This document shows, in pieces, positions 1 to 61,470 of a stretch of 61,470 nt of DNA. The stretch spans positions 79,876 through 141,345 of the forward strand of contig JAEUHE010000236.1 in the NCBI GenBank assembly GCA_016793885.1. Reading direction: 5' to 3'. The notes under the pieces were generated by a model, which saw nothing but the letters and a program-made list of their open reading frames with translations, did not search any database and was not told where the DNA came from. The stretch is from Verrucomicrobiales bacterium. Lineage in GTDB: Bacteria; Verrucomicrobiota; Verrucomicrobiia; Limisphaerales; UBA11320. A program made the translations under genes and the position numbers. The number at the start of each line of letters is the position of its first letter. Within the stretch, counting starts at the first letter, position 1.

Positions 1-17
1 CTAGAGCTCGTACTCTT

Positions 18-2738
18 ATGAACCTTCATCATGTCCTTCCTCTTCACCCGGTCGCCGAGTTCTTTCGGCGGAGCTTTGGATCCCGTCTGTCTCGGATTGC
101 CGCGCTCGCTGGAGTGGCTATCCTATGCATTCCAACGGGTATGCAAGCCTCCACGTTCAAGCGGATCACGATCGACGGAAACTTCGCAGACTGGGCGGGG
201 GTCGCGCCGGCATACCAGGATCCTCAGGAGAATCCCAATGCCACGGACATCAAGGATGTCTACGTGGCGCATGATGAGGCGTTCATCTATGTGCGCTTCT
301 CCTTGCATCAGGCCGCGGATCCTTTTACCGCGCGAAACAACTTTTTTATCAACGCCGACGGCGATTCCTCCACTGGGTTTGGCGGCGGGCGGGGCTCGGA
401 GATGCTGATTCAGAGCGGGGCAGGTTATCAGGAGAAGAATCGAGGGTTCAACGAGGGGGGGATCACGGGCCTGGGATGGCAGGCGGCACCCACGGGAGCA
501 GCCAAGGATTTCGAATTTCGGTTTTCGCGCGCGGCGACTTATGCCAGTGATGGTGAACCGGTTTTCGCCTCAGATTTGATTGGACTCTACTTGGAAGCGG
601 AAACCCCGACTTTCGCGCGAGTGGAGGATGCTCCGGATACCGGATTCATTGAGTACGTCCTCACCCCGCCACCGCCGGTCTATCCCAGCGGATCGCTGAC
701 GCTGATCAGCCAGAGTGAAACGTCCTGGAGTTTCAATGACAGTGGAACTGACTTGGGCACGGCGTGGAGCGATCCGGCATCGGATCCAAGTGGCCAACCG
801 GGGTGGACGAGCGGCAAGGGTTTGTTTGGTTATGCGCCCAACGCGGCCGTTTACGCAGCGCCCATCCAAACCGGGCTCCAGGCCGGGCGGACCACCTACT
901 ATTTTAGAACCGCCTTTCAGTGGGACTACGATCCGGCTGGGGTGGTGATCCAGGCGGATGTCTCATTGTCCGACGGGGCAGTTATCTATCTCAACGGAAC
1001 TGAAGTGCGCAGGGTGCGGGTCAATGAACGCCCCGTGAACTACTTGTCGCCGGCCTCGGGTGGACCTGCCACCCCGGGACAGATCGAGCTGTTGACCCTG
1101 CCACCCGAATCACTGCTGATTGGCGCGAACGTGCTGGCGGCGGAGGTTCATCAATCGGCCGGTGATACCGCCGATTTGGTCTTCGGCCTCAAGTTGACCG
1201 CCTCGGACAGCGCCCCGGTGTTGATCACCAATCCGAACCAACCCGCTGATCGCGAAGTGGTCGAAGGCGATTCCACCATCTTCACAGTGGAAGCGAGCGG
1301 CACCGCCCCCATTCAGTACCAATGGTTCAAGGGCAGTGATCCGATCCCCGGTGCCACCTCCGCTTCCTACTCAATTCCCGTCGTGCTGCAACAGGACGCG
1401 GGGCTTTACCATGTCGAACTGAGCAATCCCTTAACCACTCGGCTGGAGAGCCGCGTTGCTCGATTGACCACTCGCGCGGTCCCCGTCGCTATCACCAACC
1501 CGGACCTTCCGCAGGATCTTACCCTTCTCGAGGGACGCACGGCGACGTTTTCGGTCGAAGCCAGTGGCTCCGCGATCGTGAGCTATCAGTGGTATAAGAA
1601 CGGCCAGCCGATTGCGAATGCGACGGCCTCCACCTACACGATTGCGAATCTGCTCAGCGGAGACAGCGGAGAATACTATGCGGTGGTGAGCAATCGCCTT
1701 ACCCCCACCGCCACCAGTCGGCGCGCCACCCTCGTGGTGAGCTCGGATAGTCAGGCCCCGGCCATCGTGGGGGTGTCGGGAAGCGCTGCCCAATTGACGG
1801 TGACCTACAACGAGCCCGTCGATTCCGTCACCGCACTGAATCCTGCCAACTATTCCATCGAGCCAGCTTTGACGATTTCGGGTGGCGTCCTGGATGCGTC
1901 CAACCCGGCGCGGGTCATCCTCACGACCGCCGCTCAGAGCCTGGGGACGCAGTATACGCTGACTGTCCAGAGCGTCCGTGACCTGTTCGGTAACGGATTA
2001 GCCGCTCCGGTCCAGGTTCCTTTCCTGTCCACCATTGTCGTGGACGGATCTTTCGACGATTGGGCGGGAGTGACACCCTTGGTCACCGACGATCAAGACA
2101 GCACGGAATCGTCCGACTACAGCGAGCTGTATGTATTCAATGACGAGAACTGGATCTATTTCCGGATCGTGCTTCATTCCGATGCCACCTGGCCCACGTC
2201 GTTCTTCTATAATAACATTTTTATCGATTCAGATAACGATCCTGTGACTGGTTACCATCCCTTCGGCGGCATGGGGTCTGAGCTCTTGATTCAGGGAGGC
2301 GCGGGCTATCAGGAGAAGAACGGGGTTTTCAACGAAGGTGGCATCGATGGTTTGGGATGGGAGATCGCTCCGACTGGCGTTGCCTCCGCCTTCGAATGCC
2401 GGTTTTCGCGTCACGCCACGTACGCTTCTGATGGGTTGAAGGTCTTCCGCCACAGCGGATTTAACGTGGTGCTCGAAGCGGAGAACACCAGTTACGTCGC
2501 CAAGGACTTTGCTCCTAACAGCGGCACGGCTCATTTCACCTTTCAACCGGAGAGTTTGGATCCGGTTAAACTTCAGTTCGTTGAGGGACAATGGACTCTT
2601 TCTTGGGTGGGTGATGGGGTCCTTCAATCCCGCGAATCGCTGACGGAGGGCGATTGGTCGGACGAACCCGACCAAACCAACCCCCAGCCACTCGTCACCG
2701 AGGTGGGCAACCGATACTATCGGCTGTTGCGACCGTAG
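18..2738 (+). CDS. Secreted modular surface protein with duplicated DOMON/CBM9-like domain and two Ig-like domains
   Basis: A 906-residue exported protein. An N-terminal hydrophobic stretch (about residues 26-44) looks like a signal peptide. A first domain (about 45-215) opens with IDGNFADWAGVAP and carries GSEMLIQSGAGYQEKN. A near-copy (about 682-850) opens with VDGSFDDWAGVTP and carries GSELLIQGGAGYQEKN, so the domain is clearly duplicated. The opening resembles CBM9/DOMON-like sugar- or haem-binding modules, but the ligand is unknown. Between the copies lie a jelly-roll-like segment (225-395), two Ig-like domains with the YQW and Y-x-V hallmarks (400-485, 490-578) and an SbsA/Big_5-like segment (580-680). 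The last 55 residues end in RYYRLLRP and belong to a C-terminal module also seen in other secreted proteins of this window. Probably cell-surface or secreted; the substrate cannot be read from the sequence. Confidence 0.85.
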   Translation: MNLHHVLPLHPVAEFFRRSFGSRLSRIAALAGVAILCIPTGMQASTFKRITIDGNFADWAGVAPAYQDPQENPNATDIKDVYVAHDEAFIYVRFSLHQAADPFTARNNFFINADGDSSTGFGGGRGSEMLIQSGAGYQEKNRGFNEGGITGLGWQAAPTGAAKDFEFRFSRAATYASDGEPVFASDLIGLYLEAETPTFARVEDAPDTGFIEYVLTPPPPVYPSGSLTLISQSETSWSFNDSGTDLGTAWSDPASDPSGQPGWTSGKGLFGYAPNAAVYAAPIQTGLQAGRTTYYFRTAFQWDYDPAGVVIQADVSLSDGAVIYLNGTEVRRVRVNERPVNYLSPASGGPATPGQIELLTLPPESLLIGANVLAAEVHQSAGDTADLVFGLKLTASDSAPVLITNPNQPADREVVEGDSTIFTVEASGTAPIQYQWFKGSDPIPGATSASYSIPVVLQQDAGLYHVELSNPLTTRLESRVARLTTRAVPVAITNPDLPQDLTLLEGRTATFSVEASGSAIVSYQWYKNGQPIANATASTYTIANLLSGDSGEYYAVVSNRLTPTATSRRATLVVSSDSQAPAIVGVSGSAAQLTVTYNEPVDSVTALNPANYSIEPALTISGGVLDASNPARVILTTAAQSLGTQYTLTVQSVRDLFGNGLAAPVQVPFLSTIVVDGSFDDWAGVTPLVTDDQDSTESSDYSELYVFNDENWIYFRIVLHSDATWPTSFFYNNIFIDSDNDPVTGYHPFGGMGSELLIQGGAGYQEKNGVFNEGGIDGLGWEIAPTGVASAFECRFSRHATYASDGLKVFRHSGFNVVLEAENTSYVAKDFAPNSGTAHFTFQPESLDPVKLQFVEGQWTLSWVGDGVLQSRESLTEGDWSDEPDQTNPQPLVTEVGNRYYRLLRP

Positions 2739-2748
2739 GGCCTGGAGA

Positions 2749-3081
2749 GCCGAGAACCCTAAGGGTTCAAAGAGATTAGCCGGGGCGTGGAGCACAGCGA
2801 CACCCCCGGTCTGTCGGCCCCCTATTCAACAGCACCCTGAAAGGCGTGCCACCAGTCGGCGAACGGACTGAGGAACTGATTAGGTTCCTTGAGTAGGGTG
2901 ACGCAAGCGTCATAAGCCGGTGGCATCGCTGCGCGATGCTCCGTACTTTCAACAATTCCGGGGGTGCGAGCACCCCCGGCTAAATCTCTTTGAACCCTGC
3001 GGGTTCGGGCCCTGCCGACCAAGTGAGAAACGCCGGCGTTGCCCAGCTTTTCTAATCCCCATTATTGGAGGTAAAGATGAG
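2749..3081 (+). repeat. RepA copy 1 (near full length, about 333 bp)
   Basis: The copy at 46999-47330 matches almost end to end. Both ends carry a GAACCC/GGGTTC hairpin next to an AAAGAGATTAGCCGGGG-type block, and the two ends are inverted relative to each other (left from 2754, right to 3006). The right half holds three successive hairpins: GCATCGC/GCGATGC, CCGGGGGTGC/GCACCCCCGG and GAACCC/GGGTTC. A short tail beyond the right hairpin, to about 3081, is also shared. No transposase lies inside. It fills most of the gap after the surface protein gene. Confidence 0.85.
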
Positions 3082-3151
3082 AGCCCTCTGCCGCTTGCTC
3101 GCCCCCCCGGCGGGCCTCACCCGGAAGTAATCACACCCTGCTTAGTTCCGG

Positions 3152-3200
3152 TGTAGGGAGCCGAGTCACGAGGCTTCCCTGGAGCGACCTCGCTCCTACA
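3152..3200. repeat. Small inverted repeat TGTAGGGAG...CTCCTACA
   Basis: TGTAGGGAG at 3152 is mirrored by CTCCTACA at 3193-3200, and an internal GGAGCG/CGCTCC hairpin sits at 3181-3196. It lies between RepA copy 1 and the sigma factor gene. It could be a terminator-like structure or a fragment of a TIR element. Confidence 0.45.
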
Positions 3201-3202
3201 GC

Positions 3203-3232
3203 AAAGGTAACACGCAAAACCGTGTTACCTTT
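3203..3232. promoter_or_regulatory. Perfect 12-bp stem hairpin upstream of the sigma factor gene
   Basis: AAAGGTAACACG (3203-3214) and CGTGTTACCTTT (3221-3232) form a perfect 12-bp stem around a 6-base loop, 43 bases before the ATG of the sigma factor. No T-run follows, so a simple intrinsic terminator is less likely. It could be an operator for a dimeric repressor or a leader structure controlling the sigma/kinase pair. Confidence 0.5.
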
Positions 3233-3275
3233 CTGGTTCAATGTGTCAGGAAATCGGGTAGATTGATTTCCGGAC

Positions 3276-4058
3276 ATGACCACCGAACCTCGATCAAGCC
3301 CTGCACCCATCCGTCGTCCGGGCCCTGTGGGCGGTGGATTCTGCACCACCCACTGGTCGGTGGTCGGCCGCGCCAAGGCGGACTCACCTGAGGGACGTCG
3401 TGCTCTGCAGGAGCTTTGCGAAGCCTATTATCAGCCGGTGGAGACCTTTTTCCGCTGTCAGGTGGTCCCTCGGGAGCAAGCGACGGATCTCGCGCACGAT
3501 TTCTTTGCCGGCCTGCTGGCGGGAGGAGCGATCGCAGCAGCGGCACCGGAGCGCGGGCGGTTTCGCTCCTACCTCCTGGGAGCCGCCCGACACTTTCTTT
3601 CACATCAGCGTGAGCGGGAGCGCCGGCTCAAGCGAGGCGGTGGGGTCGAGCTTATCTCCTCCGATCAGCCGGCAGAGGGGGGTGAGGGTGAGGCGACGAC
3701 GGGGGAGGTGCTGCCGGATCCAGAGGCGGTGTCACCTGCCGCTGAGTTTGATCGCGAATGGGCGTTGACCGTTCTTGGTCGCGCTTTAGAAGTCCTCCGG
3801 CGGGAGAACGTCGAGCAGGGCCGAGGGGAGTTCTTTGAGCACGCCAAACCATGGCTGACGGGGGACGCTTCGCGTGGGGATCAGGCTTCGTTGGCCGTAT
3901 CGCTCGGAATGAATCCGAACGCCTTCAAGGTGGCGGTTCATCGACTGAAACAGCGGTTCCGAGAACTTCTGAAAGCGGAAATCGCCAGTACTCTCAGCGA
4001 CCCCAGGATGCTCGACGAGGAGATGCGGTCCTTGTTTGCAGCGCTGGGCGGGTCTTGA
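3276..4058 (+). CDS. ECF-type RNA polymerase sigma factor (kinase-linked group)
   Basis: A 260-residue sigma-70 family protein. The N-terminus contains TTHWSVVGRA, typical of PVC-phylum ECF sigma factors. A sigma-2-like region spans about residues 40-110 (LCEAYYQPVETFFRCQ, DLAHDFFAGLL, FRSYLLGAARHFL), and a sigma-4-like helix-turn-helix spans about 190-235 (SLAVSLGMNPNAFKVAVHRL). An acidic Gly/Glu-rich linker at about 130-150 separates them. It is followed after about 45 bases by a Ser/Thr kinase gene on the same strand. In these phyla such pairs are common, and the kinase is thought to control the sigma factor; that link is inferred here from gene order only. The ATG at 3276 gives the canonical N-terminus. 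Confidence 0.88.
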   Translation: MTTEPRSSPAPIRRPGPVGGGFCTTHWSVVGRAKADSPEGRRALQELCEAYYQPVETFFRCQVVPREQATDLAHDFFAGLLAGGAIAAAAPERGRFRSYLLGAARHFLSHQRERERRLKRGGGVELISSDQPAEGGEGEATTGEVLPDPEAVSPAAEFDREWALTVLGRALEVLRRENVEQGRGEFFEHAKPWLTGDASRGDQASLAVSLGMNPNAFKVAVHRLKQRFRELLKAEIASTLSDPRMLDEEMRSLFAALGGS

Positions 4059-4103
4059 AAAGACTTGCGTAACCGTGAGCGGGAACCACGTCAGGACATG
4101 GGC

Positions 4104-6803
4104 ATGAGCGAATCCAGCACTGAACCGCGACAGTGTCCGAAGTGTGGGGCCGAGTTGCCATCGGCGGCAACTGCCGGTCTTTGTCCCCGATGCTTGATGG
4201 CCGAGGCGATGATCCCGACCCAATCTGCAGCGGGCTCGAGTGCCTCCACATCGCCGATGAAGCTGGAGGAATTGCAGCCCTGGTTTCCGCAGCTGGAGTT
4301 GCTGGAGTGTTTGGGGCGCGGAGGCATGGGGGTGGTTTACAAGGTCCGGCAGAAATCCCTGAATCGGCTGGCGGCTTTGAAGCTGTTGGCTCCGGAACGT
4401 GTCGCGGATGCCAAGTTCTCGGAGCGTTTTACCCGGGAAGCCCAAGCGTTGGCGGCTCTCAACCATCCGGGCATTGTCACCATTTACGACTTTGGCCAGG
4501 TGAGCGGCTGCTACTTTCTCCTCATGGAGTATGTCGACGGAGTGAACCTGCGACAGGCGATGCAGGCCGGGCGTTTCACTCCTGAGCAGGCGTTAGCCGT
4601 CGTGCCGCCCGTCTGCGAGGCGCTGCAATATGCGCACGACCGTGGGATCGTCCATCGGGACATTAAACCGGAGAATCTGCTCCTGGATCGCGAGGGCCGA
4701 CTCAAGATCGCGGATTTCGGCATTGCGAAGATCCTGCATCAGGACGGGGAGGAAACCTCAACTGTCGAGAGTCAACTGCCCGGCACACCGCGTTACATGG
4801 CTCCCGAGCAAGCTGCGGCTCAGCGCACCGACCATCGGGCAGACATCTATTCGCTCGGGGTGGTGTTGTATGAACTGCTGACCGGGGAGATGCCTGGGCC
4901 GGCACTTCAGCCCCCGTCCCGGAAGGTGCAGATCGATGTTCGGCTGGATGAGATTGTGCTGCGCGCCTTGGAATCGCGGCCTGAACTGCGATTCTCCAGC
5001 GCTTCCGAATTTCGGACCCAGGTGGAGACGGTGGCTACCCGGACGATACCGGCAAGGGAAGGAGTCCCGGCCGAGGCAAGGGGCGAATCGAGCGCCTCGG
5101 GGACGGAAAACAGAAGCTCGAGTCGGCATGAGGCAATCAACCCTAACCGTGGGATGAGTGTGAAACGATTCACGGCGCGAGGGGTGGGAATCCTCATAAT
5201 CCTCGGCCTGGTCTTGGGATGCTCGATCTTGCTCGCTGTTCGGTATCAGAGTGACCGCCTTCGACGGGCAGAGGCGACCGTGAACCTGGCTCGGTTTAAG
5301 TCCAGTATGGTATCCGCTCAAAAGCAACGGGAGCAGGCCCTGGAGGAGTTGTCTCGGATCAACTCGCAGGTGGGGGCGATGGGGCGATCCCTTGACCAGT
5401 CCATGCGGGCGCGGCGGTTGGAAGTGCAACTCCAGGGGTTAGGCCTGGCCGCGGAGGCGTATCAAGGAATGGCAGCCAGGGCGGCGACAGAACTCGAGAT
5501 GTTTGAACGTCCCTTCTGGCGTCAGTCGTTGGTCATCCTTTTGCCAGCTCTCCCTTTCCTAGTGGTAGCGTTCGTCCTGCTCGGTCGAAGGCCACCCGAT
5601 GCCGTGTCGCCAAAGCCCCTGCTTCGCTATCTGGCGATTGGATTGTTCTTCATCGGGCTCCCCATTGGCCTGTTCGGAGTGTGGGCGTTGATCCAGGTCA
5701 TGGGTGACTCGAACTGGAATCCTGCAATCGGTGAGGCAGTGGTTACTGGCAGCTCTTGGATTCTGACATTGATCCTGATGGGGGGGGCGTTGGTGCTGTG
5801 GAGGTCGTCGCGTCCGCTGGAGGCTCCGCCGCAGCTCAACTCCGCGTCCCTGAGACAAATCTCTGAATTAATCGGCTTGGCGTTGGTGGCATCCCTGGTT
5901 TTCCTTGGCCTGCTTGCCTGGGCTGATCACCACAATTCGAGGCGTTCAGCAATGCCCACTTCAGCGCGGGTCAGTTTGGCGGGAATGAAGATTATACCCT
6001 TGGGGGTGAATGACCGAGTGGTGTCTGCCGACATCACGCTGACCCAGGCCTCGGCGGATTTGGAAGCGCGAGCTGTACTGGTGGGGCCCCGGATGGCACC
6101 GGAACTCGAAGCCTTGGCCGATGGTTCTAGCGGTCCGTTGCTGAAACCCACCTCGCGATACGACATTCCCAGCTATTCGGTCCTGACTTCCACCAACGGG
6201 AGGCGGACTTGGCATCTCGAGTTTTTGCTCCCTTCAGGCGCCTTGGCGCGCCAGGCGCTGGCGTCAATGGGCATGTTGGCTCACGCTCTGCCGGGTGACG
6301 TTTTTCGAGGATCGTTCGATTTGTTTGAAGTGACCGACCAGAACACGGAGGTCTATCGGGGCATCATCGACTTTCGTCCGATGCCCGCGGCTCTGGCCGC
6401 CGTCCAGGATTCGCGTTGGCTTTCCATTGGCGGTCATTCAGAGGTGAGTGCAACTAATCTGATATTGCACTGGAGTTTGCTAGCTGGCCGTGCAGGTACC
6501 GCCCGACTCGTGGTGCTCGATAAACCTGTTTCCACCCAGTTGCAGCCTTCCGAGCTGAAGAATGTGCCGGGGTTTGTGACCTCCATCAGTGTCGAGCTTC
6601 GCGAGCAGGGCGGGGGGGATCAAGTGCAGGTGATTGTCAAGGTGGGGGTAATGGAATGGAGTCAGGAAGTTCCCGTGAGCTTCGGAGCGTCAGCGACCGA
6701 GTCGAGTCGGGCATTCAATGTCAATGTGAACACCTTACGGGGGGCCAGCATTGAGTTGGGTGCCATGGCCGGGAAACCGGTGACGCTAGAGGTGACGGAC
6801 TGA
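4104..6803 (+). CDS. Transmembrane Ser/Thr protein kinase with N-terminal zinc ribbon
   Basis: About 899 residues from the ATG at 4104, chosen because AGGA lies 7 bases upstream; a TTG at 4065 and an ATG at 4098 are in-frame alternatives. A zinc ribbon (C11-C14...C27-C30) precedes a Hanks-type kinase domain. It has a glycine-rich loop (LGRGGMGVVYK), the catalytic loop HRDIKPEN with D186, DFG, and GTPRYMAPE. A transmembrane helix at about 360-380 is followed by a coiled-coil-like segment and four further hydrophobic helices. The C-terminal region of about 280 residues has no recognised fold and may be the sensor. All catalytic motifs are intact. Gene order makes the preceding ECF sigma factor the likely partner. 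Confidence 0.9.
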   Translation: MSESSTEPRQCPKCGAELPSAATAGLCPRCLMAEAMIPTQSAAGSSASTSPMKLEELQPWFPQLELLECLGRGGMGVVYKVRQKSLNRLAALKLLAPERVADAKFSERFTREAQALAALNHPGIVTIYDFGQVSGCYFLLMEYVDGVNLRQAMQAGRFTPEQALAVVPPVCEALQYAHDRGIVHRDIKPENLLLDREGRLKIADFGIAKILHQDGEETSTVESQLPGTPRYMAPEQAAAQRTDHRADIYSLGVVLYELLTGEMPGPALQPPSRKVQIDVRLDEIVLRALESRPELRFSSASEFRTQVETVATRTIPAREGVPAEARGESSASGTENRSSSRHEAINPNRGMSVKRFTARGVGILIILGLVLGCSILLAVRYQSDRLRRAEATVNLARFKSSMVSAQKQREQALEELSRINSQVGAMGRSLDQSMRARRLEVQLQGLGLAAEAYQGMAARAATELEMFERPFWRQSLVILLPALPFLVVAFVLLGRRPPDAVSPKPLLRYLAIGLFFIGLPIGLFGVWALIQVMGDSNWNPAIGEAVVTGSSWILTLILMGGALVLWRSSRPLEAPPQLNSASLRQISELIGLALVASLVFLGLLAWADHHNSRRSAMPTSARVSLAGMKIIPLGVNDRVVSADITLTQASADLEARAVLVGPRMAPELEALADGSSGPLLKPTSRYDIPSYSVLTSTNGRRTWHLEFLLPSGALARQALASMGMLAHALPGDVFRGSFDLFEVTDQNTEVYRGIIDFRPMPAALAAVQDSRWLSIGGHSEVSATNLILHWSLLAGRAGTARLVVLDKPVSTQLQPSELKNVPGFVTSISVELREQGGGDQVQVIVKVGVMEWSQEVPVSFGASATESSRAFNVNVNTLRGASIELGAMAGKPVTLEVTD

Positions 6804-6840
6804 CCTGGGAGCAATGAGTTCCGGGCGAGGCCCAAGCGAG

Positions 6841-6913
6841 TGTAGGGAGTTCCCTTTAGCCCAATCCATACCGCCCTACTGCATAGATTGGGCTAAAGGC
6901 GGAACTCCTTACA
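6841..6913. repeat. RepB copy 1: compact inverted repeat with TGTAnGGAGTTCC ends
   Basis: The left arm 6841-6866 and right arm 6886-6913 pair over about 26 bp with one mismatch and a 2-base bulge, around a 19-base loop. The ends read TGTAGGGAGTTCC and GGAACTCCTTACA. The same end motif bounds a longer element at 22875-23186. It lies 38 bases after the kinase stop codon, so it may also act as a terminator. Confidence 0.65.
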
Positions 6914-7068
6914 CGGGAGCGACGTACTCATGACACCCGACCGACCCGCAACTGCCGTAGAGGGATGGGAAACCTCGGTGGATTGGGGGATTACCGATTC
7001 CGGCGGAGGCGTGAATGCCACATGGGGGCTTAATCGATGGTCAATCCGTCTGATGTCGTCGTCCTGTG

Positions 7069-7112
7069 CCATGACCAACTCGATGAACGTACGTTCATCG
7101 AGTTGGTCATGG
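7069..7112. repeat. 44-bp perfect palindrome
   Basis: Bases 7069-7090 (starting CCATGACCAACTCGATGAAC) are followed directly by their exact reverse complement to 7112, with no spacer. The rest of the 6914-7340 gap shows no gene I can support. Confidence 0.9.
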
Positions 7113-7340
7113 GGGGGGAGGTGCTGGTGGCGGATCCCACGGCGCCGTGCCGGGCTTTCAGCCCTTGATGGGAGGGGGATGGTTACCTTGGGTTCCCACC
7201 CCAGGCTGAGATGGGACGCACCCTTGGTGCTTAGGTGGTATCAGTCAGCGGCCCGTCGACCCCAGTCTAACATTCAAATGACGCCTGCGCGGCTCCCCCA
7301 TCGTTTTCCATCTGTGTTATCCGGGAAATCCGTGGTCAGC

Positions 7341-7478
7341 AGCCGGTGGCATCGCTACGGGATCCTCCGTATCTTTAACAGTTCCGGGGGTGCGAGCACT
7401 CCCGGCTACATCTCTTGGAACCCTGCGGGTTCGGGCCCTGCCGGCAAGGCGAGAAACGCCGGCGTTTCCCAGCTTGTT
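7341..7478 (+). repeat. RepA copy 2 (right-half fragment)
   Basis: It keeps the right half of RepA: GCCGGTGGCATCGCTAC, a GGGGGTGCGAGCACTCCC hairpin, GAACCCTGCGGGTTC and the trailing GAGAAACGCCGGCG block. The left half is absent. Confidence 0.8.
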
Positions 7479-7625
7479 TCGGGTCCTACGTCGTGTCCTT
7501 CGCGTCTTCTGAGGTTCGATAATCCGGTGTCTGGATCTCCATTCCTCCACACCAATCGCCTCGCGGTCCAGATGACCCGCTGAACTCGCTTGCCCGGCGG
7601 GGGGGGATGTGAGTATTCATCAGGA

Positions 7626-9851
7626 ATGAAGCCAATCAATCCCGTTCCTCCTCCCTCGAAGTTCGCTAGTTCCTTGAGGCTCGGGTTAACGTTCGCGATC
7701 ACGTTCAGCGCGATGATCGGCTCAGTCAATGCTCTCGCCGCGCCGCGTGTGTTGCCGGTAGGCGAACTTCCGCAGGATCATCGACTGGAGCCGCTCAAGG
7801 ACCTGGATGGCTACTTTCCGTTCGTGCCTCCCTCCAACCTGGAGGCGTGGCAGAAACGCGCCGAGCGGGTTCGCCGGCAAATCCTGGTGACAATGGGCCT
7901 TTGGCCGCTTCCGACCAAAACCCCCCTGAACGCGGTCATCCATGGTCGCATCGAGCGTCCGGACTACACGGTTGAGAAGGTTTATTTTGAAAGCATGCCC
8001 GGCTTCTTTGTCACGGGGAACCTGTATCGACCCAAGGGCAAGTCGGGTAAGTTGCCAGGCATCCTGTGTCCTCATGGACATTGGCCCGGCGGCCGATTCT
8101 ACGACAACGCCAAAGTGCGCGAGGAGATCGCGGTCGGCGCCGAGCGGTTCGAAGAGGGCGGACGCAGCGTGCTTCAGGCTCGTTGCGTGCAGCTCGCTCG
8201 GATGGGCTGCGTGGTGTTCCACTACGACATGCTGGGCTATGCCGATAGCCAACAGATTCCCATGAGCATCGCTCACGGTTTCTCCAAGCAGCGGCCGGAA
8301 ATGAACGCGGCGGGCGCGTGGGGGCTGTTCAGTCCCGCCGCGGAGTCGCACTATCAAAACATAATGGGACTTCAGACCTTCAACTCGATTCGGAGTCTCG
8401 ACTTTCTTCTCGAGCTTGCGGAGGTGGATCCGGCTCGGATCGGGGTCACCGGGGCGAGCGGCGGAGGGACGCAGACGTTTATTCTCGGAGCCATTGATCC
8501 TCGTCCCGCCGTCGCCTTTCCGGCGGTGATGGTCAGCACCGCCATGCAAGGCGGGTGCACCTGCGAGAATGCCTGTGGCCTGCGGTTAGATACCGGGAAC
8601 GTCGAGTTTGCCGCGCTCTTCGCCCCGAAACCTTTAGGCATGACCGGCGCCGATGACTGGACCAAGGACATGGCGACGAAAGGTTTTCCTGAACTGAAGC
8701 AGCTTTACGGCTTGTACCAGAAGCCCGATTTGGTTCATTTCAAGGCTCTCAACCACTTTGGTCACAATTATAACTCCCCTAGTCGGACGGTGATGTATTC
8801 TTGGCTGAACAAACATCTGCAATTGAACGCCCTCGAGCCCGTCTTGGAGCAGGACTACCAACGGCTGACGATGGAGGAACTGTCCGTCTGGGACAGTCAG
8901 CACCCGCGGCCCGCGGCGGGACCGGACTTCGAGCGTCAGCTGCTTCAGTGGTGGACGAAGGATGCCCGGCAGCAGCTGGAGGGAATGGTGGGTTCTCCCA
9001 ACCAGTTTCGACAAACGATCCGCGGAGCCCTGGAGGTGATCATTGGACGCTCCTTGCCGAGTGCTGGGGAGGTGACTTATGAGCAGACTTTGAAGCAGGA
9101 CCAGGGCAATCACTGGGTCATGGGAGGCCGCCTCCGGCAGATGGCCCGCACCGAGGAAAATCCGGTGGTCTTTCTTTATCCCAAGGAATGGAATGGACGA
9201 ACGGTGATCTGGTTGCATCCCCAGGGGAAGTCCGGGCTTTTCGATGCGGGCGCGGGTGAGGACTATCGGTTGCAACCCGGAGTCAAGCGCCTCATCGACG
9301 GCGGAGTCGCTGTTGCCGGCATCGATCTGCTGCATCAGGGCGAGTTCCTGGCGGACAATCTCCCTCTCACACAGACGCCGCGGGTGAAAAATAACCGTGA
9401 AGCAGCGGCCTATACCTTTGGTTACAATGCCACCGTGTGTGCGCAGCGAATTCAGGATGTCCTGCGCTTGGTCTCCTTTATCCAGCATCATGAGCGAACT
9501 TCGAAGTCGATTGGTTTGATTGGCCTGAAGGAGGCGGGACATTGGGCAGCAGCCGCGCGGGCGCTGGCCGGAGGGATTGTTACAAAATCCTGGATCGATA
9601 CCCAAGGTTTCCGATTCGAGAACGTTGCTGCGATTCATGACCCTGACTTCCTGCCCGGTGGGGCCAAATACTTCGATGTGCCGGGCATGCTGGCGCTAGG
9701 CGCCCCCGGGGCGCTGCGGCTTTCGGGGGAAACCGCGAGCGGGACGGAACTCGTGCAGCGACTCTACACGGCTGCGGGAGCGGCCGATCGCTTGACGTTT
9801 GTTCCCACGGGCGACGAAGCCGCTGGATTGGACTGGATGCTCCAGGAATAG
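7626..9851 (+). CDS. Secreted alpha/beta-hydrolase (acetylxylan esterase/dienelactone hydrolase-like)
   Basis: About 741 residues from the ATG at 7626; an in-frame TTG at 7590 would add a glycine-rich tail that does not look like a leader. An N-terminal signal peptide (about residues 10-38) is followed by an alpha/beta-hydrolase domain with GNLYRPKG, CPHGHWPGG, a nucleophile elbow GASGGG centred on S278, and HFGHNYN, which may supply the catalytic histidine. A second, more divergent hydrolase-like half (about 430-740) includes WLHPQGKSG and ends in a short loop-rich segment. The family acts on acyl esters of polysaccharides or related compounds in the envelope or outside the cell. It has no obvious operon partner here. 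The substrate is not predictable; an acetyl esterase of glycans is a reasonable guess. Confidence 0.8.
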   Translation: MKPINPVPPPSKFASSLRLGLTFAITFSAMIGSVNALAAPRVLPVGELPQDHRLEPLKDLDGYFPFVPPSNLEAWQKRAERVRRQILVTMGLWPLPTKTPLNAVIHGRIERPDYTVEKVYFESMPGFFVTGNLYRPKGKSGKLPGILCPHGHWPGGRFYDNAKVREEIAVGAERFEEGGRSVLQARCVQLARMGCVVFHYDMLGYADSQQIPMSIAHGFSKQRPEMNAAGAWGLFSPAAESHYQNIMGLQTFNSIRSLDFLLELAEVDPARIGVTGASGGGTQTFILGAIDPRPAVAFPAVMVSTAMQGGCTCENACGLRLDTGNVEFAALFAPKPLGMTGADDWTKDMATKGFPELKQLYGLYQKPDLVHFKALNHFGHNYNSPSRTVMYSWLNKHLQLNALEPVLEQDYQRLTMEELSVWDSQHPRPAAGPDFERQLLQWWTKDARQQLEGMVGSPNQFRQTIRGALEVIIGRSLPSAGEVTYEQTLKQDQGNHWVMGGRLRQMARTEENPVVFLYPKEWNGRTVIWLHPQGKSGLFDAGAGEDYRLQPGVKRLIDGGVAVAGIDLLHQGEFLADNLPLTQTPRVKNNREAAAYTFGYNATVCAQRIQDVLRLVSFIQHHERTSKSIGLIGLKEAGHWAAAARALAGGIVTKSWIDTQGFRFENVAAIHDPDFLPGGAKYFDVPGMLALGAPGALRLSGETASGTELVQRLYTAAGAADRLTFVPTGDEAAGLDWMLQE

Positions 9852-9959
9852 CGGGGCTCTGCCTCAGACCGAGGAGGCATCGCCGAAGCCTTGCCTGTAG
9901 AAGCTAACTATTGCCGTGCCCTGCATTATCATGCCTCCTCGATCAGAGGCAGAGCCCCG
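9852..9959. repeat. Long inverted repeat after the hydrolase gene
   Basis: Arms 9852-9880 and 9931-9959 (CGGGGCTCTGCCTC...GAGGAGGCAT and complement) pair over 29 bp with two mismatches around a 50-base loop. The left arm begins at the base after the stop codon. It could be a large terminator or a fifth type of TIR element. Confidence 0.75.
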
Positions 9960-10004
9960 TTAGGGAATTCCAACCGTACCGTGTTTGCGGATCCTCCCCC
10001 ATTC

Positions 10005-10118
10005 CGTGGCATCGCTGCGCGATGCTCGGAATTTTTGACGGTTCCGGGGGTGCAGGCGCCCCCGGCTAATTTCTGTGAACCCTGCGGGTTCGGGCCCCGT
10101 AAAGCCGAGGTGAGAAAC
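10005..10118 (+). repeat. RepA copy 3 (right-half fragment)
   Basis: It contains GTGGCATCGCTGCGCGATGC, GGGGGTGCAGGCGCCCCC and GAACCCTGCGGGTTCGGGCC in the RepA order. It ends about 35 bases before the minus-strand giant gene, so it lies between two convergent genes. Confidence 0.8.
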
Positions 10119-10152
10119 TCCCGAATTAACAACAGAACGCCAAACCCCGACG

Positions 10153-13100
10153 TCATGGTTCTCCCGCCGGGGTGATGAGCTTGTAGAATCGCGCTGCCCC
10201 TGGATGCTGGTCTTCGATGGATCGAAGTTCGGTGCTGCTCGTCGCGCTCAGGTCGATCAGTCGAAACCAGGGCTTTGCTCCAAGCGCGTCGGTAAAGAAA
10301 ATCGAGTAGGAGCGATTGGAGGCCGCGAGGAACTGCAACCTCAGCGTTTGGCCGTCCCAGGTGATGTCACTCCAGCTCAATCGGCTGGCCGCACTCCGGG
10401 GGTCTGTCCCCGCCTGGTACTCAGCCCGATTCGTAAACCCATCGCCATCCGCATCGAATCCGGCGTCCTGGGAGTTGTTCGGGTTAAGTCCAAGTTGGAT
10501 TTCCCAGTCGTTGGGCATCCCGTCCCGATCGGTGTCGGGGAGGACCGTGAGCACGAACGGCGCGATGATGGTTCCCGCGAGCTGGTTCGCCAGGGTGACG
10601 GAGTAGCTGCCGGCCTGGCTCAGCCCAACCTGGCTGAGGCGCAGGTAAGAAGTCCGGCTCATCGAGTTGGTGTTGAGTAGAAGAGCCAGACCGCGCTTCC
10701 ACTGATAGCGAATGGGCAGCGTGCCCGCCGCCTCGACTTTGACCTCCACCTCGGTGCCTTCCAGGACGCTTAGGTTCTGTGGTGCCTGGACCAGGCTGAC
10801 CCGACGCAGAATCTCCACGCGCGCGGGGTTGCTGAGAGTGGACCCAACGGAGTCCGTGACGCGGGCTTGGTAGAGTCCTTCGCTCGATTCACTCAGCGAA
10901 CTGATCCGCAAGGTGGAGTTGGTCGCTCCCAGCAGCTCCTGTCCGTCCAGGAGCCATTGATAGCTCAGGTTTCCGGTACCCTGCGCACCCACGGTGAGCG
11001 TGCTCGAACCCCCGGCGGCGAGGGCTCGGTTCGAGGGGTGGCCGAAGATGGTCGGCAGTCGCAGCACGGTGAGAGTAACGTTGGCACTCAGGAGCGCCCC
11101 GGCCTCGTTGAAGGCGCTGAGCCGATACTGTCCGGCGTCCTCAGGGGAGACGCGGATGAATCCCAGGGTTGCGTTCGTTGCGTTCGGCAGGGAGAGACCG
11201 TTTCGTTGCCATTGGTAGAAAGGCGCGGAGTCCGACTCGACCTTGCCGGTAAGTTCGAACGTGGTTCCTTCGATGACATTGGTGCTGTTCGGTGGTTCCA
11301 GCCAGCGCGGCGGAAGTCCGCCCGGTAGTCCCTCGCCGGGTGTTGGTTTCGCGGCGACCCAGTTGATGGCATCGTCGCCGAAGGCGTGCTCAGCGAGCCG
11401 GTGCAAGGACGGTCCACCTCCGTCGGCGGCTGGAGGCCAAGGGGCGCGATCATTGTAGCGCACTTGATCGACCACGACAAAGGCCTGAGTGTTCGTGGTT
11501 CCCGTCAGCGGCCGGATGAGTTCCAATTCCTCCCCGCTGTCCTGAAGGGTTCCGTTGGCCGGTCCGTAGCAGGCGACCGAGGGTGGCACGGAGTAAAACC
11601 TCCGGAAGCTATCGGGTTCCGACATCACAATCAGGCATCTTGCTCCCGGTGCTAAGCTCGATTCGTGAGGAAATTCGAAGCCCAGGCCTCGCAGCTGCCA
11701 GCGACGGGTGGGGTTGGAGGCCTCGTACAGGGGTATAGTCTGATCCGTGATGTTGTGCAGCTCCAGGTACTCCAGTTCATCCAAGCTCGGATGGTAGTGA
11801 ACTTCGCTGATGACAACAGGGCCAATGTCGAGAGCCGCGTTGGATGCCCCTGGGGTGGCTGTCGAGGATTTTGAGGCGAATTCATGTCCCGTGCTATTCC
11901 GATGGACAACAAAACTCGAGCCGAGTTCCGAGGCTTCGAAACGGAACCCATGACTCGCTCCAGTGAGGTGGCCTTCCGCGTCCGCCGAGAAAAGATAAAC
12001 CTCGTCGCCAACAGCGCTCAGACCAAAGGCAATTCCCTCCGGACTTGGCTTGCCGAACTCACTTTCCGCGATGACCTGAAACCCCCCGGGTGGGATGATG
12101 GTATTAGCGGGAATTCGGTATTTGGCCGGTGTTGCCGGATCGTCGGTCAGGAGCCATCCGCTCAAGTCGGCTGGCCGGGGTGAGTGGTTGACCAACTCGA
12201 TCCAATCACCTGCGGGCCCCGCGTTCGCCAGGAACTCGCTGAGCAACACTGCTGGCCGCGTGTCCTCGGGGTCATCCATTCCCGGAGAGCCATGCCGGGC
12301 CGAACTCGGTCGCCAGCTTCGTGCGTCGCCGGGGAGGCTTGGCTCGTTCACCTCTTGTTCCCGCGGCACCAATGAGAAGCCCCACCCATCGGCGGTCAGA
12401 GGCCAAGGGAGGTCATCTGCGTAGGTGAAGGCGAGCACCGGCAATCCGGCGGCGGTCCTCAACTCAAGGGATTCTCCCCCGTCGGCGAGGCGTCCGTCGA
12501 ACTCGCCATATGGAACTACATTCGGATAACGCTGGCGGAACGCGGTAACGTTCCTCGCGATTACAGCGAAGCTTCCCGACTCGAGCAGCGAACCATTGGT
12601 GAAGGTGAAAGCGAGTCCGGCGGTGAAGGATAACCCGCTCAGATCGAGGCGTTGTTGACCGGTATTCTTCAGCTCGATAAACTCGAACTCATCTCCAGCT
12701 GTCGGCCCGTCGGGCAGGGGATGGTACATCACTTCCGTGATTTGGAGTGGCGCGAAATTCTGAGTCGGCTCGAAAATGGCCCTGACCAGCGCGCTCCAGT
12801 TGGTCCCACTGCGCACACGCGCCGAGATCGTTCGGCGCTCCAGGATCGGGATGGGAACGCTGTAGGATTCCGCCTGAGGCGAGATGGTTCCGCCACGAAG
12901 TCGAGGATCGGAGCCGTCCTGAGTGAGGTAAAGGGTCCCGGTTGCATTCGTATGGCTGAGGGTGAGTTGAAAACCTGGCGCAACGCTGCCGCCGAATTGA
13001 TTGAAGGAGGGTGCGCCCACGGTCGGGTACAGTTTGGCATCTCGAAAACGCTTCATCACCACCGTTTGGTTTGAAGGAAAGAACACGGCCCTCATCCACG

Positions 13101-16100
13101 CGTTGCTGGAAAGCCATTCCACTTCGCGGGTGTAGGGGCGAGTCGGGCGCTGGTAATCCCCCCAGCGGGCGGACTCCGCGACCACCGCCGCATCGATCTC
13201 CTGGATTCGCGCATCCCAGCGCGCGAGGTTGCTCGCGACGGTGAGCGCCCCGCGATTGAACAGGTGCTGGTGAATTCGATCGGCGAAGAGCTGGCGAAAC
13301 TCGGCGTTGGCGCGGCAGCGGGCGAACACGAAGGTGGGGGTCTCCGGGACGTCCGCTTCGGCGTAGACGGCCCCCCACGAGCTCCGCGTGCGGATCAGGG
13401 AGCTAATGGAGATTTCCTGATCCCAGGCAAAGAACTTGAACCCCGTTGAGTCCGCACCCCGCTTTCGGGCGGCCCACCAGTTGTGATTAGGCCAGTCATC
13501 GGCGCCGATGTAGACATGCAGGATCATGTAATCCACCAGGTTGGTCACATCGAGATATCTCGGGAAGTTGGGATTGCGGCTGCCATCGGGGTGATTGCCC
13601 TGGATTCGCTGATAGGCGGAATCGCTGGCGAGCCCGGCTCCAGCCAGGCTGTTCATTTGATCCCAGGCGGTCTTGTCTCCGGCATGAACCTCGGCGAAGT
13701 CGGCCAGCACGTCGTAATCTTCTCGTTCGCCTCCAAGATAGTCCGCCGCGAAATGATCATCCGGATGTTCACACAGATTGTAGAGCCCCCAGTAGAGCCC
13801 GCTCAGGTAGAGATGCACGTAGGTTCCGCGCGCTGACGGGTGTCCCAGGTCAAGCTGGGCGTCGCGAACCCACTGATCCCTCACAAAACTGGCCTCGTCG
13901 CGGAGCCACCGCTGCACCCCATCCACCAGCGAGTTCTCCCAATTCACGGTTGCCCAGGTGTCCGTCGAGCCGGCGCGAAGGACGAAGCGGTCGAAGGAAT
14001 CGACAGGTGATTCCGCAAACATCGGGTAACGCAGCTTTCCCACCCCATATTCCTTCCGAAACACGAGATTGAAACTGTGCTTGGGGGTGAAGCCCTTGTC
14101 GCGTGTGATGTTCCCGTGAATCTGGAATCCGGCGTTCTCCTCAAACCCGACACTCCCGTCCGGGTAGATCAGCTCAGCCGAGGCGGGCACTTCGAGATCC
14201 GTCGCTGGGTTTTTCGGGTAGCTGGAGTTCGCATAGATCCCTTGAGCTCCAAATAGTTTCTCGGGCGAGGTCGCGATGCTCAAGGTGGGGATGCTCGTGA
14301 GCGCGTTGGTGAAAGATCGCGTGGGCAGAGCGCTGCTTACGACCCGGGGGTCGATCTCAAAGTCCGTGGGATGGCCTCCCGGCCAGGCCGAGCCGACGAA
14401 TGCGGGACGACGTTGGCTGGCCACTTGATCAGGAAACAGATAGCTGTGAGTGATCGGTGGAGCGGCCAGATATCCTTCCTTGTCGGCAACCATTCGCAAC
14501 ACGGTGGTCCGGTCGATGCGCAGCGTCGCATTGGTTCCTTGAGCAAGCAGGCCGTTGCTGGCCGTTGGTTCGCTTCCGTCCAGGGTGTAGCGGAGCCTAG
14601 CACCGGGCTCAGGCACCCAGACTTGCAGGGTGAACGGCTCCGCATAGAGACCGCGTTGGTGGCTGAACTCGATCTTGGGAAGTAGTCCAGTGTGGCCTGG
14701 TCCATTCGGCTGTCCCGGAGAGGGCCCCGGGAAGTAGGTCCGCTCCGTGGTTTTACCTCCGAGCAGAGTCGGCTCGAGGAGAAACTCCTCGTCCGTGGCC
14801 GAACCATTTAAACCCTGGATGGCTAAAACATTGGTGCCGACGTGCAGAGCACCCGCAAAGGGCGATAGATCGATGGCTTCGGTGGCGAAAGCGCCACCGT
14901 TGGGAGACTCGGTGGTGGCTGTGGAGTCAAAGGCGATGGTTTCGGGCGCAAAGCGCCGCGCCACGGGGGTTCCGTTCAGGTAGGCGATGAATCCATCCGC
15001 ATAGGACATTTGCAGCGTCAGCCAGGAAGGAAGGTTGGCCGAGGAAAGGGCGAACTGGGAACGGACGTAAACGGATGCATTGATGCCGCGCATCAGACTC
15101 GCCACATCCGTCACGATGCGGGAGCGGGCTCGACCGATGGTCGTTGGGAGTGCTCCTTGGCTCAGTGCGGAGATCTCCTCAGGCAGCAGACCGCGGCTCC
15201 AGATGGCGAAGTCATCCAGGACGCCAGAGTAGTTGTAGAGCCCCTCCGGTCCCGAGCCGAGGTAGAAGCTGCGAATGGTCGCCAGGGGCGCCGTGCTGGT
15301 TCCCGATAGAATGAGCCGGCCGTTCTGCCAGATTTCCTTCCGGGCCCGGTCCTTCAGGAACACGTAATGATTCCATCGGCCTTTGTAGCGCGTGCTGTCG
15401 GGCTCAGCGACGAAGACTCGATGGAGCGTTGAGTCCGTGCCGCCGGTGTCCCAATAGATCACGCCATCGCTCCAAGGCACGTGAGCTTGTGCGCTTCGTG
15501 TTCCGCTCCCGGCAACTCCTCCCGCTGCCCAGAAGGCGCTGCTGTTGGCGGGTTGAGCGGCGCTGCCGTAGATCCAGAAACTAAAGGTGACCGCGTCCTT
15601 TGCTTTGGCAGCGTCGAACCATCCTTTTGCGGCGTCGGTAACCACGATGCGAGCGTTGCTTCCCGGTGCTCCGAATTGGACGGCTCGGTCCCCGATACGC
15701 CCCGTCCGCCCACCCCGATCGGGAGTGTAAACCGCTCCCGCCTGGAGCGATCCATGATGTTGTTGACCGCCTTGATCCAGTGCCAGAGTGGCATTGGTGT
15801 TCTGGTTGAAGTCCCAGTAAGCCAGCAATCCGTCCGAACCGGCTGGACTCAGGTCGAAGCCTATCCCCCATCGGACCGGAGTCCAGTTCTCTTCCGCGAA
15901 CGGCTCGCTCCCTCCGGTCCAGTTCTCCGGCAGTGCCGGGGAGCTGGGAACCCAGGCCTTGGCCTCATCCAACGGGCCTATCAGCCGCGAGGCGGCGGCG
16001 GATCGTCCGACCCCGAAGCTGATGTTCTTTCGCTGACGCGGGTAGGCGAGTTCGGATGCGATCGAACCGTCCGGTCGAAGCAAAGCCAGGTAGCCGTCAT

Positions 16101-16455
16101 CCGTGAGCAGCGAGAAGCTGGTGTGGAGCGGGCCTCCTGGCCGGCTCCGGTTTTTACCTGAAGCGTAGAGAACCAGATACCCGCCCGAGGAAAGGTTGGT
16201 CGCGGGAAAGGTCCAGCGGGGTGTTAGTTCATGAGCGGTGGTCAGGCTCCAGCCCAGCAGATCCTGAGAGTTGGCACTGGCGTTGTAGATCTCGATCCAC
16301 TCGGCGTGAGCGCCATCCTCATCAGTGAGTCCGTCGCTGTTTTGAGTGAGGATCTCCGAGATGACCAGGGGCGAGCCCGGAAGGGGGTAGAGTCCCAGCC
16401 CGACCAACAGCCCTGCCAGAAGGGTGGTGATCGTGGGCAGATGTAGATTACGCAT
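10153..16455 (-). CDS. Giant secreted lamin-tail / LamG / CotH / Ig surface protein
   Basis: A 2,100-residue exported protein. After a signal peptide (about 1-28) come a lamin-tail domain (30-150), a LamG/concanavalin-like domain (about 207-430), a further beta domain (to 560) and a chitobiase/CHB_HEX_C-like segment (about 590-670). A CotH-kinase-like region (about 740-1080) has EHPDDHFAADYLGG and FFAWDQEISI. Then follow another CHB_HEX_C-like segment (about 1200), three more lamin-tail domains (about 1270, 1430, 1580) and three Ig-like domains (about 1760-2000). A DTDRDGMPNDWE plus DADGDGFTNRAEY calcium-binding pair precedes the shared C-terminal module ending in RFYKLITP. The CotH family is linked to protein phosphorylation and spore-coat proteins; here it is probably part of a large adhesive or degradative surface protein. 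It is a single open frame with no frameshift. Confidence 0.88.
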   Translation of the reverse strand: MRNLHLPTITTLLAGLLVGLGLYPLPGSPLVISEILTQNSDGLTDEDGAHAEWIEIYNASANSQDLLGWSLTTAHELTPRWTFPATNLSSGGYLVLYASGKNRSRPGGPLHTSFSLLTDDGYLALLRPDGSIASELAYPRQRKNISFGVGRSAAASRLIGPLDEAKAWVPSSPALPENWTGGSEPFAEENWTPVRWGIGFDLSPAGSDGLLAYWDFNQNTNATLALDQGGQQHHGSLQAGAVYTPDRGGRTGRIGDRAVQFGAPGSNARIVVTDAAKGWFDAAKAKDAVTFSFWIYGSAAQPANSSAFWAAGGVAGSGTRSAQAHVPWSDGVIYWDTGGTDSTLHRVFVAEPDSTRYKGRWNHYVFLKDRARKEIWQNGRLILSGTSTAPLATIRSFYLGSGPEGLYNYSGVLDDFAIWSRGLLPEEISALSQGALPTTIGRARSRIVTDVASLMRGINASVYVRSQFALSSANLPSWLTLQMSYADGFIAYLNGTPVARRFAPETIAFDSTATTESPNGGAFATEAIDLSPFAGALHVGTNVLAIQGLNGSATDEEFLLEPTLLGGKTTERTYFPGPSPGQPNGPGHTGLLPKIEFSHQRGLYAEPFTLQVWVPEPGARLRYTLDGSEPTASNGLLAQGTNATLRIDRTTVLRMVADKEGYLAAPPITHSYLFPDQVASQRRPAFVGSAWPGGHPTDFEIDPRVVSSALPTRSFTNALTSIPTLSIATSPEKLFGAQGIYANSSYPKNPATDLEVPASAELIYPDGSVGFEENAGFQIHGNITRDKGFTPKHSFNLVFRKEYGVGKLRYPMFAESPVDSFDRFVLRAGSTDTWATVNWENSLVDGVQRWLRDEASFVRDQWVRDAQLDLGHPSARGTYVHLYLSGLYWGLYNLCEHPDDHFAADYLGGEREDYDVLADFAEVHAGDKTAWDQMNSLAGAGLASDSAYQRIQGNHPDGSRNPNFPRYLDVTNLVDYMILHVYIGADDWPNHNWWAARKRGADSTGFKFFAWDQEISISSLIRTRSSWGAVYAEADVPETPTFVFARCRANAEFRQLFADRIHQHLFNRGALTVASNLARWDARIQEIDAAVVAESARWGDYQRPTRPYTREVEWLSSNAWMRAVFFPSNQTVVMKRFRDAKLYPTVGAPSFNQFGGSVAPGFQLTLSHTNATGTLYLTQDGSDPRLRGGTISPQAESYSVPIPILERRTISARVRSGTNWSALVRAIFEPTQNFAPLQITEVMYHPLPDGPTAGDEFEFIELKNTGQQRLDLSGLSFTAGLAFTFTNGSLLESGSFAVIARNVTAFRQRYPNVVPYGEFDGRLADGGESLELRTAAGLPVLAFTYADDLPWPLTADGWGFSLVPREQEVNEPSLPGDARSWRPSSARHGSPGMDDPEDTRPAVLLSEFLANAGPAGDWIELVNHSPRPADLSGWLLTDDPATPAKYRIPANTIIPPGGFQVIAESEFGKPSPEGIAFGLSAVGDEVYLFSADAEGHLTGASHGFRFEASELGSSFVVHRNSTGHEFASKSSTATPGASNAALDIGPVVISEVHYHPSLDELEYLELHNITDQTIPLYEASNPTRRWQLRGLGFEFPHESSLAPGARCLIVMSEPDSFRRFYSVPPSVACYGPANGTLQDSGEELELIRPLTGTTNTQAFVVVDQVRYNDRAPWPPAADGGGPSLHRLAEHAFGDDAINWVAAKPTPGEGLPGGLPPRWLEPPNSTNVIEGTTFELTGKVESDSAPFYQWQRNGLSLPNATNATLGFIRVSPEDAGQYRLSAFNEAGALLSANVTLTVLRLPTIFGHPSNRALAAGGSSTLTVGAQGTGNLSYQWLLDGQELLGATNSTLRISSLSESSEGLYQARVTDSVGSTLSNPARVEILRRVSLVQAPQNLSVLEGTEVEVKVEAAGTLPIRYQWKRGLALLLNTNSMSRTSYLRLSQVGLSQAGSYSVTLANQLAGTIIAPFVLTVLPDTDRDGMPNDWEIQLGLNPNNSQDAGFDADGDGFTNRAEYQAGTDPRSAASRLSWSDITWDGQTLRLQFLAASNRSYSIFFTDALGAKPWFRLIDLSATSSTELRSIEDQHPGAARFYKLITPAGEP

Positions 16456-16507
16456 AAGGTCCCGACGAGGGTGTCGGGGTCACCTTAGCGGATCTGGCGT
16501 TGGTGAG

Positions 16508-16819
16508 TCAAAAGATCAGGTGCGGATCTTCGCTCGGCGATTCCTCCGGGCTGGGCGATCCATCGGGATCGGGCCGCTCGAGAAACCACAGCGCACGGGC
16601 TCGTCGGATTTTCATCCAGAGAATGGTCACTGCCACCTCCTGCACGGCCGAACCTACCGCCCACAAGCAAAGAACGACGACAGTGATCCAGTAGAGTTTA
16701 CCGGCCCCGGTGTCGGCAGTGACGGCGAAAATGATGTTCCCCCAGGTCAAGGCGGCGGTGGCGAGGCCGAGGCCTAGCATGGCTCGGACGCGTCTCCGGG
16801 TTCGGACGGGGTTGAACAT
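16508..16819 (-). CDS. Small predicted two-helix membrane protein
   Basis: A 103-residue protein starting MFNPVRTRRRVRAM. Two hydrophobic segments (about residues 14-34 and 42-66) flank a short loop. The C-terminus is acidic and proline/serine-rich (PDPDGSPSPEESPSED). A basic N-terminus before the first helix suggests N-in topology. It sits directly upstream of the giant surface protein gene on the same strand with about 50 bases between them, so they may be co-transcribed. No family is recognised. Confidence 0.6.
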   Translation of the reverse strand: MFNPVRTRRRVRAMLGLGLATAALTWGNIIFAVTADTGAGKLYWITVVVLCLWAVGSAVQEVAVTILWMKIRRARALWFLERPDPDGSPSPEESPSEDPHLIF

Positions 16820-16943
16820 CGCGTTAGTCTACCACATTCCCAGGAAATGCCAAATGGCGCTTTAGCATTGCTCAAGCATCCCGCGCTGGGAGATAGTTGC
16901 CGAGGGACATGGACAACCTTGGCGAATCGATCTCTTGACACTT

Positions 16944-17339
16944 ATGATCCAACTCAGCACCCAGCTCGCGGTGTTCCTCGATAACCGGCCCGGCATGTTG
17001 GCCAGGGTTTGCGAGGCCTTGGCGGCGGAGAAAATCAACATCTACGCCATGGCGACGAGTGACACGGTGGATCACATCGTGATTCGGATGGTCGTCAGCG
17101 ATCCGCGTCGTGCCACCTTGCTGTTCGAGGAGCGGGGCACGTTGGTCGTGGCCGATGAGATTCTGATGATCGAGGGGGACAATCGTCCGGGCTCGTTGGT
17201 GACCATCTCCGATCGCCTCGCGAAATCCAAGATCAACATCGAATACGCGTACTTTGCCACGCTTCCGAATGCCAAGAAGGGCTTGCTGGTGCTGCGGGTG
17301 GACCGGGCGCGGCAGGCGTTGAAAGTGCTCAACACCTAG
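16944..17339 (+). CDS. Tandem ACT-domain protein
   Basis: About 131 residues from the ATG at 16944 (a TTG at 16935 is also in frame). Two ACT-like units are visible: FLDNRPGMLARVCEAL (about 9-70) and IEGDNRPGSLVTISDRL (about 75-130). The NRPG motif at the start of each is typical of the amino-acid-binding turn. Such stand-alone proteins are usually amino-acid-sensing regulators or small-molecule-binding subunits; the ligand is unknown. It ends 6 bases before the GTG of the GH13-like gene, suggesting one transcript. No clear Shine-Dalgarno is visible. Confidence 0.82.
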   Translation: MIQLSTQLAVFLDNRPGMLARVCEALAAEKINIYAMATSDTVDHIVIRMVVSDPRRATLLFEERGTLVVADEILMIEGDNRPGSLVTISDRLAKSKINIEYAYFATLPNAKKGLLVLRVDRARQALKVLNT

Positions 17340-17345
17340 TTCCGG

Positions 17346-18824
17346 GTGCGCTCGCCTTTAGTCTATCAGATCCAAGTCCGACCTTGGCTCCACCGGCTCA
17401 GCCGAGAGTTGGGGCGGCCAGCGACTCTCGCGGACCTGCCATTCGAGGCCCTGGATGCTTGGGCCCGACAGGGGGTCACGCATGTCTGGCCCATGGGGGT
17501 TTGGCCCATCGGGGTCCAGGCCCGCCAGCACGCGGTCCAGCTGGCGCAGTCAGGACGGTTGCCAGGCCATTCTGCCCAGGACCCTGTGGATGAGGTTTGT
17601 GGATCCCCTTATGCCGTGGCGGGCTATCACCCCGATGCCGGACTGGGAGGCGATGAGGCGTTGGACCAGCTTCGCGCTGCCCTGCGATCCCGGGGGCTCG
17701 GGTTGATCCTGGATTTTGTTCCCAACCATCTCGCTCTGGATCACCCCTGGGTGCGCGAGCACCCGGAATGGTTCGTTGGCTCGGCATCTCGCCGGGCGGA
17801 GACGTTTCGCACGGGCTCGGGAGCGCGGCAGCGCTGGATCGCTCATGGCAAGGATCCGTTCTTCCCGGCCTGGACTGACACGGCTCAGCTGGACTGGCGG
17901 TTGCAGGCGGTTCACGAAGCGATGTTGCGGGAGCTGTTCGCCGTGGCAGAGCGATGCGACGGGATACGTGCAGACATGGCGATGCTCCTTCTCCCGGAGG
18001 TCTTCGAAAAACAGTGGGAAGCCTGGCCTGCCGCTTCCGGCGGGCGAGCCGAGGGAAGCTTCTGGTCCCATGCGATCGCGGCGATCAAGAGCCGACATCC
18101 GCGGTTCCTGACCCTGGCCGAAGCGTATTGGGATCTGGAGCCAACCCTGCTGGACCAAGGCTTCGATTACGCCTACGACAAGCGATTTTATGATCATTTG
18201 ATTGCGCGTCGACCCGCAGACCTCCGCGCTCATCTCTCGCAGTCAACGGCGGCACTCTGGAGCCGCGGAGCGCGTTTCCTGGAGAACCACGATGAGGTTA
18301 GGGTTGCGTCCTTGGCGTCCCAGATGGAGCACCGCTCATGGGCTGCCTTGCTGCTGGCGTTGCCTGGGCTTCGGCTGGTTCATGAAGGTCAATGGGACGG
18401 ACTGCGCGGGCGGGCTGATATTCGCACGCTTCGCAGGCGGGTGGAGCCCATCGATGGATCCCTGCGCCAGTCCTATCACTTTCTGAGTCGCTCAGTGCGT
18501 GAGCTTGGCGATTGGGTGGAGGTTCCGCAATTGCTGGTGCCCCAGCCGGCTTGGCCGGGAAACCCAAGTCATGATGGGTTCGTGGGCTGGATGGGGCGTC
18601 GGGGAGGGGCCAGCCCGTTTCTGGTGGTAGCCAACCTCGCGAACCATGAGGCACAGTGTGTGTTCCGGCTGCCGGAGACTTTTGGAGCCGTGGCCCACGC
18701 CTGGGTGGATCTGTTGTCAGGCCAAGAATTCTCAACTGGTTTTGGTGAGAGTGGAGGCCGGGTGCTTTCTTTGGCCTTCTCACCGCATCGTTGCGCGTGG
18801 TTGGTGCCAGGTAAGATGGGGTAG
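17346..18824 (+). CDS. GH13-family alpha-amylase-like glycoside hydrolase
   Basis: A 492-residue protein with a GTG start 6 bases after the upstream stop. It opens YQIQVRPWLH, and all four conserved GH13 regions are present: DFVPNH (D123), GIRADM with the probable nucleophile D210, LAEAYW with the probable acid/base E259, and LENHDE with D316. There is no signal peptide, so it is probably cytoplasmic and acts on alpha-glucans or alpha-glucosides such as storage glycogen or trehalose-type sugars. It is shorter than most alpha-amylases and has only a compact C-terminal beta-domain (after about 400). Its stop codon lies within the left end of RepC copy 1. The exact specificity cannot be told. 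Confidence 0.85.
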   Translation: MRSPLVYQIQVRPWLHRLSRELGRPATLADLPFEALDAWARQGVTHVWPMGVWPIGVQARQHAVQLAQSGRLPGHSAQDPVDEVCGSPYAVAGYHPDAGLGGDEALDQLRAALRSRGLGLILDFVPNHLALDHPWVREHPEWFVGSASRRAETFRTGSGARQRWIAHGKDPFFPAWTDTAQLDWRLQAVHEAMLRELFAVAERCDGIRADMAMLLLPEVFEKQWEAWPAASGGRAEGSFWSHAIAAIKSRHPRFLTLAEAYWDLEPTLLDQGFDYAYDKRFYDHLIARRPADLRAHLSQSTAALWSRGARFLENHDEVRVASLASQMEHRSWAALLLALPGLRLVHEGQWDGLRGRADIRTLRRRVEPIDGSLRQSYHFLSRSVRELGDWVEVPQLLVPQPAWPGNPSHDGFVGWMGRRGGASPFLVVANLANHEAQCVFRLPETFGAVAHAWVDLLSGQEFSTGFGESGGRVLSLAFSPHRCAWLVPGKMG

Positions 18825-19032
18825 GGCGAAACTCCGCTCGAGCCCATGAATGCCCCAGGTTCGGGACAACAAAGGGGCAACGCCGCTAGGGCCGAGAGGG
18901 GATCGTCGCCGAGTTGGCTCTCCACGACGCAGCTTCCATCAGCTTCGACGACAGAGGGCTCATCAGGGCTCGACGGAAAACGGAACTATAAGCTTGATCG
19001 GATCGATCTTCGATCAAGTCTCTCCCTACCCC
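18818..19032 (+). repeat. RepC copy 1, terminal inverted repeats GGTAGGGCGAAACT
   Basis: GGGGTAGGGCGAAAC at 18818 is mirrored by GTCTCTCCCTACCCC ending at 19032 (13 of 15 matches). The left end matches RepC copy 2 (57341) through AAACTC and GAGCCC. A CTTGATCG/CGATCAAG hairpin lies at 18993-19018, and GGAACTATAAGC (18981) recurs inverted in the gap near 42814. It provides the stop codon region of the upstream gene. Confidence 0.65.
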
Positions 19033-19102
19033 GTATCGACGCGCGCTTCCGTGGCGGGGCTCCGAAAATCCGCTGGCAGCAGCGCGGGGTTCCCGGCACA
19101 GT

Positions 19103-19915
19103 ATGCCCGTTATGAATTGGCCAGCTGACTATCACATGCATACACCGCTTTGCCACCATGCCGTTGGCGAACCGGTGGAGCTCGCGAAACATGCGCTCTC
19201 CGTCGGCCTGAGCGAGATTGGGTTTTCTGAGCACAGTCCCATGCCCAGGGATGATTTTGACGACTGGCGGCTGCTCGAACGCGATTTTGATCGCTACCTG
19301 CTGAGCGTGGAACGTGCCCAGAAGGAGTTCCCTCAACTGAAGATCAAGATTGGGCTGGAAGTTGACTACCTACCCGGGCATGAGGACTGGATCAGGCAGT
19401 TGGCGAACCGCTATCCCTGGGACTACTTCATTGGCTCTGTTCACTATGTGTCCGACTCGTGGGACATCGATAATCCCAAGAAGCTTCACGAGTGGAAGAA
19501 GCGAGATCCGTGGGAGGTTTGGTCGCTGTATTTTGAGCGACTCACGATGGCCGCCAAATCCGGTCTGTTTGAAATCATTGGGCATGCCGACTTACCCAAG
19601 AAGTTCTGTTTCCGGCCAACCCAGGATTGCACCCCTTTGTTTCGAAGCTTTCTCGAAGCGGTGAAACGGCACGACATCGCCATCGAGCTTAACACCGCTG
19701 GTTTGCGCAAGGATTGCCAAGAGATCTATCCCAGCCCTGCGTTTGTGAAGCTGGCGGCGGAGGCCGGAGTTCCGATCACGTTCGGATCCGACGCCCACGC
19801 GCCTACGGAGGTGGGGGCGGACTTTAATCGGGCTCGCGACTTAGCCTTGGGAGCGGGATATCGACAAACCTGCCGGTTCACTCGTCGTCAGCGAGAGTTT
19901 ATTCCCCTGGAATGA
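19103..19915 (+). CDS. Histidinol-phosphatase-type PHP-family phosphoesterase
   Basis: A 270-residue PHP-fold protein. The metal-binding N-terminus DYHMHTPLCHHA, GFSEHSP, GLEVDY, GSVHYV, GHADLPKKF and the terminal GSDAHAP are all present, covering the histidine and aspartate ligands of the trinuclear metal centre. It fits the HisK/HisJ-type histidinol-phosphatases that convert histidinol phosphate to histidinol, though no other his gene is nearby. ATG at 19103 is used; ATG at 19112 also works. It overlaps the next gene by 4 bases (ATGA), implying translational coupling with the gamma-glutamyltransferase. Confidence 0.85.
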   Translation: MPVMNWPADYHMHTPLCHHAVGEPVELAKHALSVGLSEIGFSEHSPMPRDDFDDWRLLERDFDRYLLSVERAQKEFPQLKIKIGLEVDYLPGHEDWIRQLANRYPWDYFIGSVHYVSDSWDIDNPKKLHEWKKRDPWEVWSLYFERLTMAAKSGLFEIIGHADLPKKFCFRPTQDCTPLFRSFLEAVKRHDIAIELNTAGLRKDCQEIYPSPAFVKLAAEAGVPITFGSDAHAPTEVGADFNRARDLALGAGYRQTCRFTRRQREFIPLE

Positions 19916-21633
19916 AACCTTCTCGCTCACACGCTGGTGGAGTTGGGTGTTTCGCTCTGACGGTCGCGCTGCTGCTGGTGTTCCAGGGTTCGGCCGACGC
20001 AGCCAGCGCCGACCAGTCCGGTGGGGCGGGAGCCCGCGTTGGCGCGATTGCCACGGTTCATCCGGTGGCCACGGCGGTGGCCCAGCGGATCATGAGGGAA
20101 GGGGGGAATGCGGTGGATGGCGCGGTGGCGGCAGCGCTCACTCTGGGTGTGGTGGACGGGCATAACTCGGGTATTGGCGGTGGGTGCTTTCTGCTGCTTC
20201 GGACTGCCCGAGGCCGGGTGGTGGCTCTGGACGGCCGGGAGACCGCTCCTCAGCGTGCTCATCGAGACTTGTTTCTCAAGGATGGCAAAGCAGTCCCTCA
20301 GCTCAGTCAGACCGGCCCCTTGGCGGTAGGAGTGCCTGGGGCGTTGGCGGTGTATGATCGAGCGGTTCGCCAGTATGGCCGACTTCCTTTCTCCAAGCAC
20401 CTAGAAGCCGCGGCCGAGGTGGCCGAGAAGGGCTTTACGGTTCAGCGATCTTATGCCCTCCGTCTGCGCGATGTTCTGGGCGATATTCAGGCGGATCCGG
20501 GAAGCCGTGACATTTTGCTTCGTTCTTCGGGGGAGCCGATCCAGGCGCTGGAGTGGCTTCGTCAGCCTGATCTCGCCCACAGCTACCGGCAGATCGGCAG
20601 CCAGGGATCTCGCTGGTTTTATCGCGGAGACTATGCACGTCGGGTTGACGTCTGGATGGCGGAGCACGGGGGGATTCTGACCGCCCAGGACTTGGCAGGC
20701 TATCGCCTGAAGTCGAGAGAACCCCTGCGGACCACCTATCGCGGATATGAGATTGTTGGTTTTCCGCCGCCGAGCTCCGGTGGCGTTCATGTCGGCCAGA
20801 TTCTGAACATCCTCGAGCACCTGGATCTGCGGGGCAAACCCCGCGAGTCAGCGGAGTGGATTCATGCGGTCGCTGAAGCGATGAAATTGGCCTTTGCCGA
20901 TCGCGCATTTTGGCTGGGAGACCCGGACTTCGCCAAGGTGCCTCGGGGGTTGATTGACAAGGGATATGCTGCCGCTCTGGCTCGTCGGGTCCGGATGGAT
21001 CGGACGACTGTCGTGGAGGGGCATGGCACGCCTCCTCGGGCATCGGACAACCTGTTTAGCCGGCACACCACGCATCTTGCGACTGCGGATGCAGAAGGAA
21101 ATTGGGTGGCCTTAACCGCGACCATCAACACCTCCTTTGGCGCCAAGCTCGTCGTCCCGGGGACGGGGATATTCCTCAACAACCAGATGGATGACTTCGT
21201 GGCCGCTCCGGGGGAAAAGAATTTCTTTGGGTTGGTTGGAGGCGAGGCCAATGCGGTTGCGGCCCGGAAGCGCCCGCTTTCGAGCATGAGTCCAACACTC
21301 GTTATGAAGAACGGTCAGCCGATTCTTTCCGTGGGGGCGGCCGGCGGTCCTACGATCATCAGTCAAGCCGTGCTGGCCATTTTGGGGGTCATTGATTTCG
21401 GCCTCCCAGTCCAGGATTCGCTCAAGGCCGTTCGTTTCCACCATCAGTGGAGCCCGGACCGCTTGCAGTTGGAGCGCGGTGCCGGTCCGGCAGTGGTCGA
21501 ACAACTAAAAGCCATGGGACATGTGGTTCAGCTGGTCGATTCGCTGGGCGCTTGCCAAGCCATCGGGCTCGGAGAGATGGGATTTACAGCGGAGCATGAT
21601 CCTCGGGTGGAAGGTCGAGCTGAGGTTTGGTGA
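19912..21633 (+). CDS. ggt: Gamma-glutamyltransferase
   Basis: A 573-residue Ntn-hydrolase precursor with a signal peptide (about residues 12-30). The self-cleavage and catalytic threonine is in HTTHLATADAEG (T386 by comparison with the E. coli enzyme motif TTHYSV). Upstream hallmarks such as GGNAVDGAVAAALTLGV, GIGGGCFLL, DGRETAP and GVPGALAVY are present. FLNNQMDDF and the glycine-rich GAAGGPTIISQ of the small subunit are also seen. It hydrolyses or transfers gamma-glutamyl groups, for example from glutathione, in the periplasm. It starts within the stop of the PHP gene, and the size matches the family. Confidence 0.93.
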   Translation: MKPSRSHAGGVGCFALTVALLLVFQGSADAASADQSGGAGARVGAIATVHPVATAVAQRIMREGGNAVDGAVAAALTLGVVDGHNSGIGGGCFLLLRTARGRVVALDGRETAPQRAHRDLFLKDGKAVPQLSQTGPLAVGVPGALAVYDRAVRQYGRLPFSKHLEAAAEVAEKGFTVQRSYALRLRDVLGDIQADPGSRDILLRSSGEPIQALEWLRQPDLAHSYRQIGSQGSRWFYRGDYARRVDVWMAEHGGILTAQDLAGYRLKSREPLRTTYRGYEIVGFPPPSSGGVHVGQILNILEHLDLRGKPRESAEWIHAVAEAMKLAFADRAFWLGDPDFAKVPRGLIDKGYAAALARRVRMDRTTVVEGHGTPPRASDNLFSRHTTHLATADAEGNWVALTATINTSFGAKLVVPGTGIFLNNQMDDFVAAPGEKNFFGLVGGEANAVAARKRPLSSMSPTLVMKNGQPILSVGAAGGPTIISQAVLAILGVIDFGLPVQDSLKAVRFHHQWSPDRLQLERGAGPAVVEQLKAMGHVVQLVDSLGACQAIGLGEMGFTAEHDPRVEGRAEVW

Positions 21634-21707
21634 GCCGGCCATGGTCATGGGCGAACTGCCGGTGTCGGAGGGCTTGTCATCTGGGAACCTTGGCCTATCC
21701 TTGGCCC

Positions 21708-22415
21708 ATGGATTTCGCGGATAAGCTCCATTCCATTCGGCAAAAGATAGCTGCGGCCTGCCTTCGGGCGGGGCGTGAGGAGTCGTCCGTGACCTTGCTG
21801 GCGGTCAGCAAGGGCCATCCAGCGGAAAGCATTGCCGAAGCCGTTCGATGCGGGCAGCTGGATTTTGGCGAGAGCAAGATCCAGGAGGCGAAGATCAAGA
21901 TTCCCCTGAGTCCAGGCGCGGCGCGATGGCACATGATTGGGCACCTGCAGACCAACAAGGTTCGCGATGCGGTTCATCTCTTTGGGATGATTCAAAGCGT
22001 GGATAGCTTGCGGCTGGCCGAAGAGATTCAAAAGGCTGCGGATCGATCTGCGAAGACAGTTAAGATTTTGCTCGAGGTGAATGTGGCGGGGGAATCCACC
22101 AAGTTTGGTTACACTCCCGGCGCGGCGGTGGCCGAGATTGCCGCCATCAATGCCTTCCCTCGCCTGGAGATTTACGGTTTGATGGCGATCGCTCCCTGGA
22201 CGCCTACTCCGGAGCGGGTGCGGCCTGCTTTTCGCAAGCTGCGTGAGGTCAAGGAACGTTGTGAGCAGGTATTGGGAGCACCCTTGCCGACCTTGAGCAT
22301 GGGCATGAGCAATGACTTTGAGATCGCCATCGAGGAGGGGTCGACCCTGGTTCGCGTGGGGACGGCCTTGTTTGGGGAGCGGAGCTATGCTCAAGCGCGG
22401 GTCGAGGTGGACTGA
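21708..22415 (+). CDS. YggS/PLPBP-family PLP homeostasis protein
   Basis: About 235 residues from the ATG at 21708; an upstream in-frame start at 21627 would overlap ggt and adds an unrelated leader. The PLP-binding lysine lies in LLAVSKGHP, followed by FGESKIQEA, WHMIGHLQTNKV, SVDSL, LLEVNVAGESTKFG, the GLMAI segment and SMGMSNDFEIAIEEGSTLVR. These are the standard landmarks of the family, which keeps pyridoxal phosphate pools balanced. Catalytic activity is not known. It is on the same strand as ggt with about 75 bases between. Confidence 0.93.
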   Translation: MDFADKLHSIRQKIAAACLRAGREESSVTLLAVSKGHPAESIAEAVRCGQLDFGESKIQEAKIKIPLSPGAARWHMIGHLQTNKVRDAVHLFGMIQSVDSLRLAEEIQKAADRSAKTVKILLEVNVAGESTKFGYTPGAAVAEIAAINAFPRLEIYGLMAIAPWTPTPERVRPAFRKLREVKERCEQVLGAPLPTLSMGMSNDFEIAIEEGSTLVRVGTALFGERSYAQARVEVD

Positions 22416-22547
22416 GACTCTTTGCTGCAAGATCGAACTCAAGCGCCTGATGAAAACGTCGATCCATTCTTTGTGCAACTGGGGTTCGCAACAACGCCTC
22501 CCTAGAAACTCAAAAACTGACTGAGAACAGACCCGAGATTGACTGCC

Positions 22548-22850
22548 GTGACCGCGGAACTTTTCAAATCTGAAATCGATGAAGCCCTCAAGGCCTACGA
22601 CAAGTTCATCGTCTGTCTCAACAAAACCCCTGACGAGTGTGAAGCCTCGCTGTATTCACTGATGGAGAAGGCGATCAAGGCCTACGACAACCGGGGACCG
22701 ACACTGCGACATGGAATCGCGCTCGACAAGCAGGTGACCATCATCCTGAGTCAGACCGAGAACGAGCGCCCCCTCTGTGGTATCTATTTCAATCTGCATT
22801 CCCCCTATCAGAAGCGCTCTTTGGCTAAGGTAGGGAAGGGTGAGGACTAG
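22548..22850 (+). CDS. Conserved-looking hypothetical protein, about 100 residues
   Basis: About 100 residues from a GTG at 22548 (TTG at 22539 is possible). The sequence (MTAELFKSEIDEALKAYDKF...) is alpha-helical at the start, with DECEASLYSLMEKAIKAYD, and ends with a beta-rich half, ERPLCGIYFNLHSPY. No signal peptide or membrane segment. No family is recognised; composition and position between two well-defined genes suggest it is real. It is followed by RepB copy 2. Confidence 0.6.
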   Translation: MTAELFKSEIDEALKAYDKFIVCLNKTPDECEASLYSLMEKAIKAYDNRGPTLRHGIALDKQVTIILSQTENERPLCGIYFNLHSPYQKRSLAKVGKGED

Positions 22851-22874
22851 TTCGCGCTCGTCTCCACCCTCCTT

Positions 22875-23186
22875 TGTATGGAGTTCCGCTTTCAAGCGGA
22901 TCGGGCAGCGAGAGTGGATCGCAACTGCCCCTGAACCGAGAAGCGGGAACCAGGTGAATTGGCCCACGGATCACGCGGATCACACGGATGGGACCCGGAT
23001 TCCGGTGAGGCGAGTTTGTTCTGACCAGGCTGTCAGTCGGCTTGGGTCTCATCCGTGTGTTCTGTGTGTTCCGCGGGCAGAAACTCAGGTTCTGGCCAGT
23101 TTTGTTGGCTTACGGGCATGGGTTGCGAGTTCCTGCCTTAACCGCTGAACGCACGCCGCCCCCACTGAAGTGGGAACTCCGTACAC
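22875..23186. repeat. RepB copy 2 (about 310 bp between GTAnGGAGTTCC ends)
   Basis: TGTATGGAGTTCCGCTTT (22875-22892) is mirrored by GGAACTCCGTACA (23173-23185). The right end continues CACGGGATCGAG, close to the CACGGGAGCGAC that follows the right end of RepB copy 1. The interior contains short GGATCACACGGATGG-type runs but no gene. It occupies most of the gap before purM. Confidence 0.6.
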
Positions 23187-23317
23187 GGGATCGAGCCTCG
23201 TCCCGAATTTATCGACCTCTCCCCCAGCGGGAGACCCACCTCCCGCTCTCCCAATTCTTCTCGACAGTCGGGGGGCGGCTTCCAATACTTCGCCGGCCGT
23301 TCGCAGTAGATATTTCC

Positions 23318-24373
23318 ATGAAGCAAAAAGCTTACGCAGCCGCTGGTGTTGATATTGATTTAGGGAATCGTGTTAAGGCGACTCTCCCCCAACTACTTGC
23401 CTCGACTCACCGACGTGAGGTCCTGGGTAAAGTGGGGGGATTCGGAGGCCTCTTTGCACTCGACGTAAAGAAGTATCGCCAGCCGGTGCTGGTCTCGAGC
23501 GTCGATGGGGTAGGGACCAAGCTCAAACTGGCGTTTGCCATGGATCGCCACGACACCATTGGGCAGGACCTGGTCAACCATTGCGTCAACGACATCGCGG
23601 TCCTGGGCGCCGAGCCCTTGTTCTTCCTGGACTATCTGGGCACTGGGAAGCTGGAGCCCCATGTCTTCAAGGAGATCCTCAAGGGGTTCGCCAAGGCCTG
23701 TTCGGAAAACAACTGTGCCCTGGTGGGAGGGGAGACGGCTCAAATGCCCGGATTCTACCAGGCCGGCGAGTACGACCTCAGCGGGACGATCGTCGGGGTG
23801 GTGGAAAAGTCTCGCATGTTGGATGGAGCCAAGCAGATCAAGCGTGGGGATGTCGTGATCGGGATCGAGGCGAGTGGGCTGCACACGAATGGCTATTCGC
23901 TGGCGCGCAAGATTTTCTTTGAAACTCTGAAGATGAAGCCGACGACCCGTGTGCCTGAATTCAAGGGCACCCTCGGGGACGAGCTGCTCAAGGTGCATGT
24001 CTCCTACGGCCCTTTGGTTCAGACTCTCGTCAAGCGCTTCAATCGTCCGGGGAAGGGTAACATCATCCGCGGGCTGGCGCATATCACCGGAGGGGGCTTC
24101 GTGGATAACATCCCTCGCGTGCTGCCAAAAACCTGCGATGTGGTTATTCGCCGAGGGTCTTGGGAAATGCTGCCCATATTCCAGCTCATTTTGGAGCGTG
24201 GCCGGGTGCCGGAGGCTGAGCTGTATCAGGTCTTTAACATGGGGATCGGAATGACGGTAGTGGTGCCTGCCGATCAGGCGGATGCCGTTCTGCGCGCGAT
24301 CAAAGCAGGCAAACACCGTGCCTGGATCGTGGGAGAAGTGGTCAAGGGATCCGGTCTAGCCCGAGTGGAGTGA
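23318..24373 (+). CDS. purM: Phosphoribosylformylglycinamidine cyclo-ligase (AIR synthetase)
   Basis: 351 residues from the ATG at 23318; the longer in-frame start at 23042 would run through repeat DNA. Opens AYAAAGVDIDLGN and carries SSVDGVGTKLK, HCVNDIAVLGAEPLFFLDY, ALVGGETAQMPGFY, GIEASGLHTNGYSLAR, HITGGGFVDNIPR and QVFNMGIGM, the classic PurM signatures including the ATP-binding glycine motifs. It makes aminoimidazole ribotide in purine synthesis, in the cytoplasm. No other pur gene is adjacent, so it appears to be an isolated biosynthetic gene. Normal length for the family. Confidence 0.97.
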   Translation: MKQKAYAAAGVDIDLGNRVKATLPQLLASTHRREVLGKVGGFGGLFALDVKKYRQPVLVSSVDGVGTKLKLAFAMDRHDTIGQDLVNHCVNDIAVLGAEPLFFLDYLGTGKLEPHVFKEILKGFAKACSENNCALVGGETAQMPGFYQAGEYDLSGTIVGVVEKSRMLDGAKQIKRGDVVIGIEASGLHTNGYSLARKIFFETLKMKPTTRVPEFKGTLGDELLKVHVSYGPLVQTLVKRFNRPGKGNIIRGLAHITGGGFVDNIPRVLPKTCDVVIRRGSWEMLPIFQLILERGRVPEAELYQVFNMGIGMTVVVPADQADAVLRAIKAGKHRAWIVGEVVKGSGLARVE

Positions 24374-24426
24374 CTTTTCCATGAAGCCACAGGCGAACCT
24401 GAGCGGGCTGGGCTGACGTTGGCTTT

Positions 24427-25704
24427 ATGTCTCGACTCCCCTTCGAGTTGTTTTTGGCGCTGCGTTACCTGCGGCCCAAGCGCACCTCGGTTTCCATAAT
24501 AACCCTGATCTCCATTTTGGGAGTGATGTTGGGGGTGGCGGTGCTGATCGTGGTGATCGCCGTCATGAGCGGTTTCGATCGGGAATGGAGGAACAAGATC
24601 CTGGGGTTTAATGCCCACATGGAGATCATGAAGTCCCGCAGCATCGACACCATGACGGAGTGGCCGATGCTGCTGTCCTTGGTCACTAACGTGCCCCAGG
24701 TAAAAGCCGCAGCGCCGTCGGTGATCGGCAAGGTCCTGGCTCGTGTGACGTTGCCTTCGGGTGAAACACTCAACGATACGCCGGTCCTGCGCGGGGTGCA
24801 TCCTGGGTTGGAGCCCCAAGTGAGTCTTGTTCCCAGTCACATCGTGGAGGGGGCCTACGATGTGGAAGGCCGCGGGGCCTTGCTCGGACAGGATTTGGCG
24901 GCCAACCTCCATCTCAAAGTGGGCGATCGTTTCTCGGTCTATTCACCGGCCAACATCGATCGGCTGGAGCGCATTGCGCGGGAAAAAAAAGACGAGGTGA
25001 TCACCCCCGAGGAGCTCACCGTTCGCGGGATTTTCAATGTGGGCTTCGCGGACTTCAACGCGATGTTTGTCGTCACCTCGTTAGAGACAGCCCAGGACTT
25101 TTATGAATTGGGCAACTCGGTGCATGGAATCAATGTGGTGCTTCACGATCCTTTCCAAGCCCCCGCTGTGAAGGAGTATCTGCAGTCCACCTTCGGACCC
25201 GACTTTCGAGTGGTGACCTGGATGGAACGGTATTCTGAGCTGTTCAGCACCTTGGTTCTGGAGAAGAACATGATCTTCTTCCTCCTGTTCTTTATTGTGC
25301 TAGTCGCCGCCTTTGGCATCACGAGTTCGCTGATTACCTTTGTCGTTCAGAAGACCCGCGAAGTGGGGGTGCTGAAGGCCCTCGGGGCCACGCGCAGCCA
25401 AGTGGTGTGGATTTTCCTGAGCCAGGGCATCGTGGTGGGAGTGATTGGGGTATCCACCGGCCTGGTTTTGGGCCTGCTCACGCTTCGCTACCGCAACGAG
25501 TTTCTCGAATTCTTGAGCGAGCTAGCCGGACGGAATCTCCTGACGGCTTCGATCTACAAACTTTACGATTTGCCGTCGGAACTGGTCATGAGTGACCTGG
25601 TGATGATTTGTGGCGGCTCTTTGATCATCTGCACCTTGGCGGGGGCTATTCCTGCCTGGAGCGCGGGGCGTCTTAAACCGGTGGAGGCGTTGCGTCATGA
25701 GTGA
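24427..25704 (+). CDS. Lipoprotein-releasing ABC transporter permease (LolC/LolE family)
   Basis: A 425-residue FtsX/MacB-type permease. A first helix (about residues 22-45, IITLISILGVMLGVAVLIVV) precedes a large periplasmic domain (about 50-275) and three C-terminal helices (about 280-310, 330-360, 385-415). Between them is the conserved KTREVGVLKALGATRSQVVWIF coupling region. In the Lol system this inner-membrane complex moves lipoproteins to the outer membrane. The gene overlaps the following ATPase by 8 bases, so it is translationally coupled. Only one permease gene is present, so it may work as a homodimer (LolF-type). Confidence 0.9.
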   Translation: MSRLPFELFLALRYLRPKRTSVSIITLISILGVMLGVAVLIVVIAVMSGFDREWRNKILGFNAHMEIMKSRSIDTMTEWPMLLSLVTNVPQVKAAAPSVIGKVLARVTLPSGETLNDTPVLRGVHPGLEPQVSLVPSHIVEGAYDVEGRGALLGQDLAANLHLKVGDRFSVYSPANIDRLERIAREKKDEVITPEELTVRGIFNVGFADFNAMFVVTSLETAQDFYELGNSVHGINVVLHDPFQAPAVKEYLQSTFGPDFRVVTWMERYSELFSTLVLEKNMIFFLLFFIVLVAAFGITSSLITFVVQKTREVGVLKALGATRSQVVWIFLSQGIVVGVIGVSTGLVLGLLTLRYRNEFLEFLSELAGRNLLTASIYKLYDLPSELVMSDLVMICGGSLIICTLAGAIPAWSAGRLKPVEALRHE

Positions 25705-26401
25705 TCGCCAGCCGGTAATCCGCGCGCGCGACCTTGTGAAGTCCTATCGGATGGGCAAGCGGGAGATCCAGGTCTTGCGTGGGATCAGCCTGGAGGCCTT
25801 CCACGGCGACTTCGTGGCCTTGCGTGGCTCCTCGGGGGCCGGCAAAAGCACGCTGCTTCATCTGCTGGGCGCCTTGGACACTGCCGATCAAGGAAGCATC
25901 CAATTGGATGGACGCGAGCTGGCCGCCGCCTCGGCGGCGGACCTGGCACGCATTCGAAACCAGCAGGTGGGGTTTGTCTTTCAGGCCTATCATCTGCTGC
26001 CCGAGTTGGATGCCTTGGAGAATGTATGCCTGCCCGCCAGAATCGGACGGCGGCTGCCCGCCGGCGTGGAGGAGCGTGGCCGGGAACTCCTTCGGCGTGT
26101 GGGGCTCGCTGAACGCATGGAGCATCGACCCTACGAGCTCTCCGGCGGCGAGCAGCAGCGGGTGGCGATCGCTCGTGCGCTCATCAACCAGCCGGTGCTG
26201 TTGCTAGCGGATGAGCCGACCGGGAATCTGGACTCCCAAACCGGGCAGGGGATCATCGACCTGCTGGTCCAGCTCCAGTCGGAGCAGCGCAGCACGCTGA
26301 TCATGGCCACCCACGACGCAGCGATTGCCCGCCGAGCTCCGCGCGTGTATCAGCTGGCGGACGGGCGGATCGACGGTTCGTCCGAGCCGCCCCTCAGTTG
26401 A
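25697..26401 (+). CDS. lolD: Lipoprotein-releasing ABC transporter ATPase (LolD type)
   Basis: A 234-residue ABC ATPase. Walker A GSSGAGKSTLLH, Q-loop FVFQAYHLLPEL, signature LSGGEQQRVAIARAL, Walker B VLLLADEPTGNLDS and the H-loop ATHD are all intact. It belongs to the LolD/MacB-like group and pairs with the overlapping permease gene just upstream. It powers transfer of lipoproteins, or possibly another envelope substrate, from the inner membrane. Its start ATG lies within the permease reading frame. A short GATCA tandem (26405-26423) follows the stop. Confidence 0.92.
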   Translation: MSDRQPVIRARDLVKSYRMGKREIQVLRGISLEAFHGDFVALRGSSGAGKSTLLHLLGALDTADQGSIQLDGRELAAASAADLARIRNQQVGFVFQAYHLLPELDALENVCLPARIGRRLPAGVEERGRELLRRVGLAERMEHRPYELSGGEQQRVAIARALINQPVLLLADEPTGNLDSQTGQGIIDLLVQLQSEQRSTLIMATHDAAIARRAPRVYQLADGRIDGSSEPPLS

Positions 26402-26664
26402 CCTGATCAGATCAGATCAGATCGGTCCTTCCCGGCCCTACTTACTCTGGCACGTGGTTGCGCTGGTTAGCCTGGGGGATAATTCCCACCCGGTTTCGCG
26501 GTTGGTAGTCGCTTGGGAGTATTCACCCAGAGCGAGCTTGGAGGAGAGCAATCTATCTCTGATTGTGGGCCTGATTGGGCGACTTTTTGACATACCCCCC
26601 TAGGCAAAACTCCTGGCATGACAACTGCGTAAGAAGGTGTTAGGTTGCGGCTAACAAAGACAGA

Positions 26665-27237
26665 ATGTCCGCGGCCTCGCCCATGAAACCTCGAACTCAA
26701 GCGTTTAGCCGAAACTCCTCGATGTTGAGGGGCGCCTGGCTGGCGCTCCTGGGGTGTTTCTCGGCTACCGTGCTGTGGGCCCAGGACAAACCTACGGAAA
26801 CCCCGGCGGGTGGTGCTGGGGTGGTTGTGGCACCCATAACGGCCGGGGCTGGCCGAGTCGTTGAGTTTCAGAACGGCTCGGTGCTGCAGCCCGGAGACTC
26901 CTTGATTCCCAGCGCTGTTCGCCCCAGCCGAGGCGAGCAACAGCCCGTATCGGCGGAGATTCGAGCGCAACTGCTCAAGTTTGAATCTGCTCGGGACGCC
27001 TACCTCAAGCGCCAGAAGGAGCTCACGCAGCAGTTGAAGGGGGCGGGCGAGGATCAGCGGAAGGCGGTGCGCGATCAGCTCAAGGGGCTCCGCGAACAGT
27101 GGCTGGAGCAATCCCTGCAGTTCCGCCGCGAAGCCCGCAGTCGCATCGCCGACCTCAAGACGGAACTCCCACAGTTCGAAGCCCTGAAGGGTAACAAACC
27201 CGCGCTGGACACCAAGCCCGACCGGCGGCTGAAATAG
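26665..27237 (+). CDS. Exported coiled-coil protein of unknown function
   Basis: A 190-residue protein with a hydrophobic leader (RGAWLALLGCFSATVLWAQ, about residues 22-40). ATG starts at 26683 or 26722 would give a shorter leader. The mature part has a Gly/Ala-rich region and then a charged helical segment (about 95-175) with QLLKFESARDAYLKRQKELT and further Glu/Arg/Gln-rich repeats, probably a coiled coil. It ends 4 bases before the frame of the next gene, so it is likely co-transcribed with the outer-membrane barrel candidate and the histidine kinase. No family is recognised. Confidence 0.7.
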   Translation: MSAASPMKPRTQAFSRNSSMLRGAWLALLGCFSATVLWAQDKPTETPAGGAGVVVAPITAGAGRVVEFQNGSVLQPGDSLIPSAVRPSRGEQQPVSAEIRAQLLKFESARDAYLKRQKELTQQLKGAGEDQRKAVRDQLKGLREQWLEQSLQFRREARSRIADLKTELPQFEALKGNKPALDTKPDRRLK

Positions 27238-27250
27238 GCCCTTGGTCCGG

Positions 27251-28462
27251 ATGTCGCCAGCCCTGCTCAGCCCCACCTGGAATCGTGCTCCTGCCGCCCA
27301 GGATGTGGCCGGTTGCTTCCAGCTCTCGAAGAGTATTCTCCGCCTGCTTCTCTGGTCACTGCTGATCTCGTTCCCGGCCGTTCTTCGATCGGATCCCCGG
27401 TCTCCAACGAATGCCTCCCCGGATTTCTCCTTGCTCCTCCCGGTTTGGAACCCTTTTTACACCGTGGGCGTCGGGGCAGGCTTCAAGGACAACCTGCTCC
27501 TCTCCCACGCCGATCGCGAGCCCAGCGGTTTCGTCTCGATCACAGGGGATTTCACGCTCTGGCGCCGTCCGATCGACGATGGACGGGAGTTTCAGTGGGT
27601 TGTGAATGCCGTGGATCGCAGATACTGGTCCGATCGGCGCGTCGACCATGAGGACTGGGCCTTCAGTCGGGCTCGATACCTTCACGATTTGGGAGCAGCT
27701 TGGGCTTGGGTGACGGACTTGGATCTCAGTTACTTTGATGTGGCGGTGGACCTGACCTATGTCGAGTCAGTGCCGCTCGGGGCTCAACTCAGAGGCGGCT
27801 CGGTGGGCGGACTAACTGGACTTCGTCGGAAGTGGGACTCGGGCGATTGGCTGCAGTTCAACCCGTTGGCTTCCAGAACCTGGCTCTCCGGGGGATTCGA
27901 TGCCTACAGCGAGTTCGGTGGAGCGCTGGGCTACCATCATCCCTATGGACACAAGTCGGACTGGCACGCCGATTATTCCCTCAGGCTGCGGCGGTATGAT
28001 CGTCGAGGGGTCGTCGACTTGTCCGGTCGAGAACAGCTGGAGACCGAGCTTCGTTACCTCCGCCACGATGTCTCCTGGGCGCTGCGTCACTACTGGGATC
28101 AACGACGTCGGTGGCGGACGACCACCAAGCTGAGCGGCTTGGCCTCTTTTGACAATGGGTCTGGCTACTTCAGCTACTGGAGAGCCGCCCTCACCGAGCA
28201 GTTGGAGTATCAGGCATCTCACTGGAGCGTTCGGATGGAGGCGGGGGTCGCGCACTACGAATTTCCCCGACAGCGGCTCGTGACGGGTGGGGAGGAGAGC
28301 CGTCGGCGCTCGGATCTGGTCTTGGGGCTTCGCGTGGAGCGGAGGCTGGGCAGGCTAGTCAAGCTGATGTTGGAGTATAATTGGGACGGCGCGGTGGCCA
28401 ATGACCAGTTGGAGGCGTACGGTGCCAACACGATCCAAGGCGGCGTGGCGTTGGATTTTTGA
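27251..28462 (+). CDS. Predicted outer-membrane beta-barrel protein
   Basis: About 403 residues. A hydrophobic leader (LRLLLWSLLISFPAVLRS) is followed by many short alternating strands rich in Trp, Tyr and Arg (for example FYTVGVGAGFKDNLLLS, RTWLSGGFDAYSEFG, SLRLRRYDRRG). The final residues GGVALDF end in phenylalanine, the usual mark of an outer-membrane barrel. It lies between the coiled-coil protein and a histidine kinase, whose ATG follows the stop directly, so it may be a pore or surface sensor input. No named family is recognised. Confidence 0.72.
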   Translation: MSPALLSPTWNRAPAAQDVAGCFQLSKSILRLLLWSLLISFPAVLRSDPRSPTNASPDFSLLLPVWNPFYTVGVGAGFKDNLLLSHADREPSGFVSITGDFTLWRRPIDDGREFQWVVNAVDRRYWSDRRVDHEDWAFSRARYLHDLGAAWAWVTDLDLSYFDVAVDLTYVESVPLGAQLRGGSVGGLTGLRRKWDSGDWLQFNPLASRTWLSGGFDAYSEFGGALGYHHPYGHKSDWHADYSLRLRRYDRRGVVDLSGREQLETELRYLRHDVSWALRHYWDQRRRWRTTTKLSGLASFDNGSGYFSYWRAALTEQLEYQASHWSVRMEAGVAHYEFPRQRLVTGGEESRRRSDLVLGLRVERRLGRLVKLMLEYNWDGAVANDQLEAYGANTIQGGVALDF

Positions 28463-29914
28463 ATGACTGCAACAGACTCAACAGTTCCGGATCTAGGTGC
28501 GGCACCCTCGGCCTGGAGGACCTCCCCCTGGCTGCCTGCGCTCGTCATTCTGAGCGCTCTGGCAATCCTGGGGGGATCGATAGCCCTGGTTCGACATCAG
28601 CTCCGAGCTCGGATCCGGGAACAGATTCTGACTCGGGACGGCACGGTCCTACACGCTGTGACCTTGCTGCCCCAGTACGACTCCGACCTGGACGACGCCG
28701 AGTTTGCCTCCATCGCCGATCCGGCCAACCAGCTCACCCTCATCTTGCGGACATCGCGTCTCCGCGGCGTTCTGGCCGCTCGGCTTTTCGACGCTTCGGG
28801 ACTTTTCGTTCAGTCTTTTCCAGCTAATGTGGAGGAGGATATTCTTCTGCCTGAACAACTGGAGACACTTCAGTCCCTTCGTCCTTCCTGCATGTTTTAT
28901 CCCTCCGTGCCGCCTTCCGCCATGTGGCTCACCTCGCCCGTGACTCGTCCCTCGGCCGAGGAAAGGGCTCCGGTGTTGGAGGTGAACATTCCGTTGCACG
29001 AGCCGGGTGGCTCGCAGCTTCTGGGAGTGGCGCAATTCCTAATTGATGGCACCGGCATGGCCGCCGAGTTTGAGAGGCTCGATCGCTACCTTGCCCAGCA
29101 GGCCCTTCTTTACTTCGGTGTCGGGGGCAGCTTGCTTGGGTTGGTGATCGGTCTCTCCTTCCATCAGCTGCGGAAATCGGCTCGACTCTTGGAACAGCGC
29201 TCCAGGGATCTTCTTCAAGTCAATCGTGAGCTGGTCATGAGTGCCAAGACCTCGGCTGTAGGTGCGGTCACCTCGCACCTGATTCACGAGCTGAAGAATC
29301 CACTGAGCGGCCTCCACGGATTCCTCGCGTCCTGCGTCCGCAACGGCGCAGGTTCTGCGACCTCCGAGGACTGGACGGACGCCGTCTCGGCCGCTCGCCG
29401 GATGCAAGCCACCATCCAGGAGATTGTGACGTTGCTGCGGGAGGAGCAGTCGGGGTTGCACTACTCGCTCTCGTTAACCGAGATGTCGAACATGGTGGTG
29501 CAACGACTCTCCACGCAAGCCAGTGACAAGCGTGTTGCCTTGGCGGTTCAGATTCGAAACGACTGCGAGCTGCCTGGGCGAATTGCCAACTTGGTGGTGC
29601 TGATTCTGGTCAACTTGGGACGGAACGCCATTCAGGCGTCACCGGCGGACACCGGCGTGCTTCTGGAGTTCGATGGGGCCAAGGCTGGAGGCGAGTTCTG
29701 CGTTCAGGACTCCGGCGATGGATTTCGAAAGGAGGAGGCGGATCGTCTCTTTCATCCGCGTGCCTCGACGCATGAAGGCGGCACTGGCATTGGGTTGGCC
29801 ATCTGCAAGCAGTTGGCCAATCACTTGGCGGCTTCCTTGGAATTGGAGGAGAAGTCTGGGGTGGGATGCCGGTTCATCCTGCGGCTCACGAGTCCGGATC
29901 CTTCGCCTCGCTGA
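28463..29914 (+). CDS. Membrane sensor histidine kinase
   Basis: A 483-residue protein with a first transmembrane helix (about 22-45), an extracytoplasmic sensor domain (about 46-210) and a second helix (about 215-236). The kinase core has the H-box SHLIHELKNPLSG with H275, N-box LVNLGRNAIQASP and glycine boxes DSGDGF and GGTGIGLAICKQLA. The sensor region has no recognised fold. ATG at 28463 follows the stop of the barrel gene immediately, so translation is coupled. The convergent gene just downstream encodes a receiver-domain protein and is a likely partner. Confidence 0.9.
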   Translation: MTATDSTVPDLGAAPSAWRTSPWLPALVILSALAILGGSIALVRHQLRARIREQILTRDGTVLHAVTLLPQYDSDLDDAEFASIADPANQLTLILRTSRLRGVLAARLFDASGLFVQSFPANVEEDILLPEQLETLQSLRPSCMFYPSVPPSAMWLTSPVTRPSAEERAPVLEVNIPLHEPGGSQLLGVAQFLIDGTGMAAEFERLDRYLAQQALLYFGVGGSLLGLVIGLSFHQLRKSARLLEQRSRDLLQVNRELVMSAKTSAVGAVTSHLIHELKNPLSGLHGFLASCVRNGAGSATSEDWTDAVSAARRMQATIQEIVTLLREEQSGLHYSLSLTEMSNMVVQRLSTQASDKRVALAVQIRNDCELPGRIANLVVLILVNLGRNAIQASPADTGVLLEFDGAKAGGEFCVQDSGDGFRKEEADRLFHPRASTHEGGTGIGLAICKQLANHLAASLELEEKSGVGCRFILRLTSPDPSPR

Positions 29915-29955
29915 GATCGGCCGAGGGAGGCTTGACCTCAAGCTGTGGCCTGCCC

Positions 29956-30711
29956 TCAGATGCCGACGCGACCTTCGTCGATGGCTTGGCTTGCTTCGAG
30001 GAGGAGCATCTGCCAGCACTTTTGAATAGTTTCGGGAGGGCTCATCCCTGGAATCTTTATTTCTCGAACTCTCCCTTGGTGCCAGCTGAGAATGGTTCCG
30101 AAAGCAGCCTCACCCTCCTTGCCGGATACTTCGGCGTGGACGATGGTCCCGTTCTTGAAGAAAATGCGTCCGGTGTCTCCGTCCGGCCTGGTGAATTCCA
30201 AAGCGGAGCTGCAACGGGAAAGACACTTTAGCTGAACGATGTCCAGCAGCGACAAGCTTTCGAGCACCGCTTGAACTCCAACTCCGGCTGGTTGTTCCGA
30301 CCCCGAAACGCACTTGACGGCTTCGTCCGTTCGATTCTTGTGAAGCTGTATCTCCCGATCGAGTTCCTTGAGATCGATCGGCTTCTCCATGAACCGGATG
30401 ATTCCAAGCCCGGAAGCGCGTTCCCGGTATTCGGGAAGCGGTGTGGCAGTCTGGACGATGACGCGAGCAGTCGATTGAACCATGCGCAGATCGCACAGAA
30501 AATCGATGCCATTCCCATCAGGAAGCATGATATCCAGGATGAAGAAGTCCACCGGCAGCTCGGAGATAAACAGTTGAGCTTCAGCGATGGTCCGGGCTAC
30601 CACGACCTTTTGTTCGGGATAGTTGGTTTTCAACCAGCGTCGAAGATGACCCGACACGATGTCGTTGTCCTCCAGGATCAGCAGGTAGGAATCGCGTTGC
30701 GTTATGGCCAT
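29956..30711 (-). CDS. Receiver-DUF4388 (PATAN-like) response regulator
   Basis: About 251 residues from the ATG at 30711; a start at 30786 would add a Pro/Arg-rich leader. The N-terminal receiver (about 8-125) has the acidic pocket LILEDND, phospho-acceptor D60 in FFILDIMLPD and K110 in RFMEKPID. The C-terminal part (about 150-245) resembles DUF4388, with ESLSLLDIVQLKCLSR, GRIFFKNGTIVHAEV and a later AAFGTILSW. There is no DNA-binding domain, so output is probably protein-protein. DUF4388 is known from gliding-motility and heterocyst-type regulators in other bacteria. The gene faces the histidine kinase gene tail to tail, 41 bases apart. Confidence 0.85.
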   Translation of the reverse strand: MAITQRDSYLLILEDNDIVSGHLRRWLKTNYPEQKVVVARTIAEAQLFISELPVDFFILDIMLPDGNGIDFLCDLRMVQSTARVIVQTATPLPEYRERASGLGIIRFMEKPIDLKELDREIQLHKNRTDEAVKCVSGSEQPAGVGVQAVLESLSLLDIVQLKCLSRCSSALEFTRPDGDTGRIFFKNGTIVHAEVSGKEGEAAFGTILSWHQGRVREIKIPGMSPPETIQKCWQMLLLEASQAIDEGRVGI

Positions 30712-30972
30712 GCGCAGGTACGTGATTCTTCTAAAGAGCGCCGAGAACCAGGCCGGGCGGGCTGGGTCGTGCGGAGCCCTCGCCATGGCAGAGACGCCGT
30801 TATCGACTGTCCTGGTCGATCAGTTTTCATCCCTTAGTTTGGCTCATGTTTACAAGAGGCGGCTGCGGCTATTCTGCAGTTCCTAGTCATCTCTTCGGCA
30901 GACGACGAACTTGCTTAAGCAAAGTTTCTTGAAGGAAGGATACGGGAGCTTCTGACCTGGGCGGCAGTGGCT
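30712..30972. other. Intergenic region upstream of the receiver gene
   Basis: No gene is supported here. It must hold the promoter of the minus-strand receiver gene, but I see no clear motif. RepA copy 4 follows. Confidence 0.4.
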
Positions 30973-31066
30973 TGAACCCGCAGGGTTCACAGACATTAGA
31001 CGGGGGTGCTGGCACCCCCTGACCCGTCAAAAACTCGGAGCATCGCGCAGCGATGCCACCGGCTAT
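30973..31066 (-). repeat. RepA copy 4 (right-half fragment, inverted)
   Basis: GAACCCGCAGGGTTC (30974), GGGGGTGCTGGCACCCCC (31002) and GCATCGCGCAGCGATGCCACCGGC appear in reverse order, so the copy is on the minus strand. It lies downstream of der. Confidence 0.8.
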
Positions 31067-31102
31067 GAATCGGGGTGCTCAACTTCCGTATGAACAAGGG
31101 AT

Positions 31103-32782
31103 TTAGCGGCCTCGACGTGTTCCGCTGGGCCGAGGTTTTGTGCCCTTGCTCTGAGTTTGGGGACGGCTCGATGGAGGGCGGCCCGAGGTGGGGCGAGGTG
31201 AGCCTGGTTTCACCGAGCTGGAAAAAGGTTTAGGCTGACCATAGGCGCCTCTGCCTTTCCCGCTGCTTCGCTGCGAAGCGCGGGCCGATCGGGCCGCGGA
31301 TCTGGGGCGCGAGACAATCCGGTGCATCGGCTTATTGGTGCGCATCGACTCGATGGTCTTGGGCCGCGGCTTCGGCACCAGGAGGATCGGGCAGCCCTCA
31401 TAGCCGAAGGACTGTCGGAGCATGTCGCAAAGATACTTTTTATACTGGGGCGAGAACAGCTCGTCCTTATTGACAAACAGCAGGAAGGTTGGGGGAGTCG
31501 TCCGAACCTGGGTGGCGTAAAAGAACTTGAGCAGATTGCCGGTGCTGCTGATGGGTTGACGTTTTTGAATCGCGTCCTGGAGGGTGCGATTAAGCAAGGC
31601 TGTCGGGATGTTCTGGCGCAATTGCGATGCCACGTAACGTACTGCCTCCAGGAGCCGCTCGAGATTGAATCCAGAATGGGCGGACGTGAAGATGACTGGG
31701 GCATAGTCGAGGAAGAAGAGGCGCTTTTGAACCCACTCGCCGAACTCGCCCAGAGTCGTCATCGCTGTTGGGGCGGTCTTCTCATTGCGATCCTTTCGAT
31801 TCCGCCTCCCGATCTCCTCCTCGCGCGCCTTGCGCACAGATTCTTCGACCAAGTCCCACTTGTTCACCACCACGATGCAGGCTTTGGATTCCTCCACGAT
31901 CTTGTCAGCAATTTTCTTGTCTTGCTCGAGGATGCCGGACTCGGCGTCGACCACCATGACGGCGATGTCGCAGCGTCCGATCGAATCCTCGCTGCGCTTC
32001 ACGCTGAAGAACTCCACCGTATCGTCCACTCGACGGGATTTGCGCATCCCGGCCGTGTCGATCAGCACATAGCGCTGCCGCACGCCATCGGTGTCGACTT
32101 CGAAGGGCACATCCACTGAATCGCGGGTGGTGCCGGGAATGGGGCTAACGATCACGCGCTCGGAACGGGTGAGCGCGTTGATGATGGAAGACTTGCCAAC
32201 GTTTGGCCGGCCAACGATCGCCAGCTTGATTACTTCGAGAGCCGCCTCTGGTTCGTGCGGAGCCCTGGCCTCCGCCTTTGGAACCAATTTCAGGGCTTCC
32301 GTCATCAGTGCCGGAATGCCCAAGCCATGGATGGCGCTGACGGCGAAAATACGATCAAATCCCAGCGAGGAGAATTCCGCGGCGCCGGCTTCGGATCGGG
32401 AGTCGTCGGTCTTATTGACCGCCACAAAGATGGGCTTGCCACAACGTCGCAAGCGTTGGGCGACCTCCTCGTCGAGCGGGACCACGCCCTCCCGCACGTT
32501 GACCACCATGATGATCAGGTGTGCGGACTGGATGGCCAGGTCCACCTGATCCACCGCGGCTTTGACGATCACGTCAGTCGAGGTCTCCCCCCGGAGCAGC
32601 CCAATGCCGCCGGTATCGATCAGGGTGAAGGGGTTTCCCTGCCATTCGAGTTCGGCGGTGATTCGGTCGCGGGTCACCCCTGGTTGATCATGCACGATCG
32701 CGATCCGCCGCCCGGCAATACGGTTGAAGAGCGCTGATTTGCCCACATTGGGCCGTCCCACGATAGCTATGATTCCCGACAT
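31103..32782 (-). CDS. der: GTPase Der (EngA), with a basic C-terminal extension
   Basis: 559 residues from the ATG at 32782. Two tandem GTPase domains each carry GRPNVGKS (about residues 8-15 and near 190), PGVTRDR/PGTTRDS switch I, DTGGIG and DTAGMR, and NKTD/NKWD. The KH-like C-terminal domain follows. Der is needed for large ribosomal subunit assembly. After about residue 485 there is an unusual tail of about 70 residues, rich in Arg, Ser, Pro and Gly, which most Der proteins lack; it could bind rRNA. The cytochrome/DUF1553 gene ends 44 bases upstream on the same strand. Confidence 0.95.
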   Translation of the reverse strand: MSGIIAIVGRPNVGKSALFNRIAGRRIAIVHDQPGVTRDRITAELEWQGNPFTLIDTGGIGLLRGETSTDVIVKAAVDQVDLAIQSAHLIIMVVNVREGVVPLDEEVAQRLRRCGKPIFVAVNKTDDSRSEAGAAEFSSLGFDRIFAVSAIHGLGIPALMTEALKLVPKAEARAPHEPEAALEVIKLAIVGRPNVGKSSIINALTRSERVIVSPIPGTTRDSVDVPFEVDTDGVRQRYVLIDTAGMRKSRRVDDTVEFFSVKRSEDSIGRCDIAVMVVDAESGILEQDKKIADKIVEESKACIVVVNKWDLVEESVRKAREEEIGRRNRKDRNEKTAPTAMTTLGEFGEWVQKRLFFLDYAPVIFTSAHSGFNLERLLEAVRYVASQLRQNIPTALLNRTLQDAIQKRQPISSTGNLLKFFYATQVRTTPPTFLLFVNKDELFSPQYKKYLCDMLRQSFGYEGCPILLVPKPRPKTIESMRTNKPMHRIVSRPRSAARSARASQRSSGKGRGAYGQPKPFSSSVKPGSPRPTSGRPPSSRPQTQSKGTKPRPSGTRRGR

Positions 32783-32826
32783 GGACACAGCATGGGCAAC
32801 CTGGGTCCTCCCGGCAAAGCAAATTG

Positions 32827-35800
32827 TTAGTCCACGAAGAACGTCTCGTTGGCGAGGAGCAGCACCTGGGCATACTTCTCCAGCGCACTGAGCCCCTTCT
32901 GCTTCGGAGGCAGAGGGCCGCCGAAGTCCTCTTTGGCCTGCCATCGCGACCGTTGGCTGGGCTCCTTAGCATCGGAATTGGATGCCCCCGTGTATTTCAA
33001 GCGTGGGATCCACTGGAAGGAATCGAAGCTCTCATTCTCCCGGGCGTCGGTGACAAAGTCGATGGTGTCGCCTTCCTTGACTTTGATCCTTTCCAGGATG
33101 GTGTTGGTGCTGGAGTGATACGCCGTCCATTCGCCCAGTTTGCGTTGGCCGTTCAGGAGAACGGTGGCTCGGACTCCGTCACCCTGTTCGCTGGGGTGGT
33201 TCAGCTCGCCTTTGAAATGCAGTGTCCCGGCGCGTGGCGCAGTCCACCGGCGCACGGCGGCAAACCCCGGATTCTTGCCGGGATGGCCGCCTTCGGCATT
33301 CAATAGCACCCAGCCCAATTTGGAATCGGGCAGTTCCTTGCCGCCTTGCCAGGAGTAGTTGTTAAAATGAGGCAGTGGGGTGAATTTTTCCAGCTTGCCC
33401 GAGGTGAGTTCGATGGAGCCGTAGCCGTATTGCCAGGCTGGGATCTCCGGGGGCGGTTCGCTCGCAGGCTGCTTTAAGAACTCCTTACCCCATCGGATCT
33501 CTTCCGGCTCCGGGCTGCGCTGATAGATCAGGGCGTACAGGTGGCGGATTTGCGCCTCCTCGCCCGACACCTTCTTGAAGTCCTCGCGTTCCACCACCCC
33601 TCGAGCTTTGTCGACCACGAACGGGCTGTTCATCAGAAAGAGCGCCTGCTGCGGAACGGTGGTGCTGAAGCGTTGGGAGCTGCTCGTGTCGGGGCTGGCG
33701 AAATCGAAAGTCCTAAACAGTCCAGGCAGATTCTGTCGTTCCACAAATCCATAGACGGTGCGCTTGGTGGCGAAGGGTTCGGTGGTGATATCCACCGGTT
33801 GCCCTCCTCCGTTGCGGTCCAACTTTCCAGAGAGATCGAGCAGTGTGTCGCGCATGGACTCGAAATCCAGGCGTCGCCGATTCTGCTTCCAGTAGAGCTG
33901 GTTTCCGGGGTCCGCCTTGACCGCTGGCGGACGATCGTCGCTCGATTGCTGATAGGCGGAGGACAGCATCAGCAGTCGATGCAGCTTTTTCACCGACCAG
34001 CCTTCTTTGATGAACGTGGATGCCAAAAAGTCCAACAGCTCTGGGTGGCTGGGCGGATCGGATCGCAAACCAAAGTCGCTGGGAGTTCGAGCCAATGGGG
34101 TGCCGAAATGATAATTCCACACACGGTTCACCCACACCCGAGCCGTGAGCGGATTGTCGGGGCTGGCGATGGCCTCGGCCATCTCGAGACGGCCGCTGCC
34201 TTTCTGGAATGGCCGTCGGTCGGGACCGCTCAGGACCTCCAGGAACTGCCGGGGCACTTTCTCGCCCGGATTTCCTGGGTTGCCCCGCTTAAACACCACC
34301 GGTTCATGCGGCTTGTCGTTGTCCATCATCGCCATGGCCCGGGGTGGAGCTCCGGCATGAACTGCGTCGAGCTCATCGATCTTCCGCTGAAGCGCGCGAA
34401 GTTTCTGCTGCACGGGGGTCGGGAATAGCCGGTGGAGCTCGTCCGGATTCAGCACCAGGGGATTCTCTTTCGAGGCCAGCAACTCCTGAACTTCGGGGAG
34501 GGGTGAACCAGTTATTGAGTTGGTGGCGCCCTTCACGTCGGCCAAACGCTTGAAGCACTCATTGTATCGGTCGGCCACCTCCCTCAAACTTTTAGGCGGC
34601 GCGCTGGTCATCCAATAGTCGGAGGAGGGGCCAGTTAGTGATGCTTTAAGCTGGTTGGCCAACAGCGCCTTCGACGCCTCGGCGAAATTGGTGTCGGATA
34701 AGGAGCTGAAAGCAAACCAGCTGATCAACGCCGCCGGCGGCTGCTTGGACCAGGCTTCATACCGCTCCCGAAACTTGTTGGCCACGACTGGCTCGAGTTT
34801 GCGTTCCCGGGCCAGCTTTTCCTTGGCCTCGCCGTCGCTGAGCTTGCTGGCATCCCGCGCCACCAGCAAGTAGTCACCAAACTGGGCGGTGACCTTGCGC
34901 AGAGCCTCGGCGTCCTGCTCCTCCCGATACTTGGCTCGTTCATCCAGACGTTTTTTGCGCTCTTCCACGTACTGGGGGTACTCTTTGGGTAGGGCCGATT
35001 TACCCAACAGGGGCTTTTCGGCGGGCTCGTGGGAGCTGGCGAACACGCCGTACAGCGAATAATAGTCTTTGATCGAAATCGGATCCGACTTGTGGTCGTG
35101 GCACCGCGCGCATCCCACTGTCAGGCCCATCATGCCACGCATGACTACGTCAATTCGGTCATCGATGATGTCGGCCTGGTTATTCAGAAAACGTCGACCC
35201 AGGGTCAGGAACCCCATGGCGGCCAAGGCGCGTTTGTCCTCGCCGGGAGTGAGCTGGTCTGCAGCCAGCTGCTCCTTCAGAAAGCGGTCGTAGGGCAGAT
35301 CTTCATTGAAGGCCCGAATGACGTAATCGCGATAGGTGTAGGAGTACGGATAGCGGCGCTCCTCCTCGAAAACATAACCCTTCGTGTCCGCATAGCGGGC
35401 GATATCGAGCCAGTACCGAGACCAGCGCTCTCCATAGGCGGGGGAATCCAGCAGTTGGTCGATGACCCGGCGGAAGGCGTCGGGTGACTTGTCGTTGAGA
35501 AACCGTTCGACCTCGGTTGGCGACGGAGGAAGCCCGGTCAGGTCGAAGAACGCGCGACGGATGAGCGTTCGGCGATCGGCCTGGGGAGAAAGCTTCAGTC
35601 CCTTCGGCTCCAAGCGTGCCAGCAGGAAAGCATCGACTGCGGTTTGGATCTGGGACTGGTTTTTGACGGCGGGGACTGGGGGCGAGACGATGGGTTTGAA
35701 CGCCCAGTGAGACTTGGGATCCACCGCGGCGCTAGCCTTGTGAACCGCTCCCGTTCGGGGATCCGGAGCCCCCATCTTGACCCAGGCCTCCAGGTTCTGG

Positions 35801-36168
35801 ATTTGCGGAGCCGGGAGCTTTTTGTCCTTCGGTGGCATCTGGAGGTGTTCGTCGCCGTAGCGCACGGCCTTGATGAGGAGGCTGTGTTCCGGATCCCCGG
35901 GCACAATGGCCGGTCCATTTTCGCCGCCTTTGCGCAGTCCGGCTGAGGTTTCCAGGTTCAGTCCGCCCTTGATGCCTTTTTCAGCCTGGGAGCTATGACA
36001 GGCGTAGCAGTTCTCCACGAGGATTGGCCGAATTTCCTTTTCGAAGAATTCGATGCCCGCGTGGGCGTCGGGCGACGCGGCGAAGGCCCCTCCCGCGCGG
36101 GTGAGCAAGAGTACCCAAGCGAGGGAGAGAGATAGATACTGAGAGACTGCTGCCTGATTTGAGTTCAT
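32827..36168 (-). CDS. PSCyt1-DUF1549-DUF1553 (PSD1) planctomycete-type cytochrome protein
   Basis: A 1,113-residue exported protein. A signal peptide (about 10-30) precedes a cytochrome-c-like domain with CYACHSS (residues about 54-60). A DUF1549 region (about 180-400) follows, with FFDLTGLPPSPTEVERFL, RYWLDIARYADTKGY and a second haem-type CARCHDHKSDPI site. DUF1553 (about 630-880) has NPLTARVWVNRVWNYHFG and LDFESMRDTLLDLSGKL. A C-terminal beta-rich domain closes it. These proteins are abundant in Planctomycetes and Verrucomicrobia and are thought to act in periplasmic oxidation or polysaccharide degradation, but the reaction is unknown. The usual DUF1501 partner gene is absent here; the neighbours are trpB and der. 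Confidence 0.9.
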   Translation of the reverse strand: MNSNQAAVSQYLSLSLAWVLLLTRAGGAFAASPDAHAGIEFFEKEIRPILVENCYACHSSQAEKGIKGGLNLETSAGLRKGGENGPAIVPGDPEHSLLIKAVRYGDEHLQMPPKDKKLPAPQIQNLEAWVKMGAPDPRTGAVHKASAAVDPKSHWAFKPIVSPPVPAVKNQSQIQTAVDAFLLARLEPKGLKLSPQADRRTLIRRAFFDLTGLPPSPTEVERFLNDKSPDAFRRVIDQLLDSPAYGERWSRYWLDIARYADTKGYVFEEERRYPYSYTYRDYVIRAFNEDLPYDRFLKEQLAADQLTPGEDKRALAAMGFLTLGRRFLNNQADIIDDRIDVVMRGMMGLTVGCARCHDHKSDPISIKDYYSLYGVFASSHEPAEKPLLGKSALPKEYPQYVEERKKRLDERAKYREEQDAEALRKVTAQFGDYLLVARDASKLSDGEAKEKLARERKLEPVVANKFRERYEAWSKQPPAALISWFAFSSLSDTNFAEASKALLANQLKASLTGPSSDYWMTSAPPKSLREVADRYNECFKRLADVKGATNSITGSPLPEVQELLASKENPLVLNPDELHRLFPTPVQQKLRALQRKIDELDAVHAGAPPRAMAMMDNDKPHEPVVFKRGNPGNPGEKVPRQFLEVLSGPDRRPFQKGSGRLEMAEAIASPDNPLTARVWVNRVWNYHFGTPLARTPSDFGLRSDPPSHPELLDFLASTFIKEGWSVKKLHRLLMLSSAYQQSSDDRPPAVKADPGNQLYWKQNRRRLDFESMRDTLLDLSGKLDRNGGGQPVDITTEPFATKRTVYGFVERQNLPGLFRTFDFASPDTSSSQRFSTTVPQQALFLMNSPFVVDKARGVVEREDFKKVSGEEAQIRHLYALIYQRSPEPEEIRWGKEFLKQPASEPPPEIPAWQYGYGSIELTSGKLEKFTPLPHFNNYSWQGGKELPDSKLGWVLLNAEGGHPGKNPGFAAVRRWTAPRAGTLHFKGELNHPSEQGDGVRATVLLNGQRKLGEWTAYHSSTNTILERIKVKEGDTIDFVTDARENESFDSFQWIPRLKYTGASNSDAKEPSQRSRWQAKEDFGGPLPPKQKGLSALEKYAQVLLLANETFFVD

Positions 36169-36258
36169 CTTGCCATCAACCGAGCGTGGAATGACACGCC
36201 TGCCGTCTAAGAAAGACGATCAAAGGCGGCATCCGCTTCAAGCGTTTTGAGGTTAAGG

Positions 36259-37467
36259 CTAGAGCTTGATCTTGGCTGCCACCTGCGACACATCTTTGTC
36301 CCCGCGGCCGGACAAGTTGACGATCACCAAAGCGTCTTTGGGCAACCGCGGCGCGCGCTCGAAACAGGCAGCGACCGCGTGAGCGCTCTCCAGTGCGGGA
36401 ATGATGCCTTCCAAGCGAGCTAGCTTGATGAACGCATCGAGGGTCTGAGCGTCGGTGGCATAGGTGTATTCCACGCGGCCTTGATCGTGCAGCCACGCGT
36501 GCTCTGGTCCGACGGCGGCATAATCCAATCCGGCACTCACGCTGTGGGTCAGCTGGATCTGGCCCCATTCGTCCTGGAGGATATAACTTCGGGTTCCTTG
36601 AAGTACGCCTAAAGAGCCGCCTTGGAACCGGGCGGCATGCTTCTCCGGAAGAATTCCCTCACCGCCGGCTTCCACCCCCAACATGCGAACCGACTCATCC
36701 TGGAGGAATGGGTAGAAAAGGCCAATCGCGTTGGAACCACCCCCGACACAGGCAATCAGCAAGTCGGGCAGGCGCTTTTCCTTTTCCAAGATTTGTCGCC
36801 GAGCTTCATCGCCGATCACACGATGGAAGTTTCTTACCATGACCGGGTAGGGATGAGCCCCATAGGCCGTACCCAGGATGTAGTGGGTGTGGCGAACGTG
36901 TGTCACCCAGTCGCGCATCGCTTCGCTCACCGCTTCTTTGAGGGTTTTTTGTCCGGCATGCACGGCAACCACCTCGGCTCCCAGCATTTTCATCCGGTAC
37001 ACATTCAAGGCCTGGCGTTCGCAATCCACCGCTCCCATGTAAATCACGCACTTCATCCCGAACATCGCCGCCACCGTGGCGGTGGCCACCCCGTGCTGCC
37101 CGGCGCCGGTTTCCGCGATGATGCGGGTCTTTCCCATGCGCTTGGCCAAAAGCACTTGGCCAATGGCATTATTGATCTTGTGAGCCCCGGTGTGCAGCAA
37201 GTCCTCTCGCTTCAGATAGATCTTCGCGCCTCCCAGCTCGCGGGTTAGCCGCTCCGCGAAGTAGAGCGGGGTCGGACGTCCGCAGAACTCTTTGAGGTAG
37301 TAGTCGAGCTCCTTCTGAAATTCTGGATCCGCCTGAGCCTTAAAGTACTGCCGTTCCAGCTCCTGGAGCGGGTGCATCAGGGTCTCGGGAACGTACCGTC
37401 CCCCATAAGGTCCAAAGTGACCCTGGGCATCAGGCTGCACGGCGATGTCGGTGAGCGCGGAACTCAT
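36259..37467 (-). CDS. trpB: Tryptophan synthase beta chain
   Basis: A 402-residue PLP enzyme. [25 protein letters not shown], the PLP lysine in [31 protein letters not shown] and GVEAGGEG are present, as is the terminal [10 protein letters not shown]. It joins indole and serine to make tryptophan. It is the common TrpB1 type by length and motifs. No trpA or other trp gene lies in the window, so the gene is separated from the usual operon. It probably shares a transcript with the gene downstream on the same strand, 90 bases apart. Confidence 0.97.
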
Positions 37468-37524
37468 GGAGGTAAGAATAGGGTAAGGGGCAAGTGGGTG
37501 AAAGGGGGATTTTAAGGTTTCCTC

Positions 37525-37645
37525 CTAGCAGGCCGGCGGACTTAGAATGTCGTTCTGCAGGGTGCCCACCCGAGCTATTCCTTCTTTCCAGGGCTTTCTT
37601 GGCGTCGGCCTGCTAGAATTCACCCCGACACGGAGTCGGGGTGAG
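37525..37645 (+). repeat. RepD copy 1 (about 121 bp, CTAGCAGGCCG ends)
   Basis: CTAGCAGGCCG at 37525 is mirrored by CGGCCTGCTAG, and it is followed by a CACCCCGAC/GTCGGGGTG hairpin (37621-37643). The inner block GGACTTAGAATGTCGTTCTGC is shared with RepD copy 2 at 52972-53093, which lies in the opposite orientation. Confidence 0.85.
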
Positions 37646-37663
37646 GACAAGTCCCACGGCCCG

Positions 37664-38926
37664 CTAGAGGGCGCAGAAGCGGCCGAATTCTCCGCCGAAG
37701 AGGCCCGCGATATCTCGTCGCAGCTCGTCATCGGTCGTTTTCCAGCCGGTTGCCTCCAGGTCCGCGTATTTTTCGATCAATACCTCGGTGATCACGTGCC
37801 GAGAGTGCTTCCATTTGTAAATCAGCTGATCCAGTACCCGGGCGTCCGAATGCTGTGGGGTGAAGCTGAGCCCGAGCAGTTCCACCCTCATCCGTGTCAT
37901 CTCGCCAATGAGCGAAGGGGTGTTGGTGAACCACCAACATCCGAACAGATGCAGGTTTCTGAACTTCCTAGCCAAAACGCACAATTCATGCTGGTTTTCG
38001 CGGGCTAGCGCGGTCACTGCGAACCGGTTGTCGGGGTAGGCGGCGCACAGGTTGCGCAGGAAGTCGAGCTGAGTCAGCCCGACGCCGTCGCCAGCCATCC
38101 TGAGCTGCGGATTGACCGCCCGCCTGACTCCCGGCATCACCGCAAACGGCTGTCCGGTGTCGCGACAATGGGGCAGCACCGCGCCCTCAATGAGCTGGGC
38201 GGCCTCGGTGTTCGCCGGAAAGGTAAACTCAGGCGGAAGCGACACCATGACGAACCCCGCCTCCATCCGGGCGCTCCAGTCGGCGAGGAATCGTCGCACT
38301 TCGGAGAGCGTCTGAACGGAGAGTGATGCCGTGACTCGGTATCCCGACTGGCTGAGCTGTTTTCGGGCGGTTCGCCAATCCAGGAGCAGCGGATCGATGC
38401 GCAGGGCGGCTTTGAAGCGGGGATGACGCTTAAACCCGCGTTCCCAAACCGGCCGCTCCAATTCGTCGAAGGGGGAGTTGGTCATGCACACGCTTCGAAC
38501 TCCGGCCAAATCTAAAACCCGATCGACATGACGCTCGGGGCGCTGTTGGGCAAACCAGCGACGAATTGCGTTCAGGTCGCGTCGGTTGGCGTCCAGTCCG
38601 AAGCTGTTCAGAATCGTCAGGATGCCTCGGCACGACTCCGAGATGGGGGAGTGACGCAGGAAGAGCTGTTCCCAGATCAGGTCAGCCTGCTGCACCTTGG
38701 TGAGCTTCCAAAAGTGCTCATAGGGCTCTTCCAGGTAACGGAACGTCTCAGCCACCAGATAGTGATAGACCAGAAGGTCATCGATGCCCCATAGCAGTAG
38801 TTCTCCGAACGCCGGATCATACAAGTGCGTATGAATATCGTCCACCGGCGTCGCATTCACGATCCGTTGGATCCGCTTCGCGAGCGTCTGACGAGACTGG
38901 TTCAAGGGCTGTTCGCGCGTTGCCAT
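37664..38926 (-). CDS. Glucuronate-isomerase-like amidohydrolase-superfamily protein
   Basis: A 420-residue protein with VDDIHTHLYDPAFG near the N-terminus (a metal-binding HxH), SVCMTNSPFDELE, and LFGCWWFTNTPSLIGEMTRMR. These fit the UxaC-type uronate isomerase branch of the amidohydrolase superfamily. The family converts glucuronate and galacturonate to keto sugars, or acts on related substrates; the exact substrate here is unclear. No signal peptide. No other uronate genes are nearby. It lies downstream of a divergent metal-transport gene, with 114 bases between the starts. Confidence 0.75.
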   Translation of the reverse strand: MATREQPLNQSRQTLAKRIQRIVNATPVDDIHTHLYDPAFGELLLWGIDDLLVYHYLVAETFRYLEEPYEHFWKLTKVQQADLIWEQLFLRHSPISESCRGILTILNSFGLDANRRDLNAIRRWFAQQRPERHVDRVLDLAGVRSVCMTNSPFDELERPVWERGFKRHPRFKAALRIDPLLLDWRTARKQLSQSGYRVTASLSVQTLSEVRRFLADWSARMEAGFVMVSLPPEFTFPANTEAAQLIEGAVLPHCRDTGQPFAVMPGVRRAVNPQLRMAGDGVGLTQLDFLRNLCAAYPDNRFAVTALARENQHELCVLARKFRNLHLFGCWWFTNTPSLIGEMTRMRVELLGLSFTPQHSDARVLDQLIYKWKHSRHVITEVLIEKYADLEATGWKTTDDELRRDIAGLFGGEFGRFCAL

Positions 38927-38983
38927 TCCTTCCCAATAGCCGGTGTCCGCGCCGCCATCGACCCTTTTTTTGGAGGGAACTAA

Positions 38984-39000
38984 TTAGGTGAGCCTAACTT
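38984..39000 (+). promoter_or_regulatory. DtxR/MntR/TroR-like metal operator
   Basis: TTAGGTGAGCCTAACTT closely matches the known DtxR/IdeR-type box, which begins TTAGGTTAGNCTAACCT. The core TTAGG-TGAG-CCTAA is an interrupted palindrome. It lies 40 bases before the ATG of the TroA-like gene and overlaps the probable promoter zone. Inferred role: metal-dependent repression of that gene. Confidence 0.6.
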
Positions 39001-39006
39001 TGTTCG

Positions 39007-39034
39007 TTGACATGAACAAGGGAGGCTCTATGCA
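39007..39034 (+). promoter_or_regulatory. Candidate promoter of the TroA-like gene
   Basis: TTGACA at 39007-39012 and TATGCA at 39029-39034 are 16 bases apart, just downstream of the DtxR-like box. The match to a sigma-70 promoter is fair, but the predicted start would fall very close to the first ATG. Confidence 0.35.
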
Positions 39035-39040
39035 TAGGGT

Positions 39041-40048
39041 ATGCAATTCAGCGTGAGTCATGAATCTGCCCGGAGGGGCATGGGTTCAGATGGGGGTGTC
39101 TCTTGGGGGAAGGGCGCCTGGGCGCGGCGTTGGGCGGGGTGTCTGGCCGTCGTCCTGGGTGGCCTGTGGGGAGGTATGGAGGCATGGGGGGCGAGCGTCC
39201 GCGTGGCGACCACCGTCACCATGGTCACGGACATGGTCAAGGCGGTGGGTGGAGACCGGGTGGAGGTTCAGGGCTTGATGGGACCTGGAGTCGACCCCCA
39301 TTTGTATCGTGCGACGGCCGCTGATCTTCGGAAGTTGCAGATGGCGCAGGTGATCTTTTACAGCGGGCTGCACTTGGAGGGAAAGCTCCAGGAGGTGCTG
39401 GCCCGGGTGAGCAAGGCGGATCGGCCGGTGCTCGCGGTGACGGATTCGATTCCTCGCGCCCAACTGCTCCAGACGGGGCAGGGCGGGGAGGAAGCCTACG
39501 ATCCCCATGTCTGGTTCGATGTTCCGTTGTGGAGCCGCTGCATCGAGACCGTGGTGAAGGGGCTGACTCAAGTGGATCCCGCGGGAGCGGCGGATTATGA
39601 GCGTCGGGCGGCGCAGCTTCGGGTTCAATACGCGGCCTTGCACACTTGGGCGTTGGAACGGGCGGCGGTTCTTCCGCCGCAGCGCCGGATTTTGGTCACC
39701 AGCCACGACGCGTTCAATTATTTTGGCCGTGCCTATGGCTTCAAGGTGGTGGCCCTGCAAGGCATCTCCACGGTGACCGAGGCCGGGTTGGCCGATGTGA
39801 CCAGGCTGGTGGATTTTGTGAAGAGCAATCGCGTAGCCGCCGTGTTTGTTGAAAGCAGTGTGTCCCCCGCCGCCATGCGGAGGATCGAGAAGGACTCGGG
39901 CGCTACCATTGGCGGGGAACTCTTCTCCGACGCCATGGGCACTTCCGGCACCATTGAAAACGGTTTTGATGTTGGAACCTACGAGGGAATGATCCGCCAC
40001 AATCTGGTGACCATCGTCAAGGCATTGAAGGGAGACGCGAAGGAGTGA
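39041..40048 (+). CDS. TroA/ZnuA-type metal ABC transporter substrate-binding protein (orphan)
   Basis: A 335-residue cluster-9 metal-binding protein. An N-terminal hydrophobic leader (about 25-50) is followed by TVTMVTDMVKAVGG. The probable metal ligands are the histidines in VDPHLY, YDPHVW and SHDAFNYFGRAYGF plus the aspartate in ELFSDAMG, the same set as Treponema TroA (three His, one Asp). It binds Mn or Zn in the periplasm for import. The permease and ATPase genes normally next to it are missing. The ATG at 39041 is used, but an in-frame ATG at 39080 is possible. A DtxR-like operator precedes it. Confidence 0.85.
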   Translation: MQFSVSHESARRGMGSDGGVSWGKGAWARRWAGCLAVVLGGLWGGMEAWGASVRVATTVTMVTDMVKAVGGDRVEVQGLMGPGVDPHLYRATAADLRKLQMAQVIFYSGLHLEGKLQEVLARVSKADRPVLAVTDSIPRAQLLQTGQGGEEAYDPHVWFDVPLWSRCIETVVKGLTQVDPAGAADYERRAAQLRVQYAALHTWALERAAVLPPQRRILVTSHDAFNYFGRAYGFKVVALQGISTVTEAGLADVTRLVDFVKSNRVAAVFVESSVSPAAMRRIEKDSGATIGGELFSDAMGTSGTIENGFDVGTYEGMIRHNLVTIVKALKGDAKE

Positions 40049-40187
40049 CGAGTGACGAGTGATGAGTGATGAGTGATGAGTGATGAGTGATGAGTGATGA
40101 GTGACGAGTGACGAGTGACGAGTGACGGTTTGAGTACGGCACCAACCCTTCCCCCCACTCATCACTCGTCACTCGTCACTCGTCACT
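40045..40187 (+). repeat. GTGAYGA heptamer array with an inverted counterpart
   Basis: Twelve tandem units of GTGACGA or GTGATGA (40045-40128) start within the stop codon of the TroA-like gene. At 40157-40187 ACTCATCACTCGTCACTCG and more run on the opposite sense, so the two can fold into a long hairpin. It lies before cysS. Confidence 0.9.
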
Positions 40188-40273
40188 ACCCCATCCTCCC
40201 TCCCGAGAGGTTTTTCTTGGCTTTCTGGCCTGCCGGCGTACGCTCCCCCCTTCTTACTAGGTAGATAAAGATC

Positions 40274-41686
40274 ATGGCTTTAAGAGTGTTCAATACCCTG
40301 TCGCGGTCCGTGGAGGATTTTGTTCCTCTGGATCCGGCGGGGAAACGGGTGGGGATGTATTGCTGCGGCCCTACGGTTTACGACTACGGGCACATCGGCA
40401 ACTTTCGCACGTTTGTGTTTGCGGATCTGGTGCGCCGTTACCTGGAGTTTCGAGGCTTCGCGGTGCATCATGTGATGAACATCACCGACGTCGAGGACAA
40501 GATCATCAAGCGGGTCCGCGAGTCCGGCGAGAAGCTTCGCGATTACACGGCGCGCTACGAGCAGGCCTTTCTGGAAGATCTGGACCGGCTGAGCTGCCTC
40601 CGTCCCACCACGATGCCGCGCGCCACAGAGTTTGTGCCGGAGATCGTCCAGTTGATCACCCGTCTGGTGGAACGGGGTTATGCCTATATTGCGGAGGGAT
40701 CGGTTTACTTCAGCATCTCCAAATACCGCCAGGGAGGATGCTGCTATGGCCAGTTGGTGAATCTGAACTTCGAGGAGATGCGGGCGGGAGAGCGGGTCAA
40801 GCAGGACGAATACGCCAAAGAATCGGTCGCCGACTTCGCTCTCTGGAAGTCGCGGGTTCCTGAAGATGGGGATGTGTTTTGGCCCAGCCCCTGGGGTGAG
40901 GGCCGTCCGGGCTGGCACATTGAGTGCAGCGCCATGAGCATGAAGCTGCTCGGATCGAGCTTCGACCTTCATCTGGGCGGAGAAGACCTCATGTTCCCGC
41001 ATCATGAGGACGAGATCGCGCAGAGCGAGGGGGCGGGGCTGCAAGAGGGCGGACACCGGTTTGTAAAGTATTGGATGCATGGCGCTCACCTCCTGGTGGA
41101 GGGGAAGAAGATGGCGAAGTCGCTGGGAAATTTCTTTACACTCCGCGACCTGATGAGCCGGGGTTACAACGGTCGGGAGGTTCGCTATGTCCTGCTCAGC
41201 TCGCACTATCGCGAGACGTTCAACTTTTCCTTCGATGGGTTGGACGGTGCGCGGGCGGCGTTGGGACGCCTGGATGAATGCGTCGCCAAGCTGACTCAGC
41301 TCGCGGCGGGGGCGGTGAGTGAACCTGACTCGAACATTGTCGACGAGGTCACCGCCGCGCTGGATGAGGATCTGAATATAGCTGCCGCCTGGGGGCTGGT
41401 TTTCGTCTGGGTTCGGGATCTGAATCGCAAGCTGGCGGATCGCGAGTTGACGCCCGCGCAGGCCGCGGGCGCGCTGGCCGCTTGGGTGCGGCTGGACCGG
41501 GTCTTCGGGCTGAATCGCCCGGCGGAAGCGGCGGCACCTCCCGAAGTGGTGCGTTTGCTGGAGGAGCGGCAAGCCGCACGGAAAGCTCGGGACTTCAAGC
41601 AGTCGGATCTGCTTCGCGATGCGATCAAGGCGGCCGGATGGGTGATCGAAGACACGCCCCAGGGGGCTAAGCTCAAGAAGGCGTGA
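40274..41686 (+). CDS. cysS: Cysteine-tRNA ligase
   Basis: A 470-residue class I aminoacyl-tRNA synthetase. MYCCGPTVYDYGHIGN contains the zinc cysteine and the HIGH-type motif. NITDVEDKII, FDLHLGGEDLMFPHHEDEIAQSE and KMAKSLGNF, the KMSKS loop (KMAKS here), follow. The zinc ligands Cys (YCCGP, ECSAM) and His (HHEDE) are visible. It attaches cysteine to tRNA(Cys), with normal length. The start at ATG 40274 is preceded by a purine-rich stretch. Its last codons overlap the glycosyltransferase start, so the two are coupled. Confidence 0.97.
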   Translation: MALRVFNTLSRSVEDFVPLDPAGKRVGMYCCGPTVYDYGHIGNFRTFVFADLVRRYLEFRGFAVHHVMNITDVEDKIIKRVRESGEKLRDYTARYEQAFLEDLDRLSCLRPTTMPRATEFVPEIVQLITRLVERGYAYIAEGSVYFSISKYRQGGCCYGQLVNLNFEEMRAGERVKQDEYAKESVADFALWKSRVPEDGDVFWPSPWGEGRPGWHIECSAMSMKLLGSSFDLHLGGEDLMFPHHEDEIAQSEGAGLQEGGHRFVKYWMHGAHLLVEGKKMAKSLGNFFTLRDLMSRGYNGREVRYVLLSSHYRETFNFSFDGLDGARAALGRLDECVAKLTQLAAGAVSEPDSNIVDEVTAALDEDLNIAAAWGLVFVWVRDLNRKLADRELTPAQAAGALAAWVRLDRVFGLNRPAEAAAPPEVVRLLEERQAARKARDFKQSDLLRDAIKAAGWVIEDTPQGAKLKKA

Positions 41687-42642
41687 GCGCCCCGCTTCCC
41701 CTGGTCTCGGTGGTGATTCCTACCCGTCCGGGTGACGGGGAGCCGCTCGCCCTTCAGGCGGCCCGAGCTCTGGACTATCCCCGTGACCGGCTGGAATGGA
41801 TCGTGGCTCGGGGCAAGCAACCCTCGGTGCAGCGAAACGTTGCCGTCCGCTCGGCGCGCGGTGAGTGGATCTACTTTCTCGATGATGACGCCCTGCCGCG
41901 TCCGGACAATCTGCGGCGCGCCTTCAGCCACGCGGAGCGGGATGCCGCCGTTAAGATGGTGGGTGGCCCGAATCTCTGCCCGGCCGATGCCCCCACGTTG
42001 GAACGGGTCTTTGCCGTGGTTCTCAGCTCCTTCCTGGCCTTCTTTTCCAGCCGCGCGCGCTATGCGTCCGTCGGCAAGGTGCGGGCTTCTGGCGAGAAGG
42101 AGCTGATCCTCTGCAACCTCCTGTGTCACAAATCCGCCTTTCTGGACGCGGGAGGATTCGACGAGTTGCTCTACCCGAACGAGGAGAACGCCCTGATGGA
42201 TACGATGCAGCGACGGGGAGCTACCTTGCTGTATGATCCCGACTTCGTCGTGCACCGCCGGCCGCGTTCCTCCATTCGTGCATTCGCTCGGATGGTCTTC
42301 ACCTATGGCCGCGGGCGGGCGGAGCAGTTTCGGTTGCATCCCACCCTGGGCTCCCTGCCTAATTTTGCGCCACCCTTGCTCTGTCTCTACCTCGTTCTCT
42401 TGCCATTCCTGGGATGGTTGGGCTTGGTGCCGTTGGGACTGTATCTGGTGGCGCTGTTGGGGCAGGGGATTCTGTCGGCCTGCTCGCACGGGTTTGTGCT
42501 TGGTTTTCTCTCTCTTCCCTTGGTGGTGCTGACCCACACGGGGTATGGCTTGGGGTTCTGGCGGGGTTTGTTTACTGCGGTCAAACCTCCTCCGGGCGTA
42601 AGGCCTACGGTTGAGGTTCAGCTCCAGCGATGGGAGGCTTAG
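41683..42642 (+). CDS. Family 2 glycosyltransferase with C-terminal membrane helices
   Basis: A 319-residue protein starting with a GTG that overlaps the cysS stop. VSVVIPTRPGDG opens a GT-A fold, with YFLDDDALPRPD as the metal-binding DxD region (about residues 63-74). GGFDELLYPNEENALMDTM lies in the acceptor region. Hydrophobic segments from about 225 to 270 and 275-295 suggest membrane attachment. It probably transfers a sugar in envelope glycan or lipid synthesis; the sugar is unknown. Overlap with cysS implies coupled expression. Confidence 0.88.
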   Translation: MSAPLPLVSVVIPTRPGDGEPLALQAARALDYPRDRLEWIVARGKQPSVQRNVAVRSARGEWIYFLDDDALPRPDNLRRAFSHAERDAAVKMVGGPNLCPADAPTLERVFAVVLSSFLAFFSSRARYASVGKVRASGEKELILCNLLCHKSAFLDAGGFDELLYPNEENALMDTMQRRGATLLYDPDFVVHRRPRSSIRAFARMVFTYGRGRAEQFRLHPTLGSLPNFAPPLLCLYLVLLPFLGWLGLVPLGLYLVALLGQGILSACSHGFVLGFLSLPLVVLTHTGYGLGFWRGLFTAVKPPPGVRPTVEVQLQRWEA

Positions 42643-43061
42643 TGACTTTTGGTTGCTAGCCCGCATCTTTCCGGGCGCGGGCCAGGTTTAACCATGGCCC
42701 TCTTTTCGGCGGCCCCTCCACGAACCGATCGCGCGCTTCAGTGTCCAGAGCGGTACAGCCTCACGCGAAGGAACAAGGCACCATGGAGTTGACCTTGAAA
42801 CGGTCCGACGAGGCTTATAGTTCCATTGTCCGGAGACACGTCTCCGCTTTTCCTACGCTTGCCGGAGTGTCTGCTGGTGTGCCCATTGTAAATGCGTGCG
42901 TTGGAGAGGGCTAACCTGAGACGAAGGAAAAGCGGTGTCGTGCCACCGCAGTCCATAGAGCGCTGCTCCGCCCACTCCCTTGTTACCAGGTTCATGGCCT
43001 CGGTTTAAGTCTATTATGCGGAGGTATCCTTAAGGTGCCGTGTCCCGGCACGCAGTGCCTT
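42643..43061. other. 419-bp intergenic region with repeat-like remnants
   Basis: No convincing gene. GGAACTATAAGC-type DNA lies inverted near 42803-42826 and matches part of RepC copy 1 (about 20 of 24 bases, at 18981). A GCGGTG/CACCGC hairpin lies at 42932-42949. Confidence 0.45.
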
Positions 43062-43097
43062 CTAGCAGCCATCACCGTCGGCGGTGGTGGCTGCTAG
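43062..43097 (-). terminator. Hairpin at the end of the Sel1 gene
   Basis: CTAGCAGCCATCACCG and CGGTGGTGGCTGCTAG form a 16-bp stem (one G-U wobble) around a TCGG loop. The stop codon of the minus-strand Sel1 gene lies in the right arm. No U-run follows, so it may be a processing or stabilising structure. Confidence 0.55.
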
Positions 43098-44017
43098 GGG
43101 GAGTTTCGCTTGGAGTTTTCGTAGGAGCGGCGGTGAGCTTCTGCTACCTGCTTCTCGGTCATCATGGTCTTGAGTTTGCCCCGAGCCTGAGCAGCATAGC
43201 TGTCGCCGTAGGTGACCGCCGTGTCGAAACAGACATAGGCTCGGATCAGATCCTTGGAAACGCCCTTGCCTTGCATGTGCGCGAAACCCAGGCTCAGCAG
43301 CCCGTCCGCATCCCCCAACTCGGCGGCTTTACAAAAATATTCATAGGCCTTGGTCAAGTCCTTGCTGAACCCGCGTCCTTCGACATAACAGATGCCGAGG
43401 TTGACCCACGCGGTGCCCAGTCCCTGGTCGGCGGCTTTGGTGAACCACTTGATGGCCACTTCGGTGTTTTTGGGCATGCCGAGGCCCCGATAAAAGCGAA
43501 CTCCCACATTATTCTGCGCTTCGGCCATTCCCTGTTCCGCCGCTTGCAGGAACCATTTCGCAGCACTGGCCTGGTCGGCTTTGACCCCCAGGCCGTCCCG
43601 ATAGCAGACTCCCAGGTTGTTCTGCGCCGCCGCATAGTTCTGTCGGGCCGCGTCCTTGAAATATTTAACGGCTTCCTCGGCATCTTGAGTGCCGCCCAAA
43701 CCGCGAAGATAGAGAAAACCGAGATTGTTTTGGGAAGGCGCGTGGCCCTGGTTTGCGCCTTTTCGATACAACTTCATGGCCTGAGCATAATCCCGGGTCG
43801 ATTCGGCAAACTGTCCCTGACGGAAATACTCCGTGGCATCAGTGACCGACTCGTTCGTGGAACGTGCCTGGACGGTGGTCCTTCCCCGTGCGGCGTCCGA
43901 GGTGGAGCGTCCGGTGGATCGGTTGGGTTCACCTGCGGTGGAGGCTCGCTCGCCCAGCCGGACGAACATGGCCAGGCCCAGGACAGTCAGGAGCAGCCCT
44001 CGGCCCAGGTTGGGCAT
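43094..44017 (-). CDS. Exported Sel1-repeat protein
   Basis: About 307 residues from the ATG at 44017, which gives a compact signal sequence (MPNLGRGLLLTVLGLAM...); an ATG at 44089 is also in frame. At least five Sel1 repeats of about 36 residues follow from about residue 70. Each has the pattern A-x-x-W/Y-F-x-K-A-A...G...A-x-x-N-L-G-x-x-Y-x-x-G-x-G, for example AAAQNNLGVCYRDGLG. Sel1 proteins act as scaffolds in protein-protein contacts in the envelope. It stands alone on the minus strand. A long open frame on the other strand is its antisense shadow. Confidence 0.86.
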   Translation of the reverse strand: MPNLGRGLLLTVLGLAMFVRLGERASTAGEPNRSTGRSTSDAARGRTTVQARSTNESVTDATEYFRQGQFAESTRDYAQAMKLYRKGANQGHAPSQNNLGFLYLRGLGGTQDAEEAVKYFKDAARQNYAAAQNNLGVCYRDGLGVKADQASAAKWFLQAAEQGMAEAQNNVGVRFYRGLGMPKNTEVAIKWFTKAADQGLGTAWVNLGICYVEGRGFSKDLTKAYEYFCKAAELGDADGLLSLGFAHMQGKGVSKDLIRAYVCFDTAVTYGDSYAAQARGKLKTMMTEKQVAEAHRRSYENSKRNSP

Positions 44018-44155
44018 TGGGTTGCGCTGCGGGCTGGCTGCCAGAATGCGTTTGGAGTTCAAGAGCTGCGTCCCGGTTTGGTTGCACACATGTTCACTTG
44101 GGAATGATCGGTTGGTTCCGCCCTGGCTTAAGCGTGACCTGAGTTCCCGGGGTCC

Positions 44156-44213
44156 GAACCCGCAGCGCCCCGGCTAGTCTCTTTGAACCCTGTGGGTTCC
44201 CGGCCGGCCCCAC
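44156..44213 (+). repeat. RepA copy 5 (degenerate fragment)
   Basis: GAACCCGCAGCGCCCC, CGGCTAGTCTCTTTGAACCC and TGTGGGTTC follow the RepA right-end order but the hairpins are damaged. It lies between the divergent Sel1 and cdsA genes. Confidence 0.6.
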
Positions 44214-44296
44214 CCGGCAAAGATCACACCCTCGCTAACCCCTGCGCACCATATTTTCCTGGGGCTCTTGGGCGAGGCTCGCTACTATCACCCCGC

Positions 44297-45214
44297 ATGT
44301 CGAATCAGCCCGCGGCCGCAGCCCAGCCTTTGTCGAAGGGGAAAATTTTCCTACGTCGGCTTTTGAGCACTACCATCCTCTGGACGGTGGTGATCTCGGC
44401 CTTGTTTTCGACCAACAAGATCCTGTCGGACTACTTCTTTATCGCCATCATGACCTTGCTGGCGTGGCTAGGGCTGCGGGAGTTCTACACGATGGCGCAA
44501 AAGACCAAGCTGATTTGTTTTCCGGCCTGGGGGCTGGTCTGCGGCACTCTCTTGATGGTCGGCACCTTTCTCCACTTGCAGGGTAAACTGGGGATTCACG
44601 GTACCCCGGCCCGCGTCAACGACTTTGAAACCACCCTGTTGATTGTCTTTGTATTGGGCATGTGTGTGCGGCAGTTCCTGCGTCATGAGATGGCGCAAGG
44701 AATCGCGGCGATCTCGACCACTCTATTCGGGTTGATGTATGTCCCCTGGCTGCTGAATTTCATTCAGAAGATCAATTTTTTCCCCGGCGTAGAAGGCACT
44801 TGGTATGTGCTGTATTTCATCCTGGTGACCAAGGCTAGCGATGTGGGGGCATATGTCCTGGGGTCATTGATCGGAAAACACAAAATGATCCCGCGAGTGA
44901 GTCCGGGCAAAACCTGGGAAGGCTTCGTGGGCGCCTTGCTGATGTCCACCGGGGTAAGCGCCCTGTTTGCCTTCTTGGCTGGCTCTCACCTGGTTGGGAT
45001 GAAGACGATGCATGCCGTGGTGCTGGGCTTGGTGCTCGGTGCGGCGGCAGTGATCGGCGATCTTATCGAGTCCATCTTCAAGCGGGAGGCTGGAGTGAAA
45101 GACTCGGGAGGCTTCTTTCCTGGGATAGGTGGGATTCTGGATTTATTGGACAGTCTCCTGTTCAATGCGCCCCTCATGTACCTCTACCTGCGTCACGTGT
45201 TGACCCATGCCTGA
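44297..45214 (+). CDS. cdsA: Phosphatidate cytidylyltransferase
   Basis: About 305 residues from the ATG at 44297, with about eight hydrophobic helices between residues 20 and 300. The family signature region is present as SIFKREAGVKDSGGFFPGIGG followed by ILDLLDSL. The usual PGHGG reads PGIGG and the usual DRxDS reads DLLDS, so two signature residues differ. The KTWEGF segment, VGAYVLGSLIGKHK and GDLIES are conserved. It makes CDP-diacylglycerol for phospholipid synthesis at the inner membrane. The lipoprotein gene overlaps its end by 8 bases. Confidence 0.9.
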   Translation: MSNQPAAAAQPLSKGKIFLRRLLSTTILWTVVISALFSTNKILSDYFFIAIMTLLAWLGLREFYTMAQKTKLICFPAWGLVCGTLLMVGTFLHLQGKLGIHGTPARVNDFETTLLIVFVLGMCVRQFLRHEMAQGIAAISTTLFGLMYVPWLLNFIQKINFFPGVEGTWYVLYFILVTKASDVGAYVLGSLIGKHKMIPRVSPGKTWEGFVGALLMSTGVSALFAFLAGSHLVGMKTMHAVVLGLVLGAAAVIGDLIESIFKREAGVKDSGGFFPGIGGILDLLDSLLFNAPLMYLYLRHVLTHA

Positions 45215-45854
45215 ACGGGTGAGTCATTCGAGCGCGGCTCGGTCTAAGCCTTCGCCTGAATGGCGTTGGCGCCTGGTGGGGTGGTCGGGATGTTGGATCC
45301 CTCTGTTCCTGCTCGCCTGCTTCGTCACCGGCTGCGCTACGGTGCCTGCGCGGCGGGTCGGGGAAGCGCCCCGGCGGGCCGATCCAACCCGCGTGGCGGC
45401 TCTCGTGACGGAGCTTCGATCGCTTTCACCCGGCGTGGACCTGCACGAGGCCCAGGCGTTGGCGGACATGGCCCTCAACCACTCGCTCGATCTCGCGGAG
45501 CGATACGGGGCAGTTCGTCCGGCCGTGCTCCAAAACGTGCTGGTGAATCTGAAATTTAAGGATCGAGGACTTTGCTATCATTGGGCGGATGATCTTCAAG
45601 CGAAGCTCCAGACCGTGGGGTTGCGCACGCTCCGGCTGTATCGTGTCGTCTCCAAACTCAACACGAAACATGAGCATAACTCGCTGGTCGTGGCTGGTCG
45701 AGATCAGCGCATGAAACAAGGGTTGGTCCTCGATGCCTGGAGGCATGGGGGGCGGCTGTTTTGGACGCCGGTATCGGAGGATCGGAAATACGACTGGCAG
45801 CTGCGTCAGGATCTCCCGTGGATTCCTGACCAAAGCGAGCCCGGAGTGCCGTGA
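45207..45854 (+). CDS. Putative lipoprotein with a possible Cys/His/Asp catalytic triad
   Basis: A 215-residue protein. A long basic N-terminus precedes a hydrophobic helix and a lipobox-like FVTGC near residue 43. The mature part has GLCYHWADDL, KHEHNSLVV and LVLDAWRHGG, which place a Cys, a His and an Asp in the order of papain-like or transglutaminase-like folds. I infer a cysteine peptidase, amidase or transglutaminase-like role; none is proven. It overlaps cdsA by 8 bases, so it is coupled to phospholipid synthesis in expression. Confidence 0.72.
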   Translation: MPERVSHSSAARSKPSPEWRWRLVGWSGCWIPLFLLACFVTGCATVPARRVGEAPRRADPTRVAALVTELRSLSPGVDLHEAQALADMALNHSLDLAERYGAVRPAVLQNVLVNLKFKDRGLCYHWADDLQAKLQTVGLRTLRLYRVVSKLNTKHEHNSLVVAGRDQRMKQGLVLDAWRHGGRLFWTPVSEDRKYDWQLRQDLPWIPDQSEPGVP

Positions 45855-45863
45855 CTTGATCCC

Positions 45864-46880
45864 TTAGGGCCCCGCGGACGCGGCTGCCTGAACCAGCCAG
45901 GGGTCCTGCTCGATACGGGTCAGTTCGGACCGGATATCCGTTCCTTCGTAAAATGACATCCAACCACGGATCACCTGGCTTTGACCGGGGGCGCAATCCT
46001 TGAACTTGGGATCGGAATGCAGGCAGGGCACCGGAGGATTGCCCCAAGTTCGATGAGCCGGTTCCCAGGCCCAAATGATCCACCGCATGCCGTCGTCCGA
46101 GCGGCAGGCCGAAAAGGGTTTGGCGAAGATCTTGTTGGCGTTGGTTTGCTGATTGAACCCCGCGACCCCCTTGAGCATGGCGCACATCTGGACGCGGAGG
46201 TCGCTCAGGTGATTGGTGCTGCCGTTGAACAGCTTGATCTCGAGTCGGACGGCGTCGCGAGAAGGCATCACCAGGGTGGCGAAGCTCAGTCCGTTGGGGA
46301 GCTTCCGTTCCAGTTGGAAGCTTCCATCCTTCCGCCGCCGCCACTCAAGCTTCGGAAGCGCGATCTTGGCTTGGCTCCATACCGTGGGGATGTGGGTGTG
46401 TGCCAAGTAGGTCAGCCCGAGATTGGACCAGATGGCTTCGGGCACATCGATCACCACGTAGCTCTTCTCGTCCCAAGGAGTAAACACGCTGAGCTTCGTC
46501 TCTCGTTGAGGCTCGAGGGCTCCATCCAGAAACCCAATCCGTGGATGTCGCCCTCCCGGGTACGGAACGACGAGCAGGGAGGCGGACTCTCCGCGCTCCG
46601 GGCGTCCGGCGCTCGTGATGCGATACGTGCGGAGGGCGTCGGCGATCTGTGCTCTGCTGAGGCCGAGGGCGGCTTCCATCTCCTCGAGCGTAAAATGGTG
46701 GTACCAAACCATGTTCTGCAGCCAGTAACGCAGGTCGGCGTTGCTCTTGGGCGGTCGGGCGTTCGCGGTGGTGCTGGCGGAGTTGGAGGTTGCAGCCGCT
46801 GCGGTCAGGGGAAGAAATCCTGCGAGGCCGAGGCAGAGAAATGCCGCCGTCCATATCCAGATTGGGGAGCGCGTTCGCAT
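45864..46880 (-). CDS. Exported protein of unknown function
   Basis: About 338 residues from the ATG at 46880, which starts a clean signal peptide (MRTRSPIWIWTAAFLCLGLAG...). The open frame continues upstream to 47222 through RepA copy 6, but that part is repeat sequence and unlikely to be coding. A helix-turn-helix-like segment FTLEEMEAALGLSRAQIADAL (about 60-80) is followed by a beta-rich, Trp-containing region. Cysteines near MCAML, SACRSD, PCLHSD and KDCAPG may form disulfides. No family is recognised. It faces the lipoprotein gene tail to tail, 9 bases apart. Confidence 0.75.
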   Translation of the reverse strand: MRTRSPIWIWTAAFLCLGLAGFLPLTAAAATSNSASTTANARPPKSNADLRYWLQNMVWYHHFTLEEMEAALGLSRAQIADALRTYRITSAGRPERGESASLLVVPYPGGRHPRIGFLDGALEPQRETKLSVFTPWDEKSYVVIDVPEAIWSNLGLTYLAHTHIPTVWSQAKIALPKLEWRRRKDGSFQLERKLPNGLSFATLVMPSRDAVRLEIKLFNGSTNHLSDLRVQMCAMLKGVAGFNQQTNANKIFAKPFSACRSDDGMRWIIWAWEPAHRTWGNPPVPCLHSDPKFKDCAPGQSQVIRGWMSFYEGTDIRSELTRIEQDPWLVQAAASAGP

Positions 46881-46998
46881 CAAGCCTGCATAGGGTTTGG
46901 ATCCGGCGGTGTCAATGGAGATGAGGAGGGAGTGGGAAATTTTGCACCACAGAGACGGGACCGGCGGCAGAGAAGACCAGCTCCATAGACTCTCCGAA

Positions 46999-47330
46999 GC
47001 CGAGAACCCGTAGGGTTCAAAGAGATTAGCTGGGCGTGGAGCGCAGCGACACCCCCGGTCTGTCGGCCCCCCAATGAACAGCACCCTGAAAGGCTTGCCA
47101 CCCGTCGGCCAATGGGCTGACGAACGGACTAGGTTCCTTGAAGCGGTTGACGCAAGTCTCAGAAGCCAGTGGCATCGCTGCGCGATGCTCCGTACTTTTA
47201 ACAGATCCGGGGGTGCGAGCACCCCCGGCTAAATTTCTTTGAACCCTGCGGGTTCGGGCCTTGCCGACAAAGTGAGAAAAGCCGGCGTTGCCCAGCTTGT
47301 CTAGTCCCCATTTTGGATGGTGAAGATGAG
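46999..47330 (+). repeat. RepA copy 6 (near full length, about 332 bp)
   Basis: It matches RepA copy 1 nearly end to end, from AGCCGAGAACCC through the central CACCCTGAAAGGC block and GCATCGCTGCGCGATGC to AAAGCCGGCGTTGCCCAGCTT and the final AAGATGAG. Both inverted ends are retained. It fills most of the gap between two minus-strand genes. Confidence 0.88.
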
Positions 47331-47388
47331 GGCAAGACACCGTTTTTCCTTCACGCCAGCTCCATCCTTCTTACCAGATCACTGAGTC

Positions 47389-47979
47389 TCAGTCCGGTTC
47401 CCATTCTGGAAGGTGCCCACAACTTTCCCTCAGATGTCGAAGCCCGTCCTCCCCGATCATGTGGTAGGAGCAGAGTGCCGAAACACTCGTGGCGGGATGC
47501 TGGCATCCGGCCCACGCACAAGGCTTGTTGGAGGTTCCCATCGCCTTGTCGATCTTCCGTATCTCTATGGCTAGAGCCTTCTCAAACCGGCGGTCGCGTT
47601 TCAGCCGAGCTTCTGCCAAAAGCTTTTGGTACTCGGGGTGCCGCCTCTGGCTGCACCAGTCCTTCCAAAAGGTTTTATCCGGCTGACCTTTCTCTGGTTC
47701 GAAATCCTGATGCTGGCCGCGGTGCGCGTCACGAATGAATTCCTCAGGGAGAGAGATACGATATTTTTCGACATCGTTGTCGAACTGCCCCGGCCAAACC
47801 CACCTGCCATCGGTCAGATCGCAGTAAGGCACGCCCAGGTAGCGAGTAAATACCTGTCCTGAGCGCAAGTAGGCGAGCACTACCGGTAGATCAACGTCAG
47901 ACAGTAAGCCCGAGATCTCCTGTGGGGCGATGAGCTCCGTGTCATCCAGATCCTGCATCCAGAACCCGATCTTTCTCAT
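47389..47979 (-). CDS. Uncharacterised protein with a possible C-terminal zinc site
   Basis: A 196-residue cytoplasmic-looking protein. The first half (about 1-75) is mixed alpha/beta with LPVVLAYLRSGQVFTRYLGVP. A highly charged central helix (EYQKLLAEARLKRDRRFEKA) follows. Near the end CAWAGCQHP and CSYHMIGEDGL give a CxxxxC...CxxH arrangement that could bind zinc. No family is recognised. It stands between RepA copy 6 and the hybrid kinase gene on the same strand. Confidence 0.62.
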   Translation of the reverse strand: MRKIGFWMQDLDDTELIAPQEISGLLSDVDLPVVLAYLRSGQVFTRYLGVPYCDLTDGRWVWPGQFDNDVEKYRISLPEEFIRDAHRGQHQDFEPEKGQPDKTFWKDWCSQRRHPEYQKLLAEARLKRDRRFEKALAIEIRKIDKAMGTSNKPCAWAGCQHPATSVSALCSYHMIGEDGLRHLRESCGHLPEWEPD

Positions 47980-48027
47980 AAAAAAGGCGGCGGTGAACAG
48001 TGCGTGCGTCGGCGGTCATCCCGCCCG

Positions 48028-50352
48028 TCATTCGCTGATCCCGGGATCTGCTTCGAGCGTATCCGGTCGGCGATCTCGCAGATCCCCCGCTTGCTGCGCC
48101 AAGGCGAAACTAAAATCGCGGGCGCTGAAGGGCTTTTGAAGGAAATTGACGCCCGACTCAAGAGGTAGCCCTCGCGCCACGCTGTCGATGCAGTAGCCGC
48201 TGGTGTAGATGACTATCAGCTCTGGCTTGGCTTCTTGAAAATGCTTGGCCATTTCTTGACCGCTGATTCCGCTGGGCATGACGAGATCCGTGAGCAATAC
48301 GTCGATCTCTTGACGGTGATCACGCCAAACGGCCAACGCCTCCAAAGGGTTTGAGGCTTCCAGGATGTGATAGCCTTCGTGTTCCAGCATGCTCTTGAGC
48401 GTCCACCGGACCGCGGGTTCGTCTTCGACTACCAGGACCGTCTTTCCGGGGCCAGTCTGGCACGCGGCGGCTTTGACAGGGGACTTCTCGATCTCCGGCA
48501 CCGGATCCAGAACCGGCAGAAAGACGTGGAAACTGCTGCCTTGTTCCAGCTGGCTGCGAACCTCGATCCAGCCCTTGTGTTGCTTCACGATGCCATAGAC
48601 GGTCGACAGCCCCAGGCCATTGGCCGACTCCCGCTTCTTGGTGGTAAAAAAGGGGTCGAAGAGGTAGGGCTGGAGTCGAGGGTCGATGCCCGCTCCGGTA
48701 TCCGTCACCGCGATTCGCACATATCTGCCGGGGCGCGCCTCGGGGTGGGAGCGGCAGCCGTCCGGAGGATAATCCACCACCGAGGTTTGCAGGGTAAGGC
48801 CTCCCCCTTGAGGCATGGCGTCGCGGGCGTTCACCGCCAAGTTGAGCAGGACCTGCTCCAGGAGATTTCGATCACCGGCGATCAAAGGCAAGGGCTCGGT
48901 CGTCTCCAGCACGACCTGAATGTGATCTCCGAGGGTGCGACGGAGCAAATCGCCGAAGTTCCGTAGAATCTCGTTCAGCTGGAGTGGGGCTGAAACCACG
49001 TAGTTCCGTCGGCTGAAAGTTTGCAGCTGTCGAGTGAGTTCAGCGGCTCGTTCCGTCCCGTGCAAAAGCTGCTGCATGGCCTCCCGGCCCTTGGGACTCA
49101 GACCTTCCAGGTCGGCAAGCAGCTGTGCTTGTCCGCGAATGACCGTGATGAGATTACTGAACTCGTGCGCCACTCCGCCGGCCAGCCGGCCGATGCCCTC
49201 CAGCCTCTGGGAGTGTCGCAGCTGGTCCTCCAGATTAACCTGCTCGGTGGTCTCGACGACGAAGGCGTGGACCACTCCGGTGGAGCGATGTGGGAAGAAC
49301 GACCACGAGAAGGTTCTTCCGCTGTGAGTCCAATTGATTCGCAGGCGATTTTGTCCAGTCAGCAACGAGGACTCCACCAGGGCTGGAACCTGCGGCGGAA
49401 GGCAGGCGGCCGGATGCTCACGACCAAAGGATTTCGCCATTTCCAGCGCCGCGTCGTTATAGTAAGTGAGGCGTCCGTCCGACCCAAACATCAGAATGGG
49501 ATTGGGGTTTTCTTGAGCGAAGGTTGCGAGGTTGGAGATCGCGGTTGCGACTCGGCGCTGCTCGCGTCGATCTTCCAGCAGGTAGAGTCGAGAGGGCTGG
49601 CCGTGATAGCCGATCTCGGTGGCGTACAGGCGCGCCTCCAACGGAACCCCGTCAACTGTACTGAGGGTGAGATCCTGCACCAGAGGAGCCTGCGAGCTTA
49701 TGGGATGCCCCAGTTGCTGCAGCAGGGAGTCCCTGGCTTCGTTGGAGACCCAACTGAGGAGACTCTTGCCGAGAATATCGAGTGGGGTTGGCGCATTGAG
49801 CAGGTCGGCCAAGGCCTGATTGGCATACATGATGCCATCGGCGCTCTCGATAGCCATGCCCGCGGGATTGAGTTCCGCCAGGGCTTGGAATCGTTGTTCT
49901 GCCTCCGCCAATTGATCGTCCGTCCCGGCCAGGTTCAACCTGAGATCCGTGGTCTCGACGGCGCGCCGCGTGGCGATGGGCAGTCGACTGAGGCAAGAAC
50001 GGAACACATAGTCAAAGGCGCCATGAGCCAGTCCCTCAAGCGCTCCAGTTTCGCCTGGAGCGTCGGTGACCAGGATGACCGGCGGATGTCCGCCGAGACG
50101 GCGCAGAAGCTCGGCTGTGAGATGCGAGGTGAGCAGCGGGTGAGCTTGATCCAGCAGGATGGCGTGGTAGATGTGTCGCTGGCACGACGCGTGGATATCA
50201 GCCGGGTTGGTCAGCAGGGTGGCCTTGCCTTGCCATCCCGAGTCTTTGAGATGTTGAAGCCACAGCTCCGCATCCTCCTCCCTCGCATTGACGAGCAGAA
50301 GATCTGAAAGGTGCAGGCTCGGCGGTTCTACAGTCGGAGCGTTTGCTTGCAT
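48028..50352 (-). CDS. Hybrid sensor histidine kinase (receiver-like, PAS-PAS, kinase, receiver)
   Basis: About 774 residues from the ATG at 50352; a start at 50481 would add an unrelated leader. A receiver-like domain opens (about 14-135), with ILLDQAHP as a possible phosphorylation aspartate but arginine in place of the usual lysine (DYVFRS). Two PAS domains follow (about 145-260, 280-385), then the H-box GGVAHEFSNL with H396, an N-box NLAVNARDAMPQGGG and G-box DTGAGID/GLGLSTVYG. The C-terminal receiver has VLVVEDEP, phospho-acceptor DVLLTDLVMP and LQKPF. No membrane helix is seen, so it is probably a soluble sensor. Confidence 0.9.
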   Translation of the reverse strand: MQANAPTVEPPSLHLSDLLLVNAREEDAELWLQHLKDSGWQGKATLLTNPADIHASCQRHIYHAILLDQAHPLLTSHLTAELLRRLGGHPPVILVTDAPGETGALEGLAHGAFDYVFRSCLSRLPIATRRAVETTDLRLNLAGTDDQLAEAEQRFQALAELNPAGMAIESADGIMYANQALADLLNAPTPLDILGKSLLSWVSNEARDSLLQQLGHPISSQAPLVQDLTLSTVDGVPLEARLYATEIGYHGQPSRLYLLEDRREQRRVATAISNLATFAQENPNPILMFGSDGRLTYYNDAALEMAKSFGREHPAACLPPQVPALVESSLLTGQNRLRINWTHSGRTFSWSFFPHRSTGVVHAFVVETTEQVNLEDQLRHSQRLEGIGRLAGGVAHEFSNLITVIRGQAQLLADLEGLSPKGREAMQQLLHGTERAAELTRQLQTFSRRNYVVSAPLQLNEILRNFGDLLRRTLGDHIQVVLETTEPLPLIAGDRNLLEQVLLNLAVNARDAMPQGGGLTLQTSVVDYPPDGCRSHPEARPGRYVRIAVTDTGAGIDPRLQPYLFDPFFTTKKRESANGLGLSTVYGIVKQHKGWIEVRSQLEQGSSFHVFLPVLDPVPEIEKSPVKAAACQTGPGKTVLVVEDEPAVRWTLKSMLEHEGYHILEASNPLEALAVWRDHRQEIDVLLTDLVMPSGISGQEMAKHFQEAKPELIVIYTSGYCIDSVARGLPLESGVNFLQKPFSARDFSFALAQQAGDLRDRRPDTLEADPGISE

Positions 50353-50504
50353 AGGATACCGGTCCCTGGATTGCCTATGTCTTCCTCGTCCAACCTGGCA
50401 TCCCGCCCCTCCCAGGGTGAAACGACTGAGAGGCGGCCAGTGAGCCGAGGAGCACGACCCGTCTACGGCTTGATGATTCAATAAAGCCTATTCGAGCTGT
50501 TTTG

Positions 50505-50684
50505 TCACTTCCAAATCAGAAGGCTCCGGAGTAGAGAGAACATCGCTTCGACCAGGAGGCCTACCAATCGGAAGGGAATGGAAATCAGCCAAACCGCTGG
50601 CGCGAGGACTAGAGCCGCCAGTGCCACTGGCCAACAAAGCACCAGTAAGAGACACCACGCTACCAAGAGTATCAACACTTTCAT
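50505..50684 (-). CDS. Short membrane protein, 59 residues
   Basis: ATG at 50684 to TGA at 50505. The protein begins MKVLILLVAWCLLLVLCWPV and ends SLLRSLLIWK. It has a long hydrophobic N-terminal half, then the motif IPFRLVGLLVEAMFSLLRSLL. The motif SLPFRLVGxxVEAxFxLLR is one I recognise from small conserved membrane proteins in several phyla, although I cannot confirm it here. It lies upstream of the hybrid kinase on the same strand. A real gene is likely but not certain. Confidence 0.6.
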   Translation of the reverse strand: MKVLILLVAWCLLLVLCWPVALAALVLAPAVWLISIPFRLVGLLVEAMFSLLRSLLIWK

Positions 50685-50768
50685 AAACTCTAAGACCCGC
50701 TCGCGCGACAGAAAGTGACAGAGAAATTTCCGCTCGCCTCGCGTCCCGTCCGCACTTAAGAAAGAGGG

Positions 50769-52145
50769 GTGAACTCCCCTATCGCTGGACCACAGGACTC
50801 GTCTGCTGCCGCCGGATCTACCCCCCGGCCGGTGGAACGACTCAAGGATTTGTCACCCCAGCAGTGGAAATCGGGGATCGCCGCGTGGTTAGGATGGCTG
50901 TTTGACGGCCTCGACATGCACCTCTACACGATCGTGGCGATTCCTTTCGTGACTCAACTGCTTCACGTGGAGAGCACCAAGGATCCTGCTGTTGGCCAAT
51001 ATAGCTCCATCATCCAGGCCGCTTTTCTGGTGGGGTGGGCTTTGGGTGGAGGTTTCTTCGGACGCATCGGTGACAAGATCGGCCGTAGCCGTGCCCTCAA
51101 CCTCACGATTCTAACCTACTGCCTTTTCACGGGCCTGTCCTTTTTTGCCCAGACCTGGTGGCATCTGCTCATCTTCCGCTTTTTGGCCGCGTTGGGCATC
51201 GGGGGCGAGTGGGCCGTGGGGGCCTCCCTGATTTCTGAAACCTGGCCCAAGCAATGGCGACATTGGATGGCTGCCATTCTGCAGACCGGGGTAAACCTGG
51301 GGGTTCTGCTGGCCACGGGTGTGGTTTGGCTAGTCGCCACCATTTCCAAGGAGATGCAGGCGGAGCATACCGAACGGTTTGTATTCCTGGCAGGGATTCT
51401 TCCAGCCCTGCTGACGCTTTGGATCCGACGTCATGTTCCTGAGCCGGAAGAGTGGCACCAGGCCAAACGCGCGTCCAAGGAGAAGGAGCCGGGGATTGTC
51501 GACCTGTTTCGAGGATCGGTGCTTCCGACCACGTTGCGCACTCTCACGACCTGTGCCGTCACTCTGACCGCCCACTGGGCCTTTCTTTTCTGGTATGTGG
51601 TGCACTTGCGAAACTTGCCGGAGATTCAAACTTGGACCGCCGATCAGAAAAACGTGCTGGCGAGCCAGGCAATGTTCGTCGTGATGGGGGTGTCCATTTT
51701 TGGCAATTTCCTGGCGGCGGCCTTGGCCAGGCTCATCGGTTATCCGCGGGCCATCGCGTTGCTGTGCGCCGCCTACTTTGCCATCATGTTTGCGGGCTAC
51801 TCGAAGGATCGTCCGTTGTCGGAGTTGTGGTGGTTCCTAGTCGGCATCGGATCCTGCCACGGGATCTTCGCCCTTTTTACCATGTACCTTCCACCCTTGT
51901 TTCCCACGCTCTTGCGCACCACCGGCGCTGGGTTTTGCTACAATATCGGCCGGATCGCCGCCGCCATTGGCACCGTGGTATTCGGTGTTCTGCCCGCCAT
52001 TAAGGGCACGGCTGCCATTGGCGACTATCGCGAAGCCTTGATGTATGCCAGCTTCCTGTTCATTCCCGGCTGCCTGATCGCCTTGACGATGCCTCAGCTC
52101 AAGCACGAGCCAGCTGCAAGCAACACCTCCACCCGCCGAGCCTGA
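50769..52145 (+). CDS. MFS transporter (sugar/aromatic-acid-type)
   Basis: A 458-residue protein with GTG start at 50769, preceded by AAGAGG. About twelve hydrophobic helices span residues 35-445. The loop after helix 2 has GRIGDKIGRSRAL, the MFS signature, and LGIGGEWAVGASLISE is the conserved motif of the sialic acid/aromatic-acid proton symporter branch. It imports a small organic solute across the inner membrane; which one is unknown. The SDR gene follows 25 bases later on the same strand and may be its metabolic partner. Confidence 0.9.
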   Translation: MNSPIAGPQDSSAAAGSTPRPVERLKDLSPQQWKSGIAAWLGWLFDGLDMHLYTIVAIPFVTQLLHVESTKDPAVGQYSSIIQAAFLVGWALGGGFFGRIGDKIGRSRALNLTILTYCLFTGLSFFAQTWWHLLIFRFLAALGIGGEWAVGASLISETWPKQWRHWMAAILQTGVNLGVLLATGVVWLVATISKEMQAEHTERFVFLAGILPALLTLWIRRHVPEPEEWHQAKRASKEKEPGIVDLFRGSVLPTTLRTLTTCAVTLTAHWAFLFWYVVHLRNLPEIQTWTADQKNVLASQAMFVVMGVSIFGNFLAAALARLIGYPRAIALLCAAYFAIMFAGYSKDRPLSELWWFLVGIGSCHGIFALFTMYLPPLFPTLLRTTGAGFCYNIGRIAAAIGTVVFGVLPAIKGTAAIGDYREALMYASFLFIPGCLIALTMPQLKHEPAASNTSTRRA

Positions 52146-52170
52146 CGCCTTCCATTTCCCAAAACCGCGT

Positions 52171-52938
52171 ATGTTTTCTCTTACGAACCGAATCTCCTTG
52201 GTGACGGGCGCTGGCAGTGGCATTGGTGCCGCAATCGCGGAAACCTATGCCCGAGCTGGGGCGTTCGTCTTCGTGTCGGATCGCGATGAAAAGGCCGGGC
52301 GCGAGACCTTGGCTCGGATCTGGCAATCGGGCGGGGCCGGGGACTTTGTGGAGTGCGACGTCGCTCAGGAAGCGGACGCCAACCGGGCGCTGCAGCAGGT
52401 GATGGCCTTCCAAGGTCGCCTGGATATTCTGGTGAACAACGCGGGCATCGGTCACGTAGGCACCATTCTGCAAACCACCGCCGCCGACCTGGATCGGTTG
52501 CATGCGGTCAACGTTCGGGGGGTTTTCAATATGTCGAAGGCTTTCCTGCCCGGGATGCTCTCGCGTAAGCAGGGAGTCATCGTGAATCTGGCCTCGATCG
52601 GCGGGGTAGTTGGAATTCGTGATCGACTGGCCTACTGTGCCTCGAAGTTTGCGGTGGTGGGGATTACCAAAGCGATGGCCCTGGACCACGCCCGCGACGG
52701 TGTCCGCATCAACTGCATTTGTCCCGGACGCGTGGAGACACCCTTCGTGGCCGCTCGGCTCCAGGAATATCCCGACCCCCAAAAGGCGTATGAGGAGATG
52801 GCCTCGACTCAAGCGCTGGGCCGCATGGGCCGCCCGGACGAGATTGCAGCAGCTGCACTCTATTTGGCTTCGGATGAGGCCTCCTTCATCACAGGTACCG
52901 ATTTCATCATCGATGGCGGTTGGAGTGCGGGTAAGTAG
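52171..52938 (+). CDS. Short-chain dehydrogenase/reductase
   Basis: A 255-residue classical SDR. The Rossmann TGAGSGIGAAIAETY (about 10-25), NNAGIG (near 91), the catalytic Ser in NLASIGG, Tyr and Lys in YCASKFAVVG, and the terminal GTDFIIDGGW are all present. It oxidises or reduces a hydroxyl or keto group with NAD(P). The substrate is unknown; the upstream transporter suggests a shared carbon source. RepD copy 2 begins 34 bases after its stop. Confidence 0.92.
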   Translation: MFSLTNRISLVTGAGSGIGAAIAETYARAGAFVFVSDRDEKAGRETLARIWQSGGAGDFVECDVAQEADANRALQQVMAFQGRLDILVNNAGIGHVGTILQTTAADLDRLHAVNVRGVFNMSKAFLPGMLSRKQGVIVNLASIGGVVGIRDRLAYCASKFAVVGITKAMALDHARDGVRINCICPGRVETPFVAARLQEYPDPQKAYEEMASTQALGRMGRPDEIAAAALYLASDEASFITGTDFIIDGGWSAGK

Positions 52939-52971
52939 CGGGCGGCTGACTCTGGAATCAGATTGGGTTTC

Positions 52972-53093
52972 CTCACCCCGACTCCGAGTCGGGGTGATTG
53001 CTAGCAGGCCGTCATCCACAAAAACCGAGAACCTACCAATAGCCCGGGCGGGCACCTCGCAGAACGATATTCTAAGTCCGACGGCCTGCTAGC
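52972..53093 (-). repeat. RepD copy 2 (about 122 bp, inverted)
   Basis: On the minus strand it reads GCTAGCAGGCCGTCGGACTT and then AGAATATCGTTCTGC, matching RepD copy 1. The inner GCAGGTGCCC-type block is less conserved. A CACCCCGAC/GTCGGGGTG hairpin closes the other end (52974-52996). Confidence 0.85.
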
Positions 53094-53246
53094 TGAACCT
53101 TTTGGCCGTACGGCCGATATTCAGTAAGGGGTGACGAGACCGATCCAGCTCAGCGGAGTTGAATCGGCGAGAAGGTGTGCTATCGCCCTTAGCTTAGAAT
53201 CGATGAGACCGTTTCACATTCGAAGTCGTGTCTGCGAGGAGGCCGC
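53094..53246. other. Short gap upstream of the PAS-kinase gene
   Basis: A GGCCGTACGGCC hairpin lies just after RepD copy 2. The rest should hold the kinase promoter; no clear motif is seen. Confidence 0.3.
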
Positions 53247-55004
53247 ATGAGATCCCGCGCACCAGCCGTTTCGCCGGTTAAACTCTTCTTTAAGGTCATC
53301 CTGGTGGTCTTCCTGGCGGAGGCTGGCGTCATGATCGTGCTGTCCAGGTTCCCGCCGATGAGTCATGCCTTGGAGGCTGTGGTGGATGCGAGCGCGCTCT
53401 CGGTCATACTATCCCCCTGTCTGTGGTGGTGGCTGGTGGTGGAATCGCGTCGGCGCCAGACGGTGGAGAGGGAGTTGGAGTTCCAGCGCCACGCGTTGGA
53501 TCTGCATGCGCTGGTGTCCGAGACCGATGCCGCTGGCAGAATTACCTATGCGAGCGATCTGTTCTGTGACGTCAGCGGGTATGCGCGTGAGGAACTACTG
53601 GGATGCAAGCATAGCATCGTGAATTCAGGACACCATCCCGGCGAGTTCTGGAAGGACATGTATGCCGAACTGGCTCGCATCGGGGTATGGCATGGTGAGA
53701 TCTGCAATCGGGCTAAAGGTGGTCATCTCTATTGGGTTTCCTCCACCATCGTGGCCTTTAGGGATGGCTCTGGGAAGATCACTCGGTATGTAGGGATTCG
53801 GACCGAGATTACCAAGCGGAAGTTGGTGGAGCAGGAATTGGAACGCTCGCGTGCCAACGCGGAGGCGGCCACTCGGGCCAAAAGCGAGTTCCTGGCGGTG
53901 ATGAGTCACGAGATCCGCACTCCCATGAACGCCGTGCTCGGGTTTACCGACTTGCTGACCGAGACGCCCCTTACCGACATCCAAAAGGACTTCGTTAGAA
54001 CGATCCGGCAATCGGGGGCATCCTTGTTGACGCTCATCAACGATATCCTCGATTACTCCAAGATCGAGGCAGGCAAGCTCAACCTGGAGTTGATGCCTTT
54101 CGATCTACGTGAGACCTGCGAAGCGGTGCTCGGGCTTCTCGTTTCAAAGGCCTACAGCAAGGGGCTCGAGATCGCTTTGGTGGCCCCTCCCGCTCCGCTG
54201 GCGTTGGTGGCGGATCCGACTCGGGTGCGGCAAATCCTGACCAATCTCGTTGGCAATGCCATCAAGTTCACCTCTGCCGGCTATGTCCGGGTGGAAATTC
54301 GGGTATTGCCCCGCGTTGGCCAGCCCACCGCCGGAGGCCGGGTGCAAGTCCGAGTCTCCGACAGCGGCATTGGGATTCCTTTGGCGAAACAGCATCTGTT
54401 GTTTCAGAAGTTCACGCAGACCGACACTTCAACCACCCGCAAGTACGGGGGGACCGGGCTCGGGCTAGCCATTAGTAAACAGTTAGTTGAGATCATGGGG
54501 GGAACGATCGGCGTGGAAAGCGAAGTGGGGAGAGGTGCTTGTTTTTGGTTTGATTTCGCGCTGCCCGATTCCCCGATCGACCTGCCCGAAGCCGCTTTTC
54601 CTCCGTCGCTCCATCTACCCAACGGAGTGCTCTCCATCAGCGCATCCGCTCCGCATCAGGAGGCCGTTGAGGCCATGCTGGCGGGATGGGGAGTGAAGTG
54701 TGTGGCTGCCCAGAGTTCCGCCGAAGCCATGGAGCGTTGGCGTGAGGCGGAGCGCGAAGGTCGGCTGTTCGATGTGGTCTTGTTCCAGGTTGTCACTCTG
54801 GGCTCGGAAGCCAACCGGGGCGTCGAATCGTTGCGGAGCGACCTGAACGTGGCACCTGGACGGATCGTTTTGTGCCAACCGGCTGGGCAAGAGTTGGACG
54901 GCTATTTGAACCTGCGTACCCCGTTGCTCCGTCCGGAAACCCTGGCGGCGGCTCTCGCTCAAGCCAGCCAGAGCGGTTCGAACAAAAGCGCTGCCGCCGC
55001 CTGA
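53247..55004 (+). CDS. PAS sensor histidine kinase with a degenerate receiver
   Basis: A 585-residue protein. Two membrane helices near the N-terminus (about 12-32, 45-65) are followed by a PAS domain (about 80-190, [21 protein letters not shown]). The kinase core has [10 protein letters not shown] with H221, an N-box [10 protein letters not shown], and DSGIGIP and [13 protein letters not shown]. The last 125 residues look like a receiver ([29 protein letters not shown]) but the phospho-acceptor aspartate position holds glutamine and the lysine is not evident. So it is a degenerate, non-phosphorylated receiver, perhaps structural. Confidence 0.88.
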
Positions 55005-55220
55005 GACCTAAAAACCTCCCGCTTGCCTCTCACTAAGGCACTAAGCTCACGAAGGTCCGGCCACGATCGGCGTGGATCGGATCGCGAGTCCAACTACACG
55101 TTTCTAGATTGACTGCATCTGTTCACCGGTCCAAATAGGGGTGAAGCCTAGCCGATCTCTGTACCCGGAAACGGGTGCGTGATTGTCTGTCCCTACCACT
55201 TCGAACACAGACGCTGCTTT

Positions 55221-57260
55221 ATGAAACTCAGATTCATCCTCGCCGCCGGTTTCGCAGTCCTTTGGACTTTCCACACTGAAGCACAGGAAGGTCCGTTCGA
55301 TCCAGAACAGTGGCCCCCGACAATCAACCTTGAAAAGCGGGTTCATTTCGTGGTCACCGATGAAGGCCTGGAGGCTCCCAGCGGAAACTGGCTTGCCAAC
55401 GAGCTTCGCATCCTCACCGGCGGAGACCAGCAGACCGAGCCCATTACGATCGGAGGACATACCGGACGGAAAGCGACGAGCGTGACCATCAACGTGGCGG
55501 ACAAGTCATGGCGCGACTGGGCTGAGACCGAGACCATCGATATCCTGCTGCAAGTTTACGGAGACGCGGGGCTCTACGATGCGCAGGGCGCTCTGCGCGG
55601 CGTGGACTTCCTACTCGGCACGGTTCCTCCTCAGTTCCTCAGCGTGCAAAACGGAGGACCGATTCCGTTGGAAGCAAAAAACGGCCGATGGAATTGGGTG
55701 TTGTTTCGCATCACCAACGGGATCCGCCCCGACGGAAATCGATTCGTCGGTTCCCTGGCGGAGGGCGCGACCGGGTTCACTGAATTCGGAGGCGTCAATG
55801 GAGGGACCATCCGGTTGCAGGTCATCCCCAACCTGATCGTCAGAGTCGTGGCGTTCGGGGAACAGGGAGCGTTCGGGGAACGCGAACAGATCAATCTCTT
55901 CCTACCTGCGGACACTTGTGATCCGGAACCGATCACCAATCTGGTGGGCCTCGATATCCAAGCTGGCACGACCAATCATTTGGAAGTCCTGAACGACGGC
56001 GACCAAACCGTGGTGGCCGTTGAAAACATCGGTCCGCTCGGAGACCAGCGGCGGGCGGTGAAAACCACGGGACAGTACTTGAACTTAGGAATCACGGATG
56101 CCTTCCTCGGAGCTCCGTGCAATGAGCCACGGACGATGAGGGTCTGCCTGGACTTTTATGATGCTCCCGAGTTTGGCGGCTCCAGCGTGGTTTTCGGCCC
56201 GGACAGCTATGCAACCGATGCGGTCGGCGGCACCGCCTCGCTTCCGGTGAGCCAGCTGCAAACGTTGGCCGGGACGGGACGCTGGATTCGTCGTTCGTGG
56301 ACACTCCCGGCGGTCAACCTGAAGGGAGTCGGCACCGGGGCGTTCACCGGAGGACCTCGGTTCGTTGCACAGGGGGGAGCCGTGGCCGTTTCGAGGGTAG
56401 AATTCGAGGTTTACCGCACGGCGGGGCATCCGTTGGCCGGGCAGAACCTGCTCGCCGAGTGCTACGTGGATCCCGCGATTTGTGACGGTGGGTACGGGGA
56501 CTACGTGGAGTTGGATCTGGGCCAGGACCTGAAGAATGGTCTCGATTTGGGGACCTCGGGCTTTGATCAAGAGATGGTGGTGGCCGAAGCCGGGCCGGAC
56601 AATGATCGTCGGTTGGCAGTCCGTGCAGCGCAGGAGGATGGCACTCCGCCGGCGGATACGACATTTAACTTCGCCATCACCGGTCAGGCACTGGGACCTT
56701 CAACCCAGGACAACGCGCGGCTCGCAGTGTGCGCGACCTATTACGATGACCCAGCTCTGGCGGGCCAGACATTTGGACCTCAGGTCTGGGCCACGGAGGT
56801 GACGGGGGGACCCACCTACGCCTTTCTGCCAGCCGTGGGGTATGAACGGTTGCGGGGAACTGGCGGTTGGCGAACTGCCTATTGGGAGCTCCCGGACGTC
56901 AAGTTCACCGGAGTGAATCAAGGGCCGCAAGCGGGGCCGCGTTTCATCTCCTCAGGCAAAGTGTTCGTCACCCGGGTGCGTTATGCCGTGATCCGGCCTT
57001 GCGGCCCCCGGGCCAGCCAGAACCTCCTGGCCGTTTGTAAACCCTCAGAAACGCCTCAGCTTGCGATCAGTCCGGAACCAGGCCGTGTGGCCGCACTGAG
57101 TTGGCCGGCTGCGGCCCAGGCCTTCTTGCTAGAGCGAACCGCATCGCTGTCCGTGTCCGATTGGCAACCGGTCGCCGACGTCGCCGCGCTGGATGGAGAC
57201 ACCTATCGACTCCGGGTGAGGACCGACACCACGTCGTTTTATCGGCTGCGAGGGGAGTAA
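55221..57260 (+). CDS. Secreted protein with two related beta-rich domains and a shared C-terminal module
   Basis: About 679 residues from the ATG at 55221 with a signal peptide (MKLRFILAAGFAVLWTFHTEAQ to about 21). Two related blocks can be aligned: TMRVCLDFYDAPEFGGSSVV and ARLAVCATYYDDPALAGQTF, each ending in a TGRWIRRSWTLPAV / TGGWRTAYWELPDV strand, then GPRFVAQGG / GPRFISSGK and a valine-rich strand. These may be a glycan- or cell-wall-binding fold that I do not recognise. The last 60 residues (LSWPAAAQAFLLERTASL...FYRLRGE) belong to the shared C-terminal module. Probably extracellular. Confidence 0.8.
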   Translation: MKLRFILAAGFAVLWTFHTEAQEGPFDPEQWPPTINLEKRVHFVVTDEGLEAPSGNWLANELRILTGGDQQTEPITIGGHTGRKATSVTINVADKSWRDWAETETIDILLQVYGDAGLYDAQGALRGVDFLLGTVPPQFLSVQNGGPIPLEAKNGRWNWVLFRITNGIRPDGNRFVGSLAEGATGFTEFGGVNGGTIRLQVIPNLIVRVVAFGEQGAFGEREQINLFLPADTCDPEPITNLVGLDIQAGTTNHLEVLNDGDQTVVAVENIGPLGDQRRAVKTTGQYLNLGITDAFLGAPCNEPRTMRVCLDFYDAPEFGGSSVVFGPDSYATDAVGGTASLPVSQLQTLAGTGRWIRRSWTLPAVNLKGVGTGAFTGGPRFVAQGGAVAVSRVEFEVYRTAGHPLAGQNLLAECYVDPAICDGGYGDYVELDLGQDLKNGLDLGTSGFDQEMVVAEAGPDNDRRLAVRAAQEDGTPPADTTFNFAITGQALGPSTQDNARLAVCATYYDDPALAGQTFGPQVWATEVTGGPTYAFLPAVGYERLRGTGGWRTAYWELPDVKFTGVNQGPQAGPRFISSGKVFVTRVRYAVIRPCGPRASQNLLAVCKPSETPQLAISPEPGRVAALSWPAAAQAFLLERTASLSVSDWQPVADVAALDGDTYRLRVRTDTTSFYRLRGE

Positions 57261-57340
57261 GGGAGGAGGTCCGTGATTCCCAGTGGGTTGAGCGCCTGAG
57301 TAAAGATGGGGGCGGATGATCGTTCCGCTTCTCGCGGCAA

Positions 57341-57544
57341 GGTAGGGCGAAACTCTGTTTGAGCCCCGACTGGCCCGAGGTGTGCGAACCGCGGACGACG
57401 CTGCGTCGCCGCGAGTCGATGCGTTGTCTATCAACCTTAGACCCTCCGCGGAGTGGTCCACTGGTTTTCGGAGCCTGGGGGACGCGTGGACTCAACGAGA
57501 TCAGAACTCAATTGGAGGGCTCCGCGATCCAGTCCCGCCCTACC
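57341..57544 (+). repeat. RepC copy 2, ends GGTAGGGCGAAACT / GTCCCGCCCTACC
   Basis: GGTAGGGCGAAACT at 57341 is mirrored by AGTCCCGCCCTACC ending at 57544. The first end is shared with RepC copy 1. The interiors differ. It fills most of the gap before the cupredoxin gene. Confidence 0.65.
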
Positions 57545-57651
57545 ATCGTAAGCAGATACGGTCCTTTTTGACACGCCTTTGGCACTTGTCGCCGAGGGGA
57601 ATCAGCCTATCATGCCCGCACTCAGAACTACCGTTTTCAACCACCAAGAGT

Positions 57652-58842
57652 ATGAAAAAACAAAACCCATTTGTCTGGATGTTCCTGGCCGCCCTTGTCT
57701 TTCTCCCCCGTTGTTCGCAAAAACTCAGCGCCGCTTCTCACACGGTTGAGTTTAACAACTTCGCTTTCACTCCCGCCGACCTCAAGGTGAAGGTAGGTGA
57801 CACGGTCACGTTCACGAATCGGGGTGGATTTCACACCGTGACCGGAACGGGCACGGACCCGCTCTGTGGCGATGGCCAAATCCCAATCTCCTGCCAGCGG
57901 ACGTTCACGACACCAGGAACTTTCCCGTACCGATGCATTTTTCATACCGGCCAGGGCATGACAGGGAAAATCACGGTCGAGGATGTGCCCGTGGAGAAAC
58001 CGAATGTCGTACCCTTTCGTCTCAATGGCTGGAGTGACCGGCTGGTCGTGACGCGATCCACCGGGGGCAATATCTCCGACCCTGATTTTTTTAGTGACCA
58101 GGACATCTGGGTTGACTGGGCTATCGCGAACATCTCACTCACCGCCGGCATTCCCAACAGGTTCTTCACGGAGCTGGTGCTGGATGGTGTTTCGAAAGCC
58201 TCGTGGTTTCACGAAGGACTGACCCCAGATACCTTCAACAAGATTGAGGACTACAATCTTGGCCAGCTGCCGGTCGGCGAGCACGTGCTCACCCTGGTCA
58301 CCGACCACACCAGTGTGGTCGATGAATCGAACGAGTCTGACAATTCCTACTCAGTGAACGTGCGGGTAATCAAGCGACCCGGCGCCTCCCACATCGTCGA
58401 GTACGGGAAGAACGGTGCCAACGTTTTCACACCTGCCGAGTTGACCGTAAACGTTGGTGACACGGTGGTCTTTCTGCACGCCACTGGATTCCATACCATT
58501 ACGGGGACTACGCCGGCCGAGCCGTTCTGCGGCAATGACGCCATTCCGAGCGCCTGCACCGTTACCTTCAATAATCCGGGCACTTTTTCCTACCGCTGCC
58601 TTTTTCACCCGGGCATGGCGGGTGCGATCACGGTCCGCGGTTCTCTCTCCTTGGAAGCGGCTGCCCATGTCGAGGGGCCTTATGAACCCCTACCAAGCGC
58701 TGCCGTCAATGCGGTCGACCACACGGTAACGGTTTCGCTACCTGTCAACCGGACCTTTTGGCGGCTGCGCGCCGACACCGCGCTGCGAATCACCGAGATC
58801 CGAGTCGTGGCGTCCACCATCGTGCTCCGCTACGAGGAGTAG
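57652..58842 (+). CDS. Exported protein with two cupredoxin domains flanking a CARDB-like domain
   Basis: About 396 residues from the ATG at 57652 with a signal peptide and possible lipobox-like LPRCS. The first cupredoxin-like domain (about 30-120) has GDTVTFTNRGGFHTVTG, C in YRCIFHTGQGM; its ligands would be two His, one Cys and one Met. A CARDB-like domain (about 130-245) has ELVLDG and VDESNESDNSYSV. The second cupredoxin-like domain (about 250-340) has ATGFHTITG and YRCLFHPGM. Each has an extra Cys pair (LCGDGQIPISC, FCGNDAIPSAC) that may form a disulfide. The C-terminal part ends with WRLRADTALRITE, resembling the shared module. Predicted blue-copper electron carrier or copper storage. 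Confidence 0.85.
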   Translation: MKKQNPFVWMFLAALVFLPRCSQKLSAASHTVEFNNFAFTPADLKVKVGDTVTFTNRGGFHTVTGTGTDPLCGDGQIPISCQRTFTTPGTFPYRCIFHTGQGMTGKITVEDVPVEKPNVVPFRLNGWSDRLVVTRSTGGNISDPDFFSDQDIWVDWAIANISLTAGIPNRFFTELVLDGVSKASWFHEGLTPDTFNKIEDYNLGQLPVGEHVLTLVTDHTSVVDESNESDNSYSVNVRVIKRPGASHIVEYGKNGANVFTPAELTVNVGDTVVFLHATGFHTITGTTPAEPFCGNDAIPSACTVTFNNPGTFSYRCLFHPGMAGAITVRGSLSLEAAAHVEGPYEPLPSAAVNAVDHTVTVSLPVNRTFWRLRADTALRITEIRVVASTIVLRYEE

Positions 58843-59266
58843 CTGCAAATCTGCCAGGGTGCGGAGGTGTGTTTGGGGGTGCGGTCCGGGGATCTTCGCT
58901 GCGCTGCGATCGCCCGGCTAATTTATGTGACCCCGCAGGGGTCGGGAACTTGGCTCCAACGGAGGTCGCAAAAAGCTCGACCGTTTTCCCAACCTGCCAT
59001 CCGGCCGCCGCCAAGGCTACCGCGGGACAAGTCCCCCGTCGGTCTGGTGAGCTATGACGGGACGGGCCTCATGGACCGGGGTGATAGAAGGGAACTGAGC
59101 TTCAAACCCGCCTCGGTCGAATCCCGGGGCAGGCGTGAAGTGGTTTCGGGGGGATGATCGCCCGCTGGTTCCGGGCCGAAGCGCTCATGACGATGTCTTG
59201 GATCAGTGATCGATGAAGAAGGTCTGGCTTGTGTCCCGAAGGATCGTTTGGAAACAATGTTAACCT
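58843..59266. other. 424-bp gap holding a degenerate RepA copy
   Basis: RepA copy 7 (about 58871-58950) has GGGGTGCGG, CGCTGCGCTGCGAT, CCCGGCTAATTTATGTGACC and CCCCGCAGGGG, a damaged set of RepA motifs in order. The remainder shows no supported gene, and it must contain the promoter of the next gene. Confidence 0.55.
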
Positions 59267-60748
59267 ATGGCACACAACTCATGGACGAGACAGTGGCTTG
59301 GACTCAGCACGGCATGGATGCTCCTGGCGGGAACGGCTCCTGCAGCTTCGCCGGCCAACGATAACTTTGCCGATCGAACAGTCCTGGAAGGCGATTCCAT
59401 AGCCGTCACCGCCCGGTTTCTCGATTCGACGATTGAGGCATCGGTCGGTGACCCACCTTTGCCAGGATTTGAACCCGGCATGTTACCCTTCACCGGGTTC
59501 GAATCGAGGCATTTCGGTTCGCTTTGGTGGGAATGGACCGCGCCTCGGTCCGGAAGTGTGGTGCTCACCATGGCTCCCACCCCGGACGAGCCAATGCTCC
59601 AGTGGTCGATCGCTGCGTTCAACATGATGCGCTCGTCGGACTCCCACCCGGCTTTGGGTCTGCTGCATCCTCCGCCGTTCCATTATGAACGCACCCGATA
59701 TTGGGCGACCCGATCTTGGCTCTCACTGCCATACCAGGGACTTGCCTACCATGTGATCGCGGGGCAACGGTATTTCATTTATGGGGTCGGCGTTCTCACC
59801 AACCCCGCACCCGTGTCCTTCCGGCTGCAGATGGCCGGAGGACCGGTGATTCTTCAGAATCCATCCGACGTCCAGATTTCCGCCGGTGAAAGCGGATTGC
59901 TGAACGTTGTCGCCCTCGGAGTTCCCCTTCCGAGCCGGATAGAAACTGAACACCCGCTCCTCTACGCGTGGCTGCATCACGATGAGCCGATACCGGGAGC
60001 GTCGAACTCGGTTCTGCCGCTGTTGTCTGTGTCCGCCCAGGATGTGGGGGAGTATCGTGTGGTGGTGACGGATGCGGAAGGGAGTGTCACCAGCGCTGTC
60101 GCGCGCGTCGACGTGGTCAACCAGGAGCGACCTCCGGTCCTAGAACCCGTCAAGAGAGACGCGGGTGGCGTCGGGGCGAGCCAACCACCGGGTTGGAGGC
60201 TATCCGGCGCTCCCGGGCGCACTTATGTCATCGAGTCGTCCGCGGACTTGGTCCGTTGGGGCTGGCAAGGGGTGGAGCCGATGAGCGGGCTGACAGCGGA
60301 GCTTCTCGTCACTCGCGCCGGCGGCTATCCTGGGGTCAATGCTCCGTCTCATGTGCGAATCAGGCGTGAGCCCTTCGTGTTCAGGCTGGGGGGAGAACTT
60401 CGGCCGCGGGTTTTCCTGAGGGCTCGAAGGGCGACACCGTTTGATTCGCGGCGTTGGACGGGGTTGGATGCGTTGCAGTATGCCAAGGAGGACTATGGGC
60501 GAGACGTTCGAGGGCAAAGAGGGGTTTACGATGTGCCGGCGCTGCTGGATATCTCACGGCGGCTGCCGAGTGTCCTGTACCCCGAGCTGTTTGGAGTCAA
60601 CGGCGTCGGGGACTGTCTCGGTCAGGTTATGCCGGGAACGCTGCGTTCTCTACCCGTATGGCCATGTCTCCCGCTGGATGACGCGTTGATAGATCCCAAT
60701 TACTACTTTTTGGCCAATCCAGCTGGGATCTGGGATCCGGCCCGATAG
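59267..60748 (+). CDS. Secreted Ig-like protein with an unusual C-terminus
   Basis: A 493-residue exported protein: signal peptide (about 8-27), then a beta-rich domain with ANDNFADRTVLEG and SLWWEWTAPRSGSVVLTM (about 28-190), an Ig-like domain (about 193-285) with YAWLHHDEPIPGASNSVL and YRVVVTDAEG. A segment GAPGRTYVIESSADLVRWGW follows (about 305-325), the core of the shared module. The last 100 residues contain LDALQYAKEDYGRDVRGQRG, DCLGQVMPGTLRSLPVWPC and PNYYFLANPAGIWDP, which I do not recognise; two Cys may form a disulfide. Probably extracellular, with a glycan- or protein-binding role. Confidence 0.8.
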   Translation: MAHNSWTRQWLGLSTAWMLLAGTAPAASPANDNFADRTVLEGDSIAVTARFLDSTIEASVGDPPLPGFEPGMLPFTGFESRHFGSLWWEWTAPRSGSVVLTMAPTPDEPMLQWSIAAFNMMRSSDSHPALGLLHPPPFHYERTRYWATRSWLSLPYQGLAYHVIAGQRYFIYGVGVLTNPAPVSFRLQMAGGPVILQNPSDVQISAGESGLLNVVALGVPLPSRIETEHPLLYAWLHHDEPIPGASNSVLPLLSVSAQDVGEYRVVVTDAEGSVTSAVARVDVVNQERPPVLEPVKRDAGGVGASQPPGWRLSGAPGRTYVIESSADLVRWGWQGVEPMSGLTAELLVTRAGGYPGVNAPSHVRIRREPFVFRLGGELRPRVFLRARRATPFDSRRWTGLDALQYAKEDYGRDVRGQRGVYDVPALLDISRRLPSVLYPELFGVNGVGDCLGQVMPGTLRSLPVWPCLPLDDALIDPNYYFLANPAGIWDPAR

Positions 60749-60807
60749 ACTGGAAAGGTGGGGGTAGGGGTTTAGTCGCTGTCCAAAACATCCGATCTCC
60801 TGGGCGT

Positions 60808-61296
60808 ATGGCGACGAATATCAAGGCTGCGCTCACCGGTTGCTTCCTCCTGCTCGTGGGGGGAGGACTCGCGTTTTATGGCCTCAGCTACACGATGCTG
60901 ATTTCGGCATTGGCTCGCGAGGGGGTAGTGGCCGAGGCGAAGGTTCTAGGTCATGAGCAAGGACAATACTCCCGACGCAGCTCCCACTACAGTCTCACGG
61001 TGGAGTTCACTCCAGCCCAGGGCCCGGTGGTCACGAAGACTCTGGACGTCGATGGATCGACGTATCGGCCGGCCGTGGAGACGGGGCGAGTTCAGATGCG
61101 CTACCTTCCCAATGATCCTGAACGATGCATGGCCGGGGATATGGCCATCCTACCCTTTCAGATCATCGGCGGACTGGGCTGCGTGATGGTCCTGCTGGCA
61201 CCGTTAGGCTGGTGGTTGACTCGTCGTGAGGCAGTTGCCCGTGAAGCCAATCGCCACGCTCGCCCGGAGGCCTCTCCCGAGCTCGTTGAAAAGTGA
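60808..61296 (+). CDS. DUF3592-type membrane protein
   Basis: A 162-residue protein with an N-terminal helix (about 9-32), a beta-rich domain (about 35-105) and a second helix (about 112-135). REGVVAEAKVLGHEQG and the V-x-M/R-Y-L-P-N-D-P segment (VQMRYLPNDPERC) are typical of DUF3592 proteins, which have unknown function. Residues HYSLTVEFTP and GPVVTKTLDV are the strands around. It is followed by a hairpin that looks like a terminator and by the group II intron candidate. Confidence 0.85.
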   Translation: MATNIKAALTGCFLLLVGGGLAFYGLSYTMLISALAREGVVAEAKVLGHEQGQYSRRSSHYSLTVEFTPAQGPVVTKTLDVDGSTYRPAVETGRVQMRYLPNDPERCMAGDMAILPFQIIGGLGCVMVLLAPLGWWLTRREAVAREANRHARPEASPELVEK

Positions 61297-61312
61297 TGCG
61301 GAGGCCAAGTAA

Positions 61313-61329
61313 TCGTCCGACACGGACGA
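61313..61329 (+). terminator. Hairpin TCGTCCG-ACA-CGGACGA
   Basis: A perfect 7-bp stem with a 3-base loop, 16 bases after the DUF3592 stop codon. No long U-run follows. It could be the transcription terminator and also the insertion signal for the element beginning at about 61335. Confidence 0.55.
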
Positions 61330-61334
61330 CGCTA

Positions 61335-61470
61335 GTGCGACTGTGAAGCGCACCAACATAGCAGGGTGAGAGTCCCTGTCAGGCCTATGTTCACCAGGCC
61401 TGTGACTGAAAGTAACTGCGGCACAGCAATGTGACCGTGGAGAGCAACTGGAAGTGAACTGCCAGTCCGT
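61335..61470 (+). ncRNA. Probable 5' part of a group II intron (truncated by window end)
   Basis: It begins GTGCGACTG, like the GUGYG 5' ends of bacterial group II introns. The first bases pair as GTGCG/CGCAC (61335-61339 with 61349-61353). AACATAG and CTATGTT close a stem around CAGGGTGAGAGTCCCTG, a hairpin typical of domain I. Further purine-rich segments follow (GACTGAAAGTAACTGC, GAGAGCAACTGGAAGTGAAC). The reverse-transcriptase ORF, domains V/VI and the 3' end would lie beyond the window. This is a motif-based call. Confidence 0.55.

Follow-up and report, generated by a model that had tools for sequence, protein, structure and literature searches.

A repeat between Verrucomicrobiales genes reads as an IS4-type MITE in REP-type hairpins that probably carries hairpins of a Y1 transposase system

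Introduction

What kind of element leaves hairpin-rich, gene-less copies scattered between the genes of a bacterial chromosome, and what moves it? The question is raised by two related stretches of about 330 bp in a Verrucomicrobiales genome (GCA_016793885.1), within a window of 61,470 nucleotides from contig JAEUHE010000236.1. An earlier note, made from the letters of this window alone, described the two stretches and five fragments as a single family of MITE-like elements with three successive hairpins and inverted GAACCC/GGGTTC ends, present in both orientations and always in gaps between genes. Most of what is known about REP hairpins and Y1 transposases comes from Proteobacteria. In this work we describe the true borders of the repeat, its target and its relatives in the host genome and in the order.

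Results

The two near-complete copies described earlier (2749–3081 and 46999–47330) were confirmed and are 89% identical over 338 bp. Alignment of 39 copies with 300 bp of flanking sequence, however, revealed that conservation runs past the borders first proposed on both sides, giving a full unit of 412 bp that contains no genes and has terminal inverted repeats of ~35 bp at each end (CTCATCTTTACCTCC...GGAGGTAAAGATGAG; termini in full, CTCATCTTTACCTCCAAAAATGGGGACTAGACAAG ... CTTGTCTAGTCCCCATTTTTGGAGGTAAAGATGAG). The GAACCC...GGGTTC motif that had been taken for the ends is instead an internal hairpin, located at model positions 85–99 and 323–337. Copy 1 (2748–3081, forward strand) begins at model position 79 and runs to position 412 of 412 with 95.5% identity to the 412-bp consensus, and copy 2 (46994–47330, forward strand) spans model positions 75–412 with 92.9% identity; both have therefore lost the left end. 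Their right terminal inverted repeats are retained at 3046–3081 (forward; ending GGAGGTAAAGATGAG, as defined by the copy alignment) and at 47295–47330 (forward).

Between these borders, copy 1 holds two sets of three hairpins in opposite orientation. The left unit, on the forward strand, consists of hairpin 1 (GAACCC-TAA-GGGTTC, 2754–2768), hairpin 2 (CCGGGG..CCCCGG, 2780–2809) and a degenerate hairpin 3 (GCACCCTGAAAGGCGTGC, 2832–2849), all read in the sequence and seen to covary in related units. The right unit, on the reverse strand, consists of hairpin 3 (GCATCGCTGCGCGATGC, 2923–2939), which is matched in tandem repeats around a Y1 gene, and of hairpins 2 (CCGGGGGTGCGAGCACCCCCGG, 2958–2979) and 1 (GAACCC-TGC-GGGTTC, 2992–3006), both read in the sequence. 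Folded as a single strand, the whole copy forms one long hairpin structure, with a folding z of −7.9.

Comparison with the consensus upheld four of the five fragments: two pieces of the right half on the forward strand (7336–7477, model 241–382; 10006–10121, model 251–365), the right unit alone on the reverse strand (30945–31064, model 246–365) and a remnant around hairpin 1 on the same strand (44166–44212, model 70–118). The fifth, reported at 58871, is a marginal remnant with the hairpin layout of the family (58845–58972, reverse strand; nhmmer E 8.7e-5, 15 bits). The copies do occur in both orientations, and six of the seven lie between genes as stated, but the piece at 7336–7477 lies inside a 217-aa open reading frame (6930–7583) of unproven coding status.

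Beyond the window, the draft genome of the host (8.7 Mb in 274 contigs, 95.7% complete) contains at least 40 near-full copies; of 207 genome candidates, the 40 that were scored all match it with 84–100% identity. The 29-bp end was found at 35 sites within 3 mismatches genome-wide, and the 20-bp right arm gave 70 matches within three mismatches, with none in the control in either search. Copies confined to the window or with inconsistent ends, the outcome that the earlier note had named as fatal to its reading, are not what the genome holds: there are dozens of copies, and their ends are consistent. A length of at most 412 bp and this copy number agree with the MITE criterion of many copies with no transposase gene. 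The copies have diverged, with a best pairwise identity of 94.6%, and no copy was found in four searched genomes of the same genus. A scan of the repeat against Rfam returned no family at the gathering threshold. Shorter derivatives with the outer ends measure 173 bp (L055), 200 bp (L054) and 240 bp (L064). One candidate autonomous element, a 1.6-kb end pair at C208, was rejected, as it is really the 200-bp element with a neighbouring half copy. The copies L036 and L037 have flanking sequence in common, suggesting a duplicated segment.

The search for a target-site duplication that had been advised gave a clear answer. Over 19 two-ended elements, 101 of 152 bases of the 8-bp flanks were identical, where 5000 shuffles gave 66.6 on average and 92 at most; duplication lengths of 6, 7, 9 and 10 bp were not significant in the same elements. 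At least six of the eight flank bases agree in 12 of the 19 elements (all eight in four of these), a thirteenth (L005) shows a perfect 9-mer match once the register is shifted, and the flanks of six do not match. CCGC adjoins the repeat at flank positions 10–13 (each of these bases being present at 53 to 57 of the 65 ends), and the rejoined flanks form an 18-bp palindrome that is cut at its axis; at least six of seven symmetric pairs are found in 63% of rejoined empty sites compared with 0.2% of random 18-mers. The insertion point lies in the loop of GCGGY[8]RCCGC hairpins, which are themselves a repeat family, and the intact target hairpin GCGGYRG[4]CYRCCGC occurs at 90 sites genome-wide compared with 4 for the reversed control pattern. 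In the window, junction comparison placed the right half of an interrupted target hairpin directly after copy 1 (8-bp loop AGCCCTCT then GCCGC, 3082–3094, forward strand), and a target hairpin remnant, GGCAAGACACCGT, lies beside copy 2 (47331–47343, forward strand). Empty target hairpins are present inside the same host genome, one of them in the window (GACTGCGGTGGCACGACACCGC, 42932–42953, reverse strand), and its loop is the one that carries insertions in L014, L016 and, with one base different, L055. The terminal inverted repeats, the fixed 8-bp duplication and the hairpin target together indicate a target-specific MITE; judged by these features, the repeat is a MITE that enters REP-type hairpins.

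Two further observations concern the target hairpins. At L234 (G000:C20) and L235 (G000:C133) the target hairpin is part of 122-bp BIME-like tandem arrays, in which GCGGCAG..CTGCCGC stems alternate with GCTGTAG..CTACAGC stems. At L019 (322–733) and L201 (1154–3401) the flanking 8-bp loops are mutually inverted and not repeated, a pattern that an inversion of the hairpin or recombination between copies might leave.

Truncated copies often start at one of two places along the model. Ten of them (two being a duplicated segment) start just before the left hairpin 1, at positions 71–90, and five just before hairpin 3 of the right unit, at positions 241–252; no truncation starts between model positions 91 and 150. 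These preferred starts account for the remark in the earlier note that most copies keep mainly the right half, which is true of the window, the genome-wide pattern being one of frequent starts at either of the two places. Breaks at hairpin feet are preferred (2748, 46994, 7336, 10006 and 31064 in the window, and model positions 71–90 and 241–252). Y1 activity, replication slippage or recombination could each have caused the truncations.

The core of the window copies is a gene-less inverted pair of triple-hairpin units, each composed of hairpin 1 (AACCC..GGGTT), CAG..ATTAGCC, hairpin 2 (CCGGGGG..CCCCCGG), a spacer and hairpin 3 (GCACCCC..GGGGTGCCAG). In 32 aligned units, 91.3% of cells pair and both sides change in 13 of 22 pairs, with a covariation score of 0.350 compared with 0.109 when shuffled and at most 0.089 when slid. 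The hairpins first noticed in the sequence are borne out both by folding and by strong compensatory change of the three-hairpin unit in relatives.

Similar units surround transposase genes. The host genome contains six Y1_Tnp (PF01797) matches. A Y1 gene of ~150 aa on contig C153 (G000:C153; C153:31579), placed in the IS200/IS605 family by NCBIfam, is preceded by two and followed by four tandem 224-bp repeats that are ~75% identical to the MITE core (L049 900–2813), and this arrangement is possibly an expanding REPtron array. Relatives of the Y1 protein at E ≤ 1e-20 occur in 147 of 293 genomes of the order, and the best of these relatives have a triple-hairpin unit in their flanks, usually on both sides, with none in reversed controls. 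The unit was also present at 29 of 80 named Y1 loci, nearly all in the order forward unit, gene, reverse unit, and at none in the reversed control; the loci with the unit belong to Verrucomicrobiota, Planctomycetota, Lentisphaerae, Acidobacteria and a few other groups. The proteins of L049 (YIENQVEHH) and L048 (YIDDQENHH) carry the Y---Q--HH motif, and by this motif and the length of ~150 aa the local Y1 protein fits a putative subclass 1.2-like assignment. No GTAG or CGTC tag is conserved at the hairpin foot beside the stems of the aligned units, and membership of the inner units in the GTAG/CGTC REPs was rejected because the tag is missing. As their placement around the genes indicates, the triple-hairpin units are associated with an IS200-like Y1 transposase system.

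Given this association, the whole element, outer arms included, might be a REPIN- or BIME-type product of the IS200-like Y1 transposase alone, its outer repeats being further hairpin arms. The clear link of the inner units to Y1 genes, the folding of the element into one long hairpin structure and the truncation points at hairpin feet all agree with such an origin. Single-strand transposition of the IS200/IS605 type, however, makes no target duplication, whereas an exact 8-bp duplication is present here. The 173-bp L055 has the outer ends and a perfect 8-bp duplication with only one GAACCC hairpin inside, L064 and L054 being intermediate; this core-less form shows that the outer ends and the inner hairpins are separable. 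Moreover, the outer ends match IS4-type elements (below) rather than Y1 flanks. We consider a Y1-only origin improbable.

The outer layer of the MITE has counterparts in other genomes of the order. In G057 and G166, similar ends lie beside pieces of IS4/Tn5-type transposase, and the elements of the order have open frames of ~740–1037 codons that are assigned to the IS4 family by NCBIfam (NF033590) and are Tn5-like (PF14706/PF02281). The ends of L201 (CTCATCTTTACC/GGTAAAGATGAG), whose transposase is internally deleted, are identical on either side to the outermost 12 bases of the MITE. Those of L203 (CTCATCCTTACC/GGTAAAGATGAG) have all but one MITE terminal base at the left end, and this element, with NF033590 at 298 bits (cut-off 160), is the nearest of the intact relatives whose terminal bases are almost those of the MITE; it has no clean 8-bp duplication. 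In L203, as in L204, L205, L206, L207, L210, L213 and L224, an N-terminal DruA domain (PF14236) is fused to the IS4/Tn5-type transposase. Several DruA-fused elements sit in REP-type hairpins with duplications of 8–9 bp. Perfect 8-bp duplications with 7/7 palindromic targets were found at L206, L207 and L225, and a 9-bp duplication at L213; the frame found in L225, interrupted by the end of the element itself, is without the DruA part. The DruA-less L215, L221 and L230 have no clean duplication at all, in what is a very small comparison of DruA-fused and DruA-less elements, and L222, scanned for domains in its C-terminal open reading frame, is flanked by a perfect 8-bp duplication where the target is not a hairpin.

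The earlier suggestion to look for a transposase with matching ends led to candidates among the IS4-type elements of the order, but no IS4-type transposase with the MITE ends was found in the 274 contigs of the 95.7% complete host draft, leaving the mobiliser apparently either absent from the host or unassembled. With no such gene in the host and a best copy pair of 94.6%, present movement is not supported. We infer that a DruA-fused IS4-type transposase would have been the mobiliser in the host lineage and that transposition there has presumably ceased.

An 8-bp duplication is also typical of IS66, and a MITE of a different DDE family, such as an IS66-type one, would share this trait. The host does have an IS66-like transposase set together with a stand-alone DruA-like open reading frame of 304 aa (L231/L232, G000:C147). 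IS66 ends, however, begin GTAA, whereas those of the MITE start CTCAT; no copies of the MITE ends lie around L231, and the matching ends sit on IS4-type elements. We dropped the C147 locus as mobiliser for want of matching ends and regard an IS66-type parent as very unlikely. A fixed family of structured RNAs or terminators/attenuators kept between genes for regulation, finally, agrees with the mostly intergenic position, the strong fold and the hairpin covariation, but is scarcely credible for a repeat that matches no Rfam family at the gathering threshold, lies in both orientations, is absent from four congeneric genomes, splits and duplicates its target hairpins, is often truncated, and has hairpins that covary beside transposase genes, as fits DNA recognition.

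Discussion

The repeat is probably a nested non-autonomous element, with Y1-associated hairpins inside an IS4-type MITE that is itself inside REP-type hairpins. The features behind this reading, namely the ends, the 8-bp duplication, the hairpin target, the related insertion sequences with the same ends, the Y1-flanking units and the covariation, are all read from sequence. The outer layer would be a 412-bp MITE whose terminal inverted repeats start with CTCATCTTTACC and which an IS4/Tn5-type transposase formerly mobilised. At the axis of a REP-type hairpin (GCGGY[8]RCCGC), this enzyme would join the element to two cuts in the target that are separated by 8 bp, and each insertion would split one hairpin and duplicate its 8-bp loop. 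The inner layer would be a gene-less counterpart of a REPtron or TIRtron, an inverted triple-hairpin pair carried as a passenger. The inner pair was presumably acquired from the Y1 system; the reverse, loss of the core in the short forms, is possible. Counting against the nested reading are the unmatched flanks of six of the 19 elements, the inverted loops at L019 and L201, the lack of a clean duplication at L203 and of a matching transposase in the host draft, and the outer ends, which were not seen adjoining Y1 genes. The MITE reading of the earlier note stands in its essentials, given the terminal inverted repeats, the 8-bp duplication, the specific target and the insertion sequences of the order that share its 12-bp ends, but it misplaced the ends, and its view of a single element merged two things, an outer DDE-type MITE and the inner triple-hairpin pair of a Y1 system.

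Insertion sequences are known to enter REPs. The IS4-family element ISRm22 of Sinorhizobium meliloti resembles the outer layer in that all of its copies lie at the symmetry axis of REP palindromes with short direct repeats, and its hybrid flanks were explained by recombination (PMC1525189). By description, not by sequence, the two differ: ISRm22 has 6-bp repeats, whereas the duplication here is 8 bp, the MITE is gene-less and the related transposases bear an N-terminal DruA domain.

The inner layer, in turn, is comparable to REPtrons and TIRtrons (RAYT/TIRYT), in which a Y1 gene is bordered by inverted palindromic units that are also dispersed and found as dimers (PMC3733652); unlike these, the present units have three hairpins (~100 bp) and no GTAG or CGTC tag, and their dispersed copies lie inside a DDE-type MITE. 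The pair also resembles REPINs, gene-less inverted pairs of REP units whose spread is attributed to a transposase acting in trans (PMC3116915), but here it is enclosed in a second transposon, which has ends and a target duplication of its own. In its Y---Q--HH motif the local protein is like the subclass 1.2 TnpA-Y1 proteins, which by description generally lack typical terminal hairpins and come mostly from Cyanobacteria and Bacteroidetes; for class 3, the same source mentions 'several atypical secondary structures' that occur in high copy number (PMC6006769). In contrast to subclass 1.2 as described, the proteins found here come from Verrucomicrobiota and Planctomycetota and are accompanied by conserved units. 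Our literature search, which was not complete, returned no paper that describes the triple-hairpin unit from Verrucomicrobiota or an IS4-type MITE in hairpin loops.

We make one tentative proposal, to which we attach rather low confidence: the N-terminal DruA (DUF4338) of IS4/Tn5-type transposases may be a hairpin-targeting module that guides the element to the symmetry axis of REP-type hairpins, so that hairpin families made by Y1 proteins would be used by a DDE transposase both as landing sites and as passengers. No description of DruA or DUF4338 joined to IS4 transposases was found in a literature search of sources other than subscription journals. If the proposal is true, the DruA of the Druantia anti-phage system would also be suggested to read hairpin or cruciform DNA. 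The fusion makes a possible role of this phage-defence domain open to test.

The triple-hairpin unit accompanies Y1 transposases in the PVC group and in Acidobacteria and is a candidate DNA substrate for poorly understood IS200-like Y1 proteins. The IS4-type MITE keeps to an exact rule of 8 bp at the axes of hairpins, and its insertions are a clean natural record of how targets are chosen. For the element itself, hairpins between genes would be a safe landing site, which would explain its spread without gene breakage.
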